Notes under the pieces: model-generated
The model's database searches: none
What the model was told of the DNA's origin: nothing
What the model saw: only the letters and a program-made list of their open reading frames with translations
In this document: positions 1 to 64,000 of the stretch, in pieces
Position numbering within the stretch: the stretch's first letter is position 1
How the letters are laid out: every line of letters starts with the position of its first letter
Position numbers and translations under genes: made by a program
Assembly: GCA_024279425.1 (NCBI GenBank)
Contig: JAJRRO010000074.1
Span: forward strand, 248,001-312,000
Source: Bacteroidota bacterium
GTDB lineage: Bacteria; Bacteroidota; Bacteroidia; Flavobacteriales; Flavobacteriaceae
Direction of reading: 5' to 3'
DNA: 64,000 nucleotides

Positions 1-1
1 T

Positions 2-1690
2 GTGGGTAATGACCCGGCCTATGATGTCATGGTTATTCCAAGGGAAGTCAAACCATTGGATACCTTGGAATTCTGCAGTCTTATCGGTTTGGACAAAGAA
101 ACTTTCCTCAAAAAACTTAAAAGAGCCAGAGTGTATTCCCCTAGATTGCCTTCGGTATTAGTACCTCAACTTTCGAAAGAAGATTACGGAAGGCTTCAGG
201 AGAAAATGAGACACTATCAAGGTTTCTATATCCAAAAACGTTCTTTGCGCTACTATGATACAAAAAGCGCGGCTAATGTTTTGGGCTATATCAGCGAGGT
301 GAACGATGGGGATTTGGCTCAAAACCCCTACTACATTCAAGGGGAGCTCAAAGGACGAACCGGAGTTGAAAAAACGTATGAAGATACACTAAGGGGAAAA
401 AAGGGAGTACAGTACATTCAAAAAGATAGGTTCAATCGGGATATCGGGCCCTATAAAGATGGTACTTTGGATACTCCTCCAGAACAAGGAAAAGAAATTA
501 GCATCACTATAGATAAAGATCTTCAGGAGTACGGTGAATTATTAATGAACGGGAAACGAGGTGGAATTGTAGCTATTGAACCATCTTCGGGGGAAATCCT
601 TTCAATGATCTCAGGGCCTACCTATGACCCCTCGCTATTAGTAGGCCGGCAGCGTTCAAAAAACTATACTGAACTTTACTACGATTCAATTGCGAATCCT
701 ACTTGGGATCGTTCAATTTTGGCAGAACCCTCCCCTGGATCTCCCTTTAAAACCTTAAATGCTTTGATAGCTTTACAAGAAGGTGTGATGACCCCGGACT
801 CCAAAGTAAGATGTTATAATGGATTTTATGTTGGTAAAGCAAAAAAAAGATGTCATTGCGGAGGAGGCATTCGCGATATGAACAGCGGGATTTACAAATC
901 ATGTAATGCTTATTTTGCACAAACTTTCAGAAATATTTTTAACAAATTCGAGACCACTGATGAAGGTATGGACGTTTGGGAAAAACATATGCGAAGTTTT
1001 GGACTTGGCGATTATTTAGGATCAGACTTACATACTGGAAGACCAGGGAGAATACCGAACAAGGCATTCTATGATCGATGGTATGGGGATAACAGATGGG
1101 CCTCTTCTACCATAATTTCCAATTCCATTGGTCAAGGTGAAGTGGCGACCACTCCCATTCAATTGGCCAATATGACCGCCGCCATAGCCAATCGTGGGCA
1201 CTATTTCACACCCCATATTATCAAGAAAATTGATGGCAAGGATATAACCATTCCCAAATTCACCGAATTAAGACAAACCACTATAGATCGCAAACATTTT
1301 GAGCCCATAGTACAAGGCATGGCAGACGTATACAATAAAGGTACTGCAAAATGGGTTCGGATACCCGATATCGAAATCGCCGGAAAGACAGGCACCGTTG
1401 AGAATTTTATTATAATCGATAGCGTAAGAACCCAGCTTACCGATCATTCCGTTTTTGTAGCCTTTGCTCCAGTAATCAAACCCAAAATAGCTATAGCCAT
1501 TTATATCGAAAATGGATACTATGGGTCACGATACGCAGGACATATCGCATCCTTAATGATTGAAAAATATATTAAAGGAGAGATTACCCGTAAAGATTTG
1601 GAGAAAAGAATGCTTGAAAAAACTTTGGAACATGAATATGCCAAGCCATTGAGCGGTGAGGAGTTCAAGATAAACGAGTATGTTTGGTAA
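2..1690 (+). CDS. mrdA: Penicillin-binding protein 2 (peptidoglycan D,D-transpeptidase), 5' end missing
   Basis: Class B penicillin-binding protein that crosslinks peptidoglycan during lateral wall elongation, working with the RodA glycosyltransferase encoded next. The visible 562 residues contain the dimerisation region and the whole transpeptidase domain: SxxK (SPFK, about residue 247), SxN (SCN, about 300) and KTGT (about 462). A CHCGGGIRD segment lies before the SxN motif. The open frame runs off the left edge, so the N-terminal membrane anchor and first tens of residues lie outside the window; the GTG at base 2 is simply the first codon seen. The stop overlaps the rodA start by 11 bases, consistent with the usual mre-mrdA-rodA operon. 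Confidence 0.93.
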   Translation: MGNDPAYDVMVIPREVKPLDTLEFCSLIGLDKETFLKKLKRARVYSPRLPSVLVPQLSKEDYGRLQEKMRHYQGFYIQKRSLRYYDTKSAANVLGYISEVNDGDLAQNPYYIQGELKGRTGVEKTYEDTLRGKKGVQYIQKDRFNRDIGPYKDGTLDTPPEQGKEISITIDKDLQEYGELLMNGKRGGIVAIEPSSGEILSMISGPTYDPSLLVGRQRSKNYTELYYDSIANPTWDRSILAEPSPGSPFKTLNALIALQEGVMTPDSKVRCYNGFYVGKAKKRCHCGGGIRDMNSGIYKSCNAYFAQTFRNIFNKFETTDEGMDVWEKHMRSFGLGDYLGSDLHTGRPGRIPNKAFYDRWYGDNRWASSTIISNSIGQGEVATTPIQLANMTAAIANRGHYFTPHIIKKIDGKDITIPKFTELRQTTIDRKHFEPIVQGMADVYNKGTAKWVRIPDIEIAGKTGTVENFIIIDSVRTQLTDHSVFVAFAPVIKPKIAIAIYIENGYYGSRYAGHIASLMIEKYIKGEITRKDLEKRMLEKTLEHEYAKPLSGEEFKINEYVW

Positions 1691-2963
1691 AAGCGTCCTC
1701 AAACGAATAGATTGGCTCAGCATATTTATCTATATATCATTAGTTACTATTGGCTGGGTAAACATTTACTCCAGCACGTTCTCGGAAGCAAACCCATCCA
1801 TCTTTAATTTTGGCACCTTACATGGTAAGCAGCTATTCTTTGTTGGTGCCTGTTTTGTTGCCATAATCATTATCATGGCGCTAGAGGCCAACTTTTATGA
1901 ACGCTTTTCCAGTCTCCTCTATGTCATTTCTATGGTATCACTTCTAGGCCTGTTTTTGTTTGGCAAAACCGTGGCCGGTGCAACATCATGGTACGATTTG
2001 GGTTTTTTTAATCTACAGCCATCTGAATTTGCCAAAGTAGCCACAGCATTGGCACTGGCAAAATACTTAAGTGATATACAAACTGATATTAAAAGGCGAA
2101 AGGATCAGCTGGTCGCATTGGGAATAATCTTACTTCCGGCGATTTTGATAATTCCCCAACCAGACCCAGGCAGCTCATTGGTGTTCTTTGCCTTGATTTT
2201 TGTTGTTTTTAGGGAAGGATTGCCCCTATATTATTTGATTATTGGACTTTTGGCCATATTGGTTTTCATCGCAACATTAATGTTTGGCACCATCTGGGTG
2301 GGTATCGCGCTGGGGCTTATTATTGTTCTTTTCTATTTGCTCAAAAAGAAACAATTCAAAGTGCCCATTTTTTCCTTGATTTCAGTGGTGGTCGTGACGA
2401 TCCTCTTTTCGCTTTCGGTCGATTTTGTTTTTAATAATGTTTTTGAACAAAGACATAGAGACAGGTTTAGCCTATGGTTGCGACTTGAAAAAGACCCCAA
2501 TAAATTAGAGCAAATAAGAAAGACCATAGGTTACAACACCTACCAATCTGAAAAGGCCATAGAATCAGGAGGATTTTTTGGCAAAGGCTTCTTAGAAGGT
2601 ACTAGAACCAAAGGAAATTTTGTCCCAGAGCAACATTCTGATTATATTTTTAGTACCGTAGGTGAGGAATGGGGCTTTGTTGGCACTGTTACCATAGTGC
2701 TATTGTTTACGCTGTTGTTACTACGATTGGTTTATCTGGCGGAAAGGCAAAAAACCGCTTTTCCCCGAATGTACGGCTATGGCGTAATCTCAGTTTTATT
2801 TATTCACTATTTCATTAATATCGGGATGGTCATCGGTATTCTACCCACCGTTGGCATTCCATTGCCATTCATTAGTTATGGAGGTTCAGGTCTACTTTTC
2901 TTCACGGTCTTACTCTTTATTTTCCTGAAATTGGATTCGAACCGATTAAAGGAGGATATTTAA
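1680..2963 (+). CDS. rodA: Rod shape-determining protein RodA (SEDS peptidoglycan polymerase)
   Basis: SEDS-family integral membrane glycosyltransferase that polymerises lipid II with PBP2 in the elongasome. The 427-residue product has about ten hydrophobic segments. It carries the SEDS motifs WYDLGFFNLQPSEFAK in the first half, a long periplasmic loop around residues 255-320, and the C-terminal signature GIPLPFISYGGSG. The ATG lies inside the last codons of mrdA, so the two are probably translationally coupled. The length is normal for Bacteroidota RodA. The gene ends only a few bases before the convergent nuclease remnant. Confidence 0.94.
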   Translation: MFGKSVLKRIDWLSIFIYISLVTIGWVNIYSSTFSEANPSIFNFGTLHGKQLFFVGACFVAIIIIMALEANFYERFSSLLYVISMVSLLGLFLFGKTVAGATSWYDLGFFNLQPSEFAKVATALALAKYLSDIQTDIKRRKDQLVALGIILLPAILIIPQPDPGSSLVFFALIFVVFREGLPLYYLIIGLLAILVFIATLMFGTIWVGIALGLIIVLFYLLKKKQFKVPIFSLISVVVVTILFSLSVDFVFNNVFEQRHRDRFSLWLRLEKDPNKLEQIRKTIGYNTYQSEKAIESGGFFGKGFLEGTRTKGNFVPEQHSDYIFSTVGEEWGFVGTVTIVLLFTLLLLRLVYLAERQKTAFPRMYGYGVISVLFIHYFINIGMVIGILPTVGIPLPFISYGGSGLLFFTVLLFIFLKLDSNRLKEDI

Positions 2964-2968
2964 AATTT

Positions 2969-3725
2969 TCACCCTGCAGTACTTGGTGTATTCTCCAATT
3001 GCATCTGCTCAGAATCCATGAGCTTGTAAAAGAAATCCAATCCTGTCATTTTCTCAATCTTATCTATCGAAATAACAAACTGATCCAATGGCTCTGTACT
3101 TTTAATATTTGGCATTAAAAAAGCAATGACCTCTAAGTTTTCTGCATCGCCTTTCGCAACTATTTTATAGTAATATATAGGCACATCAACATCTTCCTCG
3201 CCAATTTCTTCAAGACCTTGTTCCAAAACTCCACCGGTTACAATGAACAAAGTACCATATCATTTGACCCGTTTTCGTATTTGAATTTCCAATCGGTTCC
3301 AAACACCCGCATTAAATTCCTGATTTTGGGGACTAACATTGCTCGTATAAAAAGTTTCATTATAAGCAAATTCCGAAAACCGACGATCCCCAGCGGGACA
3401 GAGTTGCCTTCTATCAAAGCCAGAACCTTTATAGTTACGCCAATCTGCCGATTTACTTTTTACCTTGAGATCCTCTATGAAATACGGCCATTTTCGGTCA
3501 TCGTGGGTCAAATGGCTTTGTTTAAGCATATAACACCCATTCTGCCTGTTCGAAAGGTTCATTATAAGACAACATAAAATGATTATGGGATACAATAGCC
3601 CCCGTTGTAGAGCTGGGCATTAAATAGCTAGGAATCTTGGTTTTCAAGTGGTCATCAACCTCAGTGGAATATGCATCGGGAGTATAAAAATTTTCAAAAA
3701 GCCAAAAGCCTATGATACAGAGCAC
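2969..3725 (-). pseudogene. Broken DNA/RNA non-specific endonuclease (NUC1 family)
   Basis: Three minus-strand reading frames together spell one secreted-type ββα-metal endonuclease. The N-terminal part (3725-3522) has a hydrophobic start, then FENFYTPDAY and LSYNEPFEQAEW. The middle part (to 3260) has KSADWRNYKGSGFDRRQ then LCPAGDRRF and ETFYTSNVSPQ. The C-terminal part (3250-2969) has VTGGVLEQGL and FYYKLMDSEQ. Frames change near 3525 and near 3255, so at least two frameshifts break the gene. The family catalytic motif is DRGH; here it reads DRRQ, so the general-base histidine is gone. An in-frame stop also lies just upstream of the first fragment. I infer an old pseudogene rather than base-calling errors. 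Confidence 0.85.
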
Positions 3726-3783
3726 TAATACTACGACCTATACAGTTCTATTCTTTCTACTTAGGCCCACTGTTCAAATTTGG

Positions 3784-3838
3784 TTTAAATTAGCCGTATT
3801 CAGGGATTTATAAACTGTAAGGTTTAGGCTAATTTGAA
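3784..3838. repeat. 12-bp inverted repeat upstream of msrB
   Basis: AAATTAGCC (3787-3795) is mirrored by GGCTAATTT (3827-3835); with flanking bases the arms pair over 12 positions, including one G-T pair, around a loop of about 31 bases. It lies in the 194-base gap between the nuclease remnant and msrB. No T-tract follows it, so it is not a simple terminator. It could be an operator, an RNA hairpin in the msrB leader, or leftover repeat DNA. Confidence 0.4.
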
Positions 3839-3919
3839 GACAAAGATATGGTCTTCCCCCCTAGCCAATCTTAGGTATACCGGAGAGTTTTTTATAACCA
3901 CAATTAAGAAAGGAATAGT

Positions 3920-4381
3920 ATGCTCACTTGGAAAAATGTAATGAGTTTTAGTGTAAAGGGGAACCCATCGCCTGACCAAAGAGTTGAAAAAACCAATATG
4001 GAATGGCAAGAAATTTTAACGCCTGAGCAATTTAGGATTACTCGAAACAAGGGTACAGAAGCACCTCATTCGGGAGCGCTTTGTAGTATTCATGAAGCTG
4101 GTAAATATAATTGTGTTTGTTGCGGCACTCCACTATTCGACTCAACCATTAAATTTGAGTCGGGTACTGGATGGCCCAGTTTTACCCAACCCATAAAAGA
4201 AAATGCAATTAAATACGAAAAAGATACAGCATTTGGTATGATACGGGTAGAAGTAATGTGCAATACTTGTGATGCCCATTTAGGTCATGTCTTCCCAGAT
4301 GGGCCAGAACCTAGTGGTTTACGCTATTGCATTAATTCAGAATCGATGATTATAGAAAAAGAAAGGATCAATAATGCATAA
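3920..4381 (+). CDS. msrB: Peptide-methionine (R)-S-oxide reductase MsrB
   Basis: Reduces the R epimer of methionine sulfoxide in oxidised proteins using thioredoxin. The 153-residue protein has the SelR fold signatures: GTEAPHSG, the first zinc Cys pair in CVCC, FESGTGWPSF, the second zinc pair in CNTCDAHLGH, VFPDGPEPSGLRYC with the catalytic Cys near residue 141. No signal peptide is visible, so it should be cytoplasmic. The ATG at 3920 gives the MLTWKNV start usual for this clade. The stop overlaps the msrA start by 8 bases, so the two repair enzymes form one unit covering both sulfoxide epimers. Confidence 0.95.
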   Translation: MLTWKNVMSFSVKGNPSPDQRVEKTNMEWQEILTPEQFRITRNKGTEAPHSGALCSIHEAGKYNCVCCGTPLFDSTIKFESGTGWPSFTQPIKENAIKYEKDTAFGMIRVEVMCNTCDAHLGHVFPDGPEPSGLRYCINSESMIIEKERINNA

Positions 4382-4910
4382 TAATTTAGAAATTGCCACA
4401 TTAGGTGGTGGGTGTTTTTGGTGCATTGAAGCCATATTGAAAGAGCTCAAGGGCGTAGAAAAAATAGTTTCGGGCTATACCGGAGGAACCGTCCCAGGCA
4501 GACCCACCTATAAAGAAGTATGTTCTAGTCTTACTGGTCATGCCGAAGTAGTCCAGATTACCTTTAACCCAGGAATTATCTCCTATGAGGATTTGTTAAT
4601 AGTATTTATGACTGGTCATGACCCAACTACTTTAAATCGTCAAGGAGGTGATGTGGGTACCCAATACCGATCGGTTATCCACTACCATGACGAAACCCAA
4701 AAGAAGGCGGCACTGGCTGTATTGGAACAAGTGTCTCCGTATTATGAAAACCCAATAGTTACTGAGATAAGTCCTGCCGAGGTTTTTCATGAAGCTGAAG
4801 ATTACCATCAAGATTATTATAACAATAATTCCACACAGGGTTATTGCAGTGCGGTAATCACACCAAAATTGACCAAACTGCGGAAAATGCATGCAGATAA
4901 ATTGAAGTAA
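4374..4910 (+). CDS. msrA: Peptide-methionine (S)-S-oxide reductase MsrA
   Basis: Repairs S-methionine sulfoxide and complements MsrB encoded immediately upstream with overlapping stop and start. The catalytic motif GGCFWC sits at about residues 12-17 (active Cys 14), followed by the family landmarks GYTGG, GHAEVVQ, DPTTLNRQGGDVGTQYRS and EDYHQDY. A further cysteine (GYCSAV, near residue 162) could act as resolving Cys. Length (178 residues) is standard. The stop codon lies inside the left arm of the hairpin that probably ends the transcript. Confidence 0.95.
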   Translation: MHNNLEIATLGGGCFWCIEAILKELKGVEKIVSGYTGGTVPGRPTYKEVCSSLTGHAEVVQITFNPGIISYEDLLIVFMTGHDPTTLNRQGGDVGTQYRSVIHYHDETQKKAALAVLEQVSPYYENPIVTEISPAEVFHEAEDYHQDYYNNNSTQGYCSAVITPKLTKLRKMHADKLK

Positions 4911-4945
4911 TTCCGTTTAAATAGGTTGAATTACTTCAGTTCATT
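4903..4945 (+). terminator. Hairpin terminator of the msrB-msrA unit
   Basis: Perfect 11-bp stem: TGAAGTAATTC (4903-4913) with GAATTACTTCA (4928-4938) around a 14-base loop, followed by a T-rich run. It overlaps the last codons of msrA. Confidence 0.6.
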
Positions 4946-5007
4946 TTTCATTGATTTCTTAAGGCCTCTCACCTTTCCACTATATTTACACTTAAAAGTC
5001 AAGATAG

Positions 5008-6177
5008 ATGAAGAAAAGACTTCTGTATTTTTTGGCAGCCCTAGTCATAATTTATGGGCTGATAACCTTAATTGCACCTCCAATTATAGAGAAGGGTATG
5101 AATCTTGTGGCGTATACTATTCCAAGACAGATAAATCCTGAAGCCCAAGCACTATATAATTCGCTTGATTTTATTGCCGATTTACATTGTGATGCACTGT
5201 TATGGGATTGAGATTTGACTAAAAAGGTTGATTATTCCCATGTCCATTTTCCTAGGATGCAGGAGGTAGATATGGCCCTACAAGCTTTTACCATAGTCAC
5301 TAAATCCCCAAAAGGGCAAAATTTTCAGCGTAACAGTGCGGATGCTTTGGATAAGATTACCTTATTGAATTTTGTGCAAGGCAGGTCTCCCTCCAAATGG
5401 TTCAGTCTGTATGAAAGGGCTGAATATCAAGCAAGGGCTTTATCCCAATATCCAGAAAAGTACAATGGTGATTTCATTCTGGTAAAGTCTCGAAAAAATC
5501 TAAAACATCTTATCGATTCAAAGAAGGTGAATGCCAAAGTTATTGGAGGTTTTTTAGGTGTTGAAGGGGCACATTGTTTGGAGGGGAAATTGGAAAACGT
5601 GCAAAACCTTTATGATGAAGGGGTGCGAATGATGGCACCTACACATTTTTTCGACAACGAGCTAGGAGGGTCTGCCCATGGAATATCGGGTGAAGGATTA
5701 ACCGATTTCGGCAGGGCCGTAATCAATGAGATGAATCTGTTGGGAATGATTATCGACCTATCCCATGTATCCCCAAAAATGATCGATGACATATTGGATC
5801 AAAGTACAAGACCAGTACTTGTATCCCATACGGGTGTTAGAGGCACCAAGGACAGTCCTCGCAATCTATCAAATGCCCATGTTAAGAGAATCGCTGAATT
5901 AGATGGGCTCATTGGCATCGCTTTCTTCAAAGGAGCTATAGATGGGGAAATCAAGGACATTGTTGAAGCAATGAAATACGTCCGTGATTTGGTTGGCATT
6001 AGGCATGTGGCATTGGGTTCTGACTTTGATGGAGCAGCCACTACACCGATTGATGTAACCGGACTCCCCCTAATCGTTCAGGAACTAATGAATCAAGGAT
6101 TTACAAAAATGGAGATTCGAGCCATTATGGGTGAAAATGCAAAAAGATTCTTGATGGAACAATTGCCAAGTCAATAG
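5008..6177 (+). pseudogene. Peptidase M19 (membrane dipeptidase) interrupted by an in-frame TGA
   Basis: M19 metallo-dipeptidases cut dipeptides outside the cytoplasm. The first 67 codons give an N-terminal hydrophobic segment (about residues 4-25) and the zinc motif DLHCD. A TGA at 5209-5211 then stops the frame, and the same frame continues without a shift to 6177 with VEGAHCLEG, SHTGVRG, SDFDG and ENAKRF, all family landmarks. The junction reads WD-stop-DLTKK, where relatives carry Arg, so one CGA to TGA change would explain the break. The downstream part could not form the complete zinc site if translated alone, because HxD lies before the stop. Without the stop the length (389 residues) is normal. 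Confidence 0.85.
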
Positions 6178-6224
6178 AACCATCGTTAGACCACAAGAGA
6201 ATTGACCCAGCATATGAGCTCATA

Positions 6225-6249
6225 GATTTGATCGTCTAACTGAAATTTA
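6225..6249. repeat. 25-base copy of an internal prc segment
   Basis: Bases 6225-6249 match bases 8245-8269, inside prc, at 24 of 25 positions in the same orientation. This copy lies in the 165-base gap between the dipeptidase and prc genes and is probably a small duplication or conversion scar. Confidence 0.5.
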
Positions 6250-6280
6250 GAAAAATGCTATGTATTTGGCTTCCGTCCTA

Positions 6281-6313
6281 AAACCAAAAAAAACCCTGAT
6301 GTTTTCATCAGGG
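6281..6313 (-). terminator. Rho-independent terminator of prc
   Basis: Perfect 8-bp stem CCCTGATG / CATCAGGG (6294-6301 and 6306-6313) with a TTTT loop. On the minus strand it is followed by a run of T (A-rich 6281-6293 on plus). It lies about 30 bases past the prc stop. Confidence 0.9.
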
Positions 6314-6342
6314 TCATACATTATGTCATTTCCTTTGAATAA

Positions 6343-8529
6343 TCAACCTTTGACACTTGCCAATTTGGCGTGCCGTATATTATTGATTTTAATATCCTGT
6401 AATACATTAACAGCTTCTTCAACATATACATCCTTGGCCAGATTTTTGTGCCATCGATTTCTTTTCTCCCTTAAGTCGGCATCCTTAGTAAATAATTCCT
6501 CCTCATATTTCAAGGATTCAAAAGTTAATCTAGAATCGTATTCAGAGAGTTTTTTAAAGTAATCAGATGTAGCCTTATCCTTTTCATTTTCAGATTTATA
6601 TACTTTGTAATTCAAGGAAATAAGAGTCTCTTCTTGTTCTGATTTTATCCATTTGGCATTTTCCTCTATCAATTTAACCTGTGGATTCGCGGCCAAACGT
6701 CTATTGCTATTGGCAATAACCTGCTCATAATCTATATAGCCGTCCCAAAGCTCATAATCGGCTGGGGTAATCTTATCCCATTTTAAGGGGTTGGATTGAT
6801 CTCTCTCTCCCAAATCTATATAGCTGTACTTATCCGGAACCACTATATCGCTTTTGACTCCTTCCAACTGAGTGGAACCACCGTTTATTCTATAAAATTT
6901 TTGGGTCGTAAGCTTTATAGCCCCTAAATCGCCATGCTCATTACTACGAACAATATTATCTAACGGAATTACATTTTGCACCGTACCCTTACCAAAGGTC
7001 TGCTTACTACCTATGACAATGGCCCTTTTATAATCCTGCATTGCCGCAGCCAAAATCTCTGAAGCAGAAGCTGAAAGTTCATTTACCAAAATCACTAATG
7101 GGCCATTCCATTGAATGCGCTCATCCTTATCGTCATAAACATCTTTTCCTTTACCATTGGACCGCACTTGCACGATGGGCCCATCCTTTATAAACAATCC
7201 GGCCATTTCAACCACCGTTTTCAAAGAACCACCACCATTGTCCCGAAGGTCAAGAATCAACCCCTCAGCACCTTCCTGCTTTAAACGACCTACCTCCTTG
7301 GCCACATCTGAGGCGGCATTCCTTTCAGAATAATCATCAAAATTCACATAAAACTTTGGAAGGTGTATAAGTCCAAATTTTTGGTTTCCCTTTATGATAT
7401 TAGCCGATTTGGCATAGGTCTCCTCTATTTCCACAACATCACGTGTCAATGAAATAACATTAATTGAACCATCTACCTTTCTAACCGTTAAGTCAACAAC
7501 AGTGCCTTCGGGCCCTTTTATCAATTTAATGGCATCGTCTAAACGCATCCCAACAATATTAATGGGATCTCCTCCTTCTTGCCCAACCATAATTATTTCA
7601 TCACCAACATCTAAACGTTGATCTCTCCAAACCGGACCACCCGAAATAATCTCTACTATTTTTGCCCCTTCTGCTTTCTTTTGTAATCTAGCCCCGATCC
7701 CCTCAAATTTTCCTGACATGCTCATATCGAACTTTTCTTTGTCATCCGGGGCAAAATAATATGTATGAGGGTCAAATTCGTCAACTATAGTATTTATATA
7801 ATAAACAAACCAATCATTGCGTTCTAGGCCATTAATAAAATCGAAGTAATCATCCAAAGTCTTGTGGGTGCTTTCCCGGGCAGCCAGTTCTGCCTCTTTT
7901 GGCGTATATTTTTTATCTATATTAGCATCAATCTCCTCCTTAAGTTCAATATCAATTTTGCCATCCTTATTTTTATCCTCACCAACTTTGAGCATTTCCT
8001 TATTTTGGGAAAGTTTGGAATCATAGGTGCCCAAGGTGGCATATTTTAATTGTATTCTCCATCGCTCTTTCAACTCTGACCTAGATGCCGCAAAAAGTTC
8101 TTCGCCATATTTTATATTAATGCTTTCCTTAACTGTATAATCAAATGGGATTGACAATACCTCTTGGTAAACAGCCTTAGCGTCCTCCATTCGGGTCATC
8201 AATCGATTGTATACCAAATTAAAGAACGAAATGTCGGTATTATTGATTTGATCGTCTAACTGGAATTTATATTTCTCAAACTCCATAATATCTCCCTCTA
8301 AAAAATATCTTTTTGTCGGATCCAAAACATCTATAACGTCCTCAAATATATTTACTGAAAAATCATCATTGATATCCTTAGGCGCATAGTGCCCCCGCTC
8401 AAGTACATACGTGATTAAATCCAATAACAATTTATCCTTGTCATCATTCTCAAACGACTTATTGGTAAAGCCACATGAAGCTACAGCAACAAGCATTGCA
8501 ATTAGTGCATACGCTAAATTCCTTCTCAT
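6343..8529 (-). CDS. prc: Carboxy-terminal processing protease (tail-specific protease, S41A)
   Basis: Periplasmic serine protease that degrades or trims proteins from their C-terminus. Read from the ATG at 8529 it has 728 residues. A signal peptide ends in a lipobox-like VASC, so it is probably a lipoprotein. An N-terminal helical region follows, then a PDZ domain (about 265-365) and the S41 core with SASASE near residue 490 (nucleophile) and the lysine of FGKGTV near 515. A C-terminal Tsp-type extension completes it. An earlier in-frame TTG at 8538 exists, but the ATG gives the natural signal peptide. It stands alone between its own terminator and the divergent surE gene. Confidence 0.94.
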   Translation of the reverse strand: MRRNLAYALIAMLVAVASCGFTNKSFENDDKDKLLLDLITYVLERGHYAPKDINDDFSVNIFEDVIDVLDPTKRYFLEGDIMEFEKYKFQLDDQINNTDISFFNLVYNRLMTRMEDAKAVYQEVLSIPFDYTVKESINIKYGEELFAASRSELKERWRIQLKYATLGTYDSKLSQNKEMLKVGEDKNKDGKIDIELKEEIDANIDKKYTPKEAELAARESTHKTLDDYFDFINGLERNDWFVYYINTIVDEFDPHTYYFAPDDKEKFDMSMSGKFEGIGARLQKKAEGAKIVEIISGGPVWRDQRLDVGDEIIMVGQEGGDPINIVGMRLDDAIKLIKGPEGTVVDLTVRKVDGSINVISLTRDVVEIEETYAKSANIIKGNQKFGLIHLPKFYVNFDDYSERNAASDVAKEVGRLKQEGAEGLILDLRDNGGGSLKTVVEMAGLFIKDGPIVQVRSNGKGKDVYDDKDERIQWNGPLVILVNELSASASEILAAAMQDYKRAIVIGSKQTFGKGTVQNVIPLDNIVRSNEHGDLGAIKLTTQKFYRINGGSTQLEGVKSDIVVPDKYSYIDLGERDQSNPLKWDKITPADYELWDGYIDYEQVIANSNRRLAANPQVKLIEENAKWIKSEQEETLISLNYKVYKSENEKDKATSDYFKKLSEYDSRLTFESLKYEEELFTKDADLREKRNRWHKNLAKDVYVEEAVNVLQDIKINNIRHAKLASVKG

Positions 8530-8663
8530 AAATATCAAAAGTTTAAGTTAAAACCCTTGCCTTTTTTGCAAGGTAACAATCAATCATTACATTCTGTGAA
8601 CATAACCAATTCCCTAAGATACTGAAAAAACCGTGCCACTACTTAACGTGCTGACATTAAATT

Positions 8664-8695
8664 TTTGTTAAACGCCATTCGGGAACTTATCTTTT
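8664..8695 (+). promoter_or_regulatory. Bacteroidota-type promoter for surE
   Basis: TTTG (8664-8667), a 20-base spacer, then TATCTTTT (8688-8695), one base from the TAnnTTTG box used by the Bacteroidota sigma-A factor. It ends 34 bases before the surE ATG. The 190-base divergent gap also holds a small hairpin (CCTTGC/GCAAGG, near 8554-8572) in the prc leader on the other strand. Confidence 0.5.
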
Positions 8696-8729
8696 TTTAA
8701 ACGTATTTTTACCAAAGAAAGTATGTGAA

Positions 8730-9512
8730 ATGAAAAAACCCCTTATCCTGGTCACGAATGATGATGGGATTACGGCTCCGGGACTTAGGGCACTGATACG
8801 TTTTATGAAGGAAATCGGAGATGTTGTTGTGGTTGCTCCCGATAGCCCGCAGTCTGGGATGGGGCACGCAATTACGATAGACAGCACATTATACTCAACC
8901 AAAATGAAGGTTAACATTGACGACGGTGCAACTGTGGAGTACAGTTGCAGTGGCACACCTGCCGACTGCGTGAAATTAGGATTGCAGGTGCTTTTAGAAC
9001 GCAGACCCGATATTTGTGTAAGTGGTATTAACCACGGTTCAAATTCATCAATCAATGTCATATATTCAGGAACCATGAGTGCCGCAATTGAAGCTGGCAT
9101 AGAGGGTATTCCCGCCATTGGCTTTTCATTATGTGATTATTCATGGAATGCCGATTTTGAATCTTCAGGACGGACCGTTAAAAGAATTGTACGGGAAGCA
9201 CTTGAAAATGGAATGCCCAAGGGTGTTGTCCTTAATGTGAATATTCCCAAATTAAAAGGGAAATCATTTAAAGGAATAAAGATATGTCGCCAAGCCCGTG
9301 CCAATTGGAAAGAGAAGTTTGATAAACGCACCAACCCTATGGGGAAGGATTATTACTGGCTTACCGGAGAATTTGAATTATTGGACAAAGGGGAAGACAC
9401 AGATGAGTGGGCCTTATCAAATGGTTATGTTTCTGTAGTCCCAACCCAATTTGACCTTACTGCCCATCATGCCATTCAACACATTAACAATTGGAATCTA
9501 CATGAATACTAA
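8730..9512 (+). CDS. surE: 5'/3'-nucleotidase SurE
   Basis: Metal-dependent survival protein that dephosphorylates nucleoside monophosphates. The N-terminal metal site LVTNDDGITAPG (residues 7-18) is present, with APDSPQSGMGHAIT, CSGTPADCVKLGL and SGINHGSN. At 260 residues it has the usual length. The first gene of a compact plus-strand run: its last codons overlap the start of the small membrane protein, which in turn nearly abuts lpxB. Confidence 0.95.
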   Translation: MKKPLILVTNDDGITAPGLRALIRFMKEIGDVVVVAPDSPQSGMGHAITIDSTLYSTKMKVNIDDGATVEYSCSGTPADCVKLGLQVLLERRPDICVSGINHGSNSSINVIYSGTMSAAIEAGIEGIPAIGFSLCDYSWNADFESSGRTVKRIVREALENGMPKGVVLNVNIPKLKGKSFKGIKICRQARANWKEKFDKRTNPMGKDYYWLTGEFELLDKGEDTDEWALSNGYVSVVPTQFDLTAHHAIQHINNWNLHEY

Positions 9513-9786
9513 AAAAGAACTTTTAATTGGACTTGCGGTAGGAATAATTGCAAATACTGTAGGTACTTTAATCTATATTCTAGCATTTTCGGATATTGGA
9601 GTTGTCGAAACCTTTGAAGTCGCAGTCGAGCAAGGACATGTAGGAAGTTTATTGGCTTTAGGGGCTATTCTAAATTTAGTGGCTTTTTTTTCTTTTTTGA
9701 AGCTGCGCAGAGATCAACGCGCCAAAGGAGTGTTGCTTGCGACTCTACTTACCGCCCTGGCCATTCTTTACTACAAGGTGTTTTAG
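9502..9786 (+). CDS. Small conserved membrane protein between surE and lpxB
   Basis: A 94-residue protein with three hydrophobic segments (about residues 7-29, 45-65 and 75-92), rich in Leu, Ala and Gly and with a positively charged LKLRRDQR loop before the last helix. I do not recognise a function. The ATG at 9502 overlaps the end of surE by 11 bases. The coding frame is open further upstream inside surE, but the overlap start gives a natural N-terminus (MNTKKELLIG). The tag stop sits one base before the lpxB ATG, so co-expression with lipid A synthesis is likely. Confidence 0.75.
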   Translation: MNTKKELLIGLAVGIIANTVGTLIYILAFSDIGVVETFEVAVEQGHVGSLLALGAILNLVAFFSFLKLRRDQRAKGVLLATLLTALAILYYKVF

Positions 9787-9787
9787 G

Positions 9788-10900
9788 ATGAAATACTATA
9801 TCATCGCAGGGGAGGCATCAGGCGACCTACATGGGTCAAACCTTATCAAGGCATTGAAGAGCAAGGATTCTAAGGCCGAAATTCGTTGTTGGGGTGGAGA
9901 TTTAATGCAAGATGCTGGTGGCACCTTGGTTATGCATTACAAAGAAATGGCCTTTATGGGCTTTCTAGAAGTTCTTAAAAACTTAAGGGTCATTTTTAAA
10001 AATATAAAATTCTGTAAAGATGATATTGCTACCTACAATCCGGATGTTATCATTTTTATAGATTATTCTGGCTTTAATCTTCGTATTGCAGAATGGGCAA
10101 AGCAGCAGAATTTAAAGACAAACTATTATATTTCTCCTCAAATATGGGCATCTAGGGAGGGTCGGATCCATAAAATAAAAAGAGATATAGATGCCATGTA
10201 TGTTATTCTACCGTTCGAAAAAGAATTTTATGAAAAAAAACATGGCTTTCCCGTACATTTTGTTGGTCATCCACTAATAGATGCCATCGAGAATAGACCG
10301 GGCGTAGATAAGAAAACATTCCTTGACATAAATAATCTTGATGGTGACAAGCCTATTGTAGCCTTATTACCAGGAAGCCGAAAACAGGAAGTGCAAAAAA
10401 TGCTCCACCTAATGCTCTCAGTAATCGATACTTTCCCTGAATACAACTTTGTCATTGCAGGAGCACCAAGTCTAGACCGTGAATTTTACAAGCCTTTTTT
10501 GACAAAACCAAACGTAGGTTTTGTCAGCAACCAAACCTATGAGCTATTGAGTATCTCGCATGCCGCCCTAGTGACCAGTGGCACTGCCACATTGGAGACG
10601 GCCCTATTCAAAATACCACAGGTTGTATGCTATAAGGCAAATTGGTTGTCTTATCAAATCGCAAGGCGTATCTTAACCTTGGACTATATTTCGTTGGTTA
10701 ACCTAATTATGGATAGGGAAGTTGTAAAAGAACTTATTCAAAACGATTTGAATACCAAAAATCTTAAGCGAGAGCTGTCCAAAATAGTTGAGGGACCAGA
10801 TAGAAAAAGTCAATTGAAAGCTTATCAAATACTTGAGCAAAAACTGGGAGGCCAAGGGGCAAGTATAAAAACGGCTACACTTATTACTGAAAATGCTTAA
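9788..10900 (+). CDS. lpxB: Lipid-A-disaccharide synthase LpxB
   Basis: GT19 enzyme joining UDP-diacylglucosamine and lipid X to make the lipid A disaccharide at the inner face of the cytoplasmic membrane. The 370-residue protein starts MKYYIIAGEASGDLHG, the family hallmark, and has SPQIWASREGRI, FVGHPLID, LLPGSRKQEVQ and SGTATLE. The ATG at 9788 is chosen over an upstream in-frame start because it begins directly at the conserved N-terminus. Confidence 0.95.
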   Translation: MKYYIIAGEASGDLHGSNLIKALKSKDSKAEIRCWGGDLMQDAGGTLVMHYKEMAFMGFLEVLKNLRVIFKNIKFCKDDIATYNPDVIIFIDYSGFNLRIAEWAKQQNLKTNYYISPQIWASREGRIHKIKRDIDAMYVILPFEKEFYEKKHGFPVHFVGHPLIDAIENRPGVDKKTFLDINNLDGDKPIVALLPGSRKQEVQKMLHLMLSVIDTFPEYNFVIAGAPSLDREFYKPFLTKPNVGFVSNQTYELLSISHAALVTSGTATLETALFKIPQVVCYKANWLSYQIARRILTLDYISLVNLIMDREVVKELIQNDLNTKNLKRELSKIVEGPDRKSQLKAYQILEQKLGGQGASIKTATLITENA

Positions 10901-10933
10901 ATTTGATATCCAAGGACATGTACCAATCTTTGG

Positions 10934-11491
10934 ATGAACAGAATATTGCCTTTTATTTTAGTATTGCTTTTTTTAGGCAGTTGTGTCGTAAAAAAGAAAA
11001 CCACCTATGGCAAGGAGCGAAAAATCACAGTTGAAACTTCCAGAGAAAAACCTCGGGTCAAAGCAGATAGTGCAGTTGCCAATGCCCCTATCCCAATCAT
11101 TTCATCCTCAAAAACCAATGATATTATAAATACGGCATTGACCTTTTCCGGTGTTCGCTATAAATTTGGTGGCACTACAACCAAGGGCATGGACTGTTCA
11201 GGACTGCTCTATGTCTCATTCAAGAAGCACAATGTTGATCTTCCCAGAGTTTCCCATGAAATGGCAAATAAAGGAAAACGCATACCTATCAATCAGGTAG
11301 AAAAGGGGGATCTGTTATTCTTTAAAACGGGAAGAAACGGGAAGAAAATCAATCACGTAGGATTGGTGGTCGCGGTTCAAAACGATGAAATAAAGTTTAT
11401 TCATGCCTCATCTTCAAGAGGTGTCATTGTATCATCATTGCGCGAGGGATATTGGAATTATGCTTTTGTAAAGGCCACAAGAATACTCTAA
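10934..11491 (+). CDS. NlpC/P60 family cell-wall endopeptidase, lipoprotein
   Basis: Probable envelope-anchored peptidoglycan γ-D-glutamyl-diaminoacid endopeptidase of the C40 family. An N-terminal hydrophobic stretch ends in LFLGSC, a lipobox with Cys 17. After a charged linker the NlpC/P60 domain (about 60-185) shows the catalytic triad: Cys 88 in MDCSG, His 141 in INHVG and His 157 in FIHAS. It lies between lpxB and comEC with short gaps, probably in the same transcript. Confidence 0.9.
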   Translation: MNRILPFILVLLFLGSCVVKKKTTYGKERKITVETSREKPRVKADSAVANAPIPIISSSKTNDIINTALTFSGVRYKFGGTTTKGMDCSGLLYVSFKKHNVDLPRVSHEMANKGKRIPINQVEKGDLLFFKTGRNGKKINHVGLVVAVQNDEIKFIHASSSRGVIVSSLREGYWNYAFVKATRIL

Positions 11492-11492
11492 A

Positions 11493-13511
11493 ATGAATCT
11501 GTTGAAATTTGTTCCAATAAAACTGACTTTAATGTTGGTATTGGGCATTCTTATTGGCCATTACGCCGATATTGGCATTGCTATTCCTTTGGGACTAACC
11601 TTAGTCTCGTTATTAGCTCTGGCAATCATTGCTTTTACACAGAAAAAAGCAGAAAGCATTTATTTTGGTCTACTTACAACATTTACTACCGTAGGCTTAG
11701 GAATCTTGACTATGGCATTGGCCCAACCCAAGAATTTCCCCGACCATTATTCACATCAAGATATAGCTGCATACGGGACCTGGGAGCTAAAGGTCACCAA
11801 AGTGCTAAAGCCCACCTCTTTTTCTGATAGATATATTGCCAAGGTTCTAAGCTATAATTCAAAAAAGTCCTCCGGTAAGGTAATTTTGAATTATCCTATC
11901 GATATTCCCAGAAAGAAACTACAGATTGATAACGAATTAATCGTGTTTAATTCTGCAGAAAATATTAAACCACCTTTAAATCCACATCAATTCAACTACA
12001 AGAAATATTTAGGGAATCTAGGGGTATATCATCAGATAAGAATAAATCATGAAAACCACTTTTTTCTAAAGAAATCTTCATCTACCATTAAGGGTTATTC
12101 GGCCCTGGTTCGAACAAAAATAATTTCAAAATTAAAAAATTTCAATTTTGGAAAAGATGAAATAGGTATAATCCAAGCCCTATTTTTAAGACAACGCGAT
12201 GACATTTCCGAAGCTACGTATTCTAATTATAAAGACGCAGGTGCCGTACATATTTTGGCGGTTTCAGGCCTACACATAGGCATTCTTTTGCTATTTCTAG
12301 AGTTTCTTCTCCGTCCGTTGAAAATACTCCCCAAGGGCAAGACCATAAAGCTTTTAGTCATTGTTTTCTTTCTTTGGGGATTTGCATTTTTAGCCGGTTT
12401 ATCCGCCTCTGTGGTTCGGGCAGTGACCATGTTCTCCTTTGTCGCCTATGCCCTATACTTAAATAGGCCCAGTAACACTTTCAATATTTTGGCCTTGTCC
12501 ATGTTCTTCATTCTTTTGGTTTTTGACCCCATGCTATTGTTTGATGTAGGGTTTCAAATGAGTTATGCCGCGGTGTTTGCCATTGTTTGGATATACCCGT
12601 TATTTCAAAAATTCTGGTATCCCAAGAACTGGGCAATGAGGTATCTATGGCAGTTACTTTCGGTCAGTATTGCGGCCCAGGTCGGCGTTCTTCCTATAAG
12701 CTTGTATTACTTTCATCAATTTCCCGGGCTCTTCTTTATATCGAACCTATTGGTCGTGCCCTGTTTAGGGTTGATTTTAGGTTTTGGCATTACCATCATC
12801 TTCCTGATCTTACTCGATATAGCTCCTGATTTTTTAATTGGATTTTACAATTCAATGATTGGCTTAATGAATGCTGTCATAGGTTGGGTGGCGCAACAGG
12901 AGACCTTTATTTTCAAAAACATTTCGTTTGATGCCGTTCAGATGACTCTTGCTTATTGCCTTTGTATTGCTTCGATTTGGGCATTTACGAAACCCAAGTT
13001 TAAACATATAGTGGCCACATTAGCATGCATAATGGGTTTACAATTTTGGTCTCTTTATCTTGGACATACGATCAAACAAAAAGAGATTTTTTTTATTGGC
13101 CATCAATCCAAGAACTCCCTACTGGTATTTCAAAAAGGAAATGAACTTCGTCTATTTTCCACGGATACCATTTCTTCTACTAGAATAACAACTAATTATG
13201 AAGTAGCCGAACGCATTAAACACACAAGGTATCAGACTGTACAAAATGCCTACAAAATCAAGGATGAAAAACTGTTGATCATTGATAGTCTTGGAGTATA
13301 TGGTGTCGACCAAAGACCCATTGAGTATCTCTTATTGATCCAGTCTCCCAAGATAAATCTAGAACGGCTTATAGATTCAATACAGCCAAAACTGCTGATA
13401 GCAGACGGCAGCAACTATTTGAGTTATATCAATCGCTGGAGAAAAACCTGCGCCAATAAGAAACTCCCTTTTCACTATACGGGTGAAAAGGGGGCATTTT
13501 ATTTTAAATAA
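11493..13511 (+). CDS. comEC: ComEC/Rec2-type DNA channel protein
   Basis: Inner-membrane protein of the competence family that moves single-stranded DNA into the cytoplasm. The 672 residues include N-terminal membrane segments, a DUF4131-type region and the Competence domain with FLRQRDDIS, AVSGLHIGIL, AGLSASVVRAVTMF and FDVGFQMSYAAV. The C-terminal about 170 residues are soluble but show no HxHxDH metal motif, so the metallo-β-lactamase domain of many ComEC proteins is absent or degenerate. It starts one base after the NlpC/P60 gene stop and ends convergent to the POT transporter gene. Confidence 0.9.
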   Translation: MNLLKFVPIKLTLMLVLGILIGHYADIGIAIPLGLTLVSLLALAIIAFTQKKAESIYFGLLTTFTTVGLGILTMALAQPKNFPDHYSHQDIAAYGTWELKVTKVLKPTSFSDRYIAKVLSYNSKKSSGKVILNYPIDIPRKKLQIDNELIVFNSAENIKPPLNPHQFNYKKYLGNLGVYHQIRINHENHFFLKKSSSTIKGYSALVRTKIISKLKNFNFGKDEIGIIQALFLRQRDDISEATYSNYKDAGAVHILAVSGLHIGILLLFLEFLLRPLKILPKGKTIKLLVIVFFLWGFAFLAGLSASVVRAVTMFSFVAYALYLNRPSNTFNILALSMFFILLVFDPMLLFDVGFQMSYAAVFAIVWIYPLFQKFWYPKNWAMRYLWQLLSVSIAAQVGVLPISLYYFHQFPGLFFISNLLVVPCLGLILGFGITIIFLILLDIAPDFLIGFYNSMIGLMNAVIGWVAQQETFIFKNISFDAVQMTLAYCLCIASIWAFTKPKFKHIVATLACIMGLQFWSLYLGHTIKQKEIFFIGHQSKNSLLVFQKGNELRLFSTDTISSTRITTNYEVAERIKHTRYQTVQNAYKIKDEKLLIIDSLGVYGVDQRPIEYLLLIQSPKINLERLIDSIQPKLLIADGSNYLSYINRWRKTCANKKLPFHYTGEKGAFYFK

Positions 13512-13517
13512 TCAAAA

Positions 13518-14903
13518 TTATGTCAACTCCGGAATTTCTTCTCTATCATTACTGATTCTTGTTTCCCCATCTTCAGCACCATGCGCCAATCTTTTTAAAG
13601 GTTTTAGCATTAAAATAACCAATAACCCAATAATTGACCATATTATGGCAATCCCTGTAAAAATTTCAAATTCACCCAGCTCCTTAGAGGCTTGCCCAAT
13701 TAATCCTGCTGCCTTATTTCCCAAGCCCGTGGCGGCCCAATAAAGTCCCATTATTATGGAGGCATACTTTAGCGGTGCCAATTTTGTGATATAGGACAAT
13801 GAAACAGGTGAAGCGCAAAGTTCACCAATGGTGTGGAAAAGATAGGCCAAAACCAACCAATACATGGCTGAAGATCCATTACTTTCATATTGCAGCGAAG
13901 CCGCGCTCATGAATCCAAAACCAAGGGCCATAATTATCAACCCTATTGCCATTTTGAACATTGATGAAGATTCTTTTCCTTTCTTTCTCCATTTTAGCCA
14001 AAATGCGCCTACAACGGTTGCCAAAGTAATAATGAAAAAAGAATTTACTGATTGAAATACTGAGGCGGGAATAACAAATAGTCCAAAGAAATCTCTATCC
14101 GTTTTTTGAGAGGCATAGAGATTCATTAAACCACCTGCTTGCTCAAAAGCTGCCCAAAACAGGATGATTAAAAGAAATGAGATGAGCAACACTTTAATTC
14201 GATCTTTTTCTATTGAACTTAATGGACGGTCCAGCAACTCTCTATCCTTCTCATTTTTTCGACTAATAAGGTTTCCGACATTTATTAAATACTTCTGACC
14301 CCATATATATACCGCCTGACCAAAGAACATTCCTATTGCAGCAAGCCCAAAACCATAATGCCAGCTTATATTCTCTCCTACATACCCACAGAGAATTGGT
14401 GCCAAAAACCCACCAATATTGATTCCCATATAAAAAATGTAAAAACCAAGGTCGCGGCGTTCATCTTTTGCTTTATATAGGCCTCCAACCATTGAAGAAA
14501 TATTAGGCTTTAAACAACCAACACCCAGAATAATGAAAAGACAGCCAAGATAGAATGTAGCCTCAGAATTAAGAGCCAAAACTGAGTGCCCAATGCATAA
14601 AAGCGCTCCGCCCAGCATCACGGTTTTTTTCTGACCCAACAGTCGATCGGCTATCCAACCGCCAGGAATCGAAGAAACATATACCAGCATGGTATACCAA
14701 CCATAAAGGGCCAAAGCTTCATCATTTGACCAGCCAAAACCAGCATTACTGGAAGTGGTCTCTGCTACTAGAAAAAGGGTGAATAACGCACGCATACCAT
14801 AGTAGGAAAACCGTTCCCACATTTCTGTGAAGAATAGAACATAAAGTCCTACTGGATGCCCAAAAAGCTCTTTTTGATGTGCTAGTCTATTAATAGTTGC
14901 CAT
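13518..14903 (-). CDS. POT/PTR-family proton-coupled peptide transporter
   Basis: Major-facilitator symporter of the proton-dependent oligopeptide family, importing di- and tripeptides. The N-terminus carries the family ExxERFSYYG motif (EMWERFSYYG) and the PTR2 signature FYIFYMGINIGGFLAP; about twelve or more hydrophobic segments follow over 461 residues, a little short for the group but with no visible break. It lies 17 bases downstream of the DPP-IV gene on the same strand, so the pair would release dipeptides outside and import them. That DPP-IV copy is interrupted here. Confidence 0.92.
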   Translation of the reverse strand: MATINRLAHQKELFGHPVGLYVLFFTEMWERFSYYGMRALFTLFLVAETTSSNAGFGWSNDEALALYGWYTMLVYVSSIPGGWIADRLLGQKKTVMLGGALLCIGHSVLALNSEATFYLGCLFIILGVGCLKPNISSMVGGLYKAKDERRDLGFYIFYMGINIGGFLAPILCGYVGENISWHYGFGLAAIGMFFGQAVYIWGQKYLINVGNLISRKNEKDRELLDRPLSSIEKDRIKVLLISFLLIILFWAAFEQAGGLMNLYASQKTDRDFFGLFVIPASVFQSVNSFFIITLATVVGAFWLKWRKKGKESSSMFKMAIGLIIMALGFGFMSAASLQYESNGSSAMYWLVLAYLFHTIGELCASPVSLSYITKLAPLKYASIIMGLYWAATGLGNKAAGLIGQASKELGEFEIFTGIAIIWSIIGLLVILMLKPLKRLAHGAEDGETRISNDREEIPELT

Positions 14904-14920
14904 AAGTTATTTTAGTTTGG

Positions 14921-17086
14921 TTATAAATTTTCCTTAATGAATCTGGTCATTTTTGTAAAGAGGTGCAAACGCGTGTTACCACCGTAAATTCCATGGTTCT
15001 TGTCTGGGTAAATGGCCCATTCAAATGGTTTATTTGCCTGAATCAACGCCTCAACCATACGCATTGTATTCTGTACATGAACATTGTCATCGCCCGAGCC
15101 ATGAACCAATAAATAGTTGCCCTTTAGGAGTTCTGGATAATTAAAAGGTGAGTTATCGTCATAACCTCTAGGATTCTCTGCAGGAGTACGCATAAAACGT
15201 TCTGTATAAATAGTGTCGTAAAAACGCCAAGAGGTCACAGGGGCAACCGCGATAGCCGTTTCGAACACCTCATTGCCCTTTAATATACAATTGGTTGACA
15301 TGTGCCCCCCAAAGCTCCAACCCCAAATTCCAGTTCGATTTTCATCTATATAAGGTAGGTCGCTTAATTTTTTTGCAGCGGCAATTTGATCTTCGGTCTC
15401 ATATTTTACCAAATTTAAATAGGTGATCTTTTTAAAATCCCTTCCTTTAAAGCCTGTACCCCGACCATCAACACAAGCAATAATATAACCTTCCGAAGCT
15501 AACTTTAGATGCCAGTAATCATTGGCACCAATCCAGCGATTTGCAACTTGTTGCGACCCAGGCCCACTGTATTGAAACATTAAAAGTGGATACTTTTTAG
15601 AAGCATCAAAATTACTTGGCTTGATCATATACATATTAAGATCATTACTATTTATCGATAGGGTAGAAAATTCCTTAGAAGTAGTATCATAGCCTTTCAA
15701 CTTGTCAAGAAGGGTTTGGTTGTCTTTAATATCTTTGACTTTCTTTCCTGAAAATGCATTGTGAAGCGTATATACATAAGGAGTCTCCGCACTCGAAAAT
15801 GTATTGATAAAGTAGGTGAAATCAGTACTGAAATCAGCAGCATTCGTTCCCGAATCAACAACAAGGGGTTTTTTCTTTTTACCATTACTTTGTATACTAT
15901 AGACTCCACGATTTATTGAACCGTTTTCAGTAGATTGATAGTATATTATATCTTTCTTTTGATCATAGCCATAGTAAGCTGTCACTTCCCAATTTCCGCT
16001 AGTGATCTGCTTCATTGATTTACCATCAGCGCTATATAGGTAGATATGATTAAACCCATCTTTTTCACTGGTCCAAATAAAACTATCATCTTTAAGAAAG
16101 GTCAAATTATCATCAATATCTATATAGGCATCATCTTGTTCTTCCATCAACAAGGAAACGGAATTGTTCTGGGCGTTCACAGTATACAACTTCAAATGAT
16201 TCTGATGTCGGTTCAACGTACGCACACTTAAGTAATGAGGATTGTTCATCCATTTAATGCGTGGTATATACTCTGGGTCACCCAATTCAATTTTAGAGAT
16301 ATCCCCAGAATCAACATCATACATATGCAAAGAAACCAACGCATTGTCCTCTCCTGCCTTTGGATACTTAAAAACATGTTGTGCCGGGTAGAGATCATTT
16401 CCATAAACATCCATTGAGAATTCTGGAACATTTGCCTCATCAAAACGTAAGAAGGCGATTTTTGTGCCATTTGAATTCCAAGCAAAAGCCCTTACAAATG
16501 AAAATTCCTCTTCATAGACCCAATCGGTGACCCCATTTATAACTTTATTTTTTTCACCATCTGTGGTTACCTGTCTTGTTTCTTTGGCAGCTATATCGAA
16601 AATATAAAGATTATTCCTGAAAACATATGCCACTTGCTCGCCATTTGGCGAAAGTGTAGGTACCTGAATTTTCCCATCCGCAATCTTCACAACCTTTGTA
16701 TTCGCTATGTCATAAATATAAAAAACGCCCAATGTTGAGCGTCTGAAAATCGATTCTATTTCTGTAGCCAATATGATTTTGGATTCATCTTGACTGAAGG
16801 CATAAGAACTGAACAATGGAATTTCCTTACTGTCCGCCGAGGAGACTATGGTCTCAACTTTCTTCAAGCTCCTATAATCATATTTATCAATACTGGTTGA
16901 TCAGTTTGACCTATTGTTATTCAGGACCGTATATTCCTTCCCATTTTTCATTGACCGAAGAACCTCTAGCCCACTGGTATTGAAAGCCCCCTGATAAATC
17001 TCTTCAACCGTAATCTTTTTCCCTTGTCCAAAAGCTGACGACATTAAACATGCCAACAATAGCAATAGAATGTATTGTTTATTCAT
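14921..17086 (-). pseudogene. Dipeptidyl peptidase IV (S9B) interrupted by an in-frame TGA
   Basis: DPP-IV removes Xaa-Pro/Ala dipeptides from exported peptides. Codons 1-61 encode a signal peptide ending in AFGQ, then ITVEEIYQGAF, GLEVLRSMKNG and YTVLNNNRSN. A TGA (16901-16903) stops the frame. The same frame resumes directly with STSIDKYDY and LKKVETIVSS, then the β-propeller and an intact α/β-hydrolase domain: GWSFGGHMS (Ser), SGDDNVH (Asp), DKNHGIYG (His). A CGA to TGA change at an Arg position would explain the break. The part after the stop could start at the TTG at 16867, but it would lack a signal peptide and stay inside the cell. The uninterrupted length is about 722 codons. Confidence 0.85.
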
Positions 17087-17214
17087 GTATTTATAAGAAA
17101 TTGTTCAAAATTTCATCAAGTTTAGTGAATATTTTACAATTAATTAAACTTTACCCCCAAAAAGCATGAAGGCCTGATTGTGGTTTAAGACCAATGGATT
17201 ATCTACTTAATGAT

Positions 17215-17222
17215 TATCTTTG
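17215..17222 (+). promoter_or_regulatory. -7 box upstream of HMG-CoA reductase
   Basis: TATCTTTG matches TAnnTTTG exactly and lies 21 bases before the ATG at 17244. A good -33 TTTG at the usual spacing is not obvious, so this call rests on the -7 box alone. It also argues against the in-frame TTG at 17220 as the start. Confidence 0.4.
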
Positions 17223-17243
17223 AAACCACAAACCAAAAGCTTT

Positions 17244-18563
17244 ATGACAACTCCAATTTTGGGCTTCTCCAAACTGTCTAAACAGGAAAAAATAGAATGG
17301 GTCTCCCAGAGCTATACCCACAATCCCAGCGAAGCCAAAAAAATATTGGAACGGTATTGGAATTCTGAAAACGATGTGCAAAAATTACATGATGAGTTCA
17401 TTGAAAATACGATTACCAACTACTATCTTCCTTTGGGAATAGCACCTAATTTTTTGATAGACAACAAAATGTATGCGATTCCTATGGCCATAGAGGAAAG
17501 TTCAGTAGTTGCTGCGGCTAGTAAATCTGCCAAATTTTGGTTGGATCGTGGCGGATTCAAAACAAAAGTCCTAGGTACTGAAAAAGTAGGCCAAGTACAT
17601 TTCATATATTCTGGGGATTTTGCCAAGCTCGAAAAGTTCTTCTTCACCGTGCATTCCAAATTACTCGAAGATGCGAAAAGCCTGATCAAGAACATGGAAA
17701 AAAGAGGTGGAGGCGTCACCAAGATAGAATTACGAAATAAATCGGAAGAACTACACGGCTATTATCAGTTGCATTGTACTTTCGAGACTTTGGATGCCAT
17801 GGGGGCCAATTTCATCAATTCTTGTTTAGAACAATTTGCAAAGACTTTCAAGCATGAAGCCCAGGACTTTCATTTATTTGATTCCAAGGAAAAGAATATT
17901 GAAATCGTAATGAGTATTCTCTCTAACTATGTCCCCAATTGTTTGGTAAAAGCAGAAGTGAGTTGTGCTATTGGCGATTTAAACCTTGACGCCTCAATAG
18001 CACCAGCAGAATTTGCCAGTAAAATGCTCAGGGCCATTGACATAGCAAATATAGAACCCCATAGGGCCGTAACCCATAACAAAGGCATAATGAATGGGGT
18101 CGATGCTGTTATACTGGCCACAGGTAATGATTTTAGGGCTATAGAGGCAGGTGTACATGCCTATGCAGCCAAGGACGGCCAGTATAAGAGTCTTACCCAC
18201 GCCAGTATTGAGGATGGTGTTTTCAAGTTTTGGATCGAAATACCTTTGGCCTTGGGAACCGTAGGTGGCTTGACAAATTTACATCCGCTTGTAAAATTGG
18301 CGCTTGAAATTCTTCAAAAACCCACGGCCAAGGAATTGATGCAAATTGTTGCCGTGGCCGGATTGGCCCAGAATTTTGCCGCCCTAAGCTCCTTGATAAC
18401 TACAGGAATACAAGAAGGTCATATGAAAATGCACTTACTTAATATATTGAATCAATTAGGTGCTACAGATAAAGAGAAAGTAGAAGTTGTACATTATTTT
18501 AAAACCCATACCGTAAGCCATAGTGCAGTAGTGGAAGCTTTTGAAAAGCTAAGGGCCAATTAG
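17244..18563 (+). CDS. mvaA: Hydroxymethylglutaryl-CoA reductase, class II type
   Basis: Converts HMG-CoA to mevalonate, the committed step of the mevalonate route to isoprenoids. The protein (about 439 residues from the ATG at 17244) has the class II landmarks: PLGIAPNFLIDNKMYAIPMA, IEESSVVAAAS (catalytic Glu), DAMGANFINS, GTVGGLTNLHPL and the C-terminal His region THTVSHSAV. A TTG at 17220 is in frame but overlaps a promoter box. The next gene, a GHMP kinase, starts one base after the stop, so the two form an isoprenoid unit. Confidence 0.92.
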   Translation: MTTPILGFSKLSKQEKIEWVSQSYTHNPSEAKKILERYWNSENDVQKLHDEFIENTITNYYLPLGIAPNFLIDNKMYAIPMAIEESSVVAAASKSAKFWLDRGGFKTKVLGTEKVGQVHFIYSGDFAKLEKFFFTVHSKLLEDAKSLIKNMEKRGGGVTKIELRNKSEELHGYYQLHCTFETLDAMGANFINSCLEQFAKTFKHEAQDFHLFDSKEKNIEIVMSILSNYVPNCLVKAEVSCAIGDLNLDASIAPAEFASKMLRAIDIANIEPHRAVTHNKGIMNGVDAVILATGNDFRAIEAGVHAYAAKDGQYKSLTHASIEDGVFKFWIEIPLALGTVGGLTNLHPLVKLALEILQKPTAKELMQIVAVAGLAQNFAALSSLITTGIQEGHMKMHLLNILNQLGATDKEKVEVVHYFKTHTVSHSAVVEAFEKLRAN

Positions 18564-19472
18564 ATGGAAAAAGAATTCTATAGTAACGGTAAACTTCTAT
18601 TGTCAGGGGAATATGCCATTTTAGATGGTGCCAAGGGTTGGGCGATACCTACTAAATATGGCCAGTACTTAAACGTATCGGAAACAGAGTCAAAATTCCT
18701 CACATGGAAAAGTCTGGATGAAAAGGGTAGCGTTTGGTTCGAGGCAAGATATGAACTGGAATCGATGGTTGAGCTATTCGCATCCGATGTGGAAATTTCA
18801 AAGAGCTTATGCGAAATTCTAACCGAAGCAAGAGTTTTGAACCCGTATTTTTTGATGGATGCATCAGGATACCATGTAGAAACCAAATTAACCTTCCCAA
18901 GAGACTGGGGGCTAGGCACTTCATCGACTCTGATAAACAATATTGCCCAATGGGCCCAAGTGAATGCATATCAGTTATTGGCAAAAACATTCGGGGGTAG
19001 CGGATATGATATTGCCTGTGCGCAATGCCCCAAATCTATTTTATACCAAATTAACGATGGTGTACCCAATGTTTTGGAACTTGATTATTCTCCCGATTTA
19101 ACCCAATCACTTTTTTTTATTTATCTAAACAAGAAACAGAATAGTGGTGATGCCATTAAAACGTATAGAGGTTTATCCATGGATAGAAAAGAACTCGTTA
19201 GTCACATATCACAAATCACCCAGCGAATGGTTTCAAGCAAAACTATTGATGATTTCGCGTTCCTGATGGCCTGGCATGAAAAGGAGCTTTCAAAAGCTCT
19301 GGGCCTGCCATCAATAAAATCGAAATTATTCCCAGATTATCCAGGGGCATTGAAAAGTTTAGGAGCTTGGGGAGGCGATTTTATTTTAGCGACAGGAAGT
19401 GAAATTTCGATGGGCTACTTTAAGCAAAAGGGATACAAAACCATATTGCCCTTCTCAAAAATGGTGCTATGA
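18564..19472 (+). CDS. GHMP-family kinase, probably mevalonate pathway
   Basis: A 302-residue GHMP kinase with the N-terminal GKLLLSGEYAILDG motif, the glycine-rich ATP loop WGLGTSST (about 115-122), and FGGSGYDIACAQ. The C-terminal part holds GAWGGDFILATG, a typical GHMP motif 3. Its position directly after HMG-CoA reductase suggests that it phosphorylates mevalonate or phosphomevalonate, but I cannot decide which from the sequence. No signal peptide; cytoplasmic. Confidence 0.82.
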   Translation: MEKEFYSNGKLLLSGEYAILDGAKGWAIPTKYGQYLNVSETESKFLTWKSLDEKGSVWFEARYELESMVELFASDVEISKSLCEILTEARVLNPYFLMDASGYHVETKLTFPRDWGLGTSSTLINNIAQWAQVNAYQLLAKTFGGSGYDIACAQCPKSILYQINDGVPNVLELDYSPDLTQSLFFIYLNKKQNSGDAIKTYRGLSMDRKELVSHISQITQRMVSSKTIDDFAFLMAWHEKELSKALGLPSIKSKLFPDYPGALKSLGAWGGDFILATGSEISMGYFKQKGYKTILPFSKMVL

Positions 19473-19500
19473 AAAAGCCCTGATAAAATTATCAAGGCCC
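19471..19500 (-). terminator. Hairpin terminator of ppiD
   Basis: GCCCTGAT and ATCAAGGC (about 19478-19498) pair around a short AT loop with one mismatch. On the minus strand the hairpin is followed by TTTTT. It lies about 25 bases beyond the ppiD stop and abuts the convergent GHMP kinase stop. Confidence 0.65.
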
Positions 19501-19524
19501 TATACTTTCAATTATGATGTTCTT

Positions 19525-21645
19525 CTAGTAAAAAGTTGCTCTATTGTCCTCTATTTCAGAAGATTCTTTTAACGCGTTGTACACCGCGATGTTTACCTTT
19601 GCCCCGCTTGATCTCTTAAGTGAGTTTGCATAGGTACTATAATTATCCAATTTTGGTGCCTCTTCCTTTTTAGTAATTGAAATAAGAAAAACACCTGTCT
19701 CGCCTTCAATAAGTTCAGACGTCTCGCCATCATTCATTGCAAATGCGGTACCAACAACAGCGGCCTCACGTCCCGCTCCGGGAATGGTCGGTGATTTCAC
19801 AGTTAATGCAGATGCATTGGAAACCGAAACATTATTGTCTTTGGCCAAATCTTCTAAAGACTTTCCTTTGTTTGTACCAATCAGCTGGGCTGCTTTTCTT
19901 TCCTTTCTAAGAATGGCAAGAACCGTTGTAGAGGCATCCTCAACACTCATAAGTCCTTCTTCATGTGCTGCTGTTAATTGTGATATGACATACCCATTAT
20001 TAATATTGAACCTCTTAACCGAACCAACTTCTGTCTGATTATTAAAGGCCCATTGAACGATGCTTCGCTGAGCGGAAAGACCTGGTAAATTCTCATCCAT
20101 TATTTTAATCGTGTTAACAGGGCGAACAAGATACCCACCTTCCTTGGCCAAATCTGTAAATGCTTTTTCACCAGAAATAGATTCCATTTCAAATTTAGTG
20201 GCATCTGTAAACAATGTATTGATTGTAGTTTCAGAGGGTTCAATTTCCCTGGCCAAAGTTGCTATTTGATAAATATCCTGCTTATCATCAATTTTGATGA
20301 TATGAAAACCGAATTCGGTTTCAACAAGATCAACGGCCCCAACAGAATTTCCGAAAATGAACGTATCAAATTCATCAGCTAACTTTCCTTGTTGAAAATA
20401 ACCTAAATCCCCTCCTTGAGGCCCAGAGGTTCCATCGGAATTGTCTCTTGCGAAAATTGCAAAATCCTTGATATTACCCTTCACTTCCCTAAAAAGTTCT
20501 TTCGCCTTTTTTTCTGCCTCTTCCTTGGTCCTTTTGATATCAGGGTTTGCCCTAGTTGCTCCTTCATAGACAATAAGGATATGGCTGGACTTAACCGATC
20601 CCTCAGCCTTTTTATCGATCATCTTGGATACTTTGAAAAAAACACCATCCCGATATGGACCATAGGTCTCTCCGATATTCAAGGAAACCAAGGAGTCTGC
20701 AAACTTTGCTGACAAGTCTCTTTTAGCCTTATAGATCGTATCGAATTTTATATCAGAATTTCGGTCAAGAAAATCGGCGATATCAGTAGTGTTTCTAAAT
20801 CCGGCTAGAGTATCAATGATGTCCTTATCTTCTTCATACTGGATATTAGGATCCAATAATTTGGTGATTTCCTCTTTTATGGCATTCTCATCATCCAAAG
20901 ACGGTTTCTCTTCGAAATAAATAAATTGGATATCCCTTGCGGCCTCCTGTTTGTAATCTTCTTTGTGGCTATTTATATATGTTTGTATCTCGCTTTTGGT
21001 GATGGTAATGGTACTATCAGGAACCGATGAATACGGTAAGCGCACATACTTTATATCAATCTTATTATTCGCCAATTTATAATCCAATTCACCTTCTTTT
21101 AGCGTTGCCCCAAGACCCGCCTTGACCAAATTAAAATAGGCCTGTTGCTTTGCATTCTGTATTATCGATTGCTCATCCTGTAACCACAAGTCGTACTGTA
21201 AAGGATTATTGCTTCTAAGGTCAGCAATAAAATTGCGGAATTTATTCTCATCGAAAACTCCACTTTCATTTAAGAATTGTGGATTTTGGGTATAGGATGG
21301 AATAGTTTTAATATAGTTCATTATCTGATCTCTCTCAATGTCTATTCCCAAATCATCGAACTGTTGTCCTAAAATAGAATTTCTGACCTCTTGCTCCCAA
21401 ACTTGATTTACAACTAGCATGGAAGAGACTGTAGGTCCAAATCTTCTCGATGCGCTTTCCACTTTTTGCCTAAACTCATCTATTGAAATACTATTCCCGT
21501 TAATCTCTGCCACAGTAGAACCACTTTTGCCTCCGGCAAAATCACTACTGGTAAATACCCCGGAAATCACAAATGCGAAAAGTGCAAGTCCGATAATCAA
21601 AATCAACACCGTGGTTCTCTTTCTTATATTCTCTAAAATCGCCAT
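19525..21645 (-). CDS. ppiD: PpiD-type periplasmic peptidyl-prolyl isomerase/chaperone
   Basis: Membrane-anchored folding chaperone of outer-membrane proteins. The 706-residue protein has one N-terminal membrane helix (about residues 12-32), a SurA_N-like chaperone region, a parvulin-type rotamase domain (about 345-445: SSHILIVYEGA, DNSDGTSGPQGGDLGYFQQGKL, FGFHIIKID) and a C-terminal chaperone half. It is the last gene of the minus-strand housekeeping block and has its own terminator. Confidence 0.92.
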   Translation of the reverse strand: MAILENIRKRTTVLILIIGLALFAFVISGVFTSSDFAGGKSGSTVAEINGNSISIDEFRQKVESASRRFGPTVSSMLVVNQVWEQEVRNSILGQQFDDLGIDIERDQIMNYIKTIPSYTQNPQFLNESGVFDENKFRNFIADLRSNNPLQYDLWLQDEQSIIQNAKQQAYFNLVKAGLGATLKEGELDYKLANNKIDIKYVRLPYSSVPDSTITITKSEIQTYINSHKEDYKQEAARDIQFIYFEEKPSLDDENAIKEEITKLLDPNIQYEEDKDIIDTLAGFRNTTDIADFLDRNSDIKFDTIYKAKRDLSAKFADSLVSLNIGETYGPYRDGVFFKVSKMIDKKAEGSVKSSHILIVYEGATRANPDIKRTKEEAEKKAKELFREVKGNIKDFAIFARDNSDGTSGPQGGDLGYFQQGKLADEFDTFIFGNSVGAVDLVETEFGFHIIKIDDKQDIYQIATLAREIEPSETTINTLFTDATKFEMESISGEKAFTDLAKEGGYLVRPVNTIKIMDENLPGLSAQRSIVQWAFNNQTEVGSVKRFNINNGYVISQLTAAHEEGLMSVEDASTTVLAILRKERKAAQLIGTNKGKSLEDLAKDNNVSVSNASALTVKSPTIPGAGREAAVVGTAFAMNDGETSELIEGETGVFLISITKKEEAPKLDNYSTYANSLKRSSGAKVNIAVYNALKESSEIEDNRATFY

Positions 21646-21737
21646 TATATGGAATGTTTAAAATCAGTCTGCGAAATTACCATTTTCTTTTGAAATAATA
21701 AAAAGTAAAACACCTCTAAAAAAGGGTTGTTACAGGT

Positions 21738-23027
21738 CTAGTCATCATCGAACAGCTGTAGCTTCACCAAATCTATTTTAGTGCTGGATACTTCCAAAAT
21801 GGTAAAAAGGAAATTATCAATCTTTATTTCTGAATCTTGCTCGGGTATTTCGCCAATTTCATTGACAATAAAGCCCCCTAAAGTTTCGTATTCATCGTTC
21901 TCTGGTAATTCGAGTTTGTAGTTTTCGTTGATATAATCAACTTCCAATCTAGCTGAAAACGTATAGGTGCTCCCATCCAATTGTTCTTCATGAAGGTACG
22001 TGGAGTCGTGCTCGTCCTCAATTTCGCCAAAAAGCTCTTCTACGATATCCTCTACTGTCATTATACCGGATGTACCCCCATATTCATCCAAGACCATAGC
22101 AATGCTTTTTCTCTTCTTAGTCAACACATTCAAAATATCATGAATGAGCATTGTTTCAGGCACAAATTCCACTGGTCTTAAAATACTCTTTATGGTCTTC
22201 GGTTTTCTGAACAACTCGTACGAATGTACATAACCAATAATATTATCAATGGTATTTTTGTATATTAAAATCTTGGAATAGCCCGTTTTAGTAAAAAGTT
22301 TGGTCAAATTCTTGGTGTTCTCATGCAATTCCACAGCTGTAATCTCAGTTCTGGGAACCATTACTTCCCTGGCCTTAACTTCCGTAAATTCTAGAGCATT
22401 CTGAAATATTTGGATCTCTGAATCTATTTCATCTTCCTCTTCAACAGTTTCCATTTGTTCGGTAATATAATCTCCGAGCTCTATTTTGCTAAAAGCCAGT
22501 TGGGCCTCATCACCATCAGTTTTAAAAAAGGATTTTAAGATAAAATCCGATACCTTAATGACAAACTCAGAGATAACCGAAAACAAAATGTAGAAAAAAT
22601 AGGCTGGTGCCGCTAATATTTTGAGTAAACTATTGGCATAAATCTGAAACAATACCTTCGGCAAAAACTCCGCCGTTATCAATATTATAAAGGTTGATAT
22701 TATGGTTTGTGTCCATAGACTAAAATCGGTCAATAAAACATATAGAAAGGCATTTGTAGAAGGCGAAATTTCTATAAACCAGTTCATTAGCAATTCGCCC
22801 ATAAACAAACCATATACGACCAAGGCAATATTATTTCCAATGAGCATAGTAGCAATGAACTTGGATGGTCTGTTGGTCAATCGAGAAAGAACCTTTGCCA
22901 AAAAGTCATCCTGCTTTTTTTCAATCTCTATATGAATCTTATTGGCAGATACAAAAGCTATCTCCATTCCGGAAAAGAAGGCGGAAAATACCAATGATAG
23001 TAGTATTATAAGAACAGATACGTCCAC
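21738..23027 (-). CDS. CNNM/CBS-domain transporter-associated protein (CorC/HlyC family)
   Basis: Membrane protein of the hemolysin-C/CorC type, linked to divalent cation homeostasis in the family. Order: CNNM (DUF21) membrane domain with four hydrophobic segments (1-190), two CBS domains (about 210-335, with VMVPRTEI at the start and EYGGTSGIMTVEDIVEELFGEI at the end) and a CorC_HlyC domain (about 345-425). The start is a GTG two bases after the stop of the upstream small membrane gene, so translation is probably coupled. Confidence 0.9.
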   Translation of the reverse strand: MDVSVLIILLSLVFSAFFSGMEIAFVSANKIHIEIEKKQDDFLAKVLSRLTNRPSKFIATMLIGNNIALVVYGLFMGELLMNWFIEISPSTNAFLYVLLTDFSLWTQTIISTFIILITAEFLPKVLFQIYANSLLKILAAPAYFFYILFSVISEFVIKVSDFILKSFFKTDGDEAQLAFSKIELGDYITEQMETVEEEDEIDSEIQIFQNALEFTEVKAREVMVPRTEITAVELHENTKNLTKLFTKTGYSKILIYKNTIDNIIGYVHSYELFRKPKTIKSILRPVEFVPETMLIHDILNVLTKKRKSIAMVLDEYGGTSGIMTVEDIVEELFGEIEDEHDSTYLHEEQLDGSTYTFSARLEVDYINENYKLELPENDEYETLGGFIVNEIGEIPEQDSEIKIDNFLFTILEVSSTKIDLVKLQLFDDD

Positions 23028-23029
23028 TT

Positions 23030-23233
23030 TTATTTTTCGTTATCACGTTTTCGTTGTTCGAACTTTTTCCTGTAGTTTCGACGAAAAATGAACATCCCCA
23101 TTGAGACTACAACGAAAAAGACAAACAAATATGCTCCTTGTCGATCAATATTCCAATCTGTAAAAATCCTATAAAGAGAAAAAAACGCAACCCCTAAATA
23201 AAGGTATTCGGTATATCTTAAAATCTTAATCAT
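23030..23233 (-). CDS. Small membrane protein between lptC and the CorC-like gene
   Basis: A 67-residue protein with two hydrophobic segments (about 10-24 and 33-50) and a highly basic tail (RRNYRKKFEQRKRDNEK). I do not recognise a function. The gene overlaps the 3' end of lptC by 8 bases and stops two bases before the next gene, a strongly coupled arrangement that supports it being real. Confidence 0.7.
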   Translation of the reverse strand: MIKILRYTEYLYLGVAFFSLYRIFTDWNIDRQGAYLFVFFVVVSMGMFIFRRNYRKKFEQRKRDNEK

Positions 23234-23834
23234 TGATATCTTCTTTTATCGCCATTAAACCATAGGTTTTATGCGCATTTAAAAAACTAAAGTCCTTGTT
23301 GAAATCCATACCTTCACCATCCATTATCGTTCCTTCCTCAGGATTGGTATATTTAAACTTATTTTGGGTAAAAACCCATTTAGTGATTTGGTCATAATAG
23401 AGCTGGGGAGTTTCCAACATTTTGCCATCGTGGGTCTCTATTACCACGTTGCCCTGTAAATCAATCAAATTAGTAGCCGGATATCGAATACCATAATCTG
23501 CTCGTATTACACTTTTATTATTCTGCTCATCGTAAATATCAACAACCAAGCCCTCTGGAAATGTACGATAGGGAAATTCTAGATTTTCAAAATCTTCCAT
23601 AACGGGCCCTCTCAAAACTGAAATAACGCTAGTAGTATCAATATCCTCGTTTTCTAACGACCTTCTCGATTCAGTATAGGTAAGTGTAAAATTTTTGGCT
23701 ACCCCTTGGGGAAACACTAGGGGCAATGCTTCATCACCCACTCGCCTATAATTGTCAGAACATGAAAAAAAAAGCATTGCCCCGAAAATCGCCCGAGCAA
23801 TGCTTTTAAGATTATATCCAATGGTTTTTACCAT
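23226..23834 (-). CDS. lptC: LPS export ABC transporter periplasmic protein LptC
   Basis: Bitopic component of the LptB2FGC machine that passes lipopolysaccharide to LptA in the periplasm. The 202-residue product has an N-terminal hydrophobic stretch ending in FFSCSDN, a lipobox-like site common in Bacteroidota LptC, followed by an OstA-like β-jellyroll region (GPVMEDFENLEFPYRTFPEGL, ATNLIDLQGNVV, ETPQLYYDQ). It starts one base after the TPR gene stop. Confidence 0.9.
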   Translation of the reverse strand: MVKTIGYNLKSIARAIFGAMLFFSCSDNYRRVGDEALPLVFPQGVAKNFTLTYTESRRSLENEDIDTTSVISVLRGPVMEDFENLEFPYRTFPEGLVVDIYDEQNNKSVIRADYGIRYPATNLIDLQGNVVIETHDGKMLETPQLYYDQITKWVFTQNKFKYTNPEEGTIMDGEGMDFNKDFSFLNAHKTYGLMAIKEDIND

Positions 23835-23835
23835 T

Positions 23836-25206
23836 TTACAAATTAGGGACCTTTACGCTGCCACCTACCCAACATTTAAAAGATACTGTTTTGCCAGCCA
23901 TACCAGCTGTAAAGATCATTTCTTTTGTAGGTGCTTTTGCAGAATAACTCGCGGCCGACTGATTGGCTCTACCTCTTAAAGAAGGGTCTACCCTCCCCGC
24001 TTTTCTTGCCATATCAGCAGCTCTCCAATAAATGGCGCGTTTTTCGAACGCGGTCGCACCACATTGGTTTGCACTAGTCGCATATAAATTCGCTATTAAC
24101 AAGTAAGCCTTACCATTTGTCGGGTCCGCGTCTATGGCCTTTTGGGCATAGCTCCTTGCCGTAGACTTGCTGCCTCTTCTATATATGGTGGCCACTTTGT
24201 ATGCAATATCGGATTTTCTTCTGGCATTTGTTTCTAATTCCATCGCCTTGTTGAAATCAGCTACAGCGCCTTTTGTGTCCCCGGCTTTTTGCTTAAGCGT
24301 ACCTCCATAAACATAGGCATCGGCTGATGGGTCTAAAGCCAATTGGGCTTCGAACAGTTTTTTGAACATGGGGTCATCTGTACATTCCTTGTTGAACATT
24401 CTTCCTACAGCTCTTTTCACCCAAGTAACATCATTTTTCTTGCCATCAAAACTTTTCTGATATAATGGAATAAGGTTGGCACAATCTGCCAAGTCACCTA
24501 ACTTGGTATCTATACTACCCGCTATCTTACCAAATGACTCTGAATTTGTAGTAGATGCCTTCAGTAGCTTTTTCTCTTTTGGAGTTATTGTTTTATTTTC
24601 TTCTTTTGGTAATAATTTTGAGATTATACCGGTCAATTTTATATTTTCTTCCTCAATTTTTTCGGTCACGTCATCATACACGTCAAAAACCTCTTGCAAA
24701 TCTTTACTACCCGCTTTATGTAAATCTACCAGACTGGAGAAATATAAGTACAACGCCTTGGGGTTTTTAAAATTGGTCCGATCTTCCTTAAATGCCTTGC
24801 CCAACAAATCATAAATCTCATTCTTTTCGATTTTTTTATGATTGTACCGCAACATTACCTGTTCAATCATCACTTTTGCCAATGGATACTTTTTAGGAAA
24901 ATATTTTCTACTGGCTTCGTGCAAATCCAACATACTCTGAATATTGGCGTCTTTCTCAGCACCTGAAGATTTTTTGATTCTGTCATTTATAATTCTTTTG
25001 CCATAGACAAAATTCGCCCTGTTTACGCCGGGGCAATTATCATAGACCATTTTCCAAGGGGTATAGGCCGCTTCATAATTCTTGACTTTTGTATGCTCTA
25101 CATAAATAGAAAGATTGGTCATGCACTCCTGATTCTGACCCTGAGCATTACTTACTCCTATAAATCCTAAAAGCATTACTGCCGTGAAGTAAAGTTTCGT
25201 TTTCAT
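23836..25206 (-). CDS. Exported tetratricopeptide-repeat protein
   Basis: A 456-residue protein with a signal peptide (to about residue 22, SNAQ), an N-terminal helical region including a conserved Cys pair context (ECMTNLS, DNCPGVN), and C-terminal TPR motifs (DPSADAYVYGGTLKQKAGDTKGAVADF-type repeats from about 290 to 400). The function is not known; the gene lies in a conserved order with coaX, an outer-membrane protein and lptC, so a role in envelope assembly is a reasonable inference. Confidence 0.82.
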   Translation of the reverse strand: MKTKLYFTAVMLLGFIGVSNAQGQNQECMTNLSIYVEHTKVKNYEAAYTPWKMVYDNCPGVNRANFVYGKRIINDRIKKSSGAEKDANIQSMLDLHEASRKYFPKKYPLAKVMIEQVMLRYNHKKIEKNEIYDLLGKAFKEDRTNFKNPKALYLYFSSLVDLHKAGSKDLQEVFDVYDDVTEKIEEENIKLTGIISKLLPKEENKTITPKEKKLLKASTTNSESFGKIAGSIDTKLGDLADCANLIPLYQKSFDGKKNDVTWVKRAVGRMFNKECTDDPMFKKLFEAQLALDPSADAYVYGGTLKQKAGDTKGAVADFNKAMELETNARRKSDIAYKVATIYRRGSKSTARSYAQKAIDADPTNGKAYLLIANLYATSANQCGATAFEKRAIYWRAADMARKAGRVDPSLRGRANQSAASYSAKAPTKEMIFTAGMAGKTVSFKCWVGGSVKVPNL

Positions 25207-25247
25207 TTTAGTTATGTTTTTAAAGCGGTTAATGTACTAAATTTTTA

Positions 25248-26537
25248 TTAATGTATTCTTCTTTTCAAGAACCAAATATCGTTCAATGACAGACCCACGT
25301 TAACTTTAAAGTAGTCCTCTTGGATTAAATTAGCCTTCGTCGTTCCTCTTTTCCCAAGCTCAAAACCCAAGTTAAGATTCGAAAAACTTCCACGCATTGG
25401 TAATCCAAACCCAAAAGTTATGCCAAAGTTGTTTATCTCTTCATTATTAACAACCATTCCTGTACGATCCATGCGAAGACCTGCCCTATAGGTTATTTTT
25501 CCTAGATATCCTGAGAATGCAGAAGCGTTAGGTATAAAAAACCCACCTAGAGCAAATGAACTGGCATCTTCATACATGAAATTGTCAACTTCTACAAAAT
25601 CATTCGAAAATGAGCCAAGACCTTGAAAACTAAACTCTGCGCCTAAAAACCATTTTCTGTCCTCCCCAAATCCAAGCCCCAAGGTTGTTATTGTCGGTAT
25701 TTTCAATTCGGTGTGCCGTAGGTTAATGGCATCCAAATCTACATTGACCACTTCAATATTCAGTCCGGAAGAAGTAGCAAAAGACCCAACTTGTTTTGTG
25801 TTTTCCGAAGTTAGGTTAGCTTGGGTATTTACTCTGACCGAGGCAAATAGACTATATTTATTATTGAATGTCGGCGTATAATTAAGGGCATAATTAAAAT
25901 CCATTCCGTTTATTTTGGAGCTTCTACGATCCAAAGTCCCAAACTGTACATTCTCAACATTCTGAATTCTATCATTTTCAAGTGTTCCAAAGTTAAAATT
26001 GGCAGTTACTCCTAAACTTAAATTCTTTGCAAACTCAAATCCCGTAGAAAAGTAGACCTTGTTAAGACCTCCTTCCCCAACATACTGACTTCTGACCAAA
26101 GAGCCATTATCATTGGTGCTTTCTGCTACCAAGTTATAGCCGACAGAAGAATAGGGCATTATGCCAAACCCTATACCCCAACCTTTTTTCAAACTCAAGG
26201 CCATAGATAGGTAATCTAGGTTGGTAACTTTATTGCTTTGACTTTCCGTAGTGTTCTTAAGACTTAAATTCTTATGGGATATCCCAACAGTATATGTAGT
26301 GTTACCAAAGTCCTCCCCGAATTGAACCCCCATTTTACTTAAGGCTGCAGGGTTTTTAAGATTAATGTGAATGCTATCGGCAAACATACCTATACCTCCC
26401 ATCATCTGATTTTCGATTGTTCCCTTGGATTGCAACTCACCGATGCCAAAATAAGAGTATGGCGAAACTGTGCCATTTTGAGCATACACTCCAGCTGCGG
26501 CGAAGCATACTATTCCAATAACAATTTTTTTGATCAT
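25248..26537 (-). CDS. Outer-membrane β-barrel protein
   Basis: A 429-residue exported protein: signal peptide ending in VYAQ, then NGTVSPYSYFGIGE and MGGIGMFADSIHINLKNPAALS, the pattern of FadL/PorV-like Bacteroidota barrels, and many alternating β-strand segments ending in an aromatic-rich strand (LNDIWFLKRRIH). The cargo or role is not evident. Its ATG directly follows the coaX stop. Confidence 0.8.
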   Translation of the reverse strand: MIKKIVIGIVCFAAAGVYAQNGTVSPYSYFGIGELQSKGTIENQMMGGIGMFADSIHINLKNPAALSKMGVQFGEDFGNTTYTVGISHKNLSLKNTTESQSNKVTNLDYLSMALSLKKGWGIGFGIMPYSSVGYNLVAESTNDNGSLVRSQYVGEGGLNKVYFSTGFEFAKNLSLGVTANFNFGTLENDRIQNVENVQFGTLDRRSSKINGMDFNYALNYTPTFNNKYSLFASVRVNTQANLTSENTKQVGSFATSSGLNIEVVNVDLDAINLRHTELKIPTITTLGLGFGEDRKWFLGAEFSFQGLGSFSNDFVEVDNFMYEDASSFALGGFFIPNASAFSGYLGKITYRAGLRMDRTGMVVNNEEINNFGITFGFGLPMRGSFSNLNLGFELGKRGTTKANLIQEDYFKVNVGLSLNDIWFLKRRIH

Positions 26538-27266
26538 TTAACGCTTGTTGTAGTCCAGCAAATAATTTAACCCTTCCAGTAGAAATTTGGAATTGGCAAA
26601 TATGGTATTTTTTAATCGTTTTGACAAAAATAGCGCATCGCCTCCTGTTAAAATAACTGTTAAATCTTTATATCTGGACCTATATTGATCTATTACCCAG
26701 TCAATTTCGGCCGATATCCCATTTACAATACCACTATGAATGCCCGCTTCTGTTGTGGCACCTATTAAGTCATAGGGAACTTTCACATCTAAAAAAGGGA
26801 GTTTGGAGGTCTGTTCGTTCAATGCCTTGTACCTCATGGTCAATCCTGGGGATATGGCTCCACCCAGATACTCCCCTTGAGCATTGACAAAGTCATAGGT
26901 AATGCAGGTCCCAGCATCTATAACCACACAATTTCTGTTATGATAGTGATAGTATGCGGCAGTTGCCAGAGCTATTCTATCAACACCCAAGGTTTGCGGT
27001 GTAGCATATCTATTTTTAAAAGGGGTTTTTGAGGAATGATCCAGGACGTGGATATCACAAAAAACAGTTAATGCATCAATATCCCTTTTGGCCAAATGAA
27101 CAACTGATGAAACAATGGCCCACTCTATTTTGGGATATTTACCAAAAACCTCCTTTACCCCTTCGATTAGACCAGATGTCTCAATGATGGTATCATATAA
27201 AATGGCCTCGTTTTCAAAAACAGCCAACTTTACAAAGCTATTTCCTGCATCAACAATTAGGTTCAT
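26538..27266 (-). CDS. coaX: Type III pantothenate kinase
   Basis: First step of coenzyme A synthesis, phosphorylating pantothenate with an ASKHA-fold kinase. From the ATG at 27266 it has 242 residues and begins MNLIVDAGNSFVKLAVFE, the expected phosphate-binding start. VVIDAGTCITYDFV, GGAISPGLTMRYKAL and ILTGGDA are also seen. An earlier in-frame start would add ten hydrophobic residues not found in the family. Confidence 0.93.
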   Translation of the reverse strand: MNLIVDAGNSFVKLAVFENEAILYDTIIETSGLIEGVKEVFGKYPKIEWAIVSSVVHLAKRDIDALTVFCDIHVLDHSSKTPFKNRYATPQTLGVDRIALATAAYYHYHNRNCVVIDAGTCITYDFVNAQGEYLGGAISPGLTMRYKALNEQTSKLPFLDVKVPYDLIGATTEAGIHSGIVNGISAEIDWVIDQYRSRYKDLTVILTGGDALFLSKRLKNTIFANSKFLLEGLNYLLDYNKR

Positions 27267-27317
27267 ACTGTAAAGATCGGGAAATGAAAAAAACAAATGT
27301 CTTTTTTTTTAAATTTG

Positions 27318-27348
27318 TTTGCATATCCTGAATTTGAAAGTATATTTG
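27318..27348 (+). promoter_or_regulatory. Promoter of the tRNA-Phe gene
   Basis: TTTG (27318-27321), a 19-base spacer and TATATTTG (27341-27348) match the Bacteroidota sigma-A consensus TTTG-N19/21-TAnnTTTG without mismatch. It ends 18 bases before the mature tRNA 5' end. Confidence 0.8.
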
Positions 27349-27366
27349 CACCCGCTTATTAAGCAT

Positions 27367-27439
<73 letters not shown>

Positions 27440-27446
27440 CAAAAAA

Positions 27447-27473
27447 TCCTTACTTTGAGTAAGGGTTTTTTTT
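27447..27473 (+). terminator. Rho-independent terminator of tRNA-Phe
   Basis: CCTTAC/GTAAGG stem (27448-27453 and 27459-27464) with a 5-base loop, followed by eight T residues, starting a few bases after the tRNA. Confidence 0.9.
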
Positions 27474-27512
27474 GTTTTGAGACTACCTTGCATTAACAAC
27501 TAAACCATTGCT

Positions 27513-28484
27513 TTGTTCTATATTGACCTAGATGTTTCGATCGCAGACCTTCAGGAATACCTTAAGAACCAAGGCTGGCTGGTCTCTAAAGATGAACGGG
27601 TCATCTCAGTTGAAAAGCCAGGTGAGGGTAATATGAATGTTGTGCTTCGCATTACAACGAATATCCGTTCTTTCATATTGAAGCAATCGCGGCCCTACGT
27701 TCAAAAATATCAACAAATTGAGGCGCCTTTAGAGCGTATTGAGGTTGAGTATCAGTTTTATTCAACTGTACAGGGCAATCAAATTGATGTCCATATTCCG
27801 AAAATACTGGCCTATGATAAAATGGAATTCTCACTTATGATGGAAGATTTGGGTCAATGCCAGGACATGACCTATCTCTATAGGGAGAGAACCATCAAAG
27901 AAATCCATTTGGATCGTCTAATTCGTGTTCTTCAGGTCATTCATAAATCAAAGCCTGAAGGTTTTCCAACGAATATAGAGCTTCGAGAACTGAATCACCA
28001 ACACATTTTCGTTCTCCCTTTTATGGAAGACAACGGATTTCAATTGGATGATATCCAGGAAGGACTACAGCAGTTATCTCTCAAATACAAAAAGGATACC
28101 GCATTAAAAAGTGTTGTCGAAACCTTGGGAACAAAGTATCTTTCTGAAGGCTCGATCCTTCTACATGGAGATTATTACCCCGGCAGTTGGATGACTGAGT
28201 GTGACAACGTCTATGTAATTGATCCCGAATTTAGTTTTTTGGGGTTTGCCGAATTTGATTTAGGGGTAATGGCAGCCCATTTAATCATGGCCACTTCGGA
28301 CAGTTCCTATTTAGATTTTGTTTTGAAAAAATATCAGGGTTCTATGGATAAAAAATGGGTGCATCAAATAGTAGGCATTGAAATAATGCGAAGGTTAATA
28401 GGGTTGGCCCAATTGCCCCTTGAACGAACACTTCAAGAAAAAGAGTATCTTTTACAAATGGCCCGAAAAATGATTTTGGGATAA
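27513..28484 (+). CDS. Phosphotransferase of the APH/methylthioribose-kinase type
   Basis: A 323-residue protein-kinase-fold small-molecule kinase. Seen: EGNMNVVLRI (nucleotide loop), FILKQSRPYVQKY (ATP lysine), LHGDYYPGSWM (Brenner motif with catalytic Asp, about 215-225) and VIDPEFSFLGFAEFDLG (metal Asp). The VIDPEF form and the overall pattern resemble methylthioribose kinase, but the substrate is not proven. The frame has no ATG near its start: an upstream stop at 27501-27503 leaves TTG at 27513 as the most likely start. No mtnA-like neighbour is present. Confidence 0.75.
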   Translation: MFYIDLDVSIADLQEYLKNQGWLVSKDERVISVEKPGEGNMNVVLRITTNIRSFILKQSRPYVQKYQQIEAPLERIEVEYQFYSTVQGNQIDVHIPKILAYDKMEFSLMMEDLGQCQDMTYLYRERTIKEIHLDRLIRVLQVIHKSKPEGFPTNIELRELNHQHIFVLPFMEDNGFQLDDIQEGLQQLSLKYKKDTALKSVVETLGTKYLSEGSILLHGDYYPGSWMTECDNVYVIDPEFSFLGFAEFDLGVMAAHLIMATSDSSYLDFVLKKYQGSMDKKWVHQIVGIEIMRRLIGLAQLPLERTLQEKEYLLQMARKMILG

Positions 28485-28498
28485 AAAGACAGCATCCT

Positions 28499-29782
28499 AT
28501 GAAAAAAACCGTAGCCTTTTGGGGAATAATCATCTTGTTGGGCATGTCCTGTAAGGAAGATACCTCTACCATCGATATTCCTGCTCCTAAAAAGTCAGCA
28601 TTCTTAACAGAAGATCTGAAATTATCAGAAACGGAATACTATGATAAAATTCTTGGCGCGCTGGTTGGTTCAGCCATAGGTGATGCCATGGGGGCCTCTA
28701 CAGAAATGTGGCATCGAAATGACATACAATTGAAATATGGATATATTACCGGACTTACTCCAGCCATAAGGGAACAATCGCCCGAAGGAACCTGGGACCA
28801 CAATCTGGTTGCTGGAGCGACTACGGATGACACCCGCTGGAAGTATTTAATGATCAAGTATTTTACAAAACACGGTAATGACCTTAACCCCACCAATTTT
28901 TCCTCTTTTATTGGCAATTACTATAAATCACTCGCCAAATCACTGTCTGACAAGGACATTTTGACAAATACCGATGTTTTGGATGAAAAAATGGAGAAAA
29001 TCGATTGGATTAAGGAATGGGGCAGGGTAGCATTGGCGTATCAAAACGGGCCGGATGCCTATCAACAAGCCCTAAACCGATTTTACGGAGGAGAAATGTC
29101 CTGTGCAGGACAATTGTATACTCCTATGTTGGGCCTAGTAGCCCCCAATCCAGAGGCTGCCTATACCACGGCTTACAAACATGCTATTTTTGATTTGGGC
29201 TACGCCAAGGATATTTCCGCCCTAGTAGCGGCCATGACCCAGACGGCACTTAGAACTCAAAACATGGATTCTATACTTCAGACTGTAGCCTTTACAGACC
29301 CCTTAGGGTATCAGGACAGCCGATTAGTAGGGCGTATTTCCTACGCCTTGGCGGATGGAACCCAAAAAGGGATTTTGGGCATACGGGAATTGAATCTTAA
29401 TGATTCTCTGATTACGAGTAAACCAAGTTTCAAAATGCCGAAGGGCTACCCTGATACCAAAGAGGAATGGGTACGGCAGGAGATGGTATACGAACTATTG
29501 GAGAAAGACAAAAGGGCCATTGCCTTTCACTCCGGGGAAATTTGGCAGATTCTCGTTGCTGGATTGGAATTTGGAAAGGGTGATTTTGAAAAAACCATGC
29601 AATTCGTTGTCAACTATGGAAGGGACAACGATACTGTAGCTGCCGTAGCTGGCATGATCTTGGGCGCCAAAGATGGGTTTTCACAACTTCCTTCTGGCTT
29701 AAAGGAAAAAGTATTGCATGTGAACAGGGATATTTTGGGTATAGATTTGGAGGCCTTGGCAAAGGAAATGGTTTCCAATTAA
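28499..29782 (+). CDS. Exported ADP-ribosylglycohydrolase-family lipoprotein
   Basis: A 427-residue DraG/ARH-type hydrolase with an N-terminal lipoprotein signal (LLGMSCKED, Cys 18). The domain shows GALVGSAIGDAMGA (about 53-66), TTDDTR (108-113, metal-binding) and GRDNDTVAAVAGMILGA near the C-terminus, the second metal motif. The family removes ADP-ribose from proteins or metabolites; an exported lipoprotein form more likely acts on an extracellular or periplasmic N-glycosidic substrate. The gene starts 14 bases after the kinase-like gene, so they may be one transcript. Confidence 0.85.
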   Translation: MKKTVAFWGIIILLGMSCKEDTSTIDIPAPKKSAFLTEDLKLSETEYYDKILGALVGSAIGDAMGASTEMWHRNDIQLKYGYITGLTPAIREQSPEGTWDHNLVAGATTDDTRWKYLMIKYFTKHGNDLNPTNFSSFIGNYYKSLAKSLSDKDILTNTDVLDEKMEKIDWIKEWGRVALAYQNGPDAYQQALNRFYGGEMSCAGQLYTPMLGLVAPNPEAAYTTAYKHAIFDLGYAKDISALVAAMTQTALRTQNMDSILQTVAFTDPLGYQDSRLVGRISYALADGTQKGILGIRELNLNDSLITSKPSFKMPKGYPDTKEEWVRQEMVYELLEKDKRAIAFHSGEIWQILVAGLEFGKGDFEKTMQFVVNYGRDNDTVAAVAGMILGAKDGFSQLPSGLKEKVLHVNRDILGIDLEALAKEMVSN

Positions 29783-29946
29783 ATACATCGGTCAATATTT
29801 TATAGGCTATATCGTACAAAAAATCACAAAGTATTGGGTATTTTTTTTCGGAGCGTGTATCTCAAAAGAAAATTGTACTGTTCAAAGAGTTTATTTTCAA
29901 TCAAATGATGCCTAGGCTATATTTAGGGAATAAACATTTTCTTGAA

Positions 29947-30824
29947 ATGAACGAAGAACTCATACTCAATTTCACGCCAACAGGGATGATTCCCACTAAA
30001 AGCATGACATTCCACGTCTCTATTAGTGTTTCTAAAATCGTTGAGGATGTGCATCAGGCGGTCGAACTAGGCATTACCTTGGTACATTTGCATGCTAGAG
30101 ATTCTATTTCGGGAGAACCTACCTACAAAAAGGAGATTTATACAGAAATATTCGAGGAATCCGCAAATATGCCTCAAATCTAGTCATATGTGTTTCCCTG
30201 AGTGGTAAAACTTTCAGTGCGCTCGAGCAACGTTCCGATCCTTTGTTGCTAAAAGATGATGTTAAGCCCGATATGGGCAGACTAACCCTCAGATCGCTCA
30301 ATTTCAACACTATAGCGAGTATAAATTCACCAGAAATGGTACAGGATTTGGCAAAATTAATGAAAGAAAAAGGCATCGTTCCAGAGTTAGAGGCATTTGA
30401 TTTGGGAATGATTAATTATGCTAAGTATCTAGCGAAAAAGGAACTCAATAAGCCTCCATTCTATTTTAATTTGCACTTGGGAAATATAGCCTGTTCCCAA
30501 GCCAATCTTCTTCACTCAGGTATCATGATTAAAGATCTTCCATAAAATGCTTTGTGGAGTCTAGCTGGAATTGGTAATGCACACCTAAAAATGAATGCAC
30601 TTGCAATAGCTATTGGCGGAGGGGTTCGAGTGGGACTGGAAGATAATATTTGGTATAACACTGCGAGAACAATAAAGGCGCAGAACATTGATTTATTAAA
30701 ACGAGTACATACCATCGCAACTGCAAATGAAAGAAAGGTTATGACTCCAGAGGTATTTAGAAGTAAAATGGGAATGGAATTTGGCAACGGTGCATATGGG
30801 CGTGAATTTGACAACCAAACTTAA
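29947..30824 (+). pseudogene. Broken BKACE (DUF849, β-keto acid cleavage) enzyme gene
   Basis: BKACE enzymes condense a β-keto acid with acetyl-CoA. From the ATG at 29947 the frame reads FTPTGMIPTK and VHLHARD, the zinc-binding HxH. A one-base loss near 30156 (IFEE where GIRKYA follows in the next frame) stops it at 30183. The second frame carries VCVSLSG-like sequence, DDVKPDMG, EAFDLGM and LHLGN. It meets a TAA at 30543-30545, where NALWSLAGIG implies an original Glu codon, then continues in the same frame to the natural end (VMTPEVFRSKMGM). One deletion and one nonsense change therefore inactivate it. No related pathway gene is intact nearby. Confidence 0.83.
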
Positions 30825-30853
30825 ATTTATGGAAGTTACATCAAATCTCATGG

Positions 30854-31369
30854 TTGTGGAATATCTTACGACATGGTTTGTTTTTGCACGGTTTGAAAAA
30901 TCGCCTTGAAAAAGTTGGCATAATCCTTACGCCCTATTATTGGGTTGAGGAAGGAATATTTGGCAATGAACCTCCCCAAATTAAGGGAGATTCCTCGGCT
31001 TTTAAATTAAGGAAGCTGTGCTTGGAAGAAGTCAAGAAAGCCAGCAAAAAGATAGCCCCAGAAAACAAAGATGATATAGTAAAAGGCTTTGAAAATAGAC
31101 AGATTTATTTAGGATTAATCCATAATGAAGATATTGCAGCTTGCATGGCCATTGAGCTAAATGATTTTATCTTCAATAAGAAGTTATACAAGCTTGAACA
31201 AAATGGGTCTACTAAAACGAATAGTTTAAGTGCCTTTTTCAACAAGTCGACATTAAAATTCAAGAAACAACTTAAGGCTAAAAGTCTCAAGCTTTTAATC
31301 GCTGTCAATTTGTTCAATAAGTACCACAGATTATTTGTTTTAAGAAGTTATCATCGGTCAAAAGAATAA
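30854..31369 (+). pseudogene. GNAT-type acetyltransferase, probably internally deleted
   Basis: The 171-codon frame starts with TPYYWVEEGIFGNEPP, then IYLGLIHNEDIAACMAIEL, which looks like the start of a GNAT fold (β-strands with a short-chain acceptor region). After KLYKLEQNG the sequence jumps to a C-terminal end FFNKSTLKFKKQLKAKSLKLL. The acetyl-CoA binding segment (R/QxxGxG/A) that should lie between is not present, so the middle of the domain appears lost. It follows the broken BKACE gene, and both seem to decay together. The family is inferred from pattern only. Confidence 0.5.
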
Positions 31370-31408
31370 AAAGGAAAGCGGACCTTCATTTGAAATAACC
31401 TTTTATGA

Positions 31409-32965
31409 TTACCAAATCCTTTGGATTTTTCCTATTTCAAAATCCTTTAACTCCAACAGTGTCTCCGTGCCGTTTTTTATCTCCACTTTAGAATAGGCTT
31501 CATTCGGAAATACCTGTGCTGTCATCTCATATTGCCCTTCATTGATAAATATTTCAACAGAGGACCAATCAATCAATATTCGGACCTCCATGTTTCCGTC
31601 TGGAAGATTGGGAATGGGCATTTTTTGTATTGAATGTGCAAAACTTTCCTTGAATTCTTTTTTTCCAGATTTCGAGCGGTCCAAAAGGAAAAGCTTTTGG
31701 TGATTGTCCCAAGTCAAAACTATCTCTTCTCCTAAATCGTTTTCTAACGCCATTGAAAAATCCCGGGAATTCGTTGTAAATCTTATCTGTGATTGTTGCA
31801 AGCCGTCATAAGAAATCGTTTTAACCGAATTTGACCCTACACTAACAGTTTTAGAAGAGCCTTTTGAAATGATATTGTCCAAATCCTTGATGGGGTAACC
31901 TATCAAATCATAGGTATTCCCAATTTCCCTTAGCAGCAATTTTCGAGGTATCGTCATTGCACTTCGCCATTTTTCAGTAGGTGTATCTTCGGCATAGGCC
32001 CAATTGCTCATCCACCCTATAAAGAGCCGTTCCCCAGAAGGGGCATTATTATAGGTAACCCCGGCGTAATTATCAGTTCCCCAATCGACCCACCGTTCTT
32101 CCGTTTGATCAGAGGTAAAGGTCTTGCCGTCAAAATCTCCAATAAAGTATTGGGTGCCACTTCCCCCATTGGGCGCGCCGGGATTGATACTAATAAAAAG
32201 CACCCATTTTTCCTCATCGGAACCTTCTACCTTTAATGGAAACATATCTGGGCACTCCCAAACACCCCCATGGGCACCTTGGTTGTTCCCAAAGACACTC
32301 ACCTTCTCCCAGTCAATTAAATTTTGGGAGTTCCATATCTGTAAGTGGTCACCGGCCACCAGCAACATACTCCACAATTCTTCCTTGTCGTTCCAAAACA
32401 CCTTGGGATCTCTAAAATCTTTGGGGTCAGAAACAATAACCGGATTTCCTTCATGTTTGGCCCAAGTATTTCCATTATCCAAACTATAGGCAATGCCTTG
32501 GGTTTGAAAATGGGTTTCCTTATCCGGATGGTGATAGGTGAAAATTGCCATCAAAGGAGGGTTTTCAACAGTGCCAAAACCAGAGGTGTTCTTTGTGTCA
32601 ACTACCGCGCTTCCAGAAAAAATATAGCCATTGTCATCCGGAAACAGGGCTATTGGCCTGTGCTCCCAGCGTATAAGGTCCCTACTCGTTGCATGACCCC
32701 AATGCATGGGTCCCCATTTTATGTCTTCGGGATAGTATTGATAAAATAGATGATAAACCCCTTGATGATAGACCAATCCGTTTGGATCGTTCATCCACTT
32801 TTCTTCAGGCGAAAAATGAAATTGTGGCCGATATGACTCGGTGTAATAATCTAAATGCACCGTTTCTGGTATAACATCTTTTTTTGTTTTTTCGTCCTTA
32901 CACGACCCTAAAGCCATCAATACAAAAAGAAACAGGATCAATTTTAAATTAGCGCACATACCCAA
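31409..32965 (-). CDS. Glycoside hydrolase family 32 lipoprotein (levanase/invertase-like)
   Basis: Secreted β-fructosidase releasing fructose from levan, inulin or sucrose. A lipoprotein signal ends in LMALGSCKDE. The five-blade propeller domain has the nucleophile motif WMNDPNGLVY (about residues 57-66), FRDPKVFW (about 186) and the acid/base motif WECPDMF (about 238), and is followed by a C-terminal β-sandwich (to residue 518). It stands alone, without SusC/SusD or fructokinase genes, divergent from the arsenosugar-type cluster. Confidence 0.93.
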   Translation of the reverse strand: MGMCANLKLILFLFVLMALGSCKDEKTKKDVIPETVHLDYYTESYRPQFHFSPEEKWMNDPNGLVYHQGVYHLFYQYYPEDIKWGPMHWGHATSRDLIRWEHRPIALFPDDNGYIFSGSAVVDTKNTSGFGTVENPPLMAIFTYHHPDKETHFQTQGIAYSLDNGNTWAKHEGNPVIVSDPKDFRDPKVFWNDKEELWSMLLVAGDHLQIWNSQNLIDWEKVSVFGNNQGAHGGVWECPDMFPLKVEGSDEEKWVLFISINPGAPNGGSGTQYFIGDFDGKTFTSDQTEERWVDWGTDNYAGVTYNNAPSGERLFIGWMSNWAYAEDTPTEKWRSAMTIPRKLLLREIGNTYDLIGYPIKDLDNIISKGSSKTVSVGSNSVKTISYDGLQQSQIRFTTNSRDFSMALENDLGEEIVLTWDNHQKLFLLDRSKSGKKEFKESFAHSIQKMPIPNLPDGNMEVRILIDWSSVEIFINEGQYEMTAQVFPNEAYSKVEIKNGTETLLELKDFEIGKIQRIW

Positions 32966-33013
32966 TTACTTTTATTACTTTTTTTGTAAGTTACCAAAAC
33001 ACTTCCAAAATAG

Positions 33014-33021
33014 TATATTTG
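33014..33021 (+). promoter_or_regulatory. -7 box upstream of the rhodanese gene
   Basis: TATATTTG matches TAnnTTTG exactly and lies 18 bases before the ATG at 33040. The TTTG at 32983-32986 is spaced 27 bases away, longer than usual. The box overlaps an in-frame TTG, which supports the later ATG as start of the gene. Confidence 0.4.
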
Positions 33022-33039
33022 TTTCATTATTTTCTATGC

Positions 33040-33534
33040 ATGGGAGCACTTCGGATTTTTTACATTTTGTTTTTACTTGCTCTCCCTGGATTTGCGCAAA
33101 AAAAAATGGACAAGGCCATTAAGATGTTCAATAAGGGGTCTGTTCCGTATATACAAGTTGCCGATGCCATCTCTCAACCCAATGTATTATTCCTTGATAC
33201 CAGAAAAATTGAGGAATTTGAGGTTAGTCAAATTAAAGATGCTATTTGGGTGGGATATGACCAATTTGATGCTAAAAAAATACACCTATCAATTCCAAAT
33301 TACAATTCCCCAATAATTGTGTATTGCTCCATTGGGGTTCGTTCAGAGGATATAGGGGAAAAGCTGTTGAAAATAGGGTACACCAATGTTAAAAATCTTT
33401 ATGGAGGAATTTTCAGGTGGAAAAACCATGGCTATCCCATTTATGATACCAATGGTACTGAAACCGAAAAAATCCATGCCTTTGATAAGCATTGGGGCAA
33501 ATTATTGACCAAAGGCGAAAAGGTTTACGACTAA
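33040..33534 (+). CDS. Exported rhodanese-like domain protein
   Basis: A single rhodanese domain with an N-terminal signal peptide (ending ALPGFAQ). Key parts: VLFLDTRKIEEFEVSQIKDAIWVGYD and the active-site loop IVYCSIGVRSE with Cys, then NLYGGIFRWKNHGYP. It probably handles sulfane sulfur or an oxyanion in the periplasm. It is the first gene of the TIGR04282-PNP-DUF547-TIGR04283 cluster, a set that in other Flavobacteriaceae accompanies arsenosugar genes. Confidence 0.85.
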   Translation: MGALRIFYILFLLALPGFAQKKMDKAIKMFNKGSVPYIQVADAISQPNVLFLDTRKIEEFEVSQIKDAIWVGYDQFDAKKIHLSIPNYNSPIIVYCSIGVRSEDIGEKLLKIGYTNVKNLYGGIFRWKNHGYPIYDTNGTETEKIHAFDKHWGKLLTKGEKVYD

Positions 33535-33548
33535 GACAGCCAACATAT

Positions 33549-34220
33549 ATGAGCACTATTTTGCCGAGCGACACAAAAGACGACAAGAAAGCAATTAACG
33601 ATCAATCGGTTACCTCTGAAAATCTATTGTTGATTTTTACCAGAAATCCAGTTTTGGGCAAATGCAAAACACGATTGGCGGCCACCATAGGTAATCACAC
33701 CGCATTGGATATTTACAAATTTCTAATAGGCCATACCCAGGAATTGACAAAGAATGTCTCAGCACATAAAAGGGTATACTATTCCGAGGAAATTTGGAAC
33801 AATGACGTCTGGGACAATACTATTTTTGATAAAAAGCTACAAGAGGGAATTGATTTGGGTGAACGTATGGCCAATGCCTTTTTAAAGGGTTTCGAAGACG
33901 GATTCAAGAATATCATCATCATCGGTAGCGATATGTATGATTTGAGCGAGTCTGATTTGGATAGGGCATTTTTGTCATTACAAAAAAATGATTTCGTCCT
34001 TGGTCCGGCTGAAGATGGTGGTTACTACTTATTAGGAATGCGAAATTTTAAAAAAGCCCTCTTTCAAAACAAAGATTGGGGCAAAGAGAACGTTTTCAAG
34101 AATACCATGGGTGACTTAAAAAAAGACAAAGTCCATCTTTTGAAAACCAAAAATGATATCGACGTTTATGATGACATTAAGAATGTTGATGTTTTCAAGC
34201 CTTATTTAAGGAACCTATGA
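33549..34220 (+). CDS. TIGR04282-family arsenosugar-type glycosyltransferase/nucleotidyltransferase
   Basis: A 223-residue GT-A-like protein with LIFTRNPVLGKCKTRLAATIG near the N-terminus, ERMANAF, IIIGSDMYDLS and LGPAEDGGYYLLGM, the TIGR04282 pattern. That family is named for co-occurrence with arsenosugar biosynthesis; its exact reaction is unknown. The ATG at 33549, after the rhodanese stop, is preferred over earlier in-frame starts inside that gene. Its TGA overlaps the ATG of the purine phosphorylase gene. Confidence 0.88.
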   Translation: MSTILPSDTKDDKKAINDQSVTSENLLLIFTRNPVLGKCKTRLAATIGNHTALDIYKFLIGHTQELTKNVSAHKRVYYSEEIWNNDVWDNTIFDKKLQEGIDLGERMANAFLKGFEDGFKNIIIIGSDMYDLSESDLDRAFLSLQKNDFVLGPAEDGGYYLLGMRNFKKALFQNKDWGKENVFKNTMGDLKKDKVHLLKTKNDIDVYDDIKNVDVFKPYLRNL

Positions 34221-35038
34221 GAATTACGGAAAAACAATTACAGGAGTCGACAAATTATTTAAAGGAAAAAGGGTTTGACGACCCTGAAATAGGTATAGTC
34301 TTGGGTACTGGGTTAGGCAAATTGGTAGATGCCATTGAAGACCCCATAACCGCTCATTACAATCATATCCCGTTCTTCCCTTTGGCTACGGTTGAATTTC
34401 ATTCTGGAAAACTGATGTATGGCACAATTGAAGGAAAAAGAACCGTAGTAATGCAAGGTCGTTTTCACTTGTATGAAGGGTATGATTTTGTTGACATCAC
34501 TTATCCCATTCGTATTATGCATCGATTAGGAATAAAACGGCTATTTGTTTCCAATGCAGCTGGAGCGATAAACCTAAGTTTTAAAAAAGGGGATATCATG
34601 TTGATTGAAGATCATATTAACCTTCTTGGTGGTTCTCCATTGACTTTTGGCAACGTAGCGGATTTTGGGAAACGCTTTGTAGATATGAGCGAACCTTATG
34701 ATCTTTCAATGCGAGAAAAAATCATAGCTATTGCAGAAAGAGAGAACATAACCCTTCAGCGAGGGGTTTATGCATCTGTAGTAGGTCCGCAATTGGAAAC
34801 TAAGGCAGAATATAGAATGTTGAAGATTATTGGGGCAGATGCCGTGGGTATGAGTACGGTTCCCGAAGTAATCGTTGCAAATCATTTACAACTCCCTATA
34901 GTAGCCGTTTCTGTTTTGACCGATGAATGTGACCCCGATAATTTAAAACCTGTTGATATTCAAGATATAATCGAAGTAGCAGGTGAAACGGAGCCCAAAA
35001 TGATTAGGCTTTTCAGGGAATTGATAAAAAGCTTATGA
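34217..35038 (+). CDS. punA: Purine-nucleoside phosphorylase
   Basis: Splits purine nucleosides with phosphate. The 273-residue trimeric-type PNP has VLGTGLGKLVDAI, HSGKLMYG, GRFHLYEGY, SNAAGAINLSF, VYASVVGPQLETKAEYRML and GADAVGMSTVPEVIVA. In arsenosugar clusters an enzyme of this class plausibly removes adenine from a 5'-dimethylarsinoyl-adenosine intermediate; that is inference from context. It overlaps the preceding gene by 4 bases, and its last codon overlaps an arsM-like remnant. Confidence 0.92.
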   Translation: MRITEKQLQESTNYLKEKGFDDPEIGIVLGTGLGKLVDAIEDPITAHYNHIPFFPLATVEFHSGKLMYGTIEGKRTVVMQGRFHLYEGYDFVDITYPIRIMHRLGIKRLFVSNAAGAINLSFKKGDIMLIEDHINLLGGSPLTFGNVADFGKRFVDMSEPYDLSMREKIIAIAERENITLQRGVYASVVGPQLETKAEYRMLKIIGADAVGMSTVPEVIVANHLQLPIVAVSVLTDECDPDNLKPVDIQDIIEVAGETEPKMIRLFRELIKSL

Positions 35039-35133
35039 GTTATCTGAAAGCAACCAATGATTTATACAAGGAAGCAGTATTGCCCTTTGGTATAAAATCG
35101 TACTGGTCAAAACAAACGTCGAAATCAATATAA
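35035..35133 (+). pseudogene. Truncated N-terminus of an arsM-like arsenite methyltransferase
   Basis: The ATG overlaps the PNP stop (ATGA), as expected for the next operon gene. The 32-codon frame begins MSYLKATNDLYKEA, which resembles the start of flavobacterial ArsM proteins just before their first conserved cysteines. After that the sequence departs (VLPFGIKSYW) and stops. The catalytic cysteines and SAM domain are absent from the window. I infer a deletion that removed the rest of the gene, and with it probably arsS. The identification rests on about 14 residues. Confidence 0.5.
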
Positions 35134-35229
35134 ATGAAAATATCTGGCATTTTAATGGGGGTATATGTTATTGCTTTCCCCTGTAAGGATTTGCCGAAAT
35201 CAACCACTAATGCATCAAATTTATTATAA
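35134..35229 (+). CDS. Possible 31-residue lipoprotein-like ORF
   Basis: ATG directly after the arsM remnant stop. The product has a hydrophobic N-terminus and IAFPC, weakly like a lipobox, then ends. It could be the truncated start of another cluster gene or chance. It lies 12 bases before the DUF547 gene. Confidence 0.25.
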   Translation: MKISGILMGVYVIAFPCKDLPKSTTNASNLL

Positions 35230-35241
35230 CAAGATTTAATA

Positions 35242-35988
35242 ATGCTAAAGTTGCAATTACTGGGAACGTTCCTTTTGCCAATTATCTTATTGCTGAATTG
35301 TTTTGGTACTCAGCCCTTACAAATCAGCGGTCCTAAAAGCGTTCTTACTGTTGACCATTCTTTATGGGACAGCTTGCTAAAAAAACATGTTGACCAAGAA
35401 GGTAGGGTGGACTATGCCAATTTCAAGATTGACAGGGCAGCGCTAAAAGTGTATTTAGACCATTTGGCGGAAAACCCTATTTCGCATACTGCAGCAAAGG
35501 ACGAGCGCCTGGCCTATTACATTAATTTATACAATGCGGGCACCGTTCAATTGATTTTGGAAAATCACCCCTTGAACAGCATCAAAGATATATTCCGTCC
35601 TTGGGGCAAGGATAGGCTGTTTATTGGAAAAGAGGAATACTCTCTGGGAGAGATAGAACATGGTATCCTCAGAAAAATGAATGAGCCCCGAATTCACTTT
35701 GCCATAAACTGTGCTTCTTTTTCTTGCCCCAAATTACTGAACGAAGCCTATATAGCCAAAAACATGGATGCGCAACTTGAAAGGGCCTCTTCTGATTTTA
35801 TAAATGACTTATCAAAAAACAAAATTTCTAAAGACTTCGTTCAACTTTCCAAAATTTTCAAGTGGTACAAAAGAGATTTTAATGGAAATGGCTCCTTGGT
35901 CGATTATTTGAATGTATATTCCCAAATTTCAATTCTGGATGGAGCTAAAATCACTTTCTTAAATTATGATTGGCATTTAAATGAATAA
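35242..35988 (+). CDS. DUF547 domain protein (arsenosugar-type cluster)
   Basis: A 248-residue exported protein (hydrophobic N-terminus, LLLNCFG). The DUF547 core has DQEGRVDYANFK, RLAYYINLYNAGTVQLI, EHGILRKMNEPRIHFAINCASFSCPKL, SDFIND and FKWYKRDF. The conserved NCAS(F)SCP segment with two Cys is intact. DUF547 has a thiol-protease-like fold, but the substrate is unknown. Its stop overlaps the TIGR04283 start by 8 bases. Confidence 0.88.
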   Translation: MLKLQLLGTFLLPIILLLNCFGTQPLQISGPKSVLTVDHSLWDSLLKKHVDQEGRVDYANFKIDRAALKVYLDHLAENPISHTAAKDERLAYYINLYNAGTVQLILENHPLNSIKDIFRPWGKDRLFIGKEEYSLGEIEHGILRKMNEPRIHFAINCASFSCPKLLNEAYIAKNMDAQLERASSDFINDLSKNKISKDFVQLSKIFKWYKRDFNGNGSLVDYLNVYSQISILDGAKITFLNYDWHLNE

Positions 35989-36685
35989 AGACAATCCCAA
36001 AATAAGCATTGTTATTCCGGTTCTCAACGAAGAGGCCCATATCGGCCATCTGGTTTCATATATAAAGAAGAACAGTACCACCGAAAATGTTTTGGAAATC
36101 CTGGTTGTTGATGGTGGAAGTGTGGACAATACCGTTTCAATTGCAAAAAGTGCTGGGGCAAAAGTGCTTCTTTCTGAAAAAGGAAGGGCCAAACAAATGA
36201 ATTTTGGCGCCAAATTTGCGAGAGGCAACATCCTTTATTTTTTGCACGCCGATACTTTCCCGCCAAAACATTTTGATAATCATATTATTGACTCGGTTTC
36301 AAAGAATAAGGCAGCCGGATGTTTTCAAATGAGGTTCGATAGCAATAACTGGTTACTAAGATTTTTTGCCTGGTTCACGAAATATAATCATAGAATTTGT
36401 AGAGGTGGTGATCAATCACTCTTTATCACACAGGGGTTATTCAAAAAAACAAATGGTTTCAACGAAGATTATGTGGTTTTTGAAGACAACGAATTCATTG
36501 GTCGTCTTTATCAATTTACAAGCTTTACAGTAGTACCCCATCATGTAAAAACTTCCGCCAGAAAATATAGAAAGACGGGGGTAGTAAAGTTACAGTACCA
36601 TTTTGGGGTCATTCATCTAAAAAATTATTTGGGTGCAGGGCCTGAGAAGTTATATGACTATTATAAGCGAAAGATATCAGCCTAA
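35981..36685 (+). CDS. TIGR04283-family glycosyltransferase (arsenosugar type)
   Basis: GT2 glycosyltransferase of 234 residues: SIVIPVLNEEAHI, VVDGGSVDNTV, EKGRAKQMNFGA, LHADTFPP (metal DxD-like HAD), and GGDQSLFITQ. Family members group with TIGR04282, DUF547 and ArsM/ArsS genes and are proposed to glycosylate the arsenosugar. No signal peptide; cytoplasmic. It is the last gene of the plus-strand cluster. Confidence 0.9.
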   Translation: MNKDNPKISIVIPVLNEEAHIGHLVSYIKKNSTTENVLEILVVDGGSVDNTVSIAKSAGAKVLLSEKGRAKQMNFGAKFARGNILYFLHADTFPPKHFDNHIIDSVSKNKAAGCFQMRFDSNNWLLRFFAWFTKYNHRICRGGDQSLFITQGLFKKTNGFNEDYVVFEDNEFIGRLYQFTSFTVVPHHVKTSARKYRKTGVVKLQYHFGVIHLKNYLGAGPEKLYDYYKRKISA

Positions 36686-36694
36686 ATCACGGAG

Positions 36695-37741
36695 TTATTT
36701 TTCTTGATAATCCAATAATATCCCTTCACTGATCCATTTGGCAAGAGCTTGCCTATTATCAGGGTCCAATATTCTTCGTTGATCCTTTTTGTTTCTAATA
36801 TTGCCAATTTCAATGTACGCCATTGCGGGTAAGGTCTGCTTTACAAGGTATAGGTTCCTATTTCCAAGCGTTCCGGAATATTCTCGATTAGGTTGGTACT
36901 TTTTGTATTTTTTCTTGAACGTATCATGAATGCTTTCGGCAAGTTTTTTGCCACTTTTACTTTTTTCATGGTGATAGAAAAACACATCGATGTTCTGGCT
37001 CTTGCTACGACTATCTACATGGGTAACGATTAGCCGTTGATGTTGGCCTTTGTGCTTTTCATACAGCTCGTTCACTATATCCACACGTTGTTTCAAACGG
37101 GCCAATTGAACCAAGGGAATGGCTTTATCCGGGTAGGCAATCTCATCTTTATCCATTTTTAGTAGGTTCCCATCACGGATTCCATCATCTTCATCCCTAA
37201 TAATGACATATACCAGGGCCCCGTGTGAAATCAACTCCCTGGCCAACCGCAAGGTAATATCATAAGCATACTCATCCTCAGAAATAATATGTCCGTTATA
37301 TTGGGTTATTGCCCCAGGGTCGGGACCACCGTGACCAGATATCAAGTAATACACGGTTTCTTTTAAGCGTGAACTTTTGGCCGTTACTTCTGCATATTTT
37401 TTACCGAATATTGGGTACAATGTGCCCTTGGTCAATTTTAACTCCCCATCCTTGACCTGACGAATTGCCGCAAGGGAGTCCGACCCCGGCAACAAATAAC
37501 TACGTCCTTGGTATAAATGAACACCATCCCTAAGGTTTTCCTGATTAAGGGTTACAAAATCATTGAAAGATTTAGAGGGATCCAACCCTTGTCTACGAAG
37601 TAGGGAATATATGCCATCGCCTTTTTCCGCCTTGACCGAAATATATGAATTCTGGGCCGTAGCCAACGAAGCGGCCAATACTAGAAGAATAAATATTTTG
37701 TTTTTACCTTTCAAATGATGCCTTTTACTAATTATCGTCAA
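36695..37741 (-). CDS. N-acetylmuramoyl-L-alanine amidase (Amidase_3) with LysM-like N-terminus
   Basis: Exported zinc amidase that cuts stem peptides from muramic acid, typically during cell separation. After a signal peptide (to about residue 30) comes a LysM-like module (34-86), then the Amidase_3 domain with zinc ligands His 137 (SGHGGPDPGA), Glu about 157 and His 241 (VTHVDSR), and catalytic Glu 311 (AYIEIGN). No ATG is available: TTG at 37741, overlapping the upstream gene, or TTG at 37714 are the candidates. It is paired with a related but catalytically dead copy. Confidence 0.88.
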   Translation of the reverse strand: MTIISKRHHLKGKNKIFILLVLAASLATAQNSYISVKAEKGDGIYSLLRRQGLDPSKSFNDFVTLNQENLRDGVHLYQGRSYLLPGSDSLAAIRQVKDGELKLTKGTLYPIFGKKYAEVTAKSSRLKETVYYLISGHGGPDPGAITQYNGHIISEDEYAYDITLRLARELISHGALVYVIIRDEDDGIRDGNLLKMDKDEIAYPDKAIPLVQLARLKQRVDIVNELYEKHKGQHQRLIVTHVDSRSKSQNIDVFFYHHEKSKSGKKLAESIHDTFKKKYKKYQPNREYSGTLGNRNLYLVKQTLPAMAYIEIGNIRNKKDQRRILDPDNRQALAKWISEGILLDYQEK

Positions 37742-38645
37742 ACTTCAGCGTTGAATAATCGGATAAAATCCCACTGGTAATCAGGTCGGCTATATTTCTT
37801 TTATTTGAGGAAACTTTTAGGGTTTTCACAGTATTATCACTATTTCTACCCATCTCAATAAATGTAATAGTCGGAAGAATATTTTTGGCAAATGAAACCT
37901 CTTTAAAGTCAGTGAATATTTGGGAATACTCTTGAATAGATTTATGTTTAACTGCGTTTCCACCAAGTACCTTTAAAATATTATTTGCCATTTTCTTTCC
38001 TTCCTTGCTCTCTGCATAATGATGAACTGTGACCTCAGTTTTGGATTTGGTCAAATCATCATCAGCCTTAATGACCAATAATCTTTGATAGGCTCCATTA
38101 TGCCTTAAATATCGCTTGTTCACCAAACTCGACAAGTCTATTAAATTCAAGGAATCATTCAGGGAATTATCCAATACATAAACCCTTGCACTATGTTCCA
38201 ACAATTTTCTTGCCATTCTCCGGGCAATCTCATTTTTTAGTTTGTTTGGACGTATTTTACCAGAGTCATTTGTAATTAAATAATAGACGGTATTTTGTAG
38301 TGTGCTATCCTCCATTTTTAATGAAGCCAATTCACCCTTAAAAATTGCGGTTTCATCTCCACTCGGTAATTGAATATTCCTCCCCATGTTTTTAAAGGAG
38401 TCCGGGGCGTAAGGAATTCGATATTTTTCACCAATGATCAAATGGCTACCGTTTTTAATCTTCTCCTCATTTAATTCAATGAACTTCGAATAATACTTTA
38501 CAATATCGATACCTTGATTTCGTAAAACCGAAAAAATTCCATCTCCATTTTTAGCTGTTACAGTCAGCAATGAGTCTTGGGCAGGCATATTGCAAAAAAT
38601 CAGCAATACAAATATCGAAATCAGATGTTTTCTTTGAAAATTCAC
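37728..38645 (-). CDS. Amidase-like protein lacking the zinc ligands (pseudo-amidase)
   Basis: A 305-residue paralogue of the downstream amidase with the same plan: signal peptide (FCNMPAQ), LysM-like module (TAKNGDGIFSVLRNQGI) and an Amidase_3-like domain. Where the partner has SGHGGPDPGA this protein has TNDSGKIRP, and where the partner has VTHVDS it has VIKADDD, so both zinc histidines are gone. The C-terminal ITFIEMGRN keeps the Glu. The open frame is complete, which suggests a maintained non-catalytic role, such as a regulator or binding partner. The stop overlaps the amidase start by 14 bases. Confidence 0.8.
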   Translation of the reverse strand: MNFQRKHLISIFVLLIFCNMPAQDSLLTVTAKNGDGIFSVLRNQGIDIVKYYSKFIELNEEKIKNGSHLIIGEKYRIPYAPDSFKNMGRNIQLPSGDETAIFKGELASLKMEDSTLQNTVYYLITNDSGKIRPNKLKNEIARRMARKLLEHSARVYVLDNSLNDSLNLIDLSSLVNKRYLRHNGAYQRLLVIKADDDLTKSKTEVTVHHYAESKEGKKMANNILKVLGGNAVKHKSIQEYSQIFTDFKEVSFAKNILPTITFIEMGRNSDNTVKTLKVSSNKRNIADLITSGILSDYSTLKFDDN

Positions 38646-38671
38646 TGGTTAATGTGTTTATACAAAGTTTA

Positions 38672-39934
38672 TCAAAAATACTGGCCAATTCCAAATACAA
38701 TTCCACGCGAGGGGTTCTTGGTAATTCCATGGCCATAATCAATTCTAAAAATAGCATTGAAAATTCGTTTATGGATCAATCTCAACCCTACACCAGGATA
38801 GACCCTTAGGTTTTTATGGTCTCCAAAATCACTAAAATCTCCGCCTGCATTTCGCCAGGACCCCCCATCAACGAACAGGTTTCCTTGTAAGACGAACCAT
38901 TTTTTGTCAACGATAGTGTGTCTGTATTCGGTGTTGAAAACAATGGCGGCTGTACCCCTATCGATGGTATTTCCTACGCCTCTAATATTCAAATTGTTAT
39001 CCACCGAAAACGGGGCAAAAGGAGTTTTCATATTACTGGCCAGACCCAATCGCAAGCGGTTCGCCCAATTTCCATTGGTTCCCAATCTTTTATAAAAAAT
39101 GAAATCATTAAAGCCTATCAAAAATTTCGGGAGGTTATCGTCTGTACTCCCCACGTATTGAAAATTGAGAGTGCTCCTAAATCCGTTCAGATATTGATAG
39201 TGGTACTCTATATCCTCAAAACCATAAATGAGTTTAATCAAATGCTTATCAACATTCAACTTCTGCGGAATATCAGATTGAGTTGCCCCTGAAAGGTATT
39301 CGTAGTCTTCCGTGAACAGGCTAAAACCAAGCTCCACTCTATTTTTAAAGTTGATCTCATAAAGCCCCATGACCTCCAAACCATTATTCCCATACTTATA
39401 ATCTGCTGTGGTATTGTTGAAGAAAATAGGCTCTTGCGTAGCAAAATCATTGTAGCTCACTGACAGGCCAAGATTTTTCGAAAAGAGATATGGTGCCCTT
39501 AGATTTAAACCATAGGAATTAAATACGTCATATTGATAAAAACCTCCCAAAGTTATGCCCTTTCCCAACAAATTAAATTCCTGAAGGCCTATTCTAAAGG
39601 CAAAATCATCGTTGGACGAACTGAAAAGGTTAGCAAAGGGAATCAAGGTAAAGTTCTCCTCGATATTGATGATAACATCGTAACTACCCAAATCAGTTTT
39701 AAAGGTTTGATAGTAGGCGTGGGAAACAGATGGAAGTCTTTTAAGCCGTACAATATCCTCCTCGAGTACTAAAGAGTCTAAAACGACTCCCGGCCCCGAG
39801 TTAATCAACTTTTTAATAAATGGGGTACGGATTCTTTTGGTGCCCTTTATTTTGACATCTGCAATGATAGACTGTTGTGCAGCTACAAATGAAAAAATAA
39901 AGAATATAATAAACGATACATACGTCTTTATCAT
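38672..39934 (-). CDS. BamA/TamA-like outer-membrane protein (short Omp85 family)
   Basis: A 420-residue protein with a signal peptide (to VAAQ), one or two POTRA-like segments (IADVKIKGTKRIRTPFIKKLI and following, about 20-110) and a β-barrel whose end has VYPGVGLRLIHKR, FRIDYGHG and GIVFGIGQYF, the terminal strand typical of outer-membrane proteins. It is much shorter than BamA and probably has one or two POTRA domains only. It may insert or export an envelope component. It precedes the two amidase genes in the same direction. Confidence 0.8.
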   Translation of the reverse strand: MIKTYVSFIIFFIFSFVAAQQSIIADVKIKGTKRIRTPFIKKLINSGPGVVLDSLVLEEDIVRLKRLPSVSHAYYQTFKTDLGSYDVIINIEENFTLIPFANLFSSSNDDFAFRIGLQEFNLLGKGITLGGFYQYDVFNSYGLNLRAPYLFSKNLGLSVSYNDFATQEPIFFNNTTADYKYGNNGLEVMGLYEINFKNRVELGFSLFTEDYEYLSGATQSDIPQKLNVDKHLIKLIYGFEDIEYHYQYLNGFRSTLNFQYVGSTDDNLPKFLIGFNDFIFYKRLGTNGNWANRLRLGLASNMKTPFAPFSVDNNLNIRGVGNTIDRGTAAIVFNTEYRHTIVDKKWFVLQGNLFVDGGSWRNAGGDFSDFGDHKNLRVYPGVGLRLIHKRIFNAIFRIDYGHGITKNPSRGIVFGIGQYF

Positions 39935-40012
39935 AGCAAGCCAAAAACCTTATACCCCAAAGATAAGTCTAAGATATTACAAAGAGGTCACGAAACAACA
40001 ATGATGTTCATA

Positions 40013-40738
40013 CTATTTCAATTCAAAATCCACAACCGAAAATTGATTTACCCAATTGTCCTCACTTACACCCATCAGGGTAAAGCTATAATTCGTGTTA
40101 TTCATTAAACTTGGTGGGGCGTTCTTGGTGATATTCAAAACCACGTTGCCCAATTCATAATAAGTAAACATCCTTTCAAAAGTGTAGGTGCCAGAAAGTA
40201 AATTATCTTGGGCATTGGAAACTATTTGAAAATATATTTTAGTATCATCATATAGACCGTCGTCCCATGAAAAAACTGGCATATTCAAGGAAGTATCAAT
40301 ACTTATATTCTGAGGCAAATACTGAGTTGGCTTTGATTTATGCTTCAAATGAATGGGGTTGCTCAAATGCGTCTTCCCATCTTCTTCAAACGCAACAATT
40401 ACCCATTTTTCAGCTTGGGCATCTACTTCGAACTTTTTTAGATAACCGTTAAAAATATCGAACAGAGAATAATCTACAAAAGAGTAATTATTAAAATCGT
40501 TCTTATCGACAAAGTTGTTCTCCGTTTCAAAATATTGGATATTGACCGCTCCATTTCTGGGATATAAAAAAACGCTTACCAAATTATCGTTCTCATTACT
40601 GGCAGCGCAGGCAATAACATTATCCAAGACAATTTCCCTTTCACCCAGAAGGCTTTCCAGAGTGTTTTCGTTCTTGATTCCATCAGTTGAACAACCTAGG
40701 AATGAACAAATAACAATAAGGAAACCAAACCGAAACAT
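40013..40738 (-). CDS. Putative lipoprotein, unknown function
   Basis: From the ATG at 40738 the product has 241 residues with a lipoprotein signal (IVICSFLGCSTDG, Cys 14). The rest is β-rich with an Ig-like or fibronectin-like look (HLSNPIHLKHK, SIDTSLNMPVFSWDDG, YFQIVSNAQ). I do not recognise the family. Its start lies just after the stop of the GH113-like gene, so they are probably co-translated. Confidence 0.7.
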   Translation of the reverse strand: MFRFGFLIVICSFLGCSTDGIKNENTLESLLGEREIVLDNVIACAASNENDNLVSVFLYPRNGAVNIQYFETENNFVDKNDFNNYSFVDYSLFDIFNGYLKKFEVDAQAEKWVIVAFEEDGKTHLSNPIHLKHKSKPTQYLPQNISIDTSLNMPVFSWDDGLYDDTKIYFQIVSNAQDNLLSGTYTFERMFTYYELGNVVLNITKNAPPSLMNNTNYSFTLMGVSEDNWVNQFSVVDFELK

Positions 40739-40739
40739 A

Positions 40740-41741
40740 TTAGTACATCTTATAGAAATCCCGAATAACCTCTTGTGCAGGTTTATTCTGAGGCGTAAAT
40801 CTGTTATCTCCTCCTCCTCCTGCTTGCTCATGGTGTATAAACCATTTCCAAACATACCCCCCTGCAAACCAATCCTCGCTCCAGAATTCCTCAAAGATTG
40901 CTTTTTTGGCATTTGCCTGCCCAACTAAATTCACGTTGTCATCATTTCTATCTACCAACCATGGCTTTTTAGCCGCATAATCCATACTTCGATACCCGTA
41001 TTCAGTAAAAATAATAGGCCTGTCTTTCTCTTCAGAGAGATCATTCATTTTGTTTTTATGCTTTTGCCATCCCAATCGCAATTGTTCAACGGATGGTGTT
41101 CTTTCCTTTGATAAAGGAAAATAAGCATCAATACCTATGAAATCCATATCCTCCCAAAATGTGGTTCTTGAATATTCATCCCAATTTGCCGCATAGGTCA
41201 ATTGTCCTTTATAGACTTCCTTGATTTTCTTGATCAGTTCTTTCCAAAACATCGGTCTATGTACTACAAATTGCTCTAATTCTGTTCCTATGCAAAAAAG
41301 CGTGGTATTTGTTTCCTGGGCCAAAACCGCATAGGCTAATATGAACTTTTCATAAGATATCTCAAGGGATTTCCAATCCGTTTCGGATTTCATTTTCATC
41401 TTACCAGTGAATTCTCCCCGCCAAATCCAAATCTGTGGCTTCAACATCACTTTTATTCCGTTTTTTTGAAGCATTTCAATACATTGTTTGGCCCCACTCT
41501 TTGTCTCACCAAACCATTGTCTTTCTGTATCAAAAATTATATGAGGTGAATTGATTTCACGAATAAACCCATAAGGCATAACTGCCGCATGGTTGGCATG
41601 TACATTCAGTATCTCGTCAACATGATGCTGCCCTACCTTTTCCCTAGAAGCAACAAAGCTGACACCATTTATTTTCTCCTTGACTTGGCTTGTACAGGAA
41701 AACTGCAAAAAACAGATTATCAATAACCCTAGGTTCCTCAT
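40740..41741 (-). CDS. GH113-like TIM-barrel glycoside hydrolase, lipoprotein
   Basis: A 333-residue protein with a lipoprotein-like signal (FLQFSCTS). The TIM barrel shows KVMLKPQIWIW, FCIGTELEQF (candidate acid/base Glu) and IIFTEYGYRSMDY (candidate nucleophile Glu), the layout of GH113-type β-mannanases. A glycine run near the C-terminus (AGGGGDNRF) lies beside the active-site strand. The substrate is uncertain. It is followed by a β-rich lipoprotein and preceded by an outer-membrane-like gene on the same strand. Confidence 0.78.
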   Translation of the reverse strand: MRNLGLLIICFLQFSCTSQVKEKINGVSFVASREKVGQHHVDEILNVHANHAAVMPYGFIREINSPHIIFDTERQWFGETKSGAKQCIEMLQKNGIKVMLKPQIWIWRGEFTGKMKMKSETDWKSLEISYEKFILAYAVLAQETNTTLFCIGTELEQFVVHRPMFWKELIKKIKEVYKGQLTYAANWDEYSRTTFWEDMDFIGIDAYFPLSKERTPSVEQLRLGWQKHKNKMNDLSEEKDRPIIFTEYGYRSMDYAAKKPWLVDRNDDNVNLVGQANAKKAIFEEFWSEDWFAGGYVWKWFIHHEQAGGGGDNRFTPQNKPAQEVIRDFYKMY

Positions 41742-41787
41742 TCATCCTCGATTAAGATTCTAAATGTAAGGCATTTAGAATTACTTA

Positions 41788-42672
41788 CTATAAAATGGCC
41801 CGCAATCCTATGTTAAAAGTTTGGCCTAAACCCGTATTGTTCCCTCTTAAAAAGTTAGTGTAAAGGACCTCGACATTCAAGGCATTTGTTACTTGATACT
41901 TGGCACCACCACCCATCGCAGTATAATCTTGCTTAAAATTATTACCCAAATCCAATCGCTGGGAATGCTGTGCCAAAACCAATAGTGTGAATTTAGAGCT
42001 TGGAAAATAACTCAAAAATAAACCGGGGGCCAAATTTAGGCTGTTGTTGGCAAAGCTATCTCCTGCTTTACCAAAACTCAATTCAGAGTTAAGTTCGGAA
42101 AATAACTGCCACTGATTGCCTGAAAAAGTATGGTCGTAAAAAAAACGATTTTGCCAAACATATCCTTTTTGATCCAAAAACACACCATTTTCTGTCTCAT
42201 TATCCACCAGCGGGATGTGGAACGAACTTTGAATGGAAAAATTACTTGCTGAAGCAAAAGGGACAAATTTCACTGAAGGGGCAATAGAGGTAATCCCAGA
42301 GCGTGCCAAACCTTCCTTTCCATCAAACTTAAAAACATCTAAGGCTTTTCGATCATTTATTACATTACTCCTAATTTCAACAATTGCACCCACGTTCCAC
42401 CTTTTTGTATTGCCCACTCCAGTATACGCCTCAATGGTCGATGTAAAAAAGGTGGCACGAGGAATACGACCAACCTCAAAAGTACTTCTCGTTTCTGTAT
42501 ATAGGTTATTAAACCATTTTAAGTCCCATTGGCCCTTACCAACCAACTTCGATGGGGTATACTGCTGAATATTACTTTGTTGTGGTATGGCTTGCTCATC
42601 ATTCTGGGCTACTGCAGTAAATGATATGAGTACAATAATCAATGACCTTAGAAAATTCTTCGTTGTTTGCAT
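41788..42672 (-). CDS. Outer-membrane β-barrel-like protein, unknown function
   Basis: A 294-residue exported protein (signal to AVAQ) with many alternating β-strand segments (RWNVGAIVEIRSN, FSIQSSFHIPLVD, FLSYFPSSKFTLLVLAQHS, TFNIGLRAIL). It resembles the α-amylase-like outer-membrane channels annotated as hypothetical in Flavobacteriaceae. A TT-rich gap separates it from the DUF547 gene upstream on the same strand. Confidence 0.65.
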   Translation of the reverse strand: MQTTKNFLRSLIIVLISFTAVAQNDEQAIPQQSNIQQYTPSKLVGKGQWDLKWFNNLYTETRSTFEVGRIPRATFFTSTIEAYTGVGNTKRWNVGAIVEIRSNVINDRKALDVFKFDGKEGLARSGITSIAPSVKFVPFASASNFSIQSSFHIPLVDNETENGVFLDQKGYVWQNRFFYDHTFSGNQWQLFSELNSELSFGKAGDSFANNSLNLAPGLFLSYFPSSKFTLLVLAQHSQRLDLGNNFKQDYTAMGGGAKYQVTNALNVEVLYTNFLRGNNTGLGQTFNIGLRAIL

Positions 42673-42693
42673 TTTTTTTTCTTTAGTTGGTTT

Positions 42694-43416
42694 TTAATTT
42701 ATTTCATTTAGGGCCCAATTATACTCATAATAAGAAACCCTCGCTTTTTCAGGTATTTTTTCCGTTCTGTATTTGTTGATATAGTCAACAAGTCTTTGAC
42801 CTCCTTTTGTGAAGTCCTTCTTATACCATTCAAATATTTGTGATATCCTTACTTTGTTCTTGACTACCTGAATAAAATCCGGGTCGTTCAATGCAGATTG
42901 TGTTTGTCGTTCCAATTGGGCATCTAATGACAAGGGCATATAGGCCTTGTTTATAATGGGCGGACATCCAAGACCTGCACAAACAAGTACAAAATGAAAA
43001 CGGGGTTCTCCCGGAAATTCAGCCCTAAGCATTTTATGCTCTATATCATTCAAACTTATGTTCTTACCTCCTATTTCGTGTTTGGAGACATCAAAAAATC
43101 CAGCTATGTCCAACGGTGATTTGATAGGGTAGCTCTCTACGATTCCTTTAATGACCAATAAATTGTATCCGTTGATCCAAAAGGCCTGGTATTCGGCAGA
43201 ATCCTCCTTTGACATTCTAATTTCTTTGACCAAATCAAGCACATTATTGAGCGAAGTAGTATTCTTGACTATCGCTTTGTAATTGACCCTACCATCCTTA
43301 ATGTAGGTACTGAAAAACGCATCGGCCTGTGCAAGGAATTCTTTTTCCTGTCCTTTTACCATGAAAACAGTTAATAAACAAATTAGGCCAACAACAAATC
43401 TTTTAAACATTTGCAT
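42694..43416 (-). CDS. Second DUF547 domain protein
   Basis: A 240-residue exported DUF547 protein (signal to VKGQ) with DGRVNYKAIV, YQAFWINGYNLLVIKGIV, EHKMLRAEFPGEPRFHFVLVCAGLGCPPI, DPDFIQ and FEWYKKDF. The cysteine segment reads VCAGLGCPP instead of NCASFSCP. It is a distant paralogue of the copy at 35.2 kb. It is transcribed away from the FAD oxidoreductase gene across a 175-base gap. Confidence 0.87.
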   Translation of the reverse strand: MQMFKRFVVGLICLLTVFMVKGQEKEFLAQADAFFSTYIKDGRVNYKAIVKNTTSLNNVLDLVKEIRMSKEDSAEYQAFWINGYNLLVIKGIVESYPIKSPLDIAGFFDVSKHEIGGKNISLNDIEHKMLRAEFPGEPRFHFVLVCAGLGCPPIINKAYMPLSLDAQLERQTQSALNDPDFIQVVKNKVRISQIFEWYKKDFTKGGQRLVDYINKYRTEKIPEKARVSYYEYNWALNEIN

Positions 43417-43429
43417 AAAATTTAATCAT

Positions 43430-43437
43430 CAAACGTA
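43430..43437 (-). promoter_or_regulatory. -7 box for the second DUF547 gene
   Basis: TACGTTTG on the minus strand, an exact TAnnTTTG match, 13 bases upstream of the ATG. The plus-strand side of the same divergent gap has only an imperfect TATATTTA box near 43549. Confidence 0.4.
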
Positions 43438-43592
43438 CTTTATGTCGATGTACTTCTGAATGCCTTACATTAGGTTCTCGAATTCAAATTACCCCAAAAG
43501 ATATCACATAATTATAACAGAATTAAAATTCCTTGAAAATTAAGTTCCTATATTTAGTAGCGACATAAGTCCTGACAATCAATAAAAACCAT

Positions 43593-44939
43593 ATGGAACA
43601 CATAGTCATCATAGGCAACGGAATCTCTGGAGTAACCGCAGCTAGACATATTCGAAAGCTTTCTGACAAAAAAATTACGATCATATCTGCGGAAAACGAC
43701 TATTTCTTCTCCCGTACAGCACTTATGTATGTCTATATGGGTCATATGAAGTTCGAGCACACCCAACCCTACGAAGATTGGTTCTGGAAAAAAAATAGGA
43801 TAGAACTCCTTAAAGGTTTTGTTGAAAGTATGAACCATCAGGGGAAAAAACTTCATTTAAAAAGTGCATCTGACGTTGAATACGACAAGTTGATTATTGC
43901 GACAGGTTCAAAGTCAAATAAATTTGGTTGGCCAGGTCAAGATTTAAAGGGCGTTCAAGGCCTTTATTCAAAGCAAGACTTAGAAAACTTGGAAAACTAT
44001 GCCCCGAACAACCAAATTTGCAAGCGTGCCGTCATCGTTGGAGGTGGTTTAATTGGAATTGAACTGGCCGAAATGCTTCGAAGCCGGGAAATTCCAATCA
44101 CTTTCTTGGTCCGGGAAAGTAGTTTTTGGAATGTGGTGTTACCTTCAGGAGAATCTAACTTAATCAACGAACATATTCTGGAACACCATATCGATCTACG
44201 TTTATCCACCAATTTGGTTGAAATAATCGCTGATGAAAACGGTAGGGTCAAAGCGATTACCACCGACACAGGAGAAACCATTGAATGCAATTTTGTCGGA
44301 CTGACTGCGGGCGTATCACCCAATATTGATTTTTTAAGGGAAAGTGATATAGAACTGGGTCGCGGCGTAAAAGTCAATCGTCTGCTGGAAACCAATATCA
44401 AGGATATCTATGCTATTGGGGATTGTGCAGAACAATATGAGGCCATCGGGAGCCGTAGACCTATTGAAGCAGTCTGGTACACTGGCAGAATGATGGGCGA
44501 GACCGTTGCGCAAACCATCTGTGGACGAGAAACCGAATATAAACCTGGACACTGGTTCAATTCGGCCAAATTTCTGGATTTGGAATACCAAACCTATGGT
44601 TGGGTATTCAGCGAGCGGATAAAAAAAGATCATGAAAAGCATTTTCATTGGCGGCATTCTAAAGAGAAAATCTGCATTACAATTGCTTACCACGCTGACA
44701 CCAATGAATTTTTGGGCATTAATACCTTTGGAATACGTATGCGCCATGAAATTTTTAACCGTTGGCTGACCGAAAAGAGACAAGTGGACTATGTAATGGA
44801 ATATTTAAAAGATGCCAATTTTGACCCTGAATTCTATGCACAGTATGAGTCTGAGATTGTGGAACAGTTCAATTCAGAACTCGGAATGCACATTGAACTT
44901 AAAAGAAAAAGTTGGAAACGTATTTTTAAAACAGCATAA
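43593..44939 (+). CDS. FAD-dependent pyridine nucleotide-disulfide-type oxidoreductase
   Basis: A 448-residue flavoprotein: FAD motif IVIIGNGISGV (about 5-15), IIATGSKS, NAD(P) motif VIVGGGLIGIELAE (about 148-161), and the second FAD motif DIYAIGDCAEQYE. The redox CxxxxC pair of glutathione reductases is absent, so it is of the rubredoxin/ferredoxin-reductase subgroup. A C-terminal extension of about 120 residues has no recognised function. It is the first gene of the tight run with a membrane ferredoxin protein 9 bases downstream. Confidence 0.88.
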   Translation: MEHIVIIGNGISGVTAARHIRKLSDKKITIISAENDYFFSRTALMYVYMGHMKFEHTQPYEDWFWKKNRIELLKGFVESMNHQGKKLHLKSASDVEYDKLIIATGSKSNKFGWPGQDLKGVQGLYSKQDLENLENYAPNNQICKRAVIVGGGLIGIELAEMLRSREIPITFLVRESSFWNVVLPSGESNLINEHILEHHIDLRLSTNLVEIIADENGRVKAITTDTGETIECNFVGLTAGVSPNIDFLRESDIELGRGVKVNRLLETNIKDIYAIGDCAEQYEAIGSRRPIEAVWYTGRMMGETVAQTICGRETEYKPGHWFNSAKFLDLEYQTYGWVFSERIKKDHEKHFHWRHSKEKICITIAYHADTNEFLGINTFGIRMRHEIFNRWLTEKRQVDYVMEYLKDANFDPEFYAQYESEIVEQFNSELGMHIELKRKSWKRIFKTA

Positions 44940-44948
44940 GACCAGTAT

Positions 44949-46529
44949 ATGAAAGCAATAAAAAACATTGGCCTTATCCTTTTTTTAATAGGTCTTGGCA
45001 TATTTACCTCACTAACCGTCCTTGGAAAGTTTCAGGTTGATCGGAGCATCTTAGATCAGGTGATTTCGGAAAAAGGAATTAAAAGTGAGGTTTTCATCAA
45101 AGAACTGCAAAACAACCTTGTTGATAAGGAGTTCAATAGTATGCTATCATTTTCTCCCAAGATCGTCACTGCTTTGGAAATGGCAAATGCGCAACACCGA
45201 AAAAACAAGGAATATAAAAAAGTTATCTATACAAACCCCCATGATATGGCTGCCTACATTGGAAAAAAATCAGGTAGTGGTTTTATAGCCAATAATAAAG
45301 GGCTAATGTGGTTTCTGACCTTTGGACTGGGTATTATTGGATCTCTTATGTTCATTATCCCAAACGTTGTTTTATTAGGCAAAAAAGGGATTAAAAACGA
45401 CGGTATCTATCTCGAAAATGCAACCAATAGAGGGTGGATCGCATGGCTGGTCTTCATCTTCCTGGTTTCATTTTATCTAATTCTCTATTTCCGGTCCGAA
45501 TACGCCGTGAATTGGACTTTTCTGGCAGATCCGATCAGTGAAGGTATTAGTGGAAACCCAGCAGGGCATTGGTTTGTTTATGGATTCATGTACTGTGTGG
45601 TTATGACTGTGATGGCCATTCGTATGTATGTAAAATACAGGCACAATATGTATCAAATGGTGCGTACCACATCGGTATTGTTCTTTCAGATTGTATTTGC
45701 CTTTTTGATTCCAGAAATCATGGTACGCCTACAAATGCCCTATTACGATTTCAAAAATGCTTTTCCCTTGGATTATGATTTCTTTTTCAGCTGGAACTTA
45801 AAGGAGCTTTTGGCCAGCGGCGGCATAGGATTGTTCATTCTAGTATGGGGCATTGTGTTGACTTTAATCATAGTCCCAGCTATGGTTTACTTTTTTGGAA
45901 AAAGATGGTATTGTTCATGGGTATGTGGTTGCGGCGGACTGGCCGAAACTTTAGGAGATCCCTATAGGCAACACTCAAGCAAATCTCTTTTTTCTTGGAA
46001 AGTTGAGCGATGGCTTATTCATGGGGTGTTGGTCTTCGCAGTGACCATGACTTTAATGACATTATATAGTTTCTTCACTGAATCAAGCACTGTTTTGGCC
46101 ATAAAAACACAAAGTGTTCAAAATACATATAGCATTTTAATCGGGGCATTTTTCGCCGGAGTGATAGGCACAGGTTTTTATCCCATTTTCGGGAACAGGG
46201 TTTGGTGTAGGTTCGGATGCCCGTTAGCGGCCTATTTAGGTTTTGTACAACGGTTTAAATCTCGCTTTAGAATTACGACCAATGGTGGCCAGTGCATTTC
46301 ATGCGGCAACTGTTCTACCTATTGCGAGCAAGGTATAGACGTAAGGGCCTATGCCCAAAAAGGTGAAAATATTGTTCGGTCAAGTTGTGTGGGCTGCGGA
46401 ATTTGTGCTGCCGTTTGCCCAAGGGGAGTTCTAAAACTGGAAAATGGACCATTGGAAGGGCGAATAAATCCAACGCAGGTGCTTTTGGGCAATGATGTGG
46501 ATTTAATGGAATTGATGAATAAAAAATAA
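44949..46529 (+). CDS. Polytopic membrane protein with NapH/NosR-like and 2[4Fe-4S] ferredoxin domains
   Basis: A 526-residue protein: an N-terminal helix, several more transmembrane segments, a cysteine-rich loop (WYCSWVCGCGG) and VWCRFGCPLAAYL typical of the NapH/NosR/RdxA superfamily. A C-terminal ferredoxin domain holds two clusters (CISCGNCSTYCEQG and CVGCGICAAVCPRG). Such proteins move electrons between the membrane and a soluble partner. Here the likely partner is the flavoprotein 9 bases upstream. The MORN-like gene starts two bases after the stop. Confidence 0.9.
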   Translation: MKAIKNIGLILFLIGLGIFTSLTVLGKFQVDRSILDQVISEKGIKSEVFIKELQNNLVDKEFNSMLSFSPKIVTALEMANAQHRKNKEYKKVIYTNPHDMAAYIGKKSGSGFIANNKGLMWFLTFGLGIIGSLMFIIPNVVLLGKKGIKNDGIYLENATNRGWIAWLVFIFLVSFYLILYFRSEYAVNWTFLADPISEGISGNPAGHWFVYGFMYCVVMTVMAIRMYVKYRHNMYQMVRTTSVLFFQIVFAFLIPEIMVRLQMPYYDFKNAFPLDYDFFFSWNLKELLASGGIGLFILVWGIVLTLIIVPAMVYFFGKRWYCSWVCGCGGLAETLGDPYRQHSSKSLFSWKVERWLIHGVLVFAVTMTLMTLYSFFTESSTVLAIKTQSVQNTYSILIGAFFAGVIGTGFYPIFGNRVWCRFGCPLAAYLGFVQRFKSRFRITTNGGQCISCGNCSTYCEQGIDVRAYAQKGENIVRSSCVGCGICAAVCPRGVLKLENGPLEGRINPTQVLLGNDVDLMELMNKK

Positions 46530-46531
46530 TC

Positions 46532-47020
46532 ATGGGACCCAAATTATCATGTCTAGTTCTTCTTGTTGTCCTTCTATTGAAAACCTCAGCCGAAAAAGAA
46601 AACAAATACCACAAAGATTATTATACATCGGGCCAACTCAAATCAGAGGGTTGGATAGAGAATGATCTAAAAAAGGGGTACTGGAAATTCTATTATGAAA
46701 GTGGCAGAATTTCAGCGCAAGGACATTATGAAAACAACAAAAGAGAAAAGTATTGGTATTTTTACGACCCAAATGGAATTAAATCCAAGGAAGGAAATTA
46801 TGTCCAGGGGCAAATGATCAAATGGTGGTTGTTTTATGATGCCAAAGGCAAGATCAGTCATAAATGTCAATTAAGCAATGGAAAGAAAAATGGGTATTGT
46901 CTCAAATACAAGAACGAAGAACTGGTCTCGGCCGAAAAATATCAAAATGGAAAGAAAATCAAGGAATGGTTCAATTTTGTCGATTTTCAGCGAGAAAACA
47001 AACTATCCGATTTAAAATAA
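46532..47020 (+). CDS. Exported MORN-repeat-like protein
   Basis: A 162-residue protein with a hydrophobic N-terminus and about five repeats of the MORN/YwqK type (YTSGQLKSEGWIENDLKKGYWKF is the pattern; also YYESGRISAQGHYENNKREKYW and FYDPNGIKSKEGNY). These β-hairpin repeats bind partners or lipids and are often annotated as toxin-antitoxin YwqK-like, for which there is no support here. Its stop TAA and the next ATG share bases (TAATG), so it is coupled to the glycosyltransferase. Confidence 0.8.
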   Translation: MGPKLSCLVLLVVLLLKTSAEKENKYHKDYYTSGQLKSEGWIENDLKKGYWKFYYESGRISAQGHYENNKREKYWYFYDPNGIKSKEGNYVQGQMIKWWLFYDAKGKISHKCQLSNGKKNGYCLKYKNEELVSAEKYQNGKKIKEWFNFVDFQRENKLSDLK

Positions 47021-47709
47021 TGGCAAACATAAAGGTTATAATCCCTGCCTTCAACGAGGCAGATTCAATTGCCCAAGTAATACATGAAATTCCCGATATT
47101 GTTTCTGAGATTATTGTGGTAAACAATAATTCAAGTGATGAAACCGCAAAAAAAGCCCAAGACACAGGTGCTACCGTCCTTAATGAAAACAAGAGAGGCT
47201 ATGGCCATGCATGCCTTTGTGGAATGGATTATATAGCCAAACAATCCAACCTGCCCGATATTATCGTATTTATTGACGGAGACTACTCTGATTATCCAGA
47301 AGAGATGACGAAAGTAATCAAACCTATTCTCGACCAAAGTATAGATTTTGTTATTGGAGCCAGGGTAAAGGAGAAAAGGGAAAAAGGAAGTATGACGCCC
47401 CAGCAGGTTTTCGGCAATTGGTTGGCCACCTTTTTAATGAAATTGTTTTTTAGGGCAACATTCACAGACCTAGGACCGTTTAGGGCCATAAGATATGACA
47501 AGTTATTGGCCTTGGAAATGGAGGACAAAACGTATGGCTGGACAGTGGAAATGCAGCTTAAGGCATTAAAAAACAAAATGACATATACCGAAGTACCAGT
47601 ACGTTACAAAAAAAGAATTGGTATTTCGAAAGTATCAGGAACCGTAAAAGGTAGTATATTTGCAGGCGTAAAAATCCTGGGGTGGATATTTAAATATAGT
47701 TTGAAATAA
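47020..47709 (+). CDS. DPM1-like family 2 glycosyltransferase
   Basis: A 229-residue GT2 protein resembling polyprenyl-phosphate mannosyl/glucosyl transferases: VIIPAFNEADSI, VVNNNSSDETAKKA, VFIDGDYSDYP (metal Asp), GARVKEKREKGS, and YGWTVEMQLKAL. No transmembrane segment follows the catalytic domain. The start is the ATG at 47020 that overlaps the MORN gene stop. Probably loads a sugar onto a polyisoprenoid lipid for the downstream glycosyltransferases. Confidence 0.87.
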   Translation: MANIKVIIPAFNEADSIAQVIHEIPDIVSEIIVVNNNSSDETAKKAQDTGATVLNENKRGYGHACLCGMDYIAKQSNLPDIIVFIDGDYSDYPEEMTKVIKPILDQSIDFVIGARVKEKREKGSMTPQQVFGNWLATFLMKLFFRATFTDLGPFRAIRYDKLLALEMEDKTYGWTVEMQLKALKNKMTYTEVPVRYKKRIGISKVSGTVKGSIFAGVKILGWIFKYSLK

Positions 47710-47710
47710 A

Positions 47711-49195
47711 ATGAGTCTGACAATCGCATACATAATCATAGCCATCTACAGTGTAGCCTTGCTGTTGATATTCTTTTATAGTTTGGCACAATTGAACCTG
47801 TTGGTCAATTACCTAGGGTATAAAAAAAGAAATCATGAAGCTCCTAAATTCAATCTTTTGGATCCCAGAGAGATTCCCTTTGTCACCATACAACTTCCGG
47901 TATACAATGAGGAATATGTCATGGAAAGACTATTGGATAATATCGCCAAAATAGAATATCCAAAAAGTAAATTGGAAATACAGGTTTTGGATGATTCCAC
48001 TGATGATACCGTTCAAGATACGGCCGAAAAGATTAAAGCTTTACAGGAAAGCGGACTTGATATTCAACATATACGTCGGGAAAATCGTCAAGGTTTTAAG
48101 GCTGGGGCCCTAAAAGAAGGATTGTTGACCGCTAAGGGAGACTTCATTGCCATATTCGATGCAGACTTTTTACCAGATTCGGATTGGTTGAAGAAAACCG
48201 TCATTTATTTTAAAGATGAAGAAATCGGAGTGGTCCAGACCCGTTGGGGCCATATTAACCGTGACTATTCCACATTGACCAAAATACAGGCCTTTGCTCT
48301 TGATGCCCATTTTACTTTGGAGCAAGTGGGTAGAAATTCAAAAGGCCATTTTATCAATTTCAATGGTACGGCGGGGATTTGGCGTAAAGAATGTATTCTG
48401 GATGCTGGCAACTGGGAAGGTGATACCCTAACCGAAGATTTAGACCTTAGTTATCGTGCACAATTGAAGAATTGGAAATTCAAATATTTGGAGGATGTTG
48501 AAACCCCAGCTGAACTTCCGGTCGTCATCAGCGCTGCTCGCTCCCAACAGTTCAGATGGAACAAAGGGGGAGCCGAGAACTTTAGAAAAACCGTCTGGAA
48601 CGTTATTTTGGCAAAGAACATATCCTTTAAAACAAAGTTTCATGGCGTGATGCATTTATTGAATAGCTCTATGTTTTTATGTGTCTTTATTGTGGCTATA
48701 TTGAGTATCCCTTCAATGTACATTAAAAACATGTATGTTCAATTCGACGGGGTTTTCAGTGCATTGAGTTTCTTTATCTTAAGCACCATTATACTCTTCA
48801 TTTGTTATTGGTTCACTTACAAGAGCATTCAGGGCAGTAGTTTTGATAATTTTGTCGATTACATTAAAATCTTCTTTACTTTTTTCTCAGTGGCCCTCGG
48901 CTTCTCATTACATAATTCAATTGCTGTTTTGGAAGGTCATATGGGGAAAAGAAGTGAGTTCGTGAGAACGCCAAAATTCAATTTAAGTAATCTCACCGAT
49001 AGTTGGAAGGGAAATAAATATCTTTCAAAAAAGCTGTCCCGCAATATGATATTGGAGTTTGCGCTGATGATCTATTTTCTGTTTGGAATGTACTTAGCGA
49101 TTCCGTTAGAGAATTTTGGCCTCTTTCCGTTTCATTTGATGTTATTTCTTGGTTTCGGTTTTGTATTCTTTAAATCGCTTACAACTAGGGCTTAG
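47711..49195 (+). CDS. Cellulose-synthase-like family 2 membrane glycosyltransferase
   Basis: A 494-residue processive-type GT2: an N-terminal helix (about 5-28), PFVTIQLPVYNEE, DDSTDDT, IAIFDADFLP (DAD), TEDLDLSYR, and QQFRWNKGG (QxxRW), then at least four C-terminal membrane helices. It lacks a PilZ domain. It may extend or transfer the sugar prepared by the DPM1-like enzyme, its neighbour one base upstream. The product is unknown. Confidence 0.9.
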   Translation: MSLTIAYIIIAIYSVALLLIFFYSLAQLNLLVNYLGYKKRNHEAPKFNLLDPREIPFVTIQLPVYNEEYVMERLLDNIAKIEYPKSKLEIQVLDDSTDDTVQDTAEKIKALQESGLDIQHIRRENRQGFKAGALKEGLLTAKGDFIAIFDADFLPDSDWLKKTVIYFKDEEIGVVQTRWGHINRDYSTLTKIQAFALDAHFTLEQVGRNSKGHFINFNGTAGIWRKECILDAGNWEGDTLTEDLDLSYRAQLKNWKFKYLEDVETPAELPVVISAARSQQFRWNKGGAENFRKTVWNVILAKNISFKTKFHGVMHLLNSSMFLCVFIVAILSIPSMYIKNMYVQFDGVFSALSFFILSTIILFICYWFTYKSIQGSSFDNFVDYIKIFFTFFSVALGFSLHNSIAVLEGHMGKRSEFVRTPKFNLSNLTDSWKGNKYLSKKLSRNMILEFALMIYFLFGMYLAIPLENFGLFPFHLMLFLGFGFVFFKSLTTRA

Positions 49196-49367
49196 GCATA
49201 AACCAAACTTTATTTCTTTGCCTTTTTTTTAAGCAACTTGGCTTTAGTCAATTCATCTGGATTCATATTTGTTTTCTTTTTCTACTTCAATATTGGCTTT
49301 AACAGTTCTATTTGAGATAGAAAATTAAGGCGGTTTGTTGACCTCCCAAAAAAACAACTACGAGGAT

Positions 49368-49796
49368 ATGTATGGAAAAATAGTTAAACTCTTTTTAAGG
49401 TTTGGAATCGGAATCGGATTTCTGTCCGCTGTGGCAGATAGATTGGGGTTTTGGCCCGACGCCATTGCAGCTTGGGGAAATTGGGACTCATTTTTGGATT
49501 ATACGGCGATTATCAATCCATGGGTGCCAGAAACAATGATTCCAATCCTAGGATTCATTGCTACCTTAGCTGAAGCTTCGTTCGGATTATGTATCCTTTT
49601 AGGTTTTAAAACTGAGTTGATTGCAAAATTAAGCGGTTATCTGATGCTCATATTTGCGCTGTCAATTACTTTTTCATCAGGCATTAAGGGCACATTCGAT
49701 TATTCCGTGTTTGCTGCATCAGGTGCTGCGTTCGCTTTGAGTCTTTTGAACGATAAGTATTTGGAACTAGACCTTTTGTTTTCTATAAAGAAATAA
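49368..49796 (+). CDS. DoxX-family membrane protein
   Basis: A 142-residue protein of about four hydrophobic helices with the DoxX-like pattern FGIGIGFLSAVADRLGFWP, GFIATLAEASFGLCILLGFKTELIAKLSG, and a C-terminal GTFDYSVFAASGAAFALSLL. The ATG at 49368, preceded by an AGGA-like sequence, is preferred over an in-frame TTG at 49335. The function is not fixed; many DoxX proteins work with thiol redox or thiosulfate:quinone systems. It follows the glycosyltransferase operon after a 172-base gap. Confidence 0.8.
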   Translation: MYGKIVKLFLRFGIGIGFLSAVADRLGFWPDAIAAWGNWDSFLDYTAIINPWVPETMIPILGFIATLAEASFGLCILLGFKTELIAKLSGYLMLIFALSITFSSGIKGTFDYSVFAASGAAFALSLLNDKYLELDLLFSIKK

Positions 49797-49951
49797 CAGC
49801 GCTGGTATTTCCATGATTTCTCTAGAGCAAAGTAGTATAGTTAATATTAAAACATTCTTCGAGGTATACAAAGTCCGTTGATTTTAGAATTTATAGTACG
49901 AAACATGTTTTATTTTTTTGTTTCTTCGTAAATCAGCCATTACAAACCACT

Positions 49952-51313
49952 ATGTTTCATAAAATCCTATCCTATTGGAAGCTTCATAGAATTCCACTTT
50001 TATTGGCAATTTTAAGCATTGGCTTTTACTATGCCTTTGCCTATCATTTAGAGCGTACGGATTTCTTGAAATTGATTACCCTTTTCGGGAGTCTGTTTTT
50101 TTTATGCTACAAGCTCATTCAATTTGAAAAATGGAATTTCAAATTTCTATTGGTCGTCGGCATCCTTTTTCGTTTGGTGTTCCTAATTACAGAGCCCAAT
50201 CTTTCGCAGGACTATTATCGTTTCATTTGGGATGGGGAATTGGTCGGTAATTTTATCAATCCGTATTTACATTTGCCCAACATCTTAATTGAACAACAGG
50301 ACCTGATTGTCCCCAATGCCCAGGAATTACATCAAGGCATGGGAACATTAAGTGCGAGACACTTCAGTAACTATCCCCCTTTGAATCAGTTTTTATTTGC
50401 CCTGGCAACCTTTTTGGGAGGAAAGAGTATTTTGGGTTCTGTAATAGCCATGCGTGTGATCATCTTATTTTCTGATCTCGCCATATTTTATTTTGGACGA
50501 AAATTACTCAAGAACCTCAACCTATCCCCCCATCTTATCTTTTGGTACTTTTTAAATCCATTGATTATAGTCGAGCTTACCGGAAACCTTCATTTTGAAG
50601 GTGTTATGCTTGCCTTTTTTGTTGCTTCCCTTTATTTGCTCTCGATAAAAAAATGGACTTTGGCAGCCGTTGTATATGCGCTGTCCATATCCGTAAAATT
50701 GGTGCCCCTCATTTTCTTACCCTTATTTTTAAAACACCTTGGATTTAAAAGAAGTACCTTTTTTTATCTTATTGTAGGCACTACTTCACTTATATTGTTA
50801 GCACCGTTCCTTTCATCTGAACTCTTGACAAACTATACCGATACCATAGGGCTTTGGTTCTCGAATTTTGAATTCAATGCGGGATTATACAATGTGATCA
50901 AACAATTTGCCATTCAATTCGAAATAAAACCCTGGAAATTGATAAGGACCTATGGGAAGATTACGCCATACGTGATTATCCTACTTGTATTATTGTTCAC
51001 TTTTTTAAGAAAAAATCAGAAATTATCGGTACTTCTTGAGTCAATGCTGTGGGTTTTGACCGCCTATTATTTTTTGGCCACAACCGTTCATCCCTGGTAT
51101 ATCATTTTTCTCGTATTACTCACAATTTTTACAAAATACCGGTATGCTCTTGTTTGGTCCCTTGTTCTTATTCTAAGCTATTACGCTTACTCCCAAAGTA
51201 GCTTCAAGGAAAACTTGGGGTTACTTGCGGTTGAATATATTGCCGTATATGGATTTCTAATTTTCGAATTATTTAGACATAAGGGGCTAAAACTGTTTTT
51301 TCGTAAAAATTGA
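49952..51313 (+). CDS. Polytopic GT-C mannosyltransferase-like protein
   Basis: A 453-residue membrane protein with about ten or more helices. NLSQDYYRFIWDGELVGNFINPYL near residue 90 is the DxD-type loop and INPY-like motif of Bacteroidota mannosyltransferases using lipid-linked sugars. Further parts are SARHFSNYPPLNQF, LNPLIIVELTGNLHFEGVM, and SVKLVPLIFLPLFLKHLG. It may use a polyprenyl-phosphate sugar made by the DPM1-like enzyme, and so belongs in function to the same locus. The 155 bases before it hold no clear signal. Confidence 0.8.
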   Translation: MFHKILSYWKLHRIPLLLAILSIGFYYAFAYHLERTDFLKLITLFGSLFFLCYKLIQFEKWNFKFLLVVGILFRLVFLITEPNLSQDYYRFIWDGELVGNFINPYLHLPNILIEQQDLIVPNAQELHQGMGTLSARHFSNYPPLNQFLFALATFLGGKSILGSVIAMRVIILFSDLAIFYFGRKLLKNLNLSPHLIFWYFLNPLIIVELTGNLHFEGVMLAFFVASLYLLSIKKWTLAAVVYALSISVKLVPLIFLPLFLKHLGFKRSTFFYLIVGTTSLILLAPFLSSELLTNYTDTIGLWFSNFEFNAGLYNVIKQFAIQFEIKPWKLIRTYGKITPYVIILLVLLFTFLRKNQKLSVLLESMLWVLTAYYFLATTVHPWYIIFLVLLTIFTKYRYALVWSLVLILSYYAYSQSSFKENLGLLAVEYIAVYGFLIFELFRHKGLKLFFRKN

Positions 51314-51344
51314 ATCCCAAACTATGCCGTTTCAATTTAATTTG

Positions 51345-51352
51345 TACATTTG
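51345..51352 (+). promoter_or_regulatory. -7 box just upstream of the arginine leader ORF
   Basis: TACATTTG is an exact TAnnTTTG match and ends 8 bases before the leader ATG at 51360. Transcription would therefore begin at or within a few bases of the ATG, giving a nearly leaderless leader peptide. The -33 element is weak. Confidence 0.5.
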
Positions 51353-51359
51353 ACAAGTA

Positions 51360-51443
51360 ATGAAGAACGAACTACATATTTCCACAACTAATTGGGCATT
51401 CGCTCCCAATCGTTCATTTACACCCACACGCCGCCGCCCGTAA
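51360..51443 (+). CDS. Putative arginine-attenuation leader peptide
   Basis: A 27-codon ORF directly upstream of the arginine operon. It starts MKNELHISTT, contains a single Arg (NRSF), and ends TPTRRRP with three consecutive CGC codons at 51429-51437 before TAA at 51441. It has the hallmark of a leader peptide whose ribosome would pause when Arg-tRNA is scarce. Two hairpins lie across it: ATTGGG/CCCAAT (51391-51396, 51405-51410) and ACACCC/GGGTGT (51420-51425, 51444-51449). The second flanks the Arg codons, so a stalled ribosome would prevent it. A third hairpin (CTAT/ATAG with wobble pairs, near 51450-51467) competes. No clean U-tract terminator is visible. Confidence 0.65.
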   Translation: MKNELHISTTNWAFAPNRSFTPTRRRP

Positions 51444-51535
51444 GGGTGTCTATAATTATGGAGATAGGTGTGTCCATTTCCGCAAAAAATTCAAACAAAT
51501 TATTTTTCAAAAATTTTTATTTAAACTAAGTAACA

Positions 51536-52156
51536 ATGGAAATTGTTATTGCCAACGAATCCCATTTTAAATACGCAGAGGTGATTTGCGATGCCATAGG
51601 CGAATCGGCTAAGGTAAGGGGAACTGGTATTGCCAAGAGAACTCCGGATTATATTCTCAAAAAACTTGAAAATCGGAATGCCGTCATTGCACTCGATGAT
51701 GGCAAATTTGCTGGTTTCTGTTATATTGAAATTTGGGGACATGATAAATTCGTGGCCAATTCCGGTCTTATTGTACACCCGGATTACAGAAACCAAGGTC
51801 TTGCAAAAAAAATAAAAAAGTCCATTTTTGAGCTTTCAATCAAGAAATTTCCAACAGCCAAAATATTTGGCATTACAACGGGTTTGGCCGTGATGAAGAT
51901 CAATTATGAGTTGGGATACAAACCTGTGACCTTTTCCGAACTAACAGAGGACCCCCAATTTTGGAAAGGCTGCCAGACGTGCAAAAACTTTGACATTCTT
52001 ACCAGAACAGAACAAAAAATGTGTTTATGTACAGGAATGTTATATGATCCAGCGTCAAAGAAAAAAAATGCAAAAAAAGAAAAAGTCAACGGAAAGGCTT
52101 TTAAAAGACTAAAAAGTATAAAGGAACAACTGTTTCTTAAAAGGAAAACCAAATAA
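51536..52156 (+). CDS. GNAT acetyltransferase of the arginine operon, candidate N-acetylglutamate synthase
   Basis: A 206-residue GNAT with FAGFCYIEIWGHDKFVANSGLIVHPDYRNQGLAKKIKKSI (acetyl-CoA R/QxxGxG-type loop) and GITTGLAVMKINYELGYKPVTF. Bacteroidota that lack a classical argA/argJ need an acetylating enzyme for this operon, and this gene sits at its head. The C-terminal 60 residues form a basic tail with a cysteine set (CQTC and, 14 residues later, CLC) that could bind metal. A short perfect hairpin (52159-52176) separates it from argG. Confidence 0.8.
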   Translation: MEIVIANESHFKYAEVICDAIGESAKVRGTGIAKRTPDYILKKLENRNAVIALDDGKFAGFCYIEIWGHDKFVANSGLIVHPDYRNQGLAKKIKKSIFELSIKKFPTAKIFGITTGLAVMKINYELGYKPVTFSELTEDPQFWKGCQTCKNFDILTRTEQKMCLCTGMLYDPASKKKNAKKEKVNGKAFKRLKSIKEQLFLKRKTK

Positions 52157-52158
52157 AG

Positions 52159-52176
52159 ATTTTCGTCCAAACGAAA
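52159..52176. repeat. Short hairpin between GNAT gene and argG
   Basis: Perfect inverted repeat TTTTCGT / ACGAAAA with a 4-base loop in the 37-base gap. Might influence RNA stability or internal translation; no other signal seen. Confidence 0.35.
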
Positions 52177-52193
52177 ACAAAATAGAAATAATA

Positions 52194-53384
52194 ATGAGCA
52201 AATTAGTATTAGCATATAGTGGCGGGTTAGATACCTCGTATTGTGCAAAGTATCTCTCCAAGGAAAAAAGGTATGAAGTTCATGCCGTAAGTGTCAACAC
52301 AGGTGGGTTTTCCTCAGAAGAGATTTCTTCCATAGGGGAAAAAGCCATTGAATTGGGCGCCAGCTCTTATACTTCGATAGATGCCGTGCAAACCTTTTAT
52401 GACAAGGTTGTAAAGTATCTTATCTTTGGCAATGTCCTGAAGAATAACACTTACCCACTCTCGGTAAGCGCGGAACGAATTGTGCAGGCCATTGAAATTG
52501 TCACCCATGCAAAAAAAATAGGTGCCGAATATATTGCACATGGAAGTACTGGGGCAGGCAACGATCAGGTAAGGTTCGATATGATTTTTCAAATCATTGC
52601 TCCAGAAATTGAAATAATAACCCCAATACGGGATAATAAATTGGCCCGTGAGGCCGAAATTGAATACCTCAAGGAAAACGGCGTGGATTATTCTTGGGAA
52701 AAAGCCAAATACTCTATAAACAAAGGCCTGTGGGGAACATCGGTCGGTGGTGAAGAAACTTTGACTTCAAATTTACCGTTGCCAGATTCGGCATATCCCA
52801 GTCAATTACAGGAAAAGAATCCAACGGAGGTGAAACTCACTTTTGAAAAAGGGGAATTAATTGCCATTGACGGACAAAAAGATACACCCGTAACCAACAT
52901 TGAGAAATTGGATGCTCTTGCCTCCAAATATGCTATAGGAAGGGATATCCATGTGGGTGATACCATAATCGGTATAAAAGGCAGGGTTGGTTTTGAAGCT
53001 GCGGCATCACTTATTATTATAAAAGCCCATCATTTATTGGAAAAACACACCTTGAGCAAATGGCAACAGTACCAAAAAGAACAACAAGGTAATTTCTACG
53101 GAATGTTATTGCATGAAGGTAATTATCTCGACGAAGTAATGCGAAATATTGAAGCTTTCTTAACCGATACCCAAAAGAATGTTTCGGGAGATGTATTCGT
53201 TTCACTCTATCCTTTTCAATTTAAATTAAACGGCATCTCCTCTGAACATGACCTTATGAATGCCTCATTCGGAAGTTATGGAGAAATGCATAAAGGATGG
53301 ACAGCTGATGATGCCAAAGGCTTTATCAAAATTCTTTCCAATTCAGGAAAAATATATAACCACGTAAATCATAGCCATGATTAA
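52194..53384 (+). CDS. argG: Argininosuccinate synthase
   Basis: Joins citrulline and aspartate using ATP. The 396-residue enzyme starts with the PP-loop LAYSGGLDTSY, followed by AHGSTGAGNDQVRF, TPIRDN, EEYLKENG-like, LWGTSVGGEE and DPIVGIKGR-like sequence (IIGIKGRVGFEAA). The length is standard. It overlaps argC by 8 bases, so the genes are coupled. Confidence 0.95.
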   Translation: MSKLVLAYSGGLDTSYCAKYLSKEKRYEVHAVSVNTGGFSSEEISSIGEKAIELGASSYTSIDAVQTFYDKVVKYLIFGNVLKNNTYPLSVSAERIVQAIEIVTHAKKIGAEYIAHGSTGAGNDQVRFDMIFQIIAPEIEIITPIRDNKLAREAEIEYLKENGVDYSWEKAKYSINKGLWGTSVGGEETLTSNLPLPDSAYPSQLQEKNPTEVKLTFEKGELIAIDGQKDTPVTNIEKLDALASKYAIGRDIHVGDTIIGIKGRVGFEAAASLIIIKAHHLLEKHTLSKWQQYQKEQQGNFYGMLLHEGNYLDEVMRNIEAFLTDTQKNVSGDVFVSLYPFQFKLNGISSEHDLMNASFGSYGEMHKGWTADDAKGFIKILSNSGKIYNHVNHSHD

Positions 53385-54351
53385 GATAGGAATTATTGGG
53401 GGATCCGGTTATACAGGTGGGGAGTTGATCCGAATTTTATTGAACCACCCTAAAGCCGATATTGATTTTGTGTACAGTACCACAAGGGCAGGCAAGAAGG
53501 TTTCCACTGCACATCCTGATTTGTTGGGGTTGACAGAATTAAATTTTACAGGAGACGTAAATCTAAATGTTGATGTGATTTTCCTTTGTCTAGGGCATGG
53601 TAATTCTACCAAGTTTTTAAATGAAAATGATTTTTCCACAACAACCAAAATCATCGATTTAAGTAATGATTTCAGGTTAAAGGCAGATTCCATTTTACAT
53701 GGAAAAGAATTTGTTTATGGACTCCCTGAACTGAAAAAATCAGATATTGAAAATGCCAATCATATAGCCAATCCTGGCTGCTTCGCGACAGCGATCCAAC
53801 TGGCATTGCTCCCCTTGGCAAATACAAATCTTTTGAACAATCAGATTCATGTAAATGCAGTTACCGGAAGTACCGGAGCGGGAATAAGTCCGTCTGGAAC
53901 CACACATTTTAGCTGGCGAAATAGCAATGCTTCTTGGTATAAACCATTTACACATCAGCATTTGGATGAAATCAATGAAAGCCTAGAGTCGCTCCAAAAG
54001 CACGTTGGGGAAATCATGTTCTTACCCAATCGAGGAAACTTCACAAGAGGCATATTGGCCACCGCCTATACCCCTTTTGAAGGTAGTGAAGCTGATGCCG
54101 TTAACCTATATCAGAACTTTTATAAAGAAGCCGAATTCACGCATGTGGCAGAGGAACCAATAAGCTTAAAGCAAGTGGTGAACACCAACCAATGCCATAT
54201 ACACTTGCATAAACATCAGGATACACTGCTCATAACCTCGGCCATAGATAATTTATTGAAAGGAGCTTCAGGGCAGGCCATACAAAATATGAATTTAATG
54301 TTCGGCTTTAAAGAGCGTGAGGGATTACAATTAAAAGCTGGAGCTTTTTAA
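53377..54351 (+). CDS. argC: N-acetyl-γ-glutamyl-phosphate reductase
   Basis: NADPH reduction of N-acetylglutamyl phosphate. The 324-residue protein starts with GIIGGSGYTGGELIRIL (nucleotide loop) and has the catalytic Cys in IANPGCFATA (about 135), TGSTGAGISPSG, and a conserved His in NRGNFTRGI context. It starts within the argG 3' end. Confidence 0.94.
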   Translation: MIKIGIIGGSGYTGGELIRILLNHPKADIDFVYSTTRAGKKVSTAHPDLLGLTELNFTGDVNLNVDVIFLCLGHGNSTKFLNENDFSTTTKIIDLSNDFRLKADSILHGKEFVYGLPELKKSDIENANHIANPGCFATAIQLALLPLANTNLLNNQIHVNAVTGSTGAGISPSGTTHFSWRNSNASWYKPFTHQHLDEINESLESLQKHVGEIMFLPNRGNFTRGILATAYTPFEGSEADAVNLYQNFYKEAEFTHVAEEPISLKQVVNTNQCHIHLHKHQDTLLITSAIDNLLKGASGQAIQNMNLMFGFKEREGLQLKAGAF

Positions 54352-54443
54352 AATATGAGGTCGTAAGTCAGCAGTTATAAATGGGAGCAATATACAAAAT
54401 TTGAAATGCCAACAACTGTCAACTATAAACAAAAAACCAAATT

Positions 54444-55247
54444 ATGAAAATAGCCATTATAGGAGCCGGAAACCTAGGACTGTCAATTGCAGAAGGTGTC
54501 TTACATAGCAACGGTGCCACAAGCATGTACTTGACCAAAAGGAATATTGAGAGTATCCAACATTTTGAAAAATACGGGAATGTTACCGTGACGACCGATA
54601 ATAGGGACGCCGTTCAAAACTCCGATATTTTGATTTTCGCAGTACAACCCCTGCATATTGGCAAATTATTGGAAGAAGTCCAAGATTTGCTTACTGAAAA
54701 ACATGTTGTTATTTCAACCATTACCGGTTTTAGTATTGAAAGCATAGAAAAAATTATTGGTAAAGACCAGAACATTATTCGAAGTATGCCCAATACAGCC
54801 ATTTCCGTTGGGAAATCAATGACTTGCGTATGTGCCAACGAAAAAGGAAAGAAAAAAATCGAGCTGGCCAAGGCTATTTATAATCGCATGGGACATACTT
54901 TGGAGATTCCAGAGGAGCAAATGCAGGCAGCTACGGTTATCTGTGCCAGTGGGATAGCATTCTGGATGCGTTTGATACGAGCCACAACACAAGGTGCCAT
55001 CCAGTTGGGATTTGATGCCAAGGAAGCCCAAGAATTGGCCATGCACACCTGTGATGGTGCTGCTGGTCTTTTAATAGCTTCAGGTCATCATCCCGAAGAA
55101 GAAATAGATAAAGTCACCACACCCATGGGATGTACCATTCAAGGGTTGAACGAAATGGAACACCAAGGATTAAGTTCTTCCTTGATACAAGGTATTGTGG
55201 CATCTTATGAAAAAATAACCAGAATTAAGGAAAAAAGACAACTGTAA
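54444..55247 (+). CDS. proC: Pyrroline-5-carboxylate reductase
   Basis: Last step of proline synthesis. A 267-residue NAD(P)H enzyme: IAIIGAGNLGLSIAEG at the N-terminus, IIRSMPNTAISVGKSMT, and the C-terminal TTPMGCTIQGLNEMEHQGLSSSLIQGI motif (usually TxPGGxT; here PMG). A 92-base AT-rich gap follows argC. Its presence inside the arg cluster reflects the shared glutamate-semialdehyde chemistry in these operons. Confidence 0.93.
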   Translation: MKIAIIGAGNLGLSIAEGVLHSNGATSMYLTKRNIESIQHFEKYGNVTVTTDNRDAVQNSDILIFAVQPLHIGKLLEEVQDLLTEKHVVISTITGFSIESIEKIIGKDQNIIRSMPNTAISVGKSMTCVCANEKGKKKIELAKAIYNRMGHTLEIPEEQMQAATVICASGIAFWMRLIRATTQGAIQLGFDAKEAQELAMHTCDGAAGLLIASGHHPEEEIDKVTTPMGCTIQGLNEMEHQGLSSSLIQGIVASYEKITRIKEKRQL

Positions 55248-55331
55248 TACAAATGTGCCATATCACGTGGAGGCGAGATATTTCGAATTGGGCATATGTA
55301 TCCCGTTCATAAAAAATGACCCTAAAATAGG

Positions 55332-55353
55332 TTCCAGCTTTTGCAGGAATGAC
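55332..55353. repeat. Intergenic palindromic repeat remnant
   Basis: TTCC.GC-TTTT-GC.GGAA forms a 6-bp stem with one mismatch; followed by ATGAC. It resembles the scattered GTCATTCCTGC-type palindromes of many genomes and lies in the 119-base gap between proC and argD, whose remaining bases hold no other signal. Confidence 0.4.
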
Positions 55354-55366
55354 AAATTGAGAAAAA

Positions 55367-56494
55367 ATGAAATTATTTGACGTATATCCATTATACAATG
55401 TCACTCCTGTTTCTGCTAAAGGAATCAAGGTGACCGATGACAAAGGGCAGGAATATCTAGATTTTTATGGAGGACACGCAGTCATATCCATAGGACATTC
55501 ACATCCCCACTATTTAAAGCGCCTTAAGAGTCAATTGGACAATATCGGGTTTTATAGCAATGCGGTCCAAAATCCTTTACAAGTGCAATTGGCCACTAAA
55601 CTGGGTCAACTTTCCAACTGCCCTGATTACAATTTATTTCTTTGCAATTCAGGTGCCGAAGCCAATGAAAATGCATTGAAAATGGCATCCTTTCAAACGG
55701 GGAAATCACGTGTTATCTCCTTTAAAAATAGTTTTCATGGAAGAACCTCCGCAGCTGTCGCAACTACGGATAATGAAAAAATTAACGCTCCAATCAACAA
55801 ACAGCAAAAGGTAACCTTTTTGCCCTTTAATGATATAGAAGCATTCCGCTTCGAAATCAAAAAAGGAGATGTTTGCGGGGTAATTTTAGAAGCTATTCAA
55901 GGCATAGGCGGATTGGATGAACCTACCACCGAATTCTATCAACAAATTGCCAAGCTTTGTAAAGAAAATGAGGTGATATTGATTGCCGATGAGATACAAT
56001 GTGGTTTTGGTCGAAGTGGAAAGTTCTTTGCGTTTCAACACCACGGCATACAACCTGATATCATTACCATTGCCAAAGGCATGGGTAATGGATTCCCAGT
56101 TGGGGGCGTATTGATTCATGATAGTATTAAGGCTTCATACGGTCAATTGGGAACTACATTCGGAGGAAACCATCTGGCCTGCGCTGCGACTTTGGCCGTC
56201 CTAGAAGTTATAGAGAAGGAAGGCTTAATAGAAAATGCCAAAGAACTTGGTGACTATTTTTTGGAAAAAGCCCAAGAGATTCCGCAAGTAAAACAAACCA
56301 AGGGAAAAGGATTGATGTTAGGATTGGAGTTTGATTTTGAAGTTGCTGAACTTCGAAAAAAGTTGATTTATGAAGAACATCTTTTCACAGGTGGGGCAAG
56401 CAACAAAAAGGTACTCCGGATCCTTCCGGCATTGAACATTACCAAAGCTGATATGGATATATTTTTCAATAAGTTAAAAATAGCGTTGTCATGA
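55367..56494 (+). CDS. argD: Acetylornithine aminotransferase
   Basis: PLP-dependent transaminase converting N-acetylglutamate semialdehyde to N-acetylornithine. The 375-residue enzyme shows YLDFYGGHAVISIGHSHP, NSGAEANENALKMA, SFHGRT, ADEIQCGFGRSGKFFAF and the Schiff-base lysine in IAKGMGNGFPVGG. It overlaps proA by 4 bases. Confidence 0.94.
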   Translation: MKLFDVYPLYNVTPVSAKGIKVTDDKGQEYLDFYGGHAVISIGHSHPHYLKRLKSQLDNIGFYSNAVQNPLQVQLATKLGQLSNCPDYNLFLCNSGAEANENALKMASFQTGKSRVISFKNSFHGRTSAAVATTDNEKINAPINKQQKVTFLPFNDIEAFRFEIKKGDVCGVILEAIQGIGGLDEPTTEFYQQIAKLCKENEVILIADEIQCGFGRSGKFFAFQHHGIQPDIITIAKGMGNGFPVGGVLIHDSIKASYGQLGTTFGGNHLACAATLAVLEVIEKEGLIENAKELGDYFLEKAQEIPQVKQTKGKGLMLGLEFDFEVAELRKKLIYEEHLFTGGASNKKVLRILPALNITKADMDIFFNKLKIALS

Positions 56495-57687
56495 GTTTGA
56501 TTTTGAACATAACACAGCGCAATGCTGTCCTTAATTCCATGATCAAATGGATAGAGATGGAGAAGAATTCGGTTTTGGAGGCCAACAAGAAAGATTTGGA
56601 GGAATATAGTGGAGACGATATAGCCATGTATGACCGCCTAAAAGTGGACGAGGACAAAATAAAAGGGATGAAACAATCCCTAGTAGAATTGGCTAGGCAA
56701 AAAGACCCCTTAAATATTGAGCGTTTTCAATTTGAGCACGAAAATGGTATGCATGTAAGTAACCGAACCGCTCCTTTTGGTACGGTATTGATTATTTACG
56801 AATCCAGACCTGATGTAACCATAGAAGCCGCTGGAATAGCCTTTAAATCTGGTAACAAGATTCTATTGAAAGGAGGTAAGGAATCGTTGAACAGTAATTT
56901 AGTCCTTATCGACCTATGGCACCGGGCTTTGGAAGAAAACCAAATTTCAAAAGATTGGGTTACCTATTTACAATATGATAGGTCCCAAACCCAGGACTTC
57001 CTGGAAAATCCTACTCAAAAAGTAGATTTGATCGTACCTAGGGGTGGCGAAAGATTGATTGCCTTTGTAAAACAGCATGCCACTTGTCCGGTTATCGTTA
57101 GTGGAAGGGGCAATAATTTTCTTTTCGTTGACAAAGAGGCCGACCCACAGATGGCATTGGATATCATTCTAAATGCCAAGGTTACAAAAATATCGGCCTG
57201 CAATGCCCTTGATAAGGTTTTGATTGCTGCCGATATGCCCAGAAAACTGGAATTCATCCAACATTTAGTAGATGGACTTAAAGAAAGCAAGGTTCAAATT
57301 TTGACGGACGACATACTTTCCAGTATCGAAGGGACTACCCCTATTGAAAGCGAGGAGACCTGGTATGAAGAATTTTTAGATTATAAGATTGTTTTAGGGC
57401 AAGTACCAAACTTGGGCGAGGCCATTGAAAAAATCAACACCTATGGTGGAGGGCATTCGGCAACGATAGTGACGACCAATGAAGAAACTGCCGATGCGTT
57501 TATGAATACCGTTGATACAGCAGCCGTATATCATAATGCTTCAACCCGTTTTACCGATGGCGGCCAATTCGGATTGGGTGGAGAGCTGGCTATAAGCACA
57601 GATAAATTACACCAAAGAGGGCCCATCGGATTGCAGCACTTGGTTACCAACAAATGGTATGTTAAAGGGAATGGCCAGATTAGATAA
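56491..57687 (+). CDS. proA: Glutamate-5-semialdehyde dehydrogenase (γ-glutamyl phosphate reductase)
   Basis: Second step of proline synthesis. The 398-residue ALDH-like protein contains APFGTVLIIYESRPDVTIEAAGIAFKSGN, LPRGG-like VPRGGERLIAFV, and the catalytic Cys in SACNALDKVL (about 230). The N-terminus and C-terminal QFGLGGELAISTDKLHQRGPIGL are as expected. The ATG overlaps the argD stop. Confidence 0.94.
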   Translation: MSLILNITQRNAVLNSMIKWIEMEKNSVLEANKKDLEEYSGDDIAMYDRLKVDEDKIKGMKQSLVELARQKDPLNIERFQFEHENGMHVSNRTAPFGTVLIIYESRPDVTIEAAGIAFKSGNKILLKGGKESLNSNLVLIDLWHRALEENQISKDWVTYLQYDRSQTQDFLENPTQKVDLIVPRGGERLIAFVKQHATCPVIVSGRGNNFLFVDKEADPQMALDIILNAKVTKISACNALDKVLIAADMPRKLEFIQHLVDGLKESKVQILTDDILSSIEGTTPIESEETWYEEFLDYKIVLGQVPNLGEAIEKINTYGGGHSATIVTTNEETADAFMNTVDTAAVYHNASTRFTDGGQFGLGGELAISTDKLHQRGPIGLQHLVTNKWYVKGNGQIR

Positions 57688-57689
57688 GT

Positions 57690-57722
57690 AGACTTGTCAG
57701 GTTTTGAAAACCTGACAGGTCT
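57690..57722. repeat. REP-like 33-base palindrome (AGACCTGTCAGGTTTT type)
   Basis: Arms AGACTTGTCAGGTTTT and AAAACCTGACAGGTCT pair over 16 positions around a single central base, with one T-G pair. The same arms recur at 60389-60440. It starts 2 bases after the proA stop. Confidence 0.8.
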
Positions 57723-57755
57723 GAAAAAAGAGTATAGATTAAAAACCAAAAGCAG

Positions 57756-57775
57756 CTCCCCTCAGATCAAGGGAG
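57756..57775. repeat. Small hairpin repeat in the proA-proB gap
   Basis: CTCCC / GGGAG arms around a 10-base loop, in the 180-base gap between proA and proB. It resembles another class of common Flavobacteriaceae intergenic hairpins. No T-tract follows. Confidence 0.45.
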
Positions 57776-57838
57776 GTGGCTTTAAGCAAAGCCAAAAAGA
57801 CAGCGAGTCTGAAGAAGCATAAATAAAGAGTGAAAATT

Positions 57839-57852
57839 AGACCTGCAGGTCT
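57839..57852. repeat. 14-base perfect palindrome upstream of proB
   Basis: AGACCTGCAGGTCT, a shortened variant of the 33-base repeat at 57690 (arms AGACCTG). It lies 15 bases before the proB ATG. Confidence 0.6.
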
Positions 57853-57867
57853 AAAAATCATGGGGAA

Positions 57868-58629
57868 ATGAATAAAAAACGTATTCTTTTAAAGATTGGA
57901 TCTAATACCTTGACCAAAGAAACCGATCAAATTTCTCGGGGCAAAATTGAGGATATTGGAAGGCAAGTTGTGGCCTTAAAAGATGAATACGAATTCATTA
58001 TCGTAAGTTCAGGGGCCATAGCGGCAGCCAAGCAATTTGTGAAATTGGAGCATAATGGAGCGGCCATTGATGTAAAACAAGCACTAGCAGCAATCGGACA
58101 ACCCCATTTAATGCGGATTTTTCAAGAGAATTTTAGGGAATTGGGACTATTCACTTCCCAATGTTTGTTGTCCTACTCAGATTTTGATAACGCCGATGCC
58201 AAGGCCAATATAAAGAACACCATTAATGTACTGGTCTCCAATAACTTCATTCCCATAATAAATGAAAATGATACTGTTGCCACTGATGAGATTCAATTTG
58301 GTGACAATGACAAATTAGCAGCTTTGACCGCAGTCCTATTGCAAGTAGATTTATTGATGATAGCGACCAATACAGATGGGATATACACCAAGGATTCAAT
58401 TGAAAAACAACAACCTGAGACCATTATCTCCGTTTCTGGAGCCCAAAGTTTGAGGAAGGAAATAAGTACGGCCAAATCTTCCCATGGCACAGGGGGTATG
58501 CAATCAAAAATCGAGGCTTCAGTCATTGCCCAAACTGCCGGTATTGAAACTTGGATTGTTAATGGGTTAAAAGACAATTTTATAACCGAGGCCCTAAAGG
58601 GGACAAGTAACCACACTAAAATCAAATAA
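57868..58629 (+). CDS. proB: Glutamate 5-kinase, short form
   Basis: First step of proline synthesis. The 253-residue amino-acid kinase has LLKIGSNTLT, VSSGAIAAAKQF, NENDTVATDEIQFGDNDKLAA and GTGGMQSKIEAS. It lacks the C-terminal PUA domain of Escherichia coli ProB, which is normal for the short form. The stop TAA overlaps the argF' ATG, so the gene is coupled. Confidence 0.92.
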   Translation: MNKKRILLKIGSNTLTKETDQISRGKIEDIGRQVVALKDEYEFIIVSSGAIAAAKQFVKLEHNGAAIDVKQALAAIGQPHLMRIFQENFRELGLFTSQCLLSYSDFDNADAKANIKNTINVLVSNNFIPIINENDTVATDEIQFGDNDKLAALTAVLLQVDLLMIATNTDGIYTKDSIEKQQPETIISVSGAQSLRKEISTAKSSHGTGGMQSKIEASVIAQTAGIETWIVNGLKDNFITEALKGTSNHTKIK

Positions 58630-59567
58630 TGCAAAACTACCTCTCTATAAACGATATTGATTCACTTCCCGAATGGGTTGAAGAGGCCAAGGCCATAAAA
58701 AAAGACCCACTGAAATCCAAGTCTTTGGGAAAAGACAAGACCATAGGATTGTTGTTCTTTAACAATAGCCTAAGGACCCGTCTAAGTACTCAAAAGGCAG
58801 CTATAAATTTAGGAATGGAAGTCATTGTAATGAACTTTGGCAGTGAAGGATGGGCATTGGAATATGCCGATGGCACCATTATGGATCAAGGTACTTCAGA
58901 GCATATTAAGGAAGCCGCTCAAGTCGTTTCCCAGTATTGCGATATTGTGGCAATAAGGGCTTTTGCTTCATTAAAAGACAAGGGAAAAGATGAAGCGGAA
59001 GTTGTCTTGAACGGTTTTAAAAAGTATGCAAGCGTTCCAATTGTAAATATGGAAAGTTCTATGGGGCATCCGTTGCAAGCTTTGGCAGATGCCATAACCC
59101 TAGCTGAAAATTCAATCAAAACAAAACCGAAAGTTGTACTTTCATGGGCGCCCCATCCTAAGGCATTGCCCCATGCCGTAGCTAATTCATTCGTTCAAAT
59201 GATGCAGTTGCAAGATGCCGATTTTATTATTACCCATCCCCAAGGCTATGAATTGGATCCAAAAATCACCAAAAATGCACAAATTGAATACAATCAAGAG
59301 AAGGCATTGGAAAATGCCGATTTTGTATATGTCAAAAATTGGAGCAGTTATTCGGATTACGGTAAGGTCAACAATCAAGACTCAAATTGGATGATGACCA
59401 AAGAAAAATTGGGGAAGGCCAAATTTATGCATTGTCTCCCAGTACGAAGAAATGTTGTTGTGGAAGATGCGGTATTGGATAGTAATCAATCCCTGATCAT
59501 AGAGCAAGCCAATAATAGAACCTATTCCGCGCAAGTGGTTTTGGAAAAAATATTAGAAGACCTTTAA
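58629..59567 (+). CDS. argF': N-acyl-ornithine carbamoyltransferase (ArgF' type)
   Basis: Carbamoylates acetyl- or succinyl-ornithine, the Bacteroidota/Xanthomonas variant of the arginine route. The 312-residue protein has NNSLRTRLSTQKAAINLG (carbamoyl-phosphate site), MDQGTSEHIKEAAQV, HPLQALADAITLAE, and KFMHCLPVRRNVVVEDAV. The residue before EH in the 80s loop is Ser (about 90); I cannot assign acetyl versus succinyl preference from this. The argE-like gene downstream fits an acyl-citrulline pathway. Confidence 0.92.
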   Translation: MQNYLSINDIDSLPEWVEEAKAIKKDPLKSKSLGKDKTIGLLFFNNSLRTRLSTQKAAINLGMEVIVMNFGSEGWALEYADGTIMDQGTSEHIKEAAQVVSQYCDIVAIRAFASLKDKGKDEAEVVLNGFKKYASVPIVNMESSMGHPLQALADAITLAENSIKTKPKVVLSWAPHPKALPHAVANSFVQMMQLQDADFIITHPQGYELDPKITKNAQIEYNQEKALENADFVYVKNWSSYSDYGKVNNQDSNWMMTKEKLGKAKFMHCLPVRRNVVVEDAVLDSNQSLIIEQANNRTYSAQVVLEKILEDL

Positions 59568-59609
59568 TTCAATTAGGGCAAAATACCTTTTGAAAAGGTC
59601 TGACTTAGG

Positions 59610-60362
59610 ATGGAACAGAAATTAAAAAATAGAGTTGGCATAATAACAGGGGCCACCAGTGGCATGGGCAAGGCCATTGCCATGGAATTCGACAAAGAAG
59701 GTGCCAAGTTGATTCTTTCTGGACGTAATTCAGAAAGAGGTAATGAGCTTACCAAAGCAGCGAAAAATTCCATTTTTATTGCTGGAGATATCAGTAAACC
59801 GGAAACTAATGAGCAATTGGTAAAAGCGGCTATTGACCATTATGGCCAATTGGATTTTATAGCATTGAATGCGGGTATATTAGGGTTGGGAAGTGTTATT
59901 GAATTACCCCTTGATACTTGGAATACCACGTTAAACACGAATTTAAGTTCTATATTTTATTTATCAAAATACGCCCTTCCATATTTATTGAACAGTGATA
60001 TTGGAAATATACTCATCAATGCGTCCATTGCAGCTTTTAAAAGCTTTCCTAATCATCCTGCTTATTGCGCTTCCAAGGCCGCATCAATAGCCTTAATGAA
60101 GCAAATGGCCGTTGAATATGCCCCTAAAGTAAGAGTGAACGCGATGTGTCCAGGACCAGTGGATACCCCACTGTTATGGGATTCTGCCAAAGCATTTGAA
60201 AATCCTAAAAAAGCCGTTGAAAATGTAAAAAAAGCTACCTTGCTGCAACGATTGGGAACCCCCGATGATGTGGCAAAATTGGCGCTTTTTCTAATATCGA
60301 AAGATTCGTCTTGGATTACTGGGACATCGATGACCATTGATGGTGGGATAATGAATACTTAA
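59610..60362 (+). CDS. SDR-family oxidoreductase in the arginine operon
   Basis: A 250-residue short-chain dehydrogenase: GIITGATSGMGKAIA (TGxxxGxG), NAGILG, ASIAAFKSFPNHPAYCASKAAS with Ser, Tyr and Lys, and a C-terminal end MTIDGGIMNT. Both cofactor and active-site motifs are complete. It has no obvious role in arginine or proline synthesis and stands between argF' and argB, which are usually close in related operons. Confidence 0.9.
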   Translation: MEQKLKNRVGIITGATSGMGKAIAMEFDKEGAKLILSGRNSERGNELTKAAKNSIFIAGDISKPETNEQLVKAAIDHYGQLDFIALNAGILGLGSVIELPLDTWNTTLNTNLSSIFYLSKYALPYLLNSDIGNILINASIAAFKSFPNHPAYCASKAASIALMKQMAVEYAPKVRVNAMCPGPVDTPLLWDSAKAFENPKKAVENVKKATLLQRLGTPDDVAKLALFLISKDSSWITGTSMTIDGGIMNT

Positions 60363-60388
60363 AGGAAATAGGCATAGCTTAAAAGAAA

Positions 60389-60440
60389 AGACCTGTCAGG
60401 TTTCCTACCAAAGGCAGGCAGGTTAAAACCTGACAGGTCT
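60389..60440. repeat. REP-like palindrome with an expanded centre
   Basis: Left arm AGACCTGTCAGGTTT (60389-60403) and right arm AAAACCTGACAGGTCT (60425-60440) match the element at 57690, but the middle holds an extra CCTACC/GGCAGG-containing insert. It lies in the gap between the SDR gene and argB. Confidence 0.75.
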
Positions 60441-60456
60441 AAATTGCAAAAACGAA

Positions 60457-61233
60457 ATGAAAAAATTATCCATAGTAAAAATTGGCGGAAACGTTATTGA
60501 AGACCGAGCTGAACTTAATCGGTTTTTGGTAAATTTCTCTAAGATGGAAGGGGCCAAGATTTTGGTGCATGGGGGTGGAAAATTGGCTACAAAATTGGCT
60601 TCCCAAATGGGCATTGAATCTAAAATGACTAACGGAAGGCGGATTACCGATGCCAAAAGCCTAGAGGTCATCACCATGATATACGGCGGACTGACCAACA
60701 AAAATATAGTGGCGCAACTACAGGCACTTGGCATTAATGCCATTGGTTTGAGCGGAGCGGACGGTAATACCATACAAGCCCATAAAAGACCGGTCAAAGA
60801 TGTTGATTTTGGATTTGTAGGGGACTTAGATGGCATTAATTCGAAATTGATCAGTTCATTTTTATCCATCGGATTAACACCTGTGTTTTGTGCCATTTCC
60901 CATGATGGTAATGGGCAACTTTTAAATACCAATGCGGATACGATAGCCTCAGAAATCGCTATTGGCATGAGCAAAAGCTATGAAACTACACTATATTACT
61001 GCTTTGAAAAGAAAGGAGTTCTGATGAACGTTTCGGATGAGAGCTCGGTCGTAAAAAATATAGATTCTAAGAGTTATAAGGATTTGCTGGACAAAAATAT
61101 AATCGCCGACGGCATGCTTCCCAAAATGCACAATTGTTTTCTTGCACTCCAACAAAAAGTCAATAAGGTGTGTATCGGTGATATATCTATGCTCCTATCA
61201 GATTCTAAAGTATTTACCACGATAACCCTATGA
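60457..61233 (+). CDS. argB: Acetylglutamate kinase
   Basis: Second step of the acetylated arginine route. The 258-residue kinase shows VKIGGNVIED, VHGGGKLATKLA, GRRITDAKSLEVITMIYGG, INAIGLSGADGNTI and DGMLPKMHNC. It starts after the REP-like repeat and overlaps the argE-like gene by 4 bases (ATGA), so the two are coupled. Confidence 0.94.
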   Translation: MKKLSIVKIGGNVIEDRAELNRFLVNFSKMEGAKILVHGGGKLATKLASQMGIESKMTNGRRITDAKSLEVITMIYGGLTNKNIVAQLQALGINAIGLSGADGNTIQAHKRPVKDVDFGFVGDLDGINSKLISSFLSIGLTPVFCAISHDGNGQLLNTNADTIASEIAIGMSKSYETTLYYCFEKKGVLMNVSDESSVVKNIDSKSYKDLLDKNIIADGMLPKMHNCFLALQQKVNKVCIGDISMLLSDSKVFTTITL

Positions 61234-62297
61234 AGACCGAAGAAATGCTTACCGAAAAGGCAATCGAACTATTAAAGGAACTCATCTCCATTCAATCATT
61301 TTCCGGAGAGGAACATCATACGGCAGAAGCCATTGAAAGATGGTTCGAAACATTCGATATTCCTTTTCAAAGAGAAACCAACAATGTTTTCGCGAAAAAT
61401 AAGCATTGGGATGATGCAAAACCCACACTGCTCTTAAATTCCCATCACGATACGGTAAAACCAAATAAAGGGTATACCAAAGACCCTTTCCATCCACATA
61501 TCGAGGATGGTAAATTGTATGGTCTTGGCAGTAACGATGCTGGTGGGCCATTGGTTTCCTTGCTGGCTGCATTCGTTCATTTTTATAGTGCAGAAAATTT
61601 GAACCATAACATTTTAATGGTAGCCTCGGCTGAAGAAGAGAATGCAGGTCCTAAGAGTCTTAGTGGCCTACTCCCCCATCTACCAAAAATAGATGTAGCC
61701 ATTATAGGGGAGCCAACCCTCATGAATTTGGCCATCGCCGAAAAGGGACTGGTCGTATTTGACGCTGTAGTTAAAGGTACTCCATCACATGCGGCACATC
61801 CGAACAATGACAACGCCATTTACAATACTATTAAAGTCTTGGAATGGTTCAAAAACTATACGTTTGAAAAGACCTCCGAAGCTTTAGGAGATGTAAAGCT
61901 CACAGTAACCCAGATAAGTGCAGGAAGCCAACATAACGTCGTACCTGCCCATACTGATTTGGTTATTGATGTTCGTGTAAATGACAGCTACACCAACAAA
62001 GAAATTGCCGATACTCTAAAAGCTGAGGCACCTTGTGAATTGGAGGAGCGTTCCTTACGGTTGAACTCATCTTCTATTGATAAAAATCACTTTTTGGTGC
62101 AATCGGGAATTGCTTTAGGGCGGAAAACGTATGGTTCCCCAACTTTATCCGATCAAGCAGCCTTGACCTGCCAATCCATGAAGTTGGGACCTGGGGACAG
62201 TACACGTTCCCATTCAGCAGATGAATTTATCTTTGTCAGGGAAATTGAAGAAGGAATTGATTTGTATATAAAAATCTTATCAGGATTTTTACAATAA
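61230..62297 (+). CDS. argE: M20-family deacylase (acetylornithine/acetylcitrulline deacetylase)
   Basis: A 355-residue M20 zinc peptidase: LNSHHDTVKP (zinc His), GLGSNDAGGPLV (bridging Asp), ASAEEENAGPKS (catalytic and zinc Glu), GEPTLMNLAIAEKG, and the C-terminal RSHSADEFIFVREIE. In a pathway with ArgF', the substrate would be N-acyl-citrulline. It overlaps argB by 4 bases. The 63 bases after it are AT-rich with short inverted repeats (ACAATTG/CAATTGT style). Confidence 0.9.
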   Translation: MKTEEMLTEKAIELLKELISIQSFSGEEHHTAEAIERWFETFDIPFQRETNNVFAKNKHWDDAKPTLLLNSHHDTVKPNKGYTKDPFHPHIEDGKLYGLGSNDAGGPLVSLLAAFVHFYSAENLNHNILMVASAEEENAGPKSLSGLLPHLPKIDVAIIGEPTLMNLAIAEKGLVVFDAVVKGTPSHAAHPNNDNAIYNTIKVLEWFKNYTFEKTSEALGDVKLTVTQISAGSQHNVVPAHTDLVIDVRVNDSYTNKEIADTLKAEAPCELEERSLRLNSSSIDKNHFLVQSGIALGRKTYGSPTLSDQAALTCQSMKLGPGDSTRSHSADEFIFVREIEEGIDLYIKILSGFLQ

Positions 62298-62360
62298 ACA
62301 ATAATTAGTAAACAATGTACAATTGTAAATTGTTCATTGCAAAATGTTAATTGAATAACT

Positions 62361-63640
62361 ATGAAACTCTGGGACAAAGGATTTAGCACAGATAAAAAAA
62401 TAGACCATTTTACGGTAGGTAATGATCGGGAGCTCGATCTGCTCTTAGCCAAATATGACGTTATTGCCTCCAAGGCCCATGCCAAAATGCTTGGAAAAAT
62501 AGGGTTGTTAACCTCATCGGAAACGGATGCATTGGTTTCAGAATTGGATAATATCGGTGCCTCCATTGCGGAAGGTGCTTTTACCATTGAGGATTCTTTT
62601 GAGGATATGCATTCCAAAATAGAATTTCTACTCACCGAAAAATTAGGGGATACGGGTAAAAAGATACACACGGCACGTTCACGGAATGACCAGGTTTTGG
62701 TAGCCATGCAGCTTTACTTGAAAAATGAATTGTCCGAACTAAAAAGTGGGACTGTTGATCTATTCAATTTATTAATGGATTTGGCTGAAAAACATAAAGA
62801 AGTTTTGCTTCCCGGTTACACTCACTTGCAGATTGCCATGCCCTCCTCTTTTGGCCTATGGTTTTCGGCCTATGCCGAAAGTTTAATAGATGACCTATAC
62901 TTTATTGAGGCCGCCTATAAAGTGGCAGACCAAAATCCTTTAGGCAGTGCAGCGGGTTATGGCAGTTCGTTTGCAATCGATAGAACATTCACCACCCAGG
63001 AAATGGGGTTTGACACCTTAAAATACAATGTAGTGGCAGCCCAAATGGGGCGGGGTAAAGTGGAAAAGGCCACAGCTTTTGGAATGTCCAGTATTGCCGC
63101 TACCCTATCCAAAATAGCCATGGATATCTGTTTGTATATGAGCCAGAACTTCGATTTTATCTCCTTCCCTGACGAACTGACCACAGGCAGTAGCATCATG
63201 CCCCATAAAAAGAACCCTGATGTCTTTGAATTGGTGAGGGCCAAGTGCAACAAACTACAGGCCGTGCCCAATCAATTGATCTTGATTACGAACAACCTTC
63301 CCAGTGGGTATCATAGAGACCTACAACTCGTCAAGGAAATTATTGTCCCTGCAATCCAAGATTTAAAAGCTTGCTTAGAGATATTGACTTTTAGCTTAAA
63401 GGAAATAAAAGTGAACCAAAACATTCTCGATGATTCAAAATACGATTATCTATTCAGTGTTGATACCTTGAACGAGTTGGTTCAAAATGGGCTTCCTTTT
63501 AGGGATGCTTACAAAAAATGGGAATGGAAATCAATGAAGGAACCTTTACTCCCAAAAGAGATATTGAACATATCCATGAAGGAAGTTTGGGCAATTTGTG
63601 TTTGGAAGAAATCAGGGGAAAGATGAAAAGAACTATTTGA
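62361..63640 (+). pseudogene. argH: Argininosuccinate lyase with a C-terminal frameshift
   Basis: Final step of arginine synthesis, splitting argininosuccinate to arginine and fumarate. The first about 386 codons are intact: KIHTARSRNDQVLVAMQLY, LLPGYTHLQIAMPSSFGLW, QNPLGSAAGYGSSF and TGSSIMPHKKNPDVFEL. From 63519 the ORF reads WEWKSMKEPLLP and stops at 63626. One base further along the other frame reads GMEINEGTFTPKRDIEHIHE, then GSLGNLCLEEIRGKMKRTI, stopping at 63640, which is the conserved ArgH end. A single G missing after AAAAAA (63513-63518) explains this. Whether it is a true mutation or a base-calling error in a homopolymer cannot be settled here. If real, the shifted protein lacks the conserved C-terminal helix. 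Confidence 0.88.
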
Positions 63641-63681
63641 TTTCGCAAAAACCCTATCTTCATAAATGAAAACATAGATAG

Positions 63682-64000
63682 ATGAAAGATAAAACAGCCA
63701 AAATAAATTCCTTCATTATGGTGTTTCTGTTGCTCTTCGTTGTTTTCTTAAACGCGCAAGACCAATACCAAAAAAATGAATCCGTCGATGTGAAGGGTTA
63801 TGTTTTTAATCTTTTCTTAAATGATGACACTAATAAAATAAAAGGGGAAGCTTTGATTACCGTCGATTTTAAAAATGAAGCGAACCAATTTACTCTAGAC
63901 CTCATTGGTAAATCAAGAGTTTACGGTATGAATGTGACCCAAGTCCGCGAAGGTGATAGCTTGGTTATTTATAGCCACCAGCAAAACAAAATCATAATCT
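63682..64000 (+). CDS. M1-family aminopeptidase, 5' part (runs off the window)
   Basis: A frame open to the window end starts at the ATG at 63682. The first about 32 residues are a signal peptide (hydrophobic FIMVFLLLFVVFLNAQ), then VDVKGYVFNLFLNDDTNKIKGEALITVDF, the N-terminal β-saddle of M1 metallopeptidases. The zinc motif HExxH would lie further downstream, outside the window. It would be an exported peptidase. Confidence 0.7.
   Translation, partial: MKDKTAKINSFIMVFLLLFVVFLNAQDQYQKNESVDVKGYVFNLFLNDDTNKIKGEALITVDFKNEANQFTLDLIGKSRVYGMNVTQVREGDSLVIYSHQQNKIII

Follow-up and report, generated by a model that had tools for sequence, protein, structure and literature searches.

A putative arginine-responsive leader peptide with two hairpins and no strong intrinsic terminator ahead of the arg/pro gene cluster of Flavobacteriaceae

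In the window (the whole stretch of 64,000 nucleotides analysed here, from a member of the Flavobacteriaceae), a short ORF that ends in three consecutive Arg codons precedes a cluster of arginine and proline genes in the order GNAT-argG-argC-proC-argD-proA-proB-argF'. Judging from its sequence and from that of its relatives, this ORF probably encodes an arginine-responsive leader peptide whose readout does not pass through an intrinsic terminator, and the regulatory codon (Arg) matches the product of the operon. The ORF itself, its Arg codons, a hairpin (H1) at its end, a second hairpin (H2) beyond it, the spacing between them and the lack of a strong terminator can be read directly in the sequences. 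A preliminary description of the locus had proposed an arginine-codon leader ahead of the arg operon, and this central claim is well supported by the conserved frame, Arg codons and hairpins reported below. The features are collected in Table 1.

Table 1. Leader region and downstream arg/pro cluster, in coordinates of the window.
Feature	Coordinates	Strand	Support
-7 promoter-like box TACATTTG (exact TAnnTTTG)	51345..51352	+	promoter motif match
Leader ORF MKNELHISTTNWAFAPNRSFTPTRRRP, then stop; 27 codons, ending Arg-Arg-Arg-Pro-stop	51360..51443	+	frame and Arg-rich end kept in relatives
H0, hairpin ATTGGG/CCCAAT within the leader ORF	51391..51410	+	codon-shuffle test
Arg run CGC CGC CGC, proposed sensing codons	51429..51437	+	sequence; codon counts in relatives
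H1, CGCCC-GTAA-GGGTG, spanning the last Arg and Pro codons, stop in loop	51435..51448	+	pairing in relatives
H2, GGAGAT / bulged A / GG-UGUGU-CC / ATTTCC	51460..51481	+	covariation; arm-swap test
GNAT-type acetyltransferase, first cluster gene	51536..52156	+	sole NCBIfam match PRK07757, E 2e-07, under curated cut-off
argG	52194..53384	+	best matches argininosuccinate synthase; none over cut-off (TIGR00032, 264.8 bits vs 268.2)
argC	53377..54351	+	TIGR01850 above cut-off
proC	54444..55247	+	TIGR00112 above cut-off
argD	55367..56494	+	TIGR00707, 374.8 bits; cut-off of 410.05 not reached
proA	56491..57687	+	match above cut-off
proB	57868..58629	+	match above cut-off
argF' (N-acetylornithine carbamoyltransferase-like)	58629..59567	+	PRK04523, 288 bits, at cut-off of 288

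Relatives of the leader were collected in two ways. The GNAT gene was present in 59 of 99 genomes, that of the window included, and the H2 loop motif was found in 41 of the 59 upstream regions, all 41 from Flavobacteriaceae; these H2-bearing regions gave the alignment A1 and the model R1, which describes H1 and H2 together. R1 matched 156 of 249 Flavobacteriaceae genomes, with a single match in all but three (G053, G124 and G227, two matches each), and 93 genomes had no match. Among 50 genomes of the family searched both ways, R1 matched 33 of the 34 with GNAT and none of the 16 without it; those 33 genomes largely supplied R1, and the informative part of the comparison is the 16 genomes without GNAT. 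In a draw at the level of the order, 14 of 196 genomes were matched, 13 of them Flavobacteriaceae and one, weakly (E 0.004), in another family, and in genus g151 none of the 17 genomes listed was matched. Retrieval through R1 matches yielded 30 loci and then 80 more. The 172 loci were reduced to 159 unique ones by dropping L068 and L072, which have no match to a GNAT of the window type, and 11 repeats. The strict H2 loop is missing in 21 of the 159, a related loop being present in four of these (L039, L152, L157 and L167), and the 138 strict-H2 loci are made up of 41 found via the GNAT search and 97 via an R1 match. Codon counts cover the 135 of the 138 loci with a findable H1 anchor, spacing figures cover 126, and the covariation alignment consists of 100 loci picked from the 159 and aligned to R1. 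Tests outside the family cover 63 of 66 loci (L201-L203 excluded).

The ORF with its three consecutive Arg codons is present where the preliminary description had placed it; the run is followed by a Pro codon (CCG, 51438-51440) and the stop (TAA, 51441-51443), and one further Arg codon occurs at 51411-51413. The exact TAnnTTTG box reported just ahead of the leader ATG was likewise recovered, with a gap of 7 nt to the ATG; TAnnTTTG is the form in which the -7 consensus of sigma-A is given (PMC9723704). Across the 138 loci scanned, a TAnnTTT(G/A) box lies ahead of the start of the Arg-ORF in 109 (46 for a control with the reversed pattern), and the distance from box to ORF start is 4-7 nt in 96 of these 109, which supports the earlier suggestion that the message is nearly leaderless. 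The first of the two hairpins proposed there, H0, also exists; the best hairpin inside the leader ORF has a weight of 13.6 compared to 10.9 for codon shuffles, and it exceeds the codon-shuffle mean in 115 of the 138 loci.

The pattern in the relatives is the one expected of a leader that is read for its codons. Its frame has no stop over the 17 upstream codons in 133 of the 135 loci, compared to 56 and 53 for the other two frames, and the last ten codons hold a mean of 3.87 Arg in the leader frame against 0.51 and 0.16 in the others. The second-last codon before the Pro is Arg in 122 of 135 loci (CGT in 88, CGC in 31 and CGA in 3) and the third-last in 73; when only the 41 loci of the GNAT search are taken, this second-last codon is Arg in 36 of the 40 that could be anchored. 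The last codon before the Pro is Arg in 132 of 135, a count obtained partly by construction because the anchor itself admits only CGC or CCC there; since this last Arg codon is fixed as CGC, synonymous change at that position is uninformative. Pro and stop follow the Arg codons in 123 of the 135 loci. An in-frame ATG is available in 101, and the leader starts are uncertain in the other 34 because GTG or TTG would be needed.

Short ORFs arise easily in a single sequence, and on the window alone the ORF and its hairpins could have been taken for chance; the conservation in relatives and the controls contradict this, and its probability is practically nil. A direct arginine riboswitch with incidental coding potential would agree with an RNA that is structured and conserved, but it is extremely improbable given the frame that stays open in those 133 of 135 loci, the interchange of CGT and CGC at the second-last Arg codon and the lack of any match to the leader among the covariance models of Rfam 15, at gathering thresholds and also with E up to 1 (a histidine leader of the same genome, L175, likewise has no Rfam match). 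In the fungal arginine attenuator peptide it is the nascent chain by which arginine is sensed, and an arrest peptide of this type would suit the Arg-rich C-terminus next to the stop and the Pro-stop ending just counted. However, apart from the Arg-rich/Pro end the leader peptides of relatives diverge, so that no conserved nascent sequence is found, and outside Flavobacteriaceae even the ends vary (RR-stop, RRA-stop, RRPARV-stop); this reading appears quite improbable.

H1 is paired in 94.7% of cells in the 100 aligned sequences, and because it is nearly invariant its covariation within Flavobacteriaceae is weak: a compensatory AU for CG occurs in 2 of 100 sequences, at one pair, and the outermost pair fails in 24 of 98. 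In the second hairpin of the preliminary description, at 51420-51449, ACACCC (51420-51425) can pair with GGGTGT (51444-51449), but the pairing that is conserved is that of CGCCC (51435-51439) with GGGTG (51444-51448). H2, which has the better support, is absent from that description. Taken together, H1 and H2 have 96.8% of cells in standard pairs compared to 88.4% in shuffled alignments (100 sequences), cells changed on both sides number 110 against 31.0 in shuffles, and covariation is 0.280 against 0.124, with none of 500 shuffles as high and versions with slid partners reaching at most 0.071. This covariation comes almost entirely from H2, and the alignment was fitted to R1, which holds the same H2 and makes the measure lean towards it. 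An arm-swap test independent of the R1 alignment gives a mean of 6.36 bp for the H2 outer helix compared to 4.42 bp with swapped arms (138 loci). The comparison with other Flavobacteriaceae that had been proposed thus finds the terminal Arg codons conserved (at the second-last position in 122 of 135), H2 covarying and H1 nearly invariant.

The loop of H2 is almost fixed as UGNGU: per 100 sequences, U is found in 100, G in 100, A, U or C in 77, 16 and 7, G in 100 and U in 99. The bulged A is present in 97 of 100 sequences, and of the inner pairs one is GC in all 100 and the other GC in 97 and AU in 3; in L039, L152 and L167 the loop-closing GG/CC is replaced by GA/UC. The distance from the stop codon to H2 is 27.8 +/- 1.1 nt (range 25-30), whereas that from H2 to the GNAT ATG is 67.0 +/- 10.4 nt (range 56-113; n = 126 for both), and because the first is tight and the second loose, H2 is positioned relative to the leader and not to GNAT. 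In the window, 16 nt separate the stop codon from H2, which places it just beyond the footprint of a terminating ribosome. The motif GGAAN{1,3}TTAGGTGNGTCC proved too strict, with 2 matches in 40 genomes and the H2 of the window itself missed, and a pairing between the H2 loop and the Arg codons was dropped, since it was found only in the window and L003, as was the ACACGCC/GGUGUGU helix of the minimum-energy fold of the window leader.

Retention of the bulged A, of GG/CC (or GA/UC) and of UGNGU while the outer helix changes has a possible explanation that overlaps with the preferred one, namely that H2 would be the site for a trans-acting RNA-binding protein or for a component of the ribosome or RNA polymerase, the leader controlling access or processing. 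By eye no pairing partner for the H2 loop was found, and CCTAYGYGG, a sequence seen in 9 of 63 upstream regions outside Flavobacteriaceae and in none on the reverse strand, points the same way. On the other hand, no candidate H2-binding factor is known and H1+H2 occurs about once per genome, so that a dedicated regulator would serve a single operon; a factor-binding H2 is possible, though less likely than not.

The preliminary description had seen no clean U-tract terminator, which is true for the window and general in its relatives. A terminator score of at least 18 is reached in 2 of 138 arg loci compared to 27 of 28 his loci, the score being our own rule with an arbitrary threshold, applied from 60 nt before H2 in arg loci and to the last 150 nt in his loci. 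Four of the 138 arg loci reach 16, 37 hold any weak candidate and the median is 0; among the his loci all 28 hold a candidate and the median is 23. H1 as a terminator was rejected, T making up 48% of the first 8 nt after H1 (132 loci), which is too weak generally. The his loci are upstream regions of hisG (L173-L200, the window's own being L175), all 28 of which contain an ORF in which at least two His codons are adjacent; it has three or more His in 27 and two in L191. Since 27 of these 28 carry strong terminators, this lineage does use intrinsic terminators in leaders, and the arg leader is an exception; attenuation via an intrinsic terminator is unsupported for the arg loci by the same counts, and the doubt that the preliminary description itself had expressed on this point was justified.

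These figures weigh on the classic attenuator of the trp/his type, in which H1 would be the 1:2 hairpin, H2 (3:4) the intrinsic terminator and 2:3 the antiterminator formed on stalling. In the trp leader the regulatory codons lie in the 5' arm of the first hairpin and the stop in its loop, and the layout here is similar: the 5' arm of H1 contains Arg codons and its loop the stop, although the latter is not strict, the frame continuing through H1 (RRPLG...) in, e.g., L021, L039, L043 and L050. Many loci also show, by eye, a T|G at 11-13 nt past H1, which is the geometry of hairpin-stabilised pauses, T-rich tails follow H2 in L023, L033 and L042, a score of 18 is reached at H1 in L032 and L136, and terminator-bearing his leaders occur in the same lineage. 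Nevertheless the classic arrangement appears unlikely: besides the rarity of scores of at least 18, T is less frequent than background in the 9 nt that follow H2 (0.31 vs 0.41, 138 loci), strand 2 (GGGUG) cannot, by eye, pair with strand 3 (GGAA...AGG), both being purine-rich, and a terminator would need neither a fixed loop nor a bulge. No mutually exclusive antiterminator pairing was found by eye in the arg leaders.

For the preferred reading, an arginine-responsive leader without intrinsic terminator, we infer the following sequence of events. Transcription would start a few nucleotides before the leader ATG, and the leader would be translated by the first ribosome. When charged tRNA-Arg is scarce, the ribosome would stall on the CGN run and cover the 5' arm of H1, which would remain unfolded; because this arm consists of the last Arg and Pro codons, a stall on the Arg codons must block H1. 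When arginine is plentiful, the ribosome would reach the stop and depart, and H1 would fold beside H2. H2 itself should be foldable in both states, at its fixed distance from the stop codon, and the difference between H2 alone and H1 plus H2 would then decide the expression of the arg/pro genes. For the readout step our guess, and the likeliest option, would be termination by Rho, or decay of the RNA, within the G-poor stretch that separates H2 from GNAT, with H2 serving as a fixed platform or as a factor-binding site. G makes up 6.2% of this stretch (51482-51535 in the window, and its relatives, 138 loci), and the C/G ratio from H2 to the ATG is 2.55 compared to 0.97 before hisG. A ratio of 2.55 would suit Rho and argues weakly for it; the scarcity of G may also reflect nothing more than a translation start kept open. 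Rho-dependent leader-peptide control operates in mgtL and tnaC, and regulatory codons, a hairpin near the stop and no strong terminator, which characterize Rho-type leader control (speF as well as mgtL and tnaC), are all found in the arg leader.

The arg leader shares with the his and trp attenuators, L175 included, a short ORF in which codons for the product follow one another and a hairpin that covers them and has the stop in its loop; it differs from them by the absence of a strong terminator and of a visible antiterminator and by a second hairpin with a fixed loop. The closest tested analogue is the speF leader of Salmonella (orf34), which has two consecutive Arg codons, a hairpin just downstream of the stop and a readout by Rho and RNase G, and which demonstrates that Rho and RNA decay can work together with such codons and such a hairpin; it differs in that it controls ornithine decarboxylase, its transcription start lies 516 nt upstream, its peptide has the conserved domain DUF2618 and it belongs to another phylum (PMC6386406). 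In Staphylococcus aureus the Arg codons of the rbfL leader peptide also sense arginine, but there low arginine represses rbf by blocking the ribosome binding site (PMC13009471). Within the Bacteroidota, a 2021 report on Flavobacterium psychrophilum gave 'strong clues' to leader-peptide attenuation upstream of operons for amino acids, and TAnnTTTG promoters are a further point in common with the arg leader; an arginine leader is not named in the available part of that report (PMC9723704). Leader-peptide-like sORFs are mentioned in general terms for B. thetaiotaomicron (PMC7366714), the main text of another source, as far as available, contains no word beginning with 'Bacteroid' or 'arginine' (PMC2965389), and a search of titles and abstract openings in an open-access collection returned no arginine leader from Bacteroidota. 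Leader-peptide control is thus known as a broad kind, and the structure and output of the arg leader appear new, because it has no Rfam match and the flavobacterial attenuation clues of 2021 come without an arginine leader. With it, the Bacteroidota would have a leader-peptide sensor of arginine that lacks the defining terminator of the textbook attenuators, in a genome whose his leader does carry a strong one. The bases conserved in the loop and bulge of H2 are exact targets for mutation and a bait for finding a factor, and they make the coupling of translation and expression directly testable in bacteria whose translation does not depend on Shine-Dalgarno sequences.

Outside Flavobacteriaceae, 42 of 63 loci have an Arg-rich ORF (score of at least 5) ahead of GNAT, compared to 12 of 63 reverse strands and 2 of 28 hisG upstream regions as controls, and the remaining 21 loci score below 5. 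A looser rule (at least 4) retains 46 of the 63 loci, and 17 of 63 reverse strands also pass it. Within 60 nt past the stop, a hairpin with a YNNGY pentaloop and a stem of 5 bp or longer occurs in 12 of these 46 loci (1.9 expected by letter shuffles), three of which (L216, L227 and L310) differ from the others in their loops and may be fortuitous; most loci at class level are without such a hairpin. CCTAYGYGG forms clean hairpins in, e.g., L319 and L322. No Arg-rich ORF was found upstream of GNAT in L052-L054, L056-L058, L202 and L203, the last two from genus g151 with a GNAT at 67% identity and no Arg leader seen. Because Arg-rich ORFs, pentaloop hairpins and CCTAYGYGG recur outside the family, the arrangement probably predates Flavobacteriaceae. 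In L217, L220 and L222 the 3' arm of H1 (GCGTA) is, by eye, complementary to the H2 loop (TACGC) and might form a kissing contact; as a general feature this contact was rejected, other loci not fitting it by eye.

A second Arg-rich leader, ORF1, lies in tandem upstream in 55 of the 138 loci (54 by a narrower rule); the calls in L015 and L078 look spurious, which leaves somewhat over a third of loci. ORF1 is located about 225-310 nt upstream of GNAT in L035, L023, L028 and others, has the form KNKIR...RNRRR (in L035, MKNLKNKIRCSTPGLPVRNRRRF followed by the stop) and begins right after a -7-like box in, e.g., L023 and L035. A T-rich tract follows ORF1 ahead of the second leader in most tandem loci, and a terminator score of at least 16 was reached in none of 54 ORF1 regions. 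In the loci from the window's own genus, L001-L011 and L018, no ORF1 was found. An extended A/U helix surrounding ORF1 was discarded, as it barely exceeds swapped arms (19.6 vs 17.7). It is conceivable, though we would not favour it at present, that all these leaders belong to an ancient, class-wide arginine RNA switch in which a stalled ribosome would toggle H1 and a factor would read the YNNGY hairpin (UGNGU in Flavobacteriaceae, CCUAYGYGG in other Bacteroidia) without an intrinsic terminator, tandem leaders acting in series in over a third of the Flavobacteriaceae loci sampled.

As the first gene of the arg cluster, GNAT is a candidate for a missing acylglutamate synthase. Its nearest named relatives are from Maribacter in four of five cases (M. 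arenosus 91%, M. aquimaris 85%, M. luteus 87% and M. polysiphoniae 86%), and for this reason the window most likely comes from a Maribacter-like member of the Flavobacteriaceae. A hairpin over the GNAT start codon (51529-51550, AGTAACAAT-GGAA-ATTGTTATT, 9 bp) is present in the window and its genus and was rejected because it fails the swap control, with 6.28 bp compared to 6.02 bp for swapped arms in 135 loci. In L068 (1769-2362) and L072 (1660-2244), H1 and H2 precede a different acetyltransferase-like gene, identified by eye, and not a GNAT of the window type.
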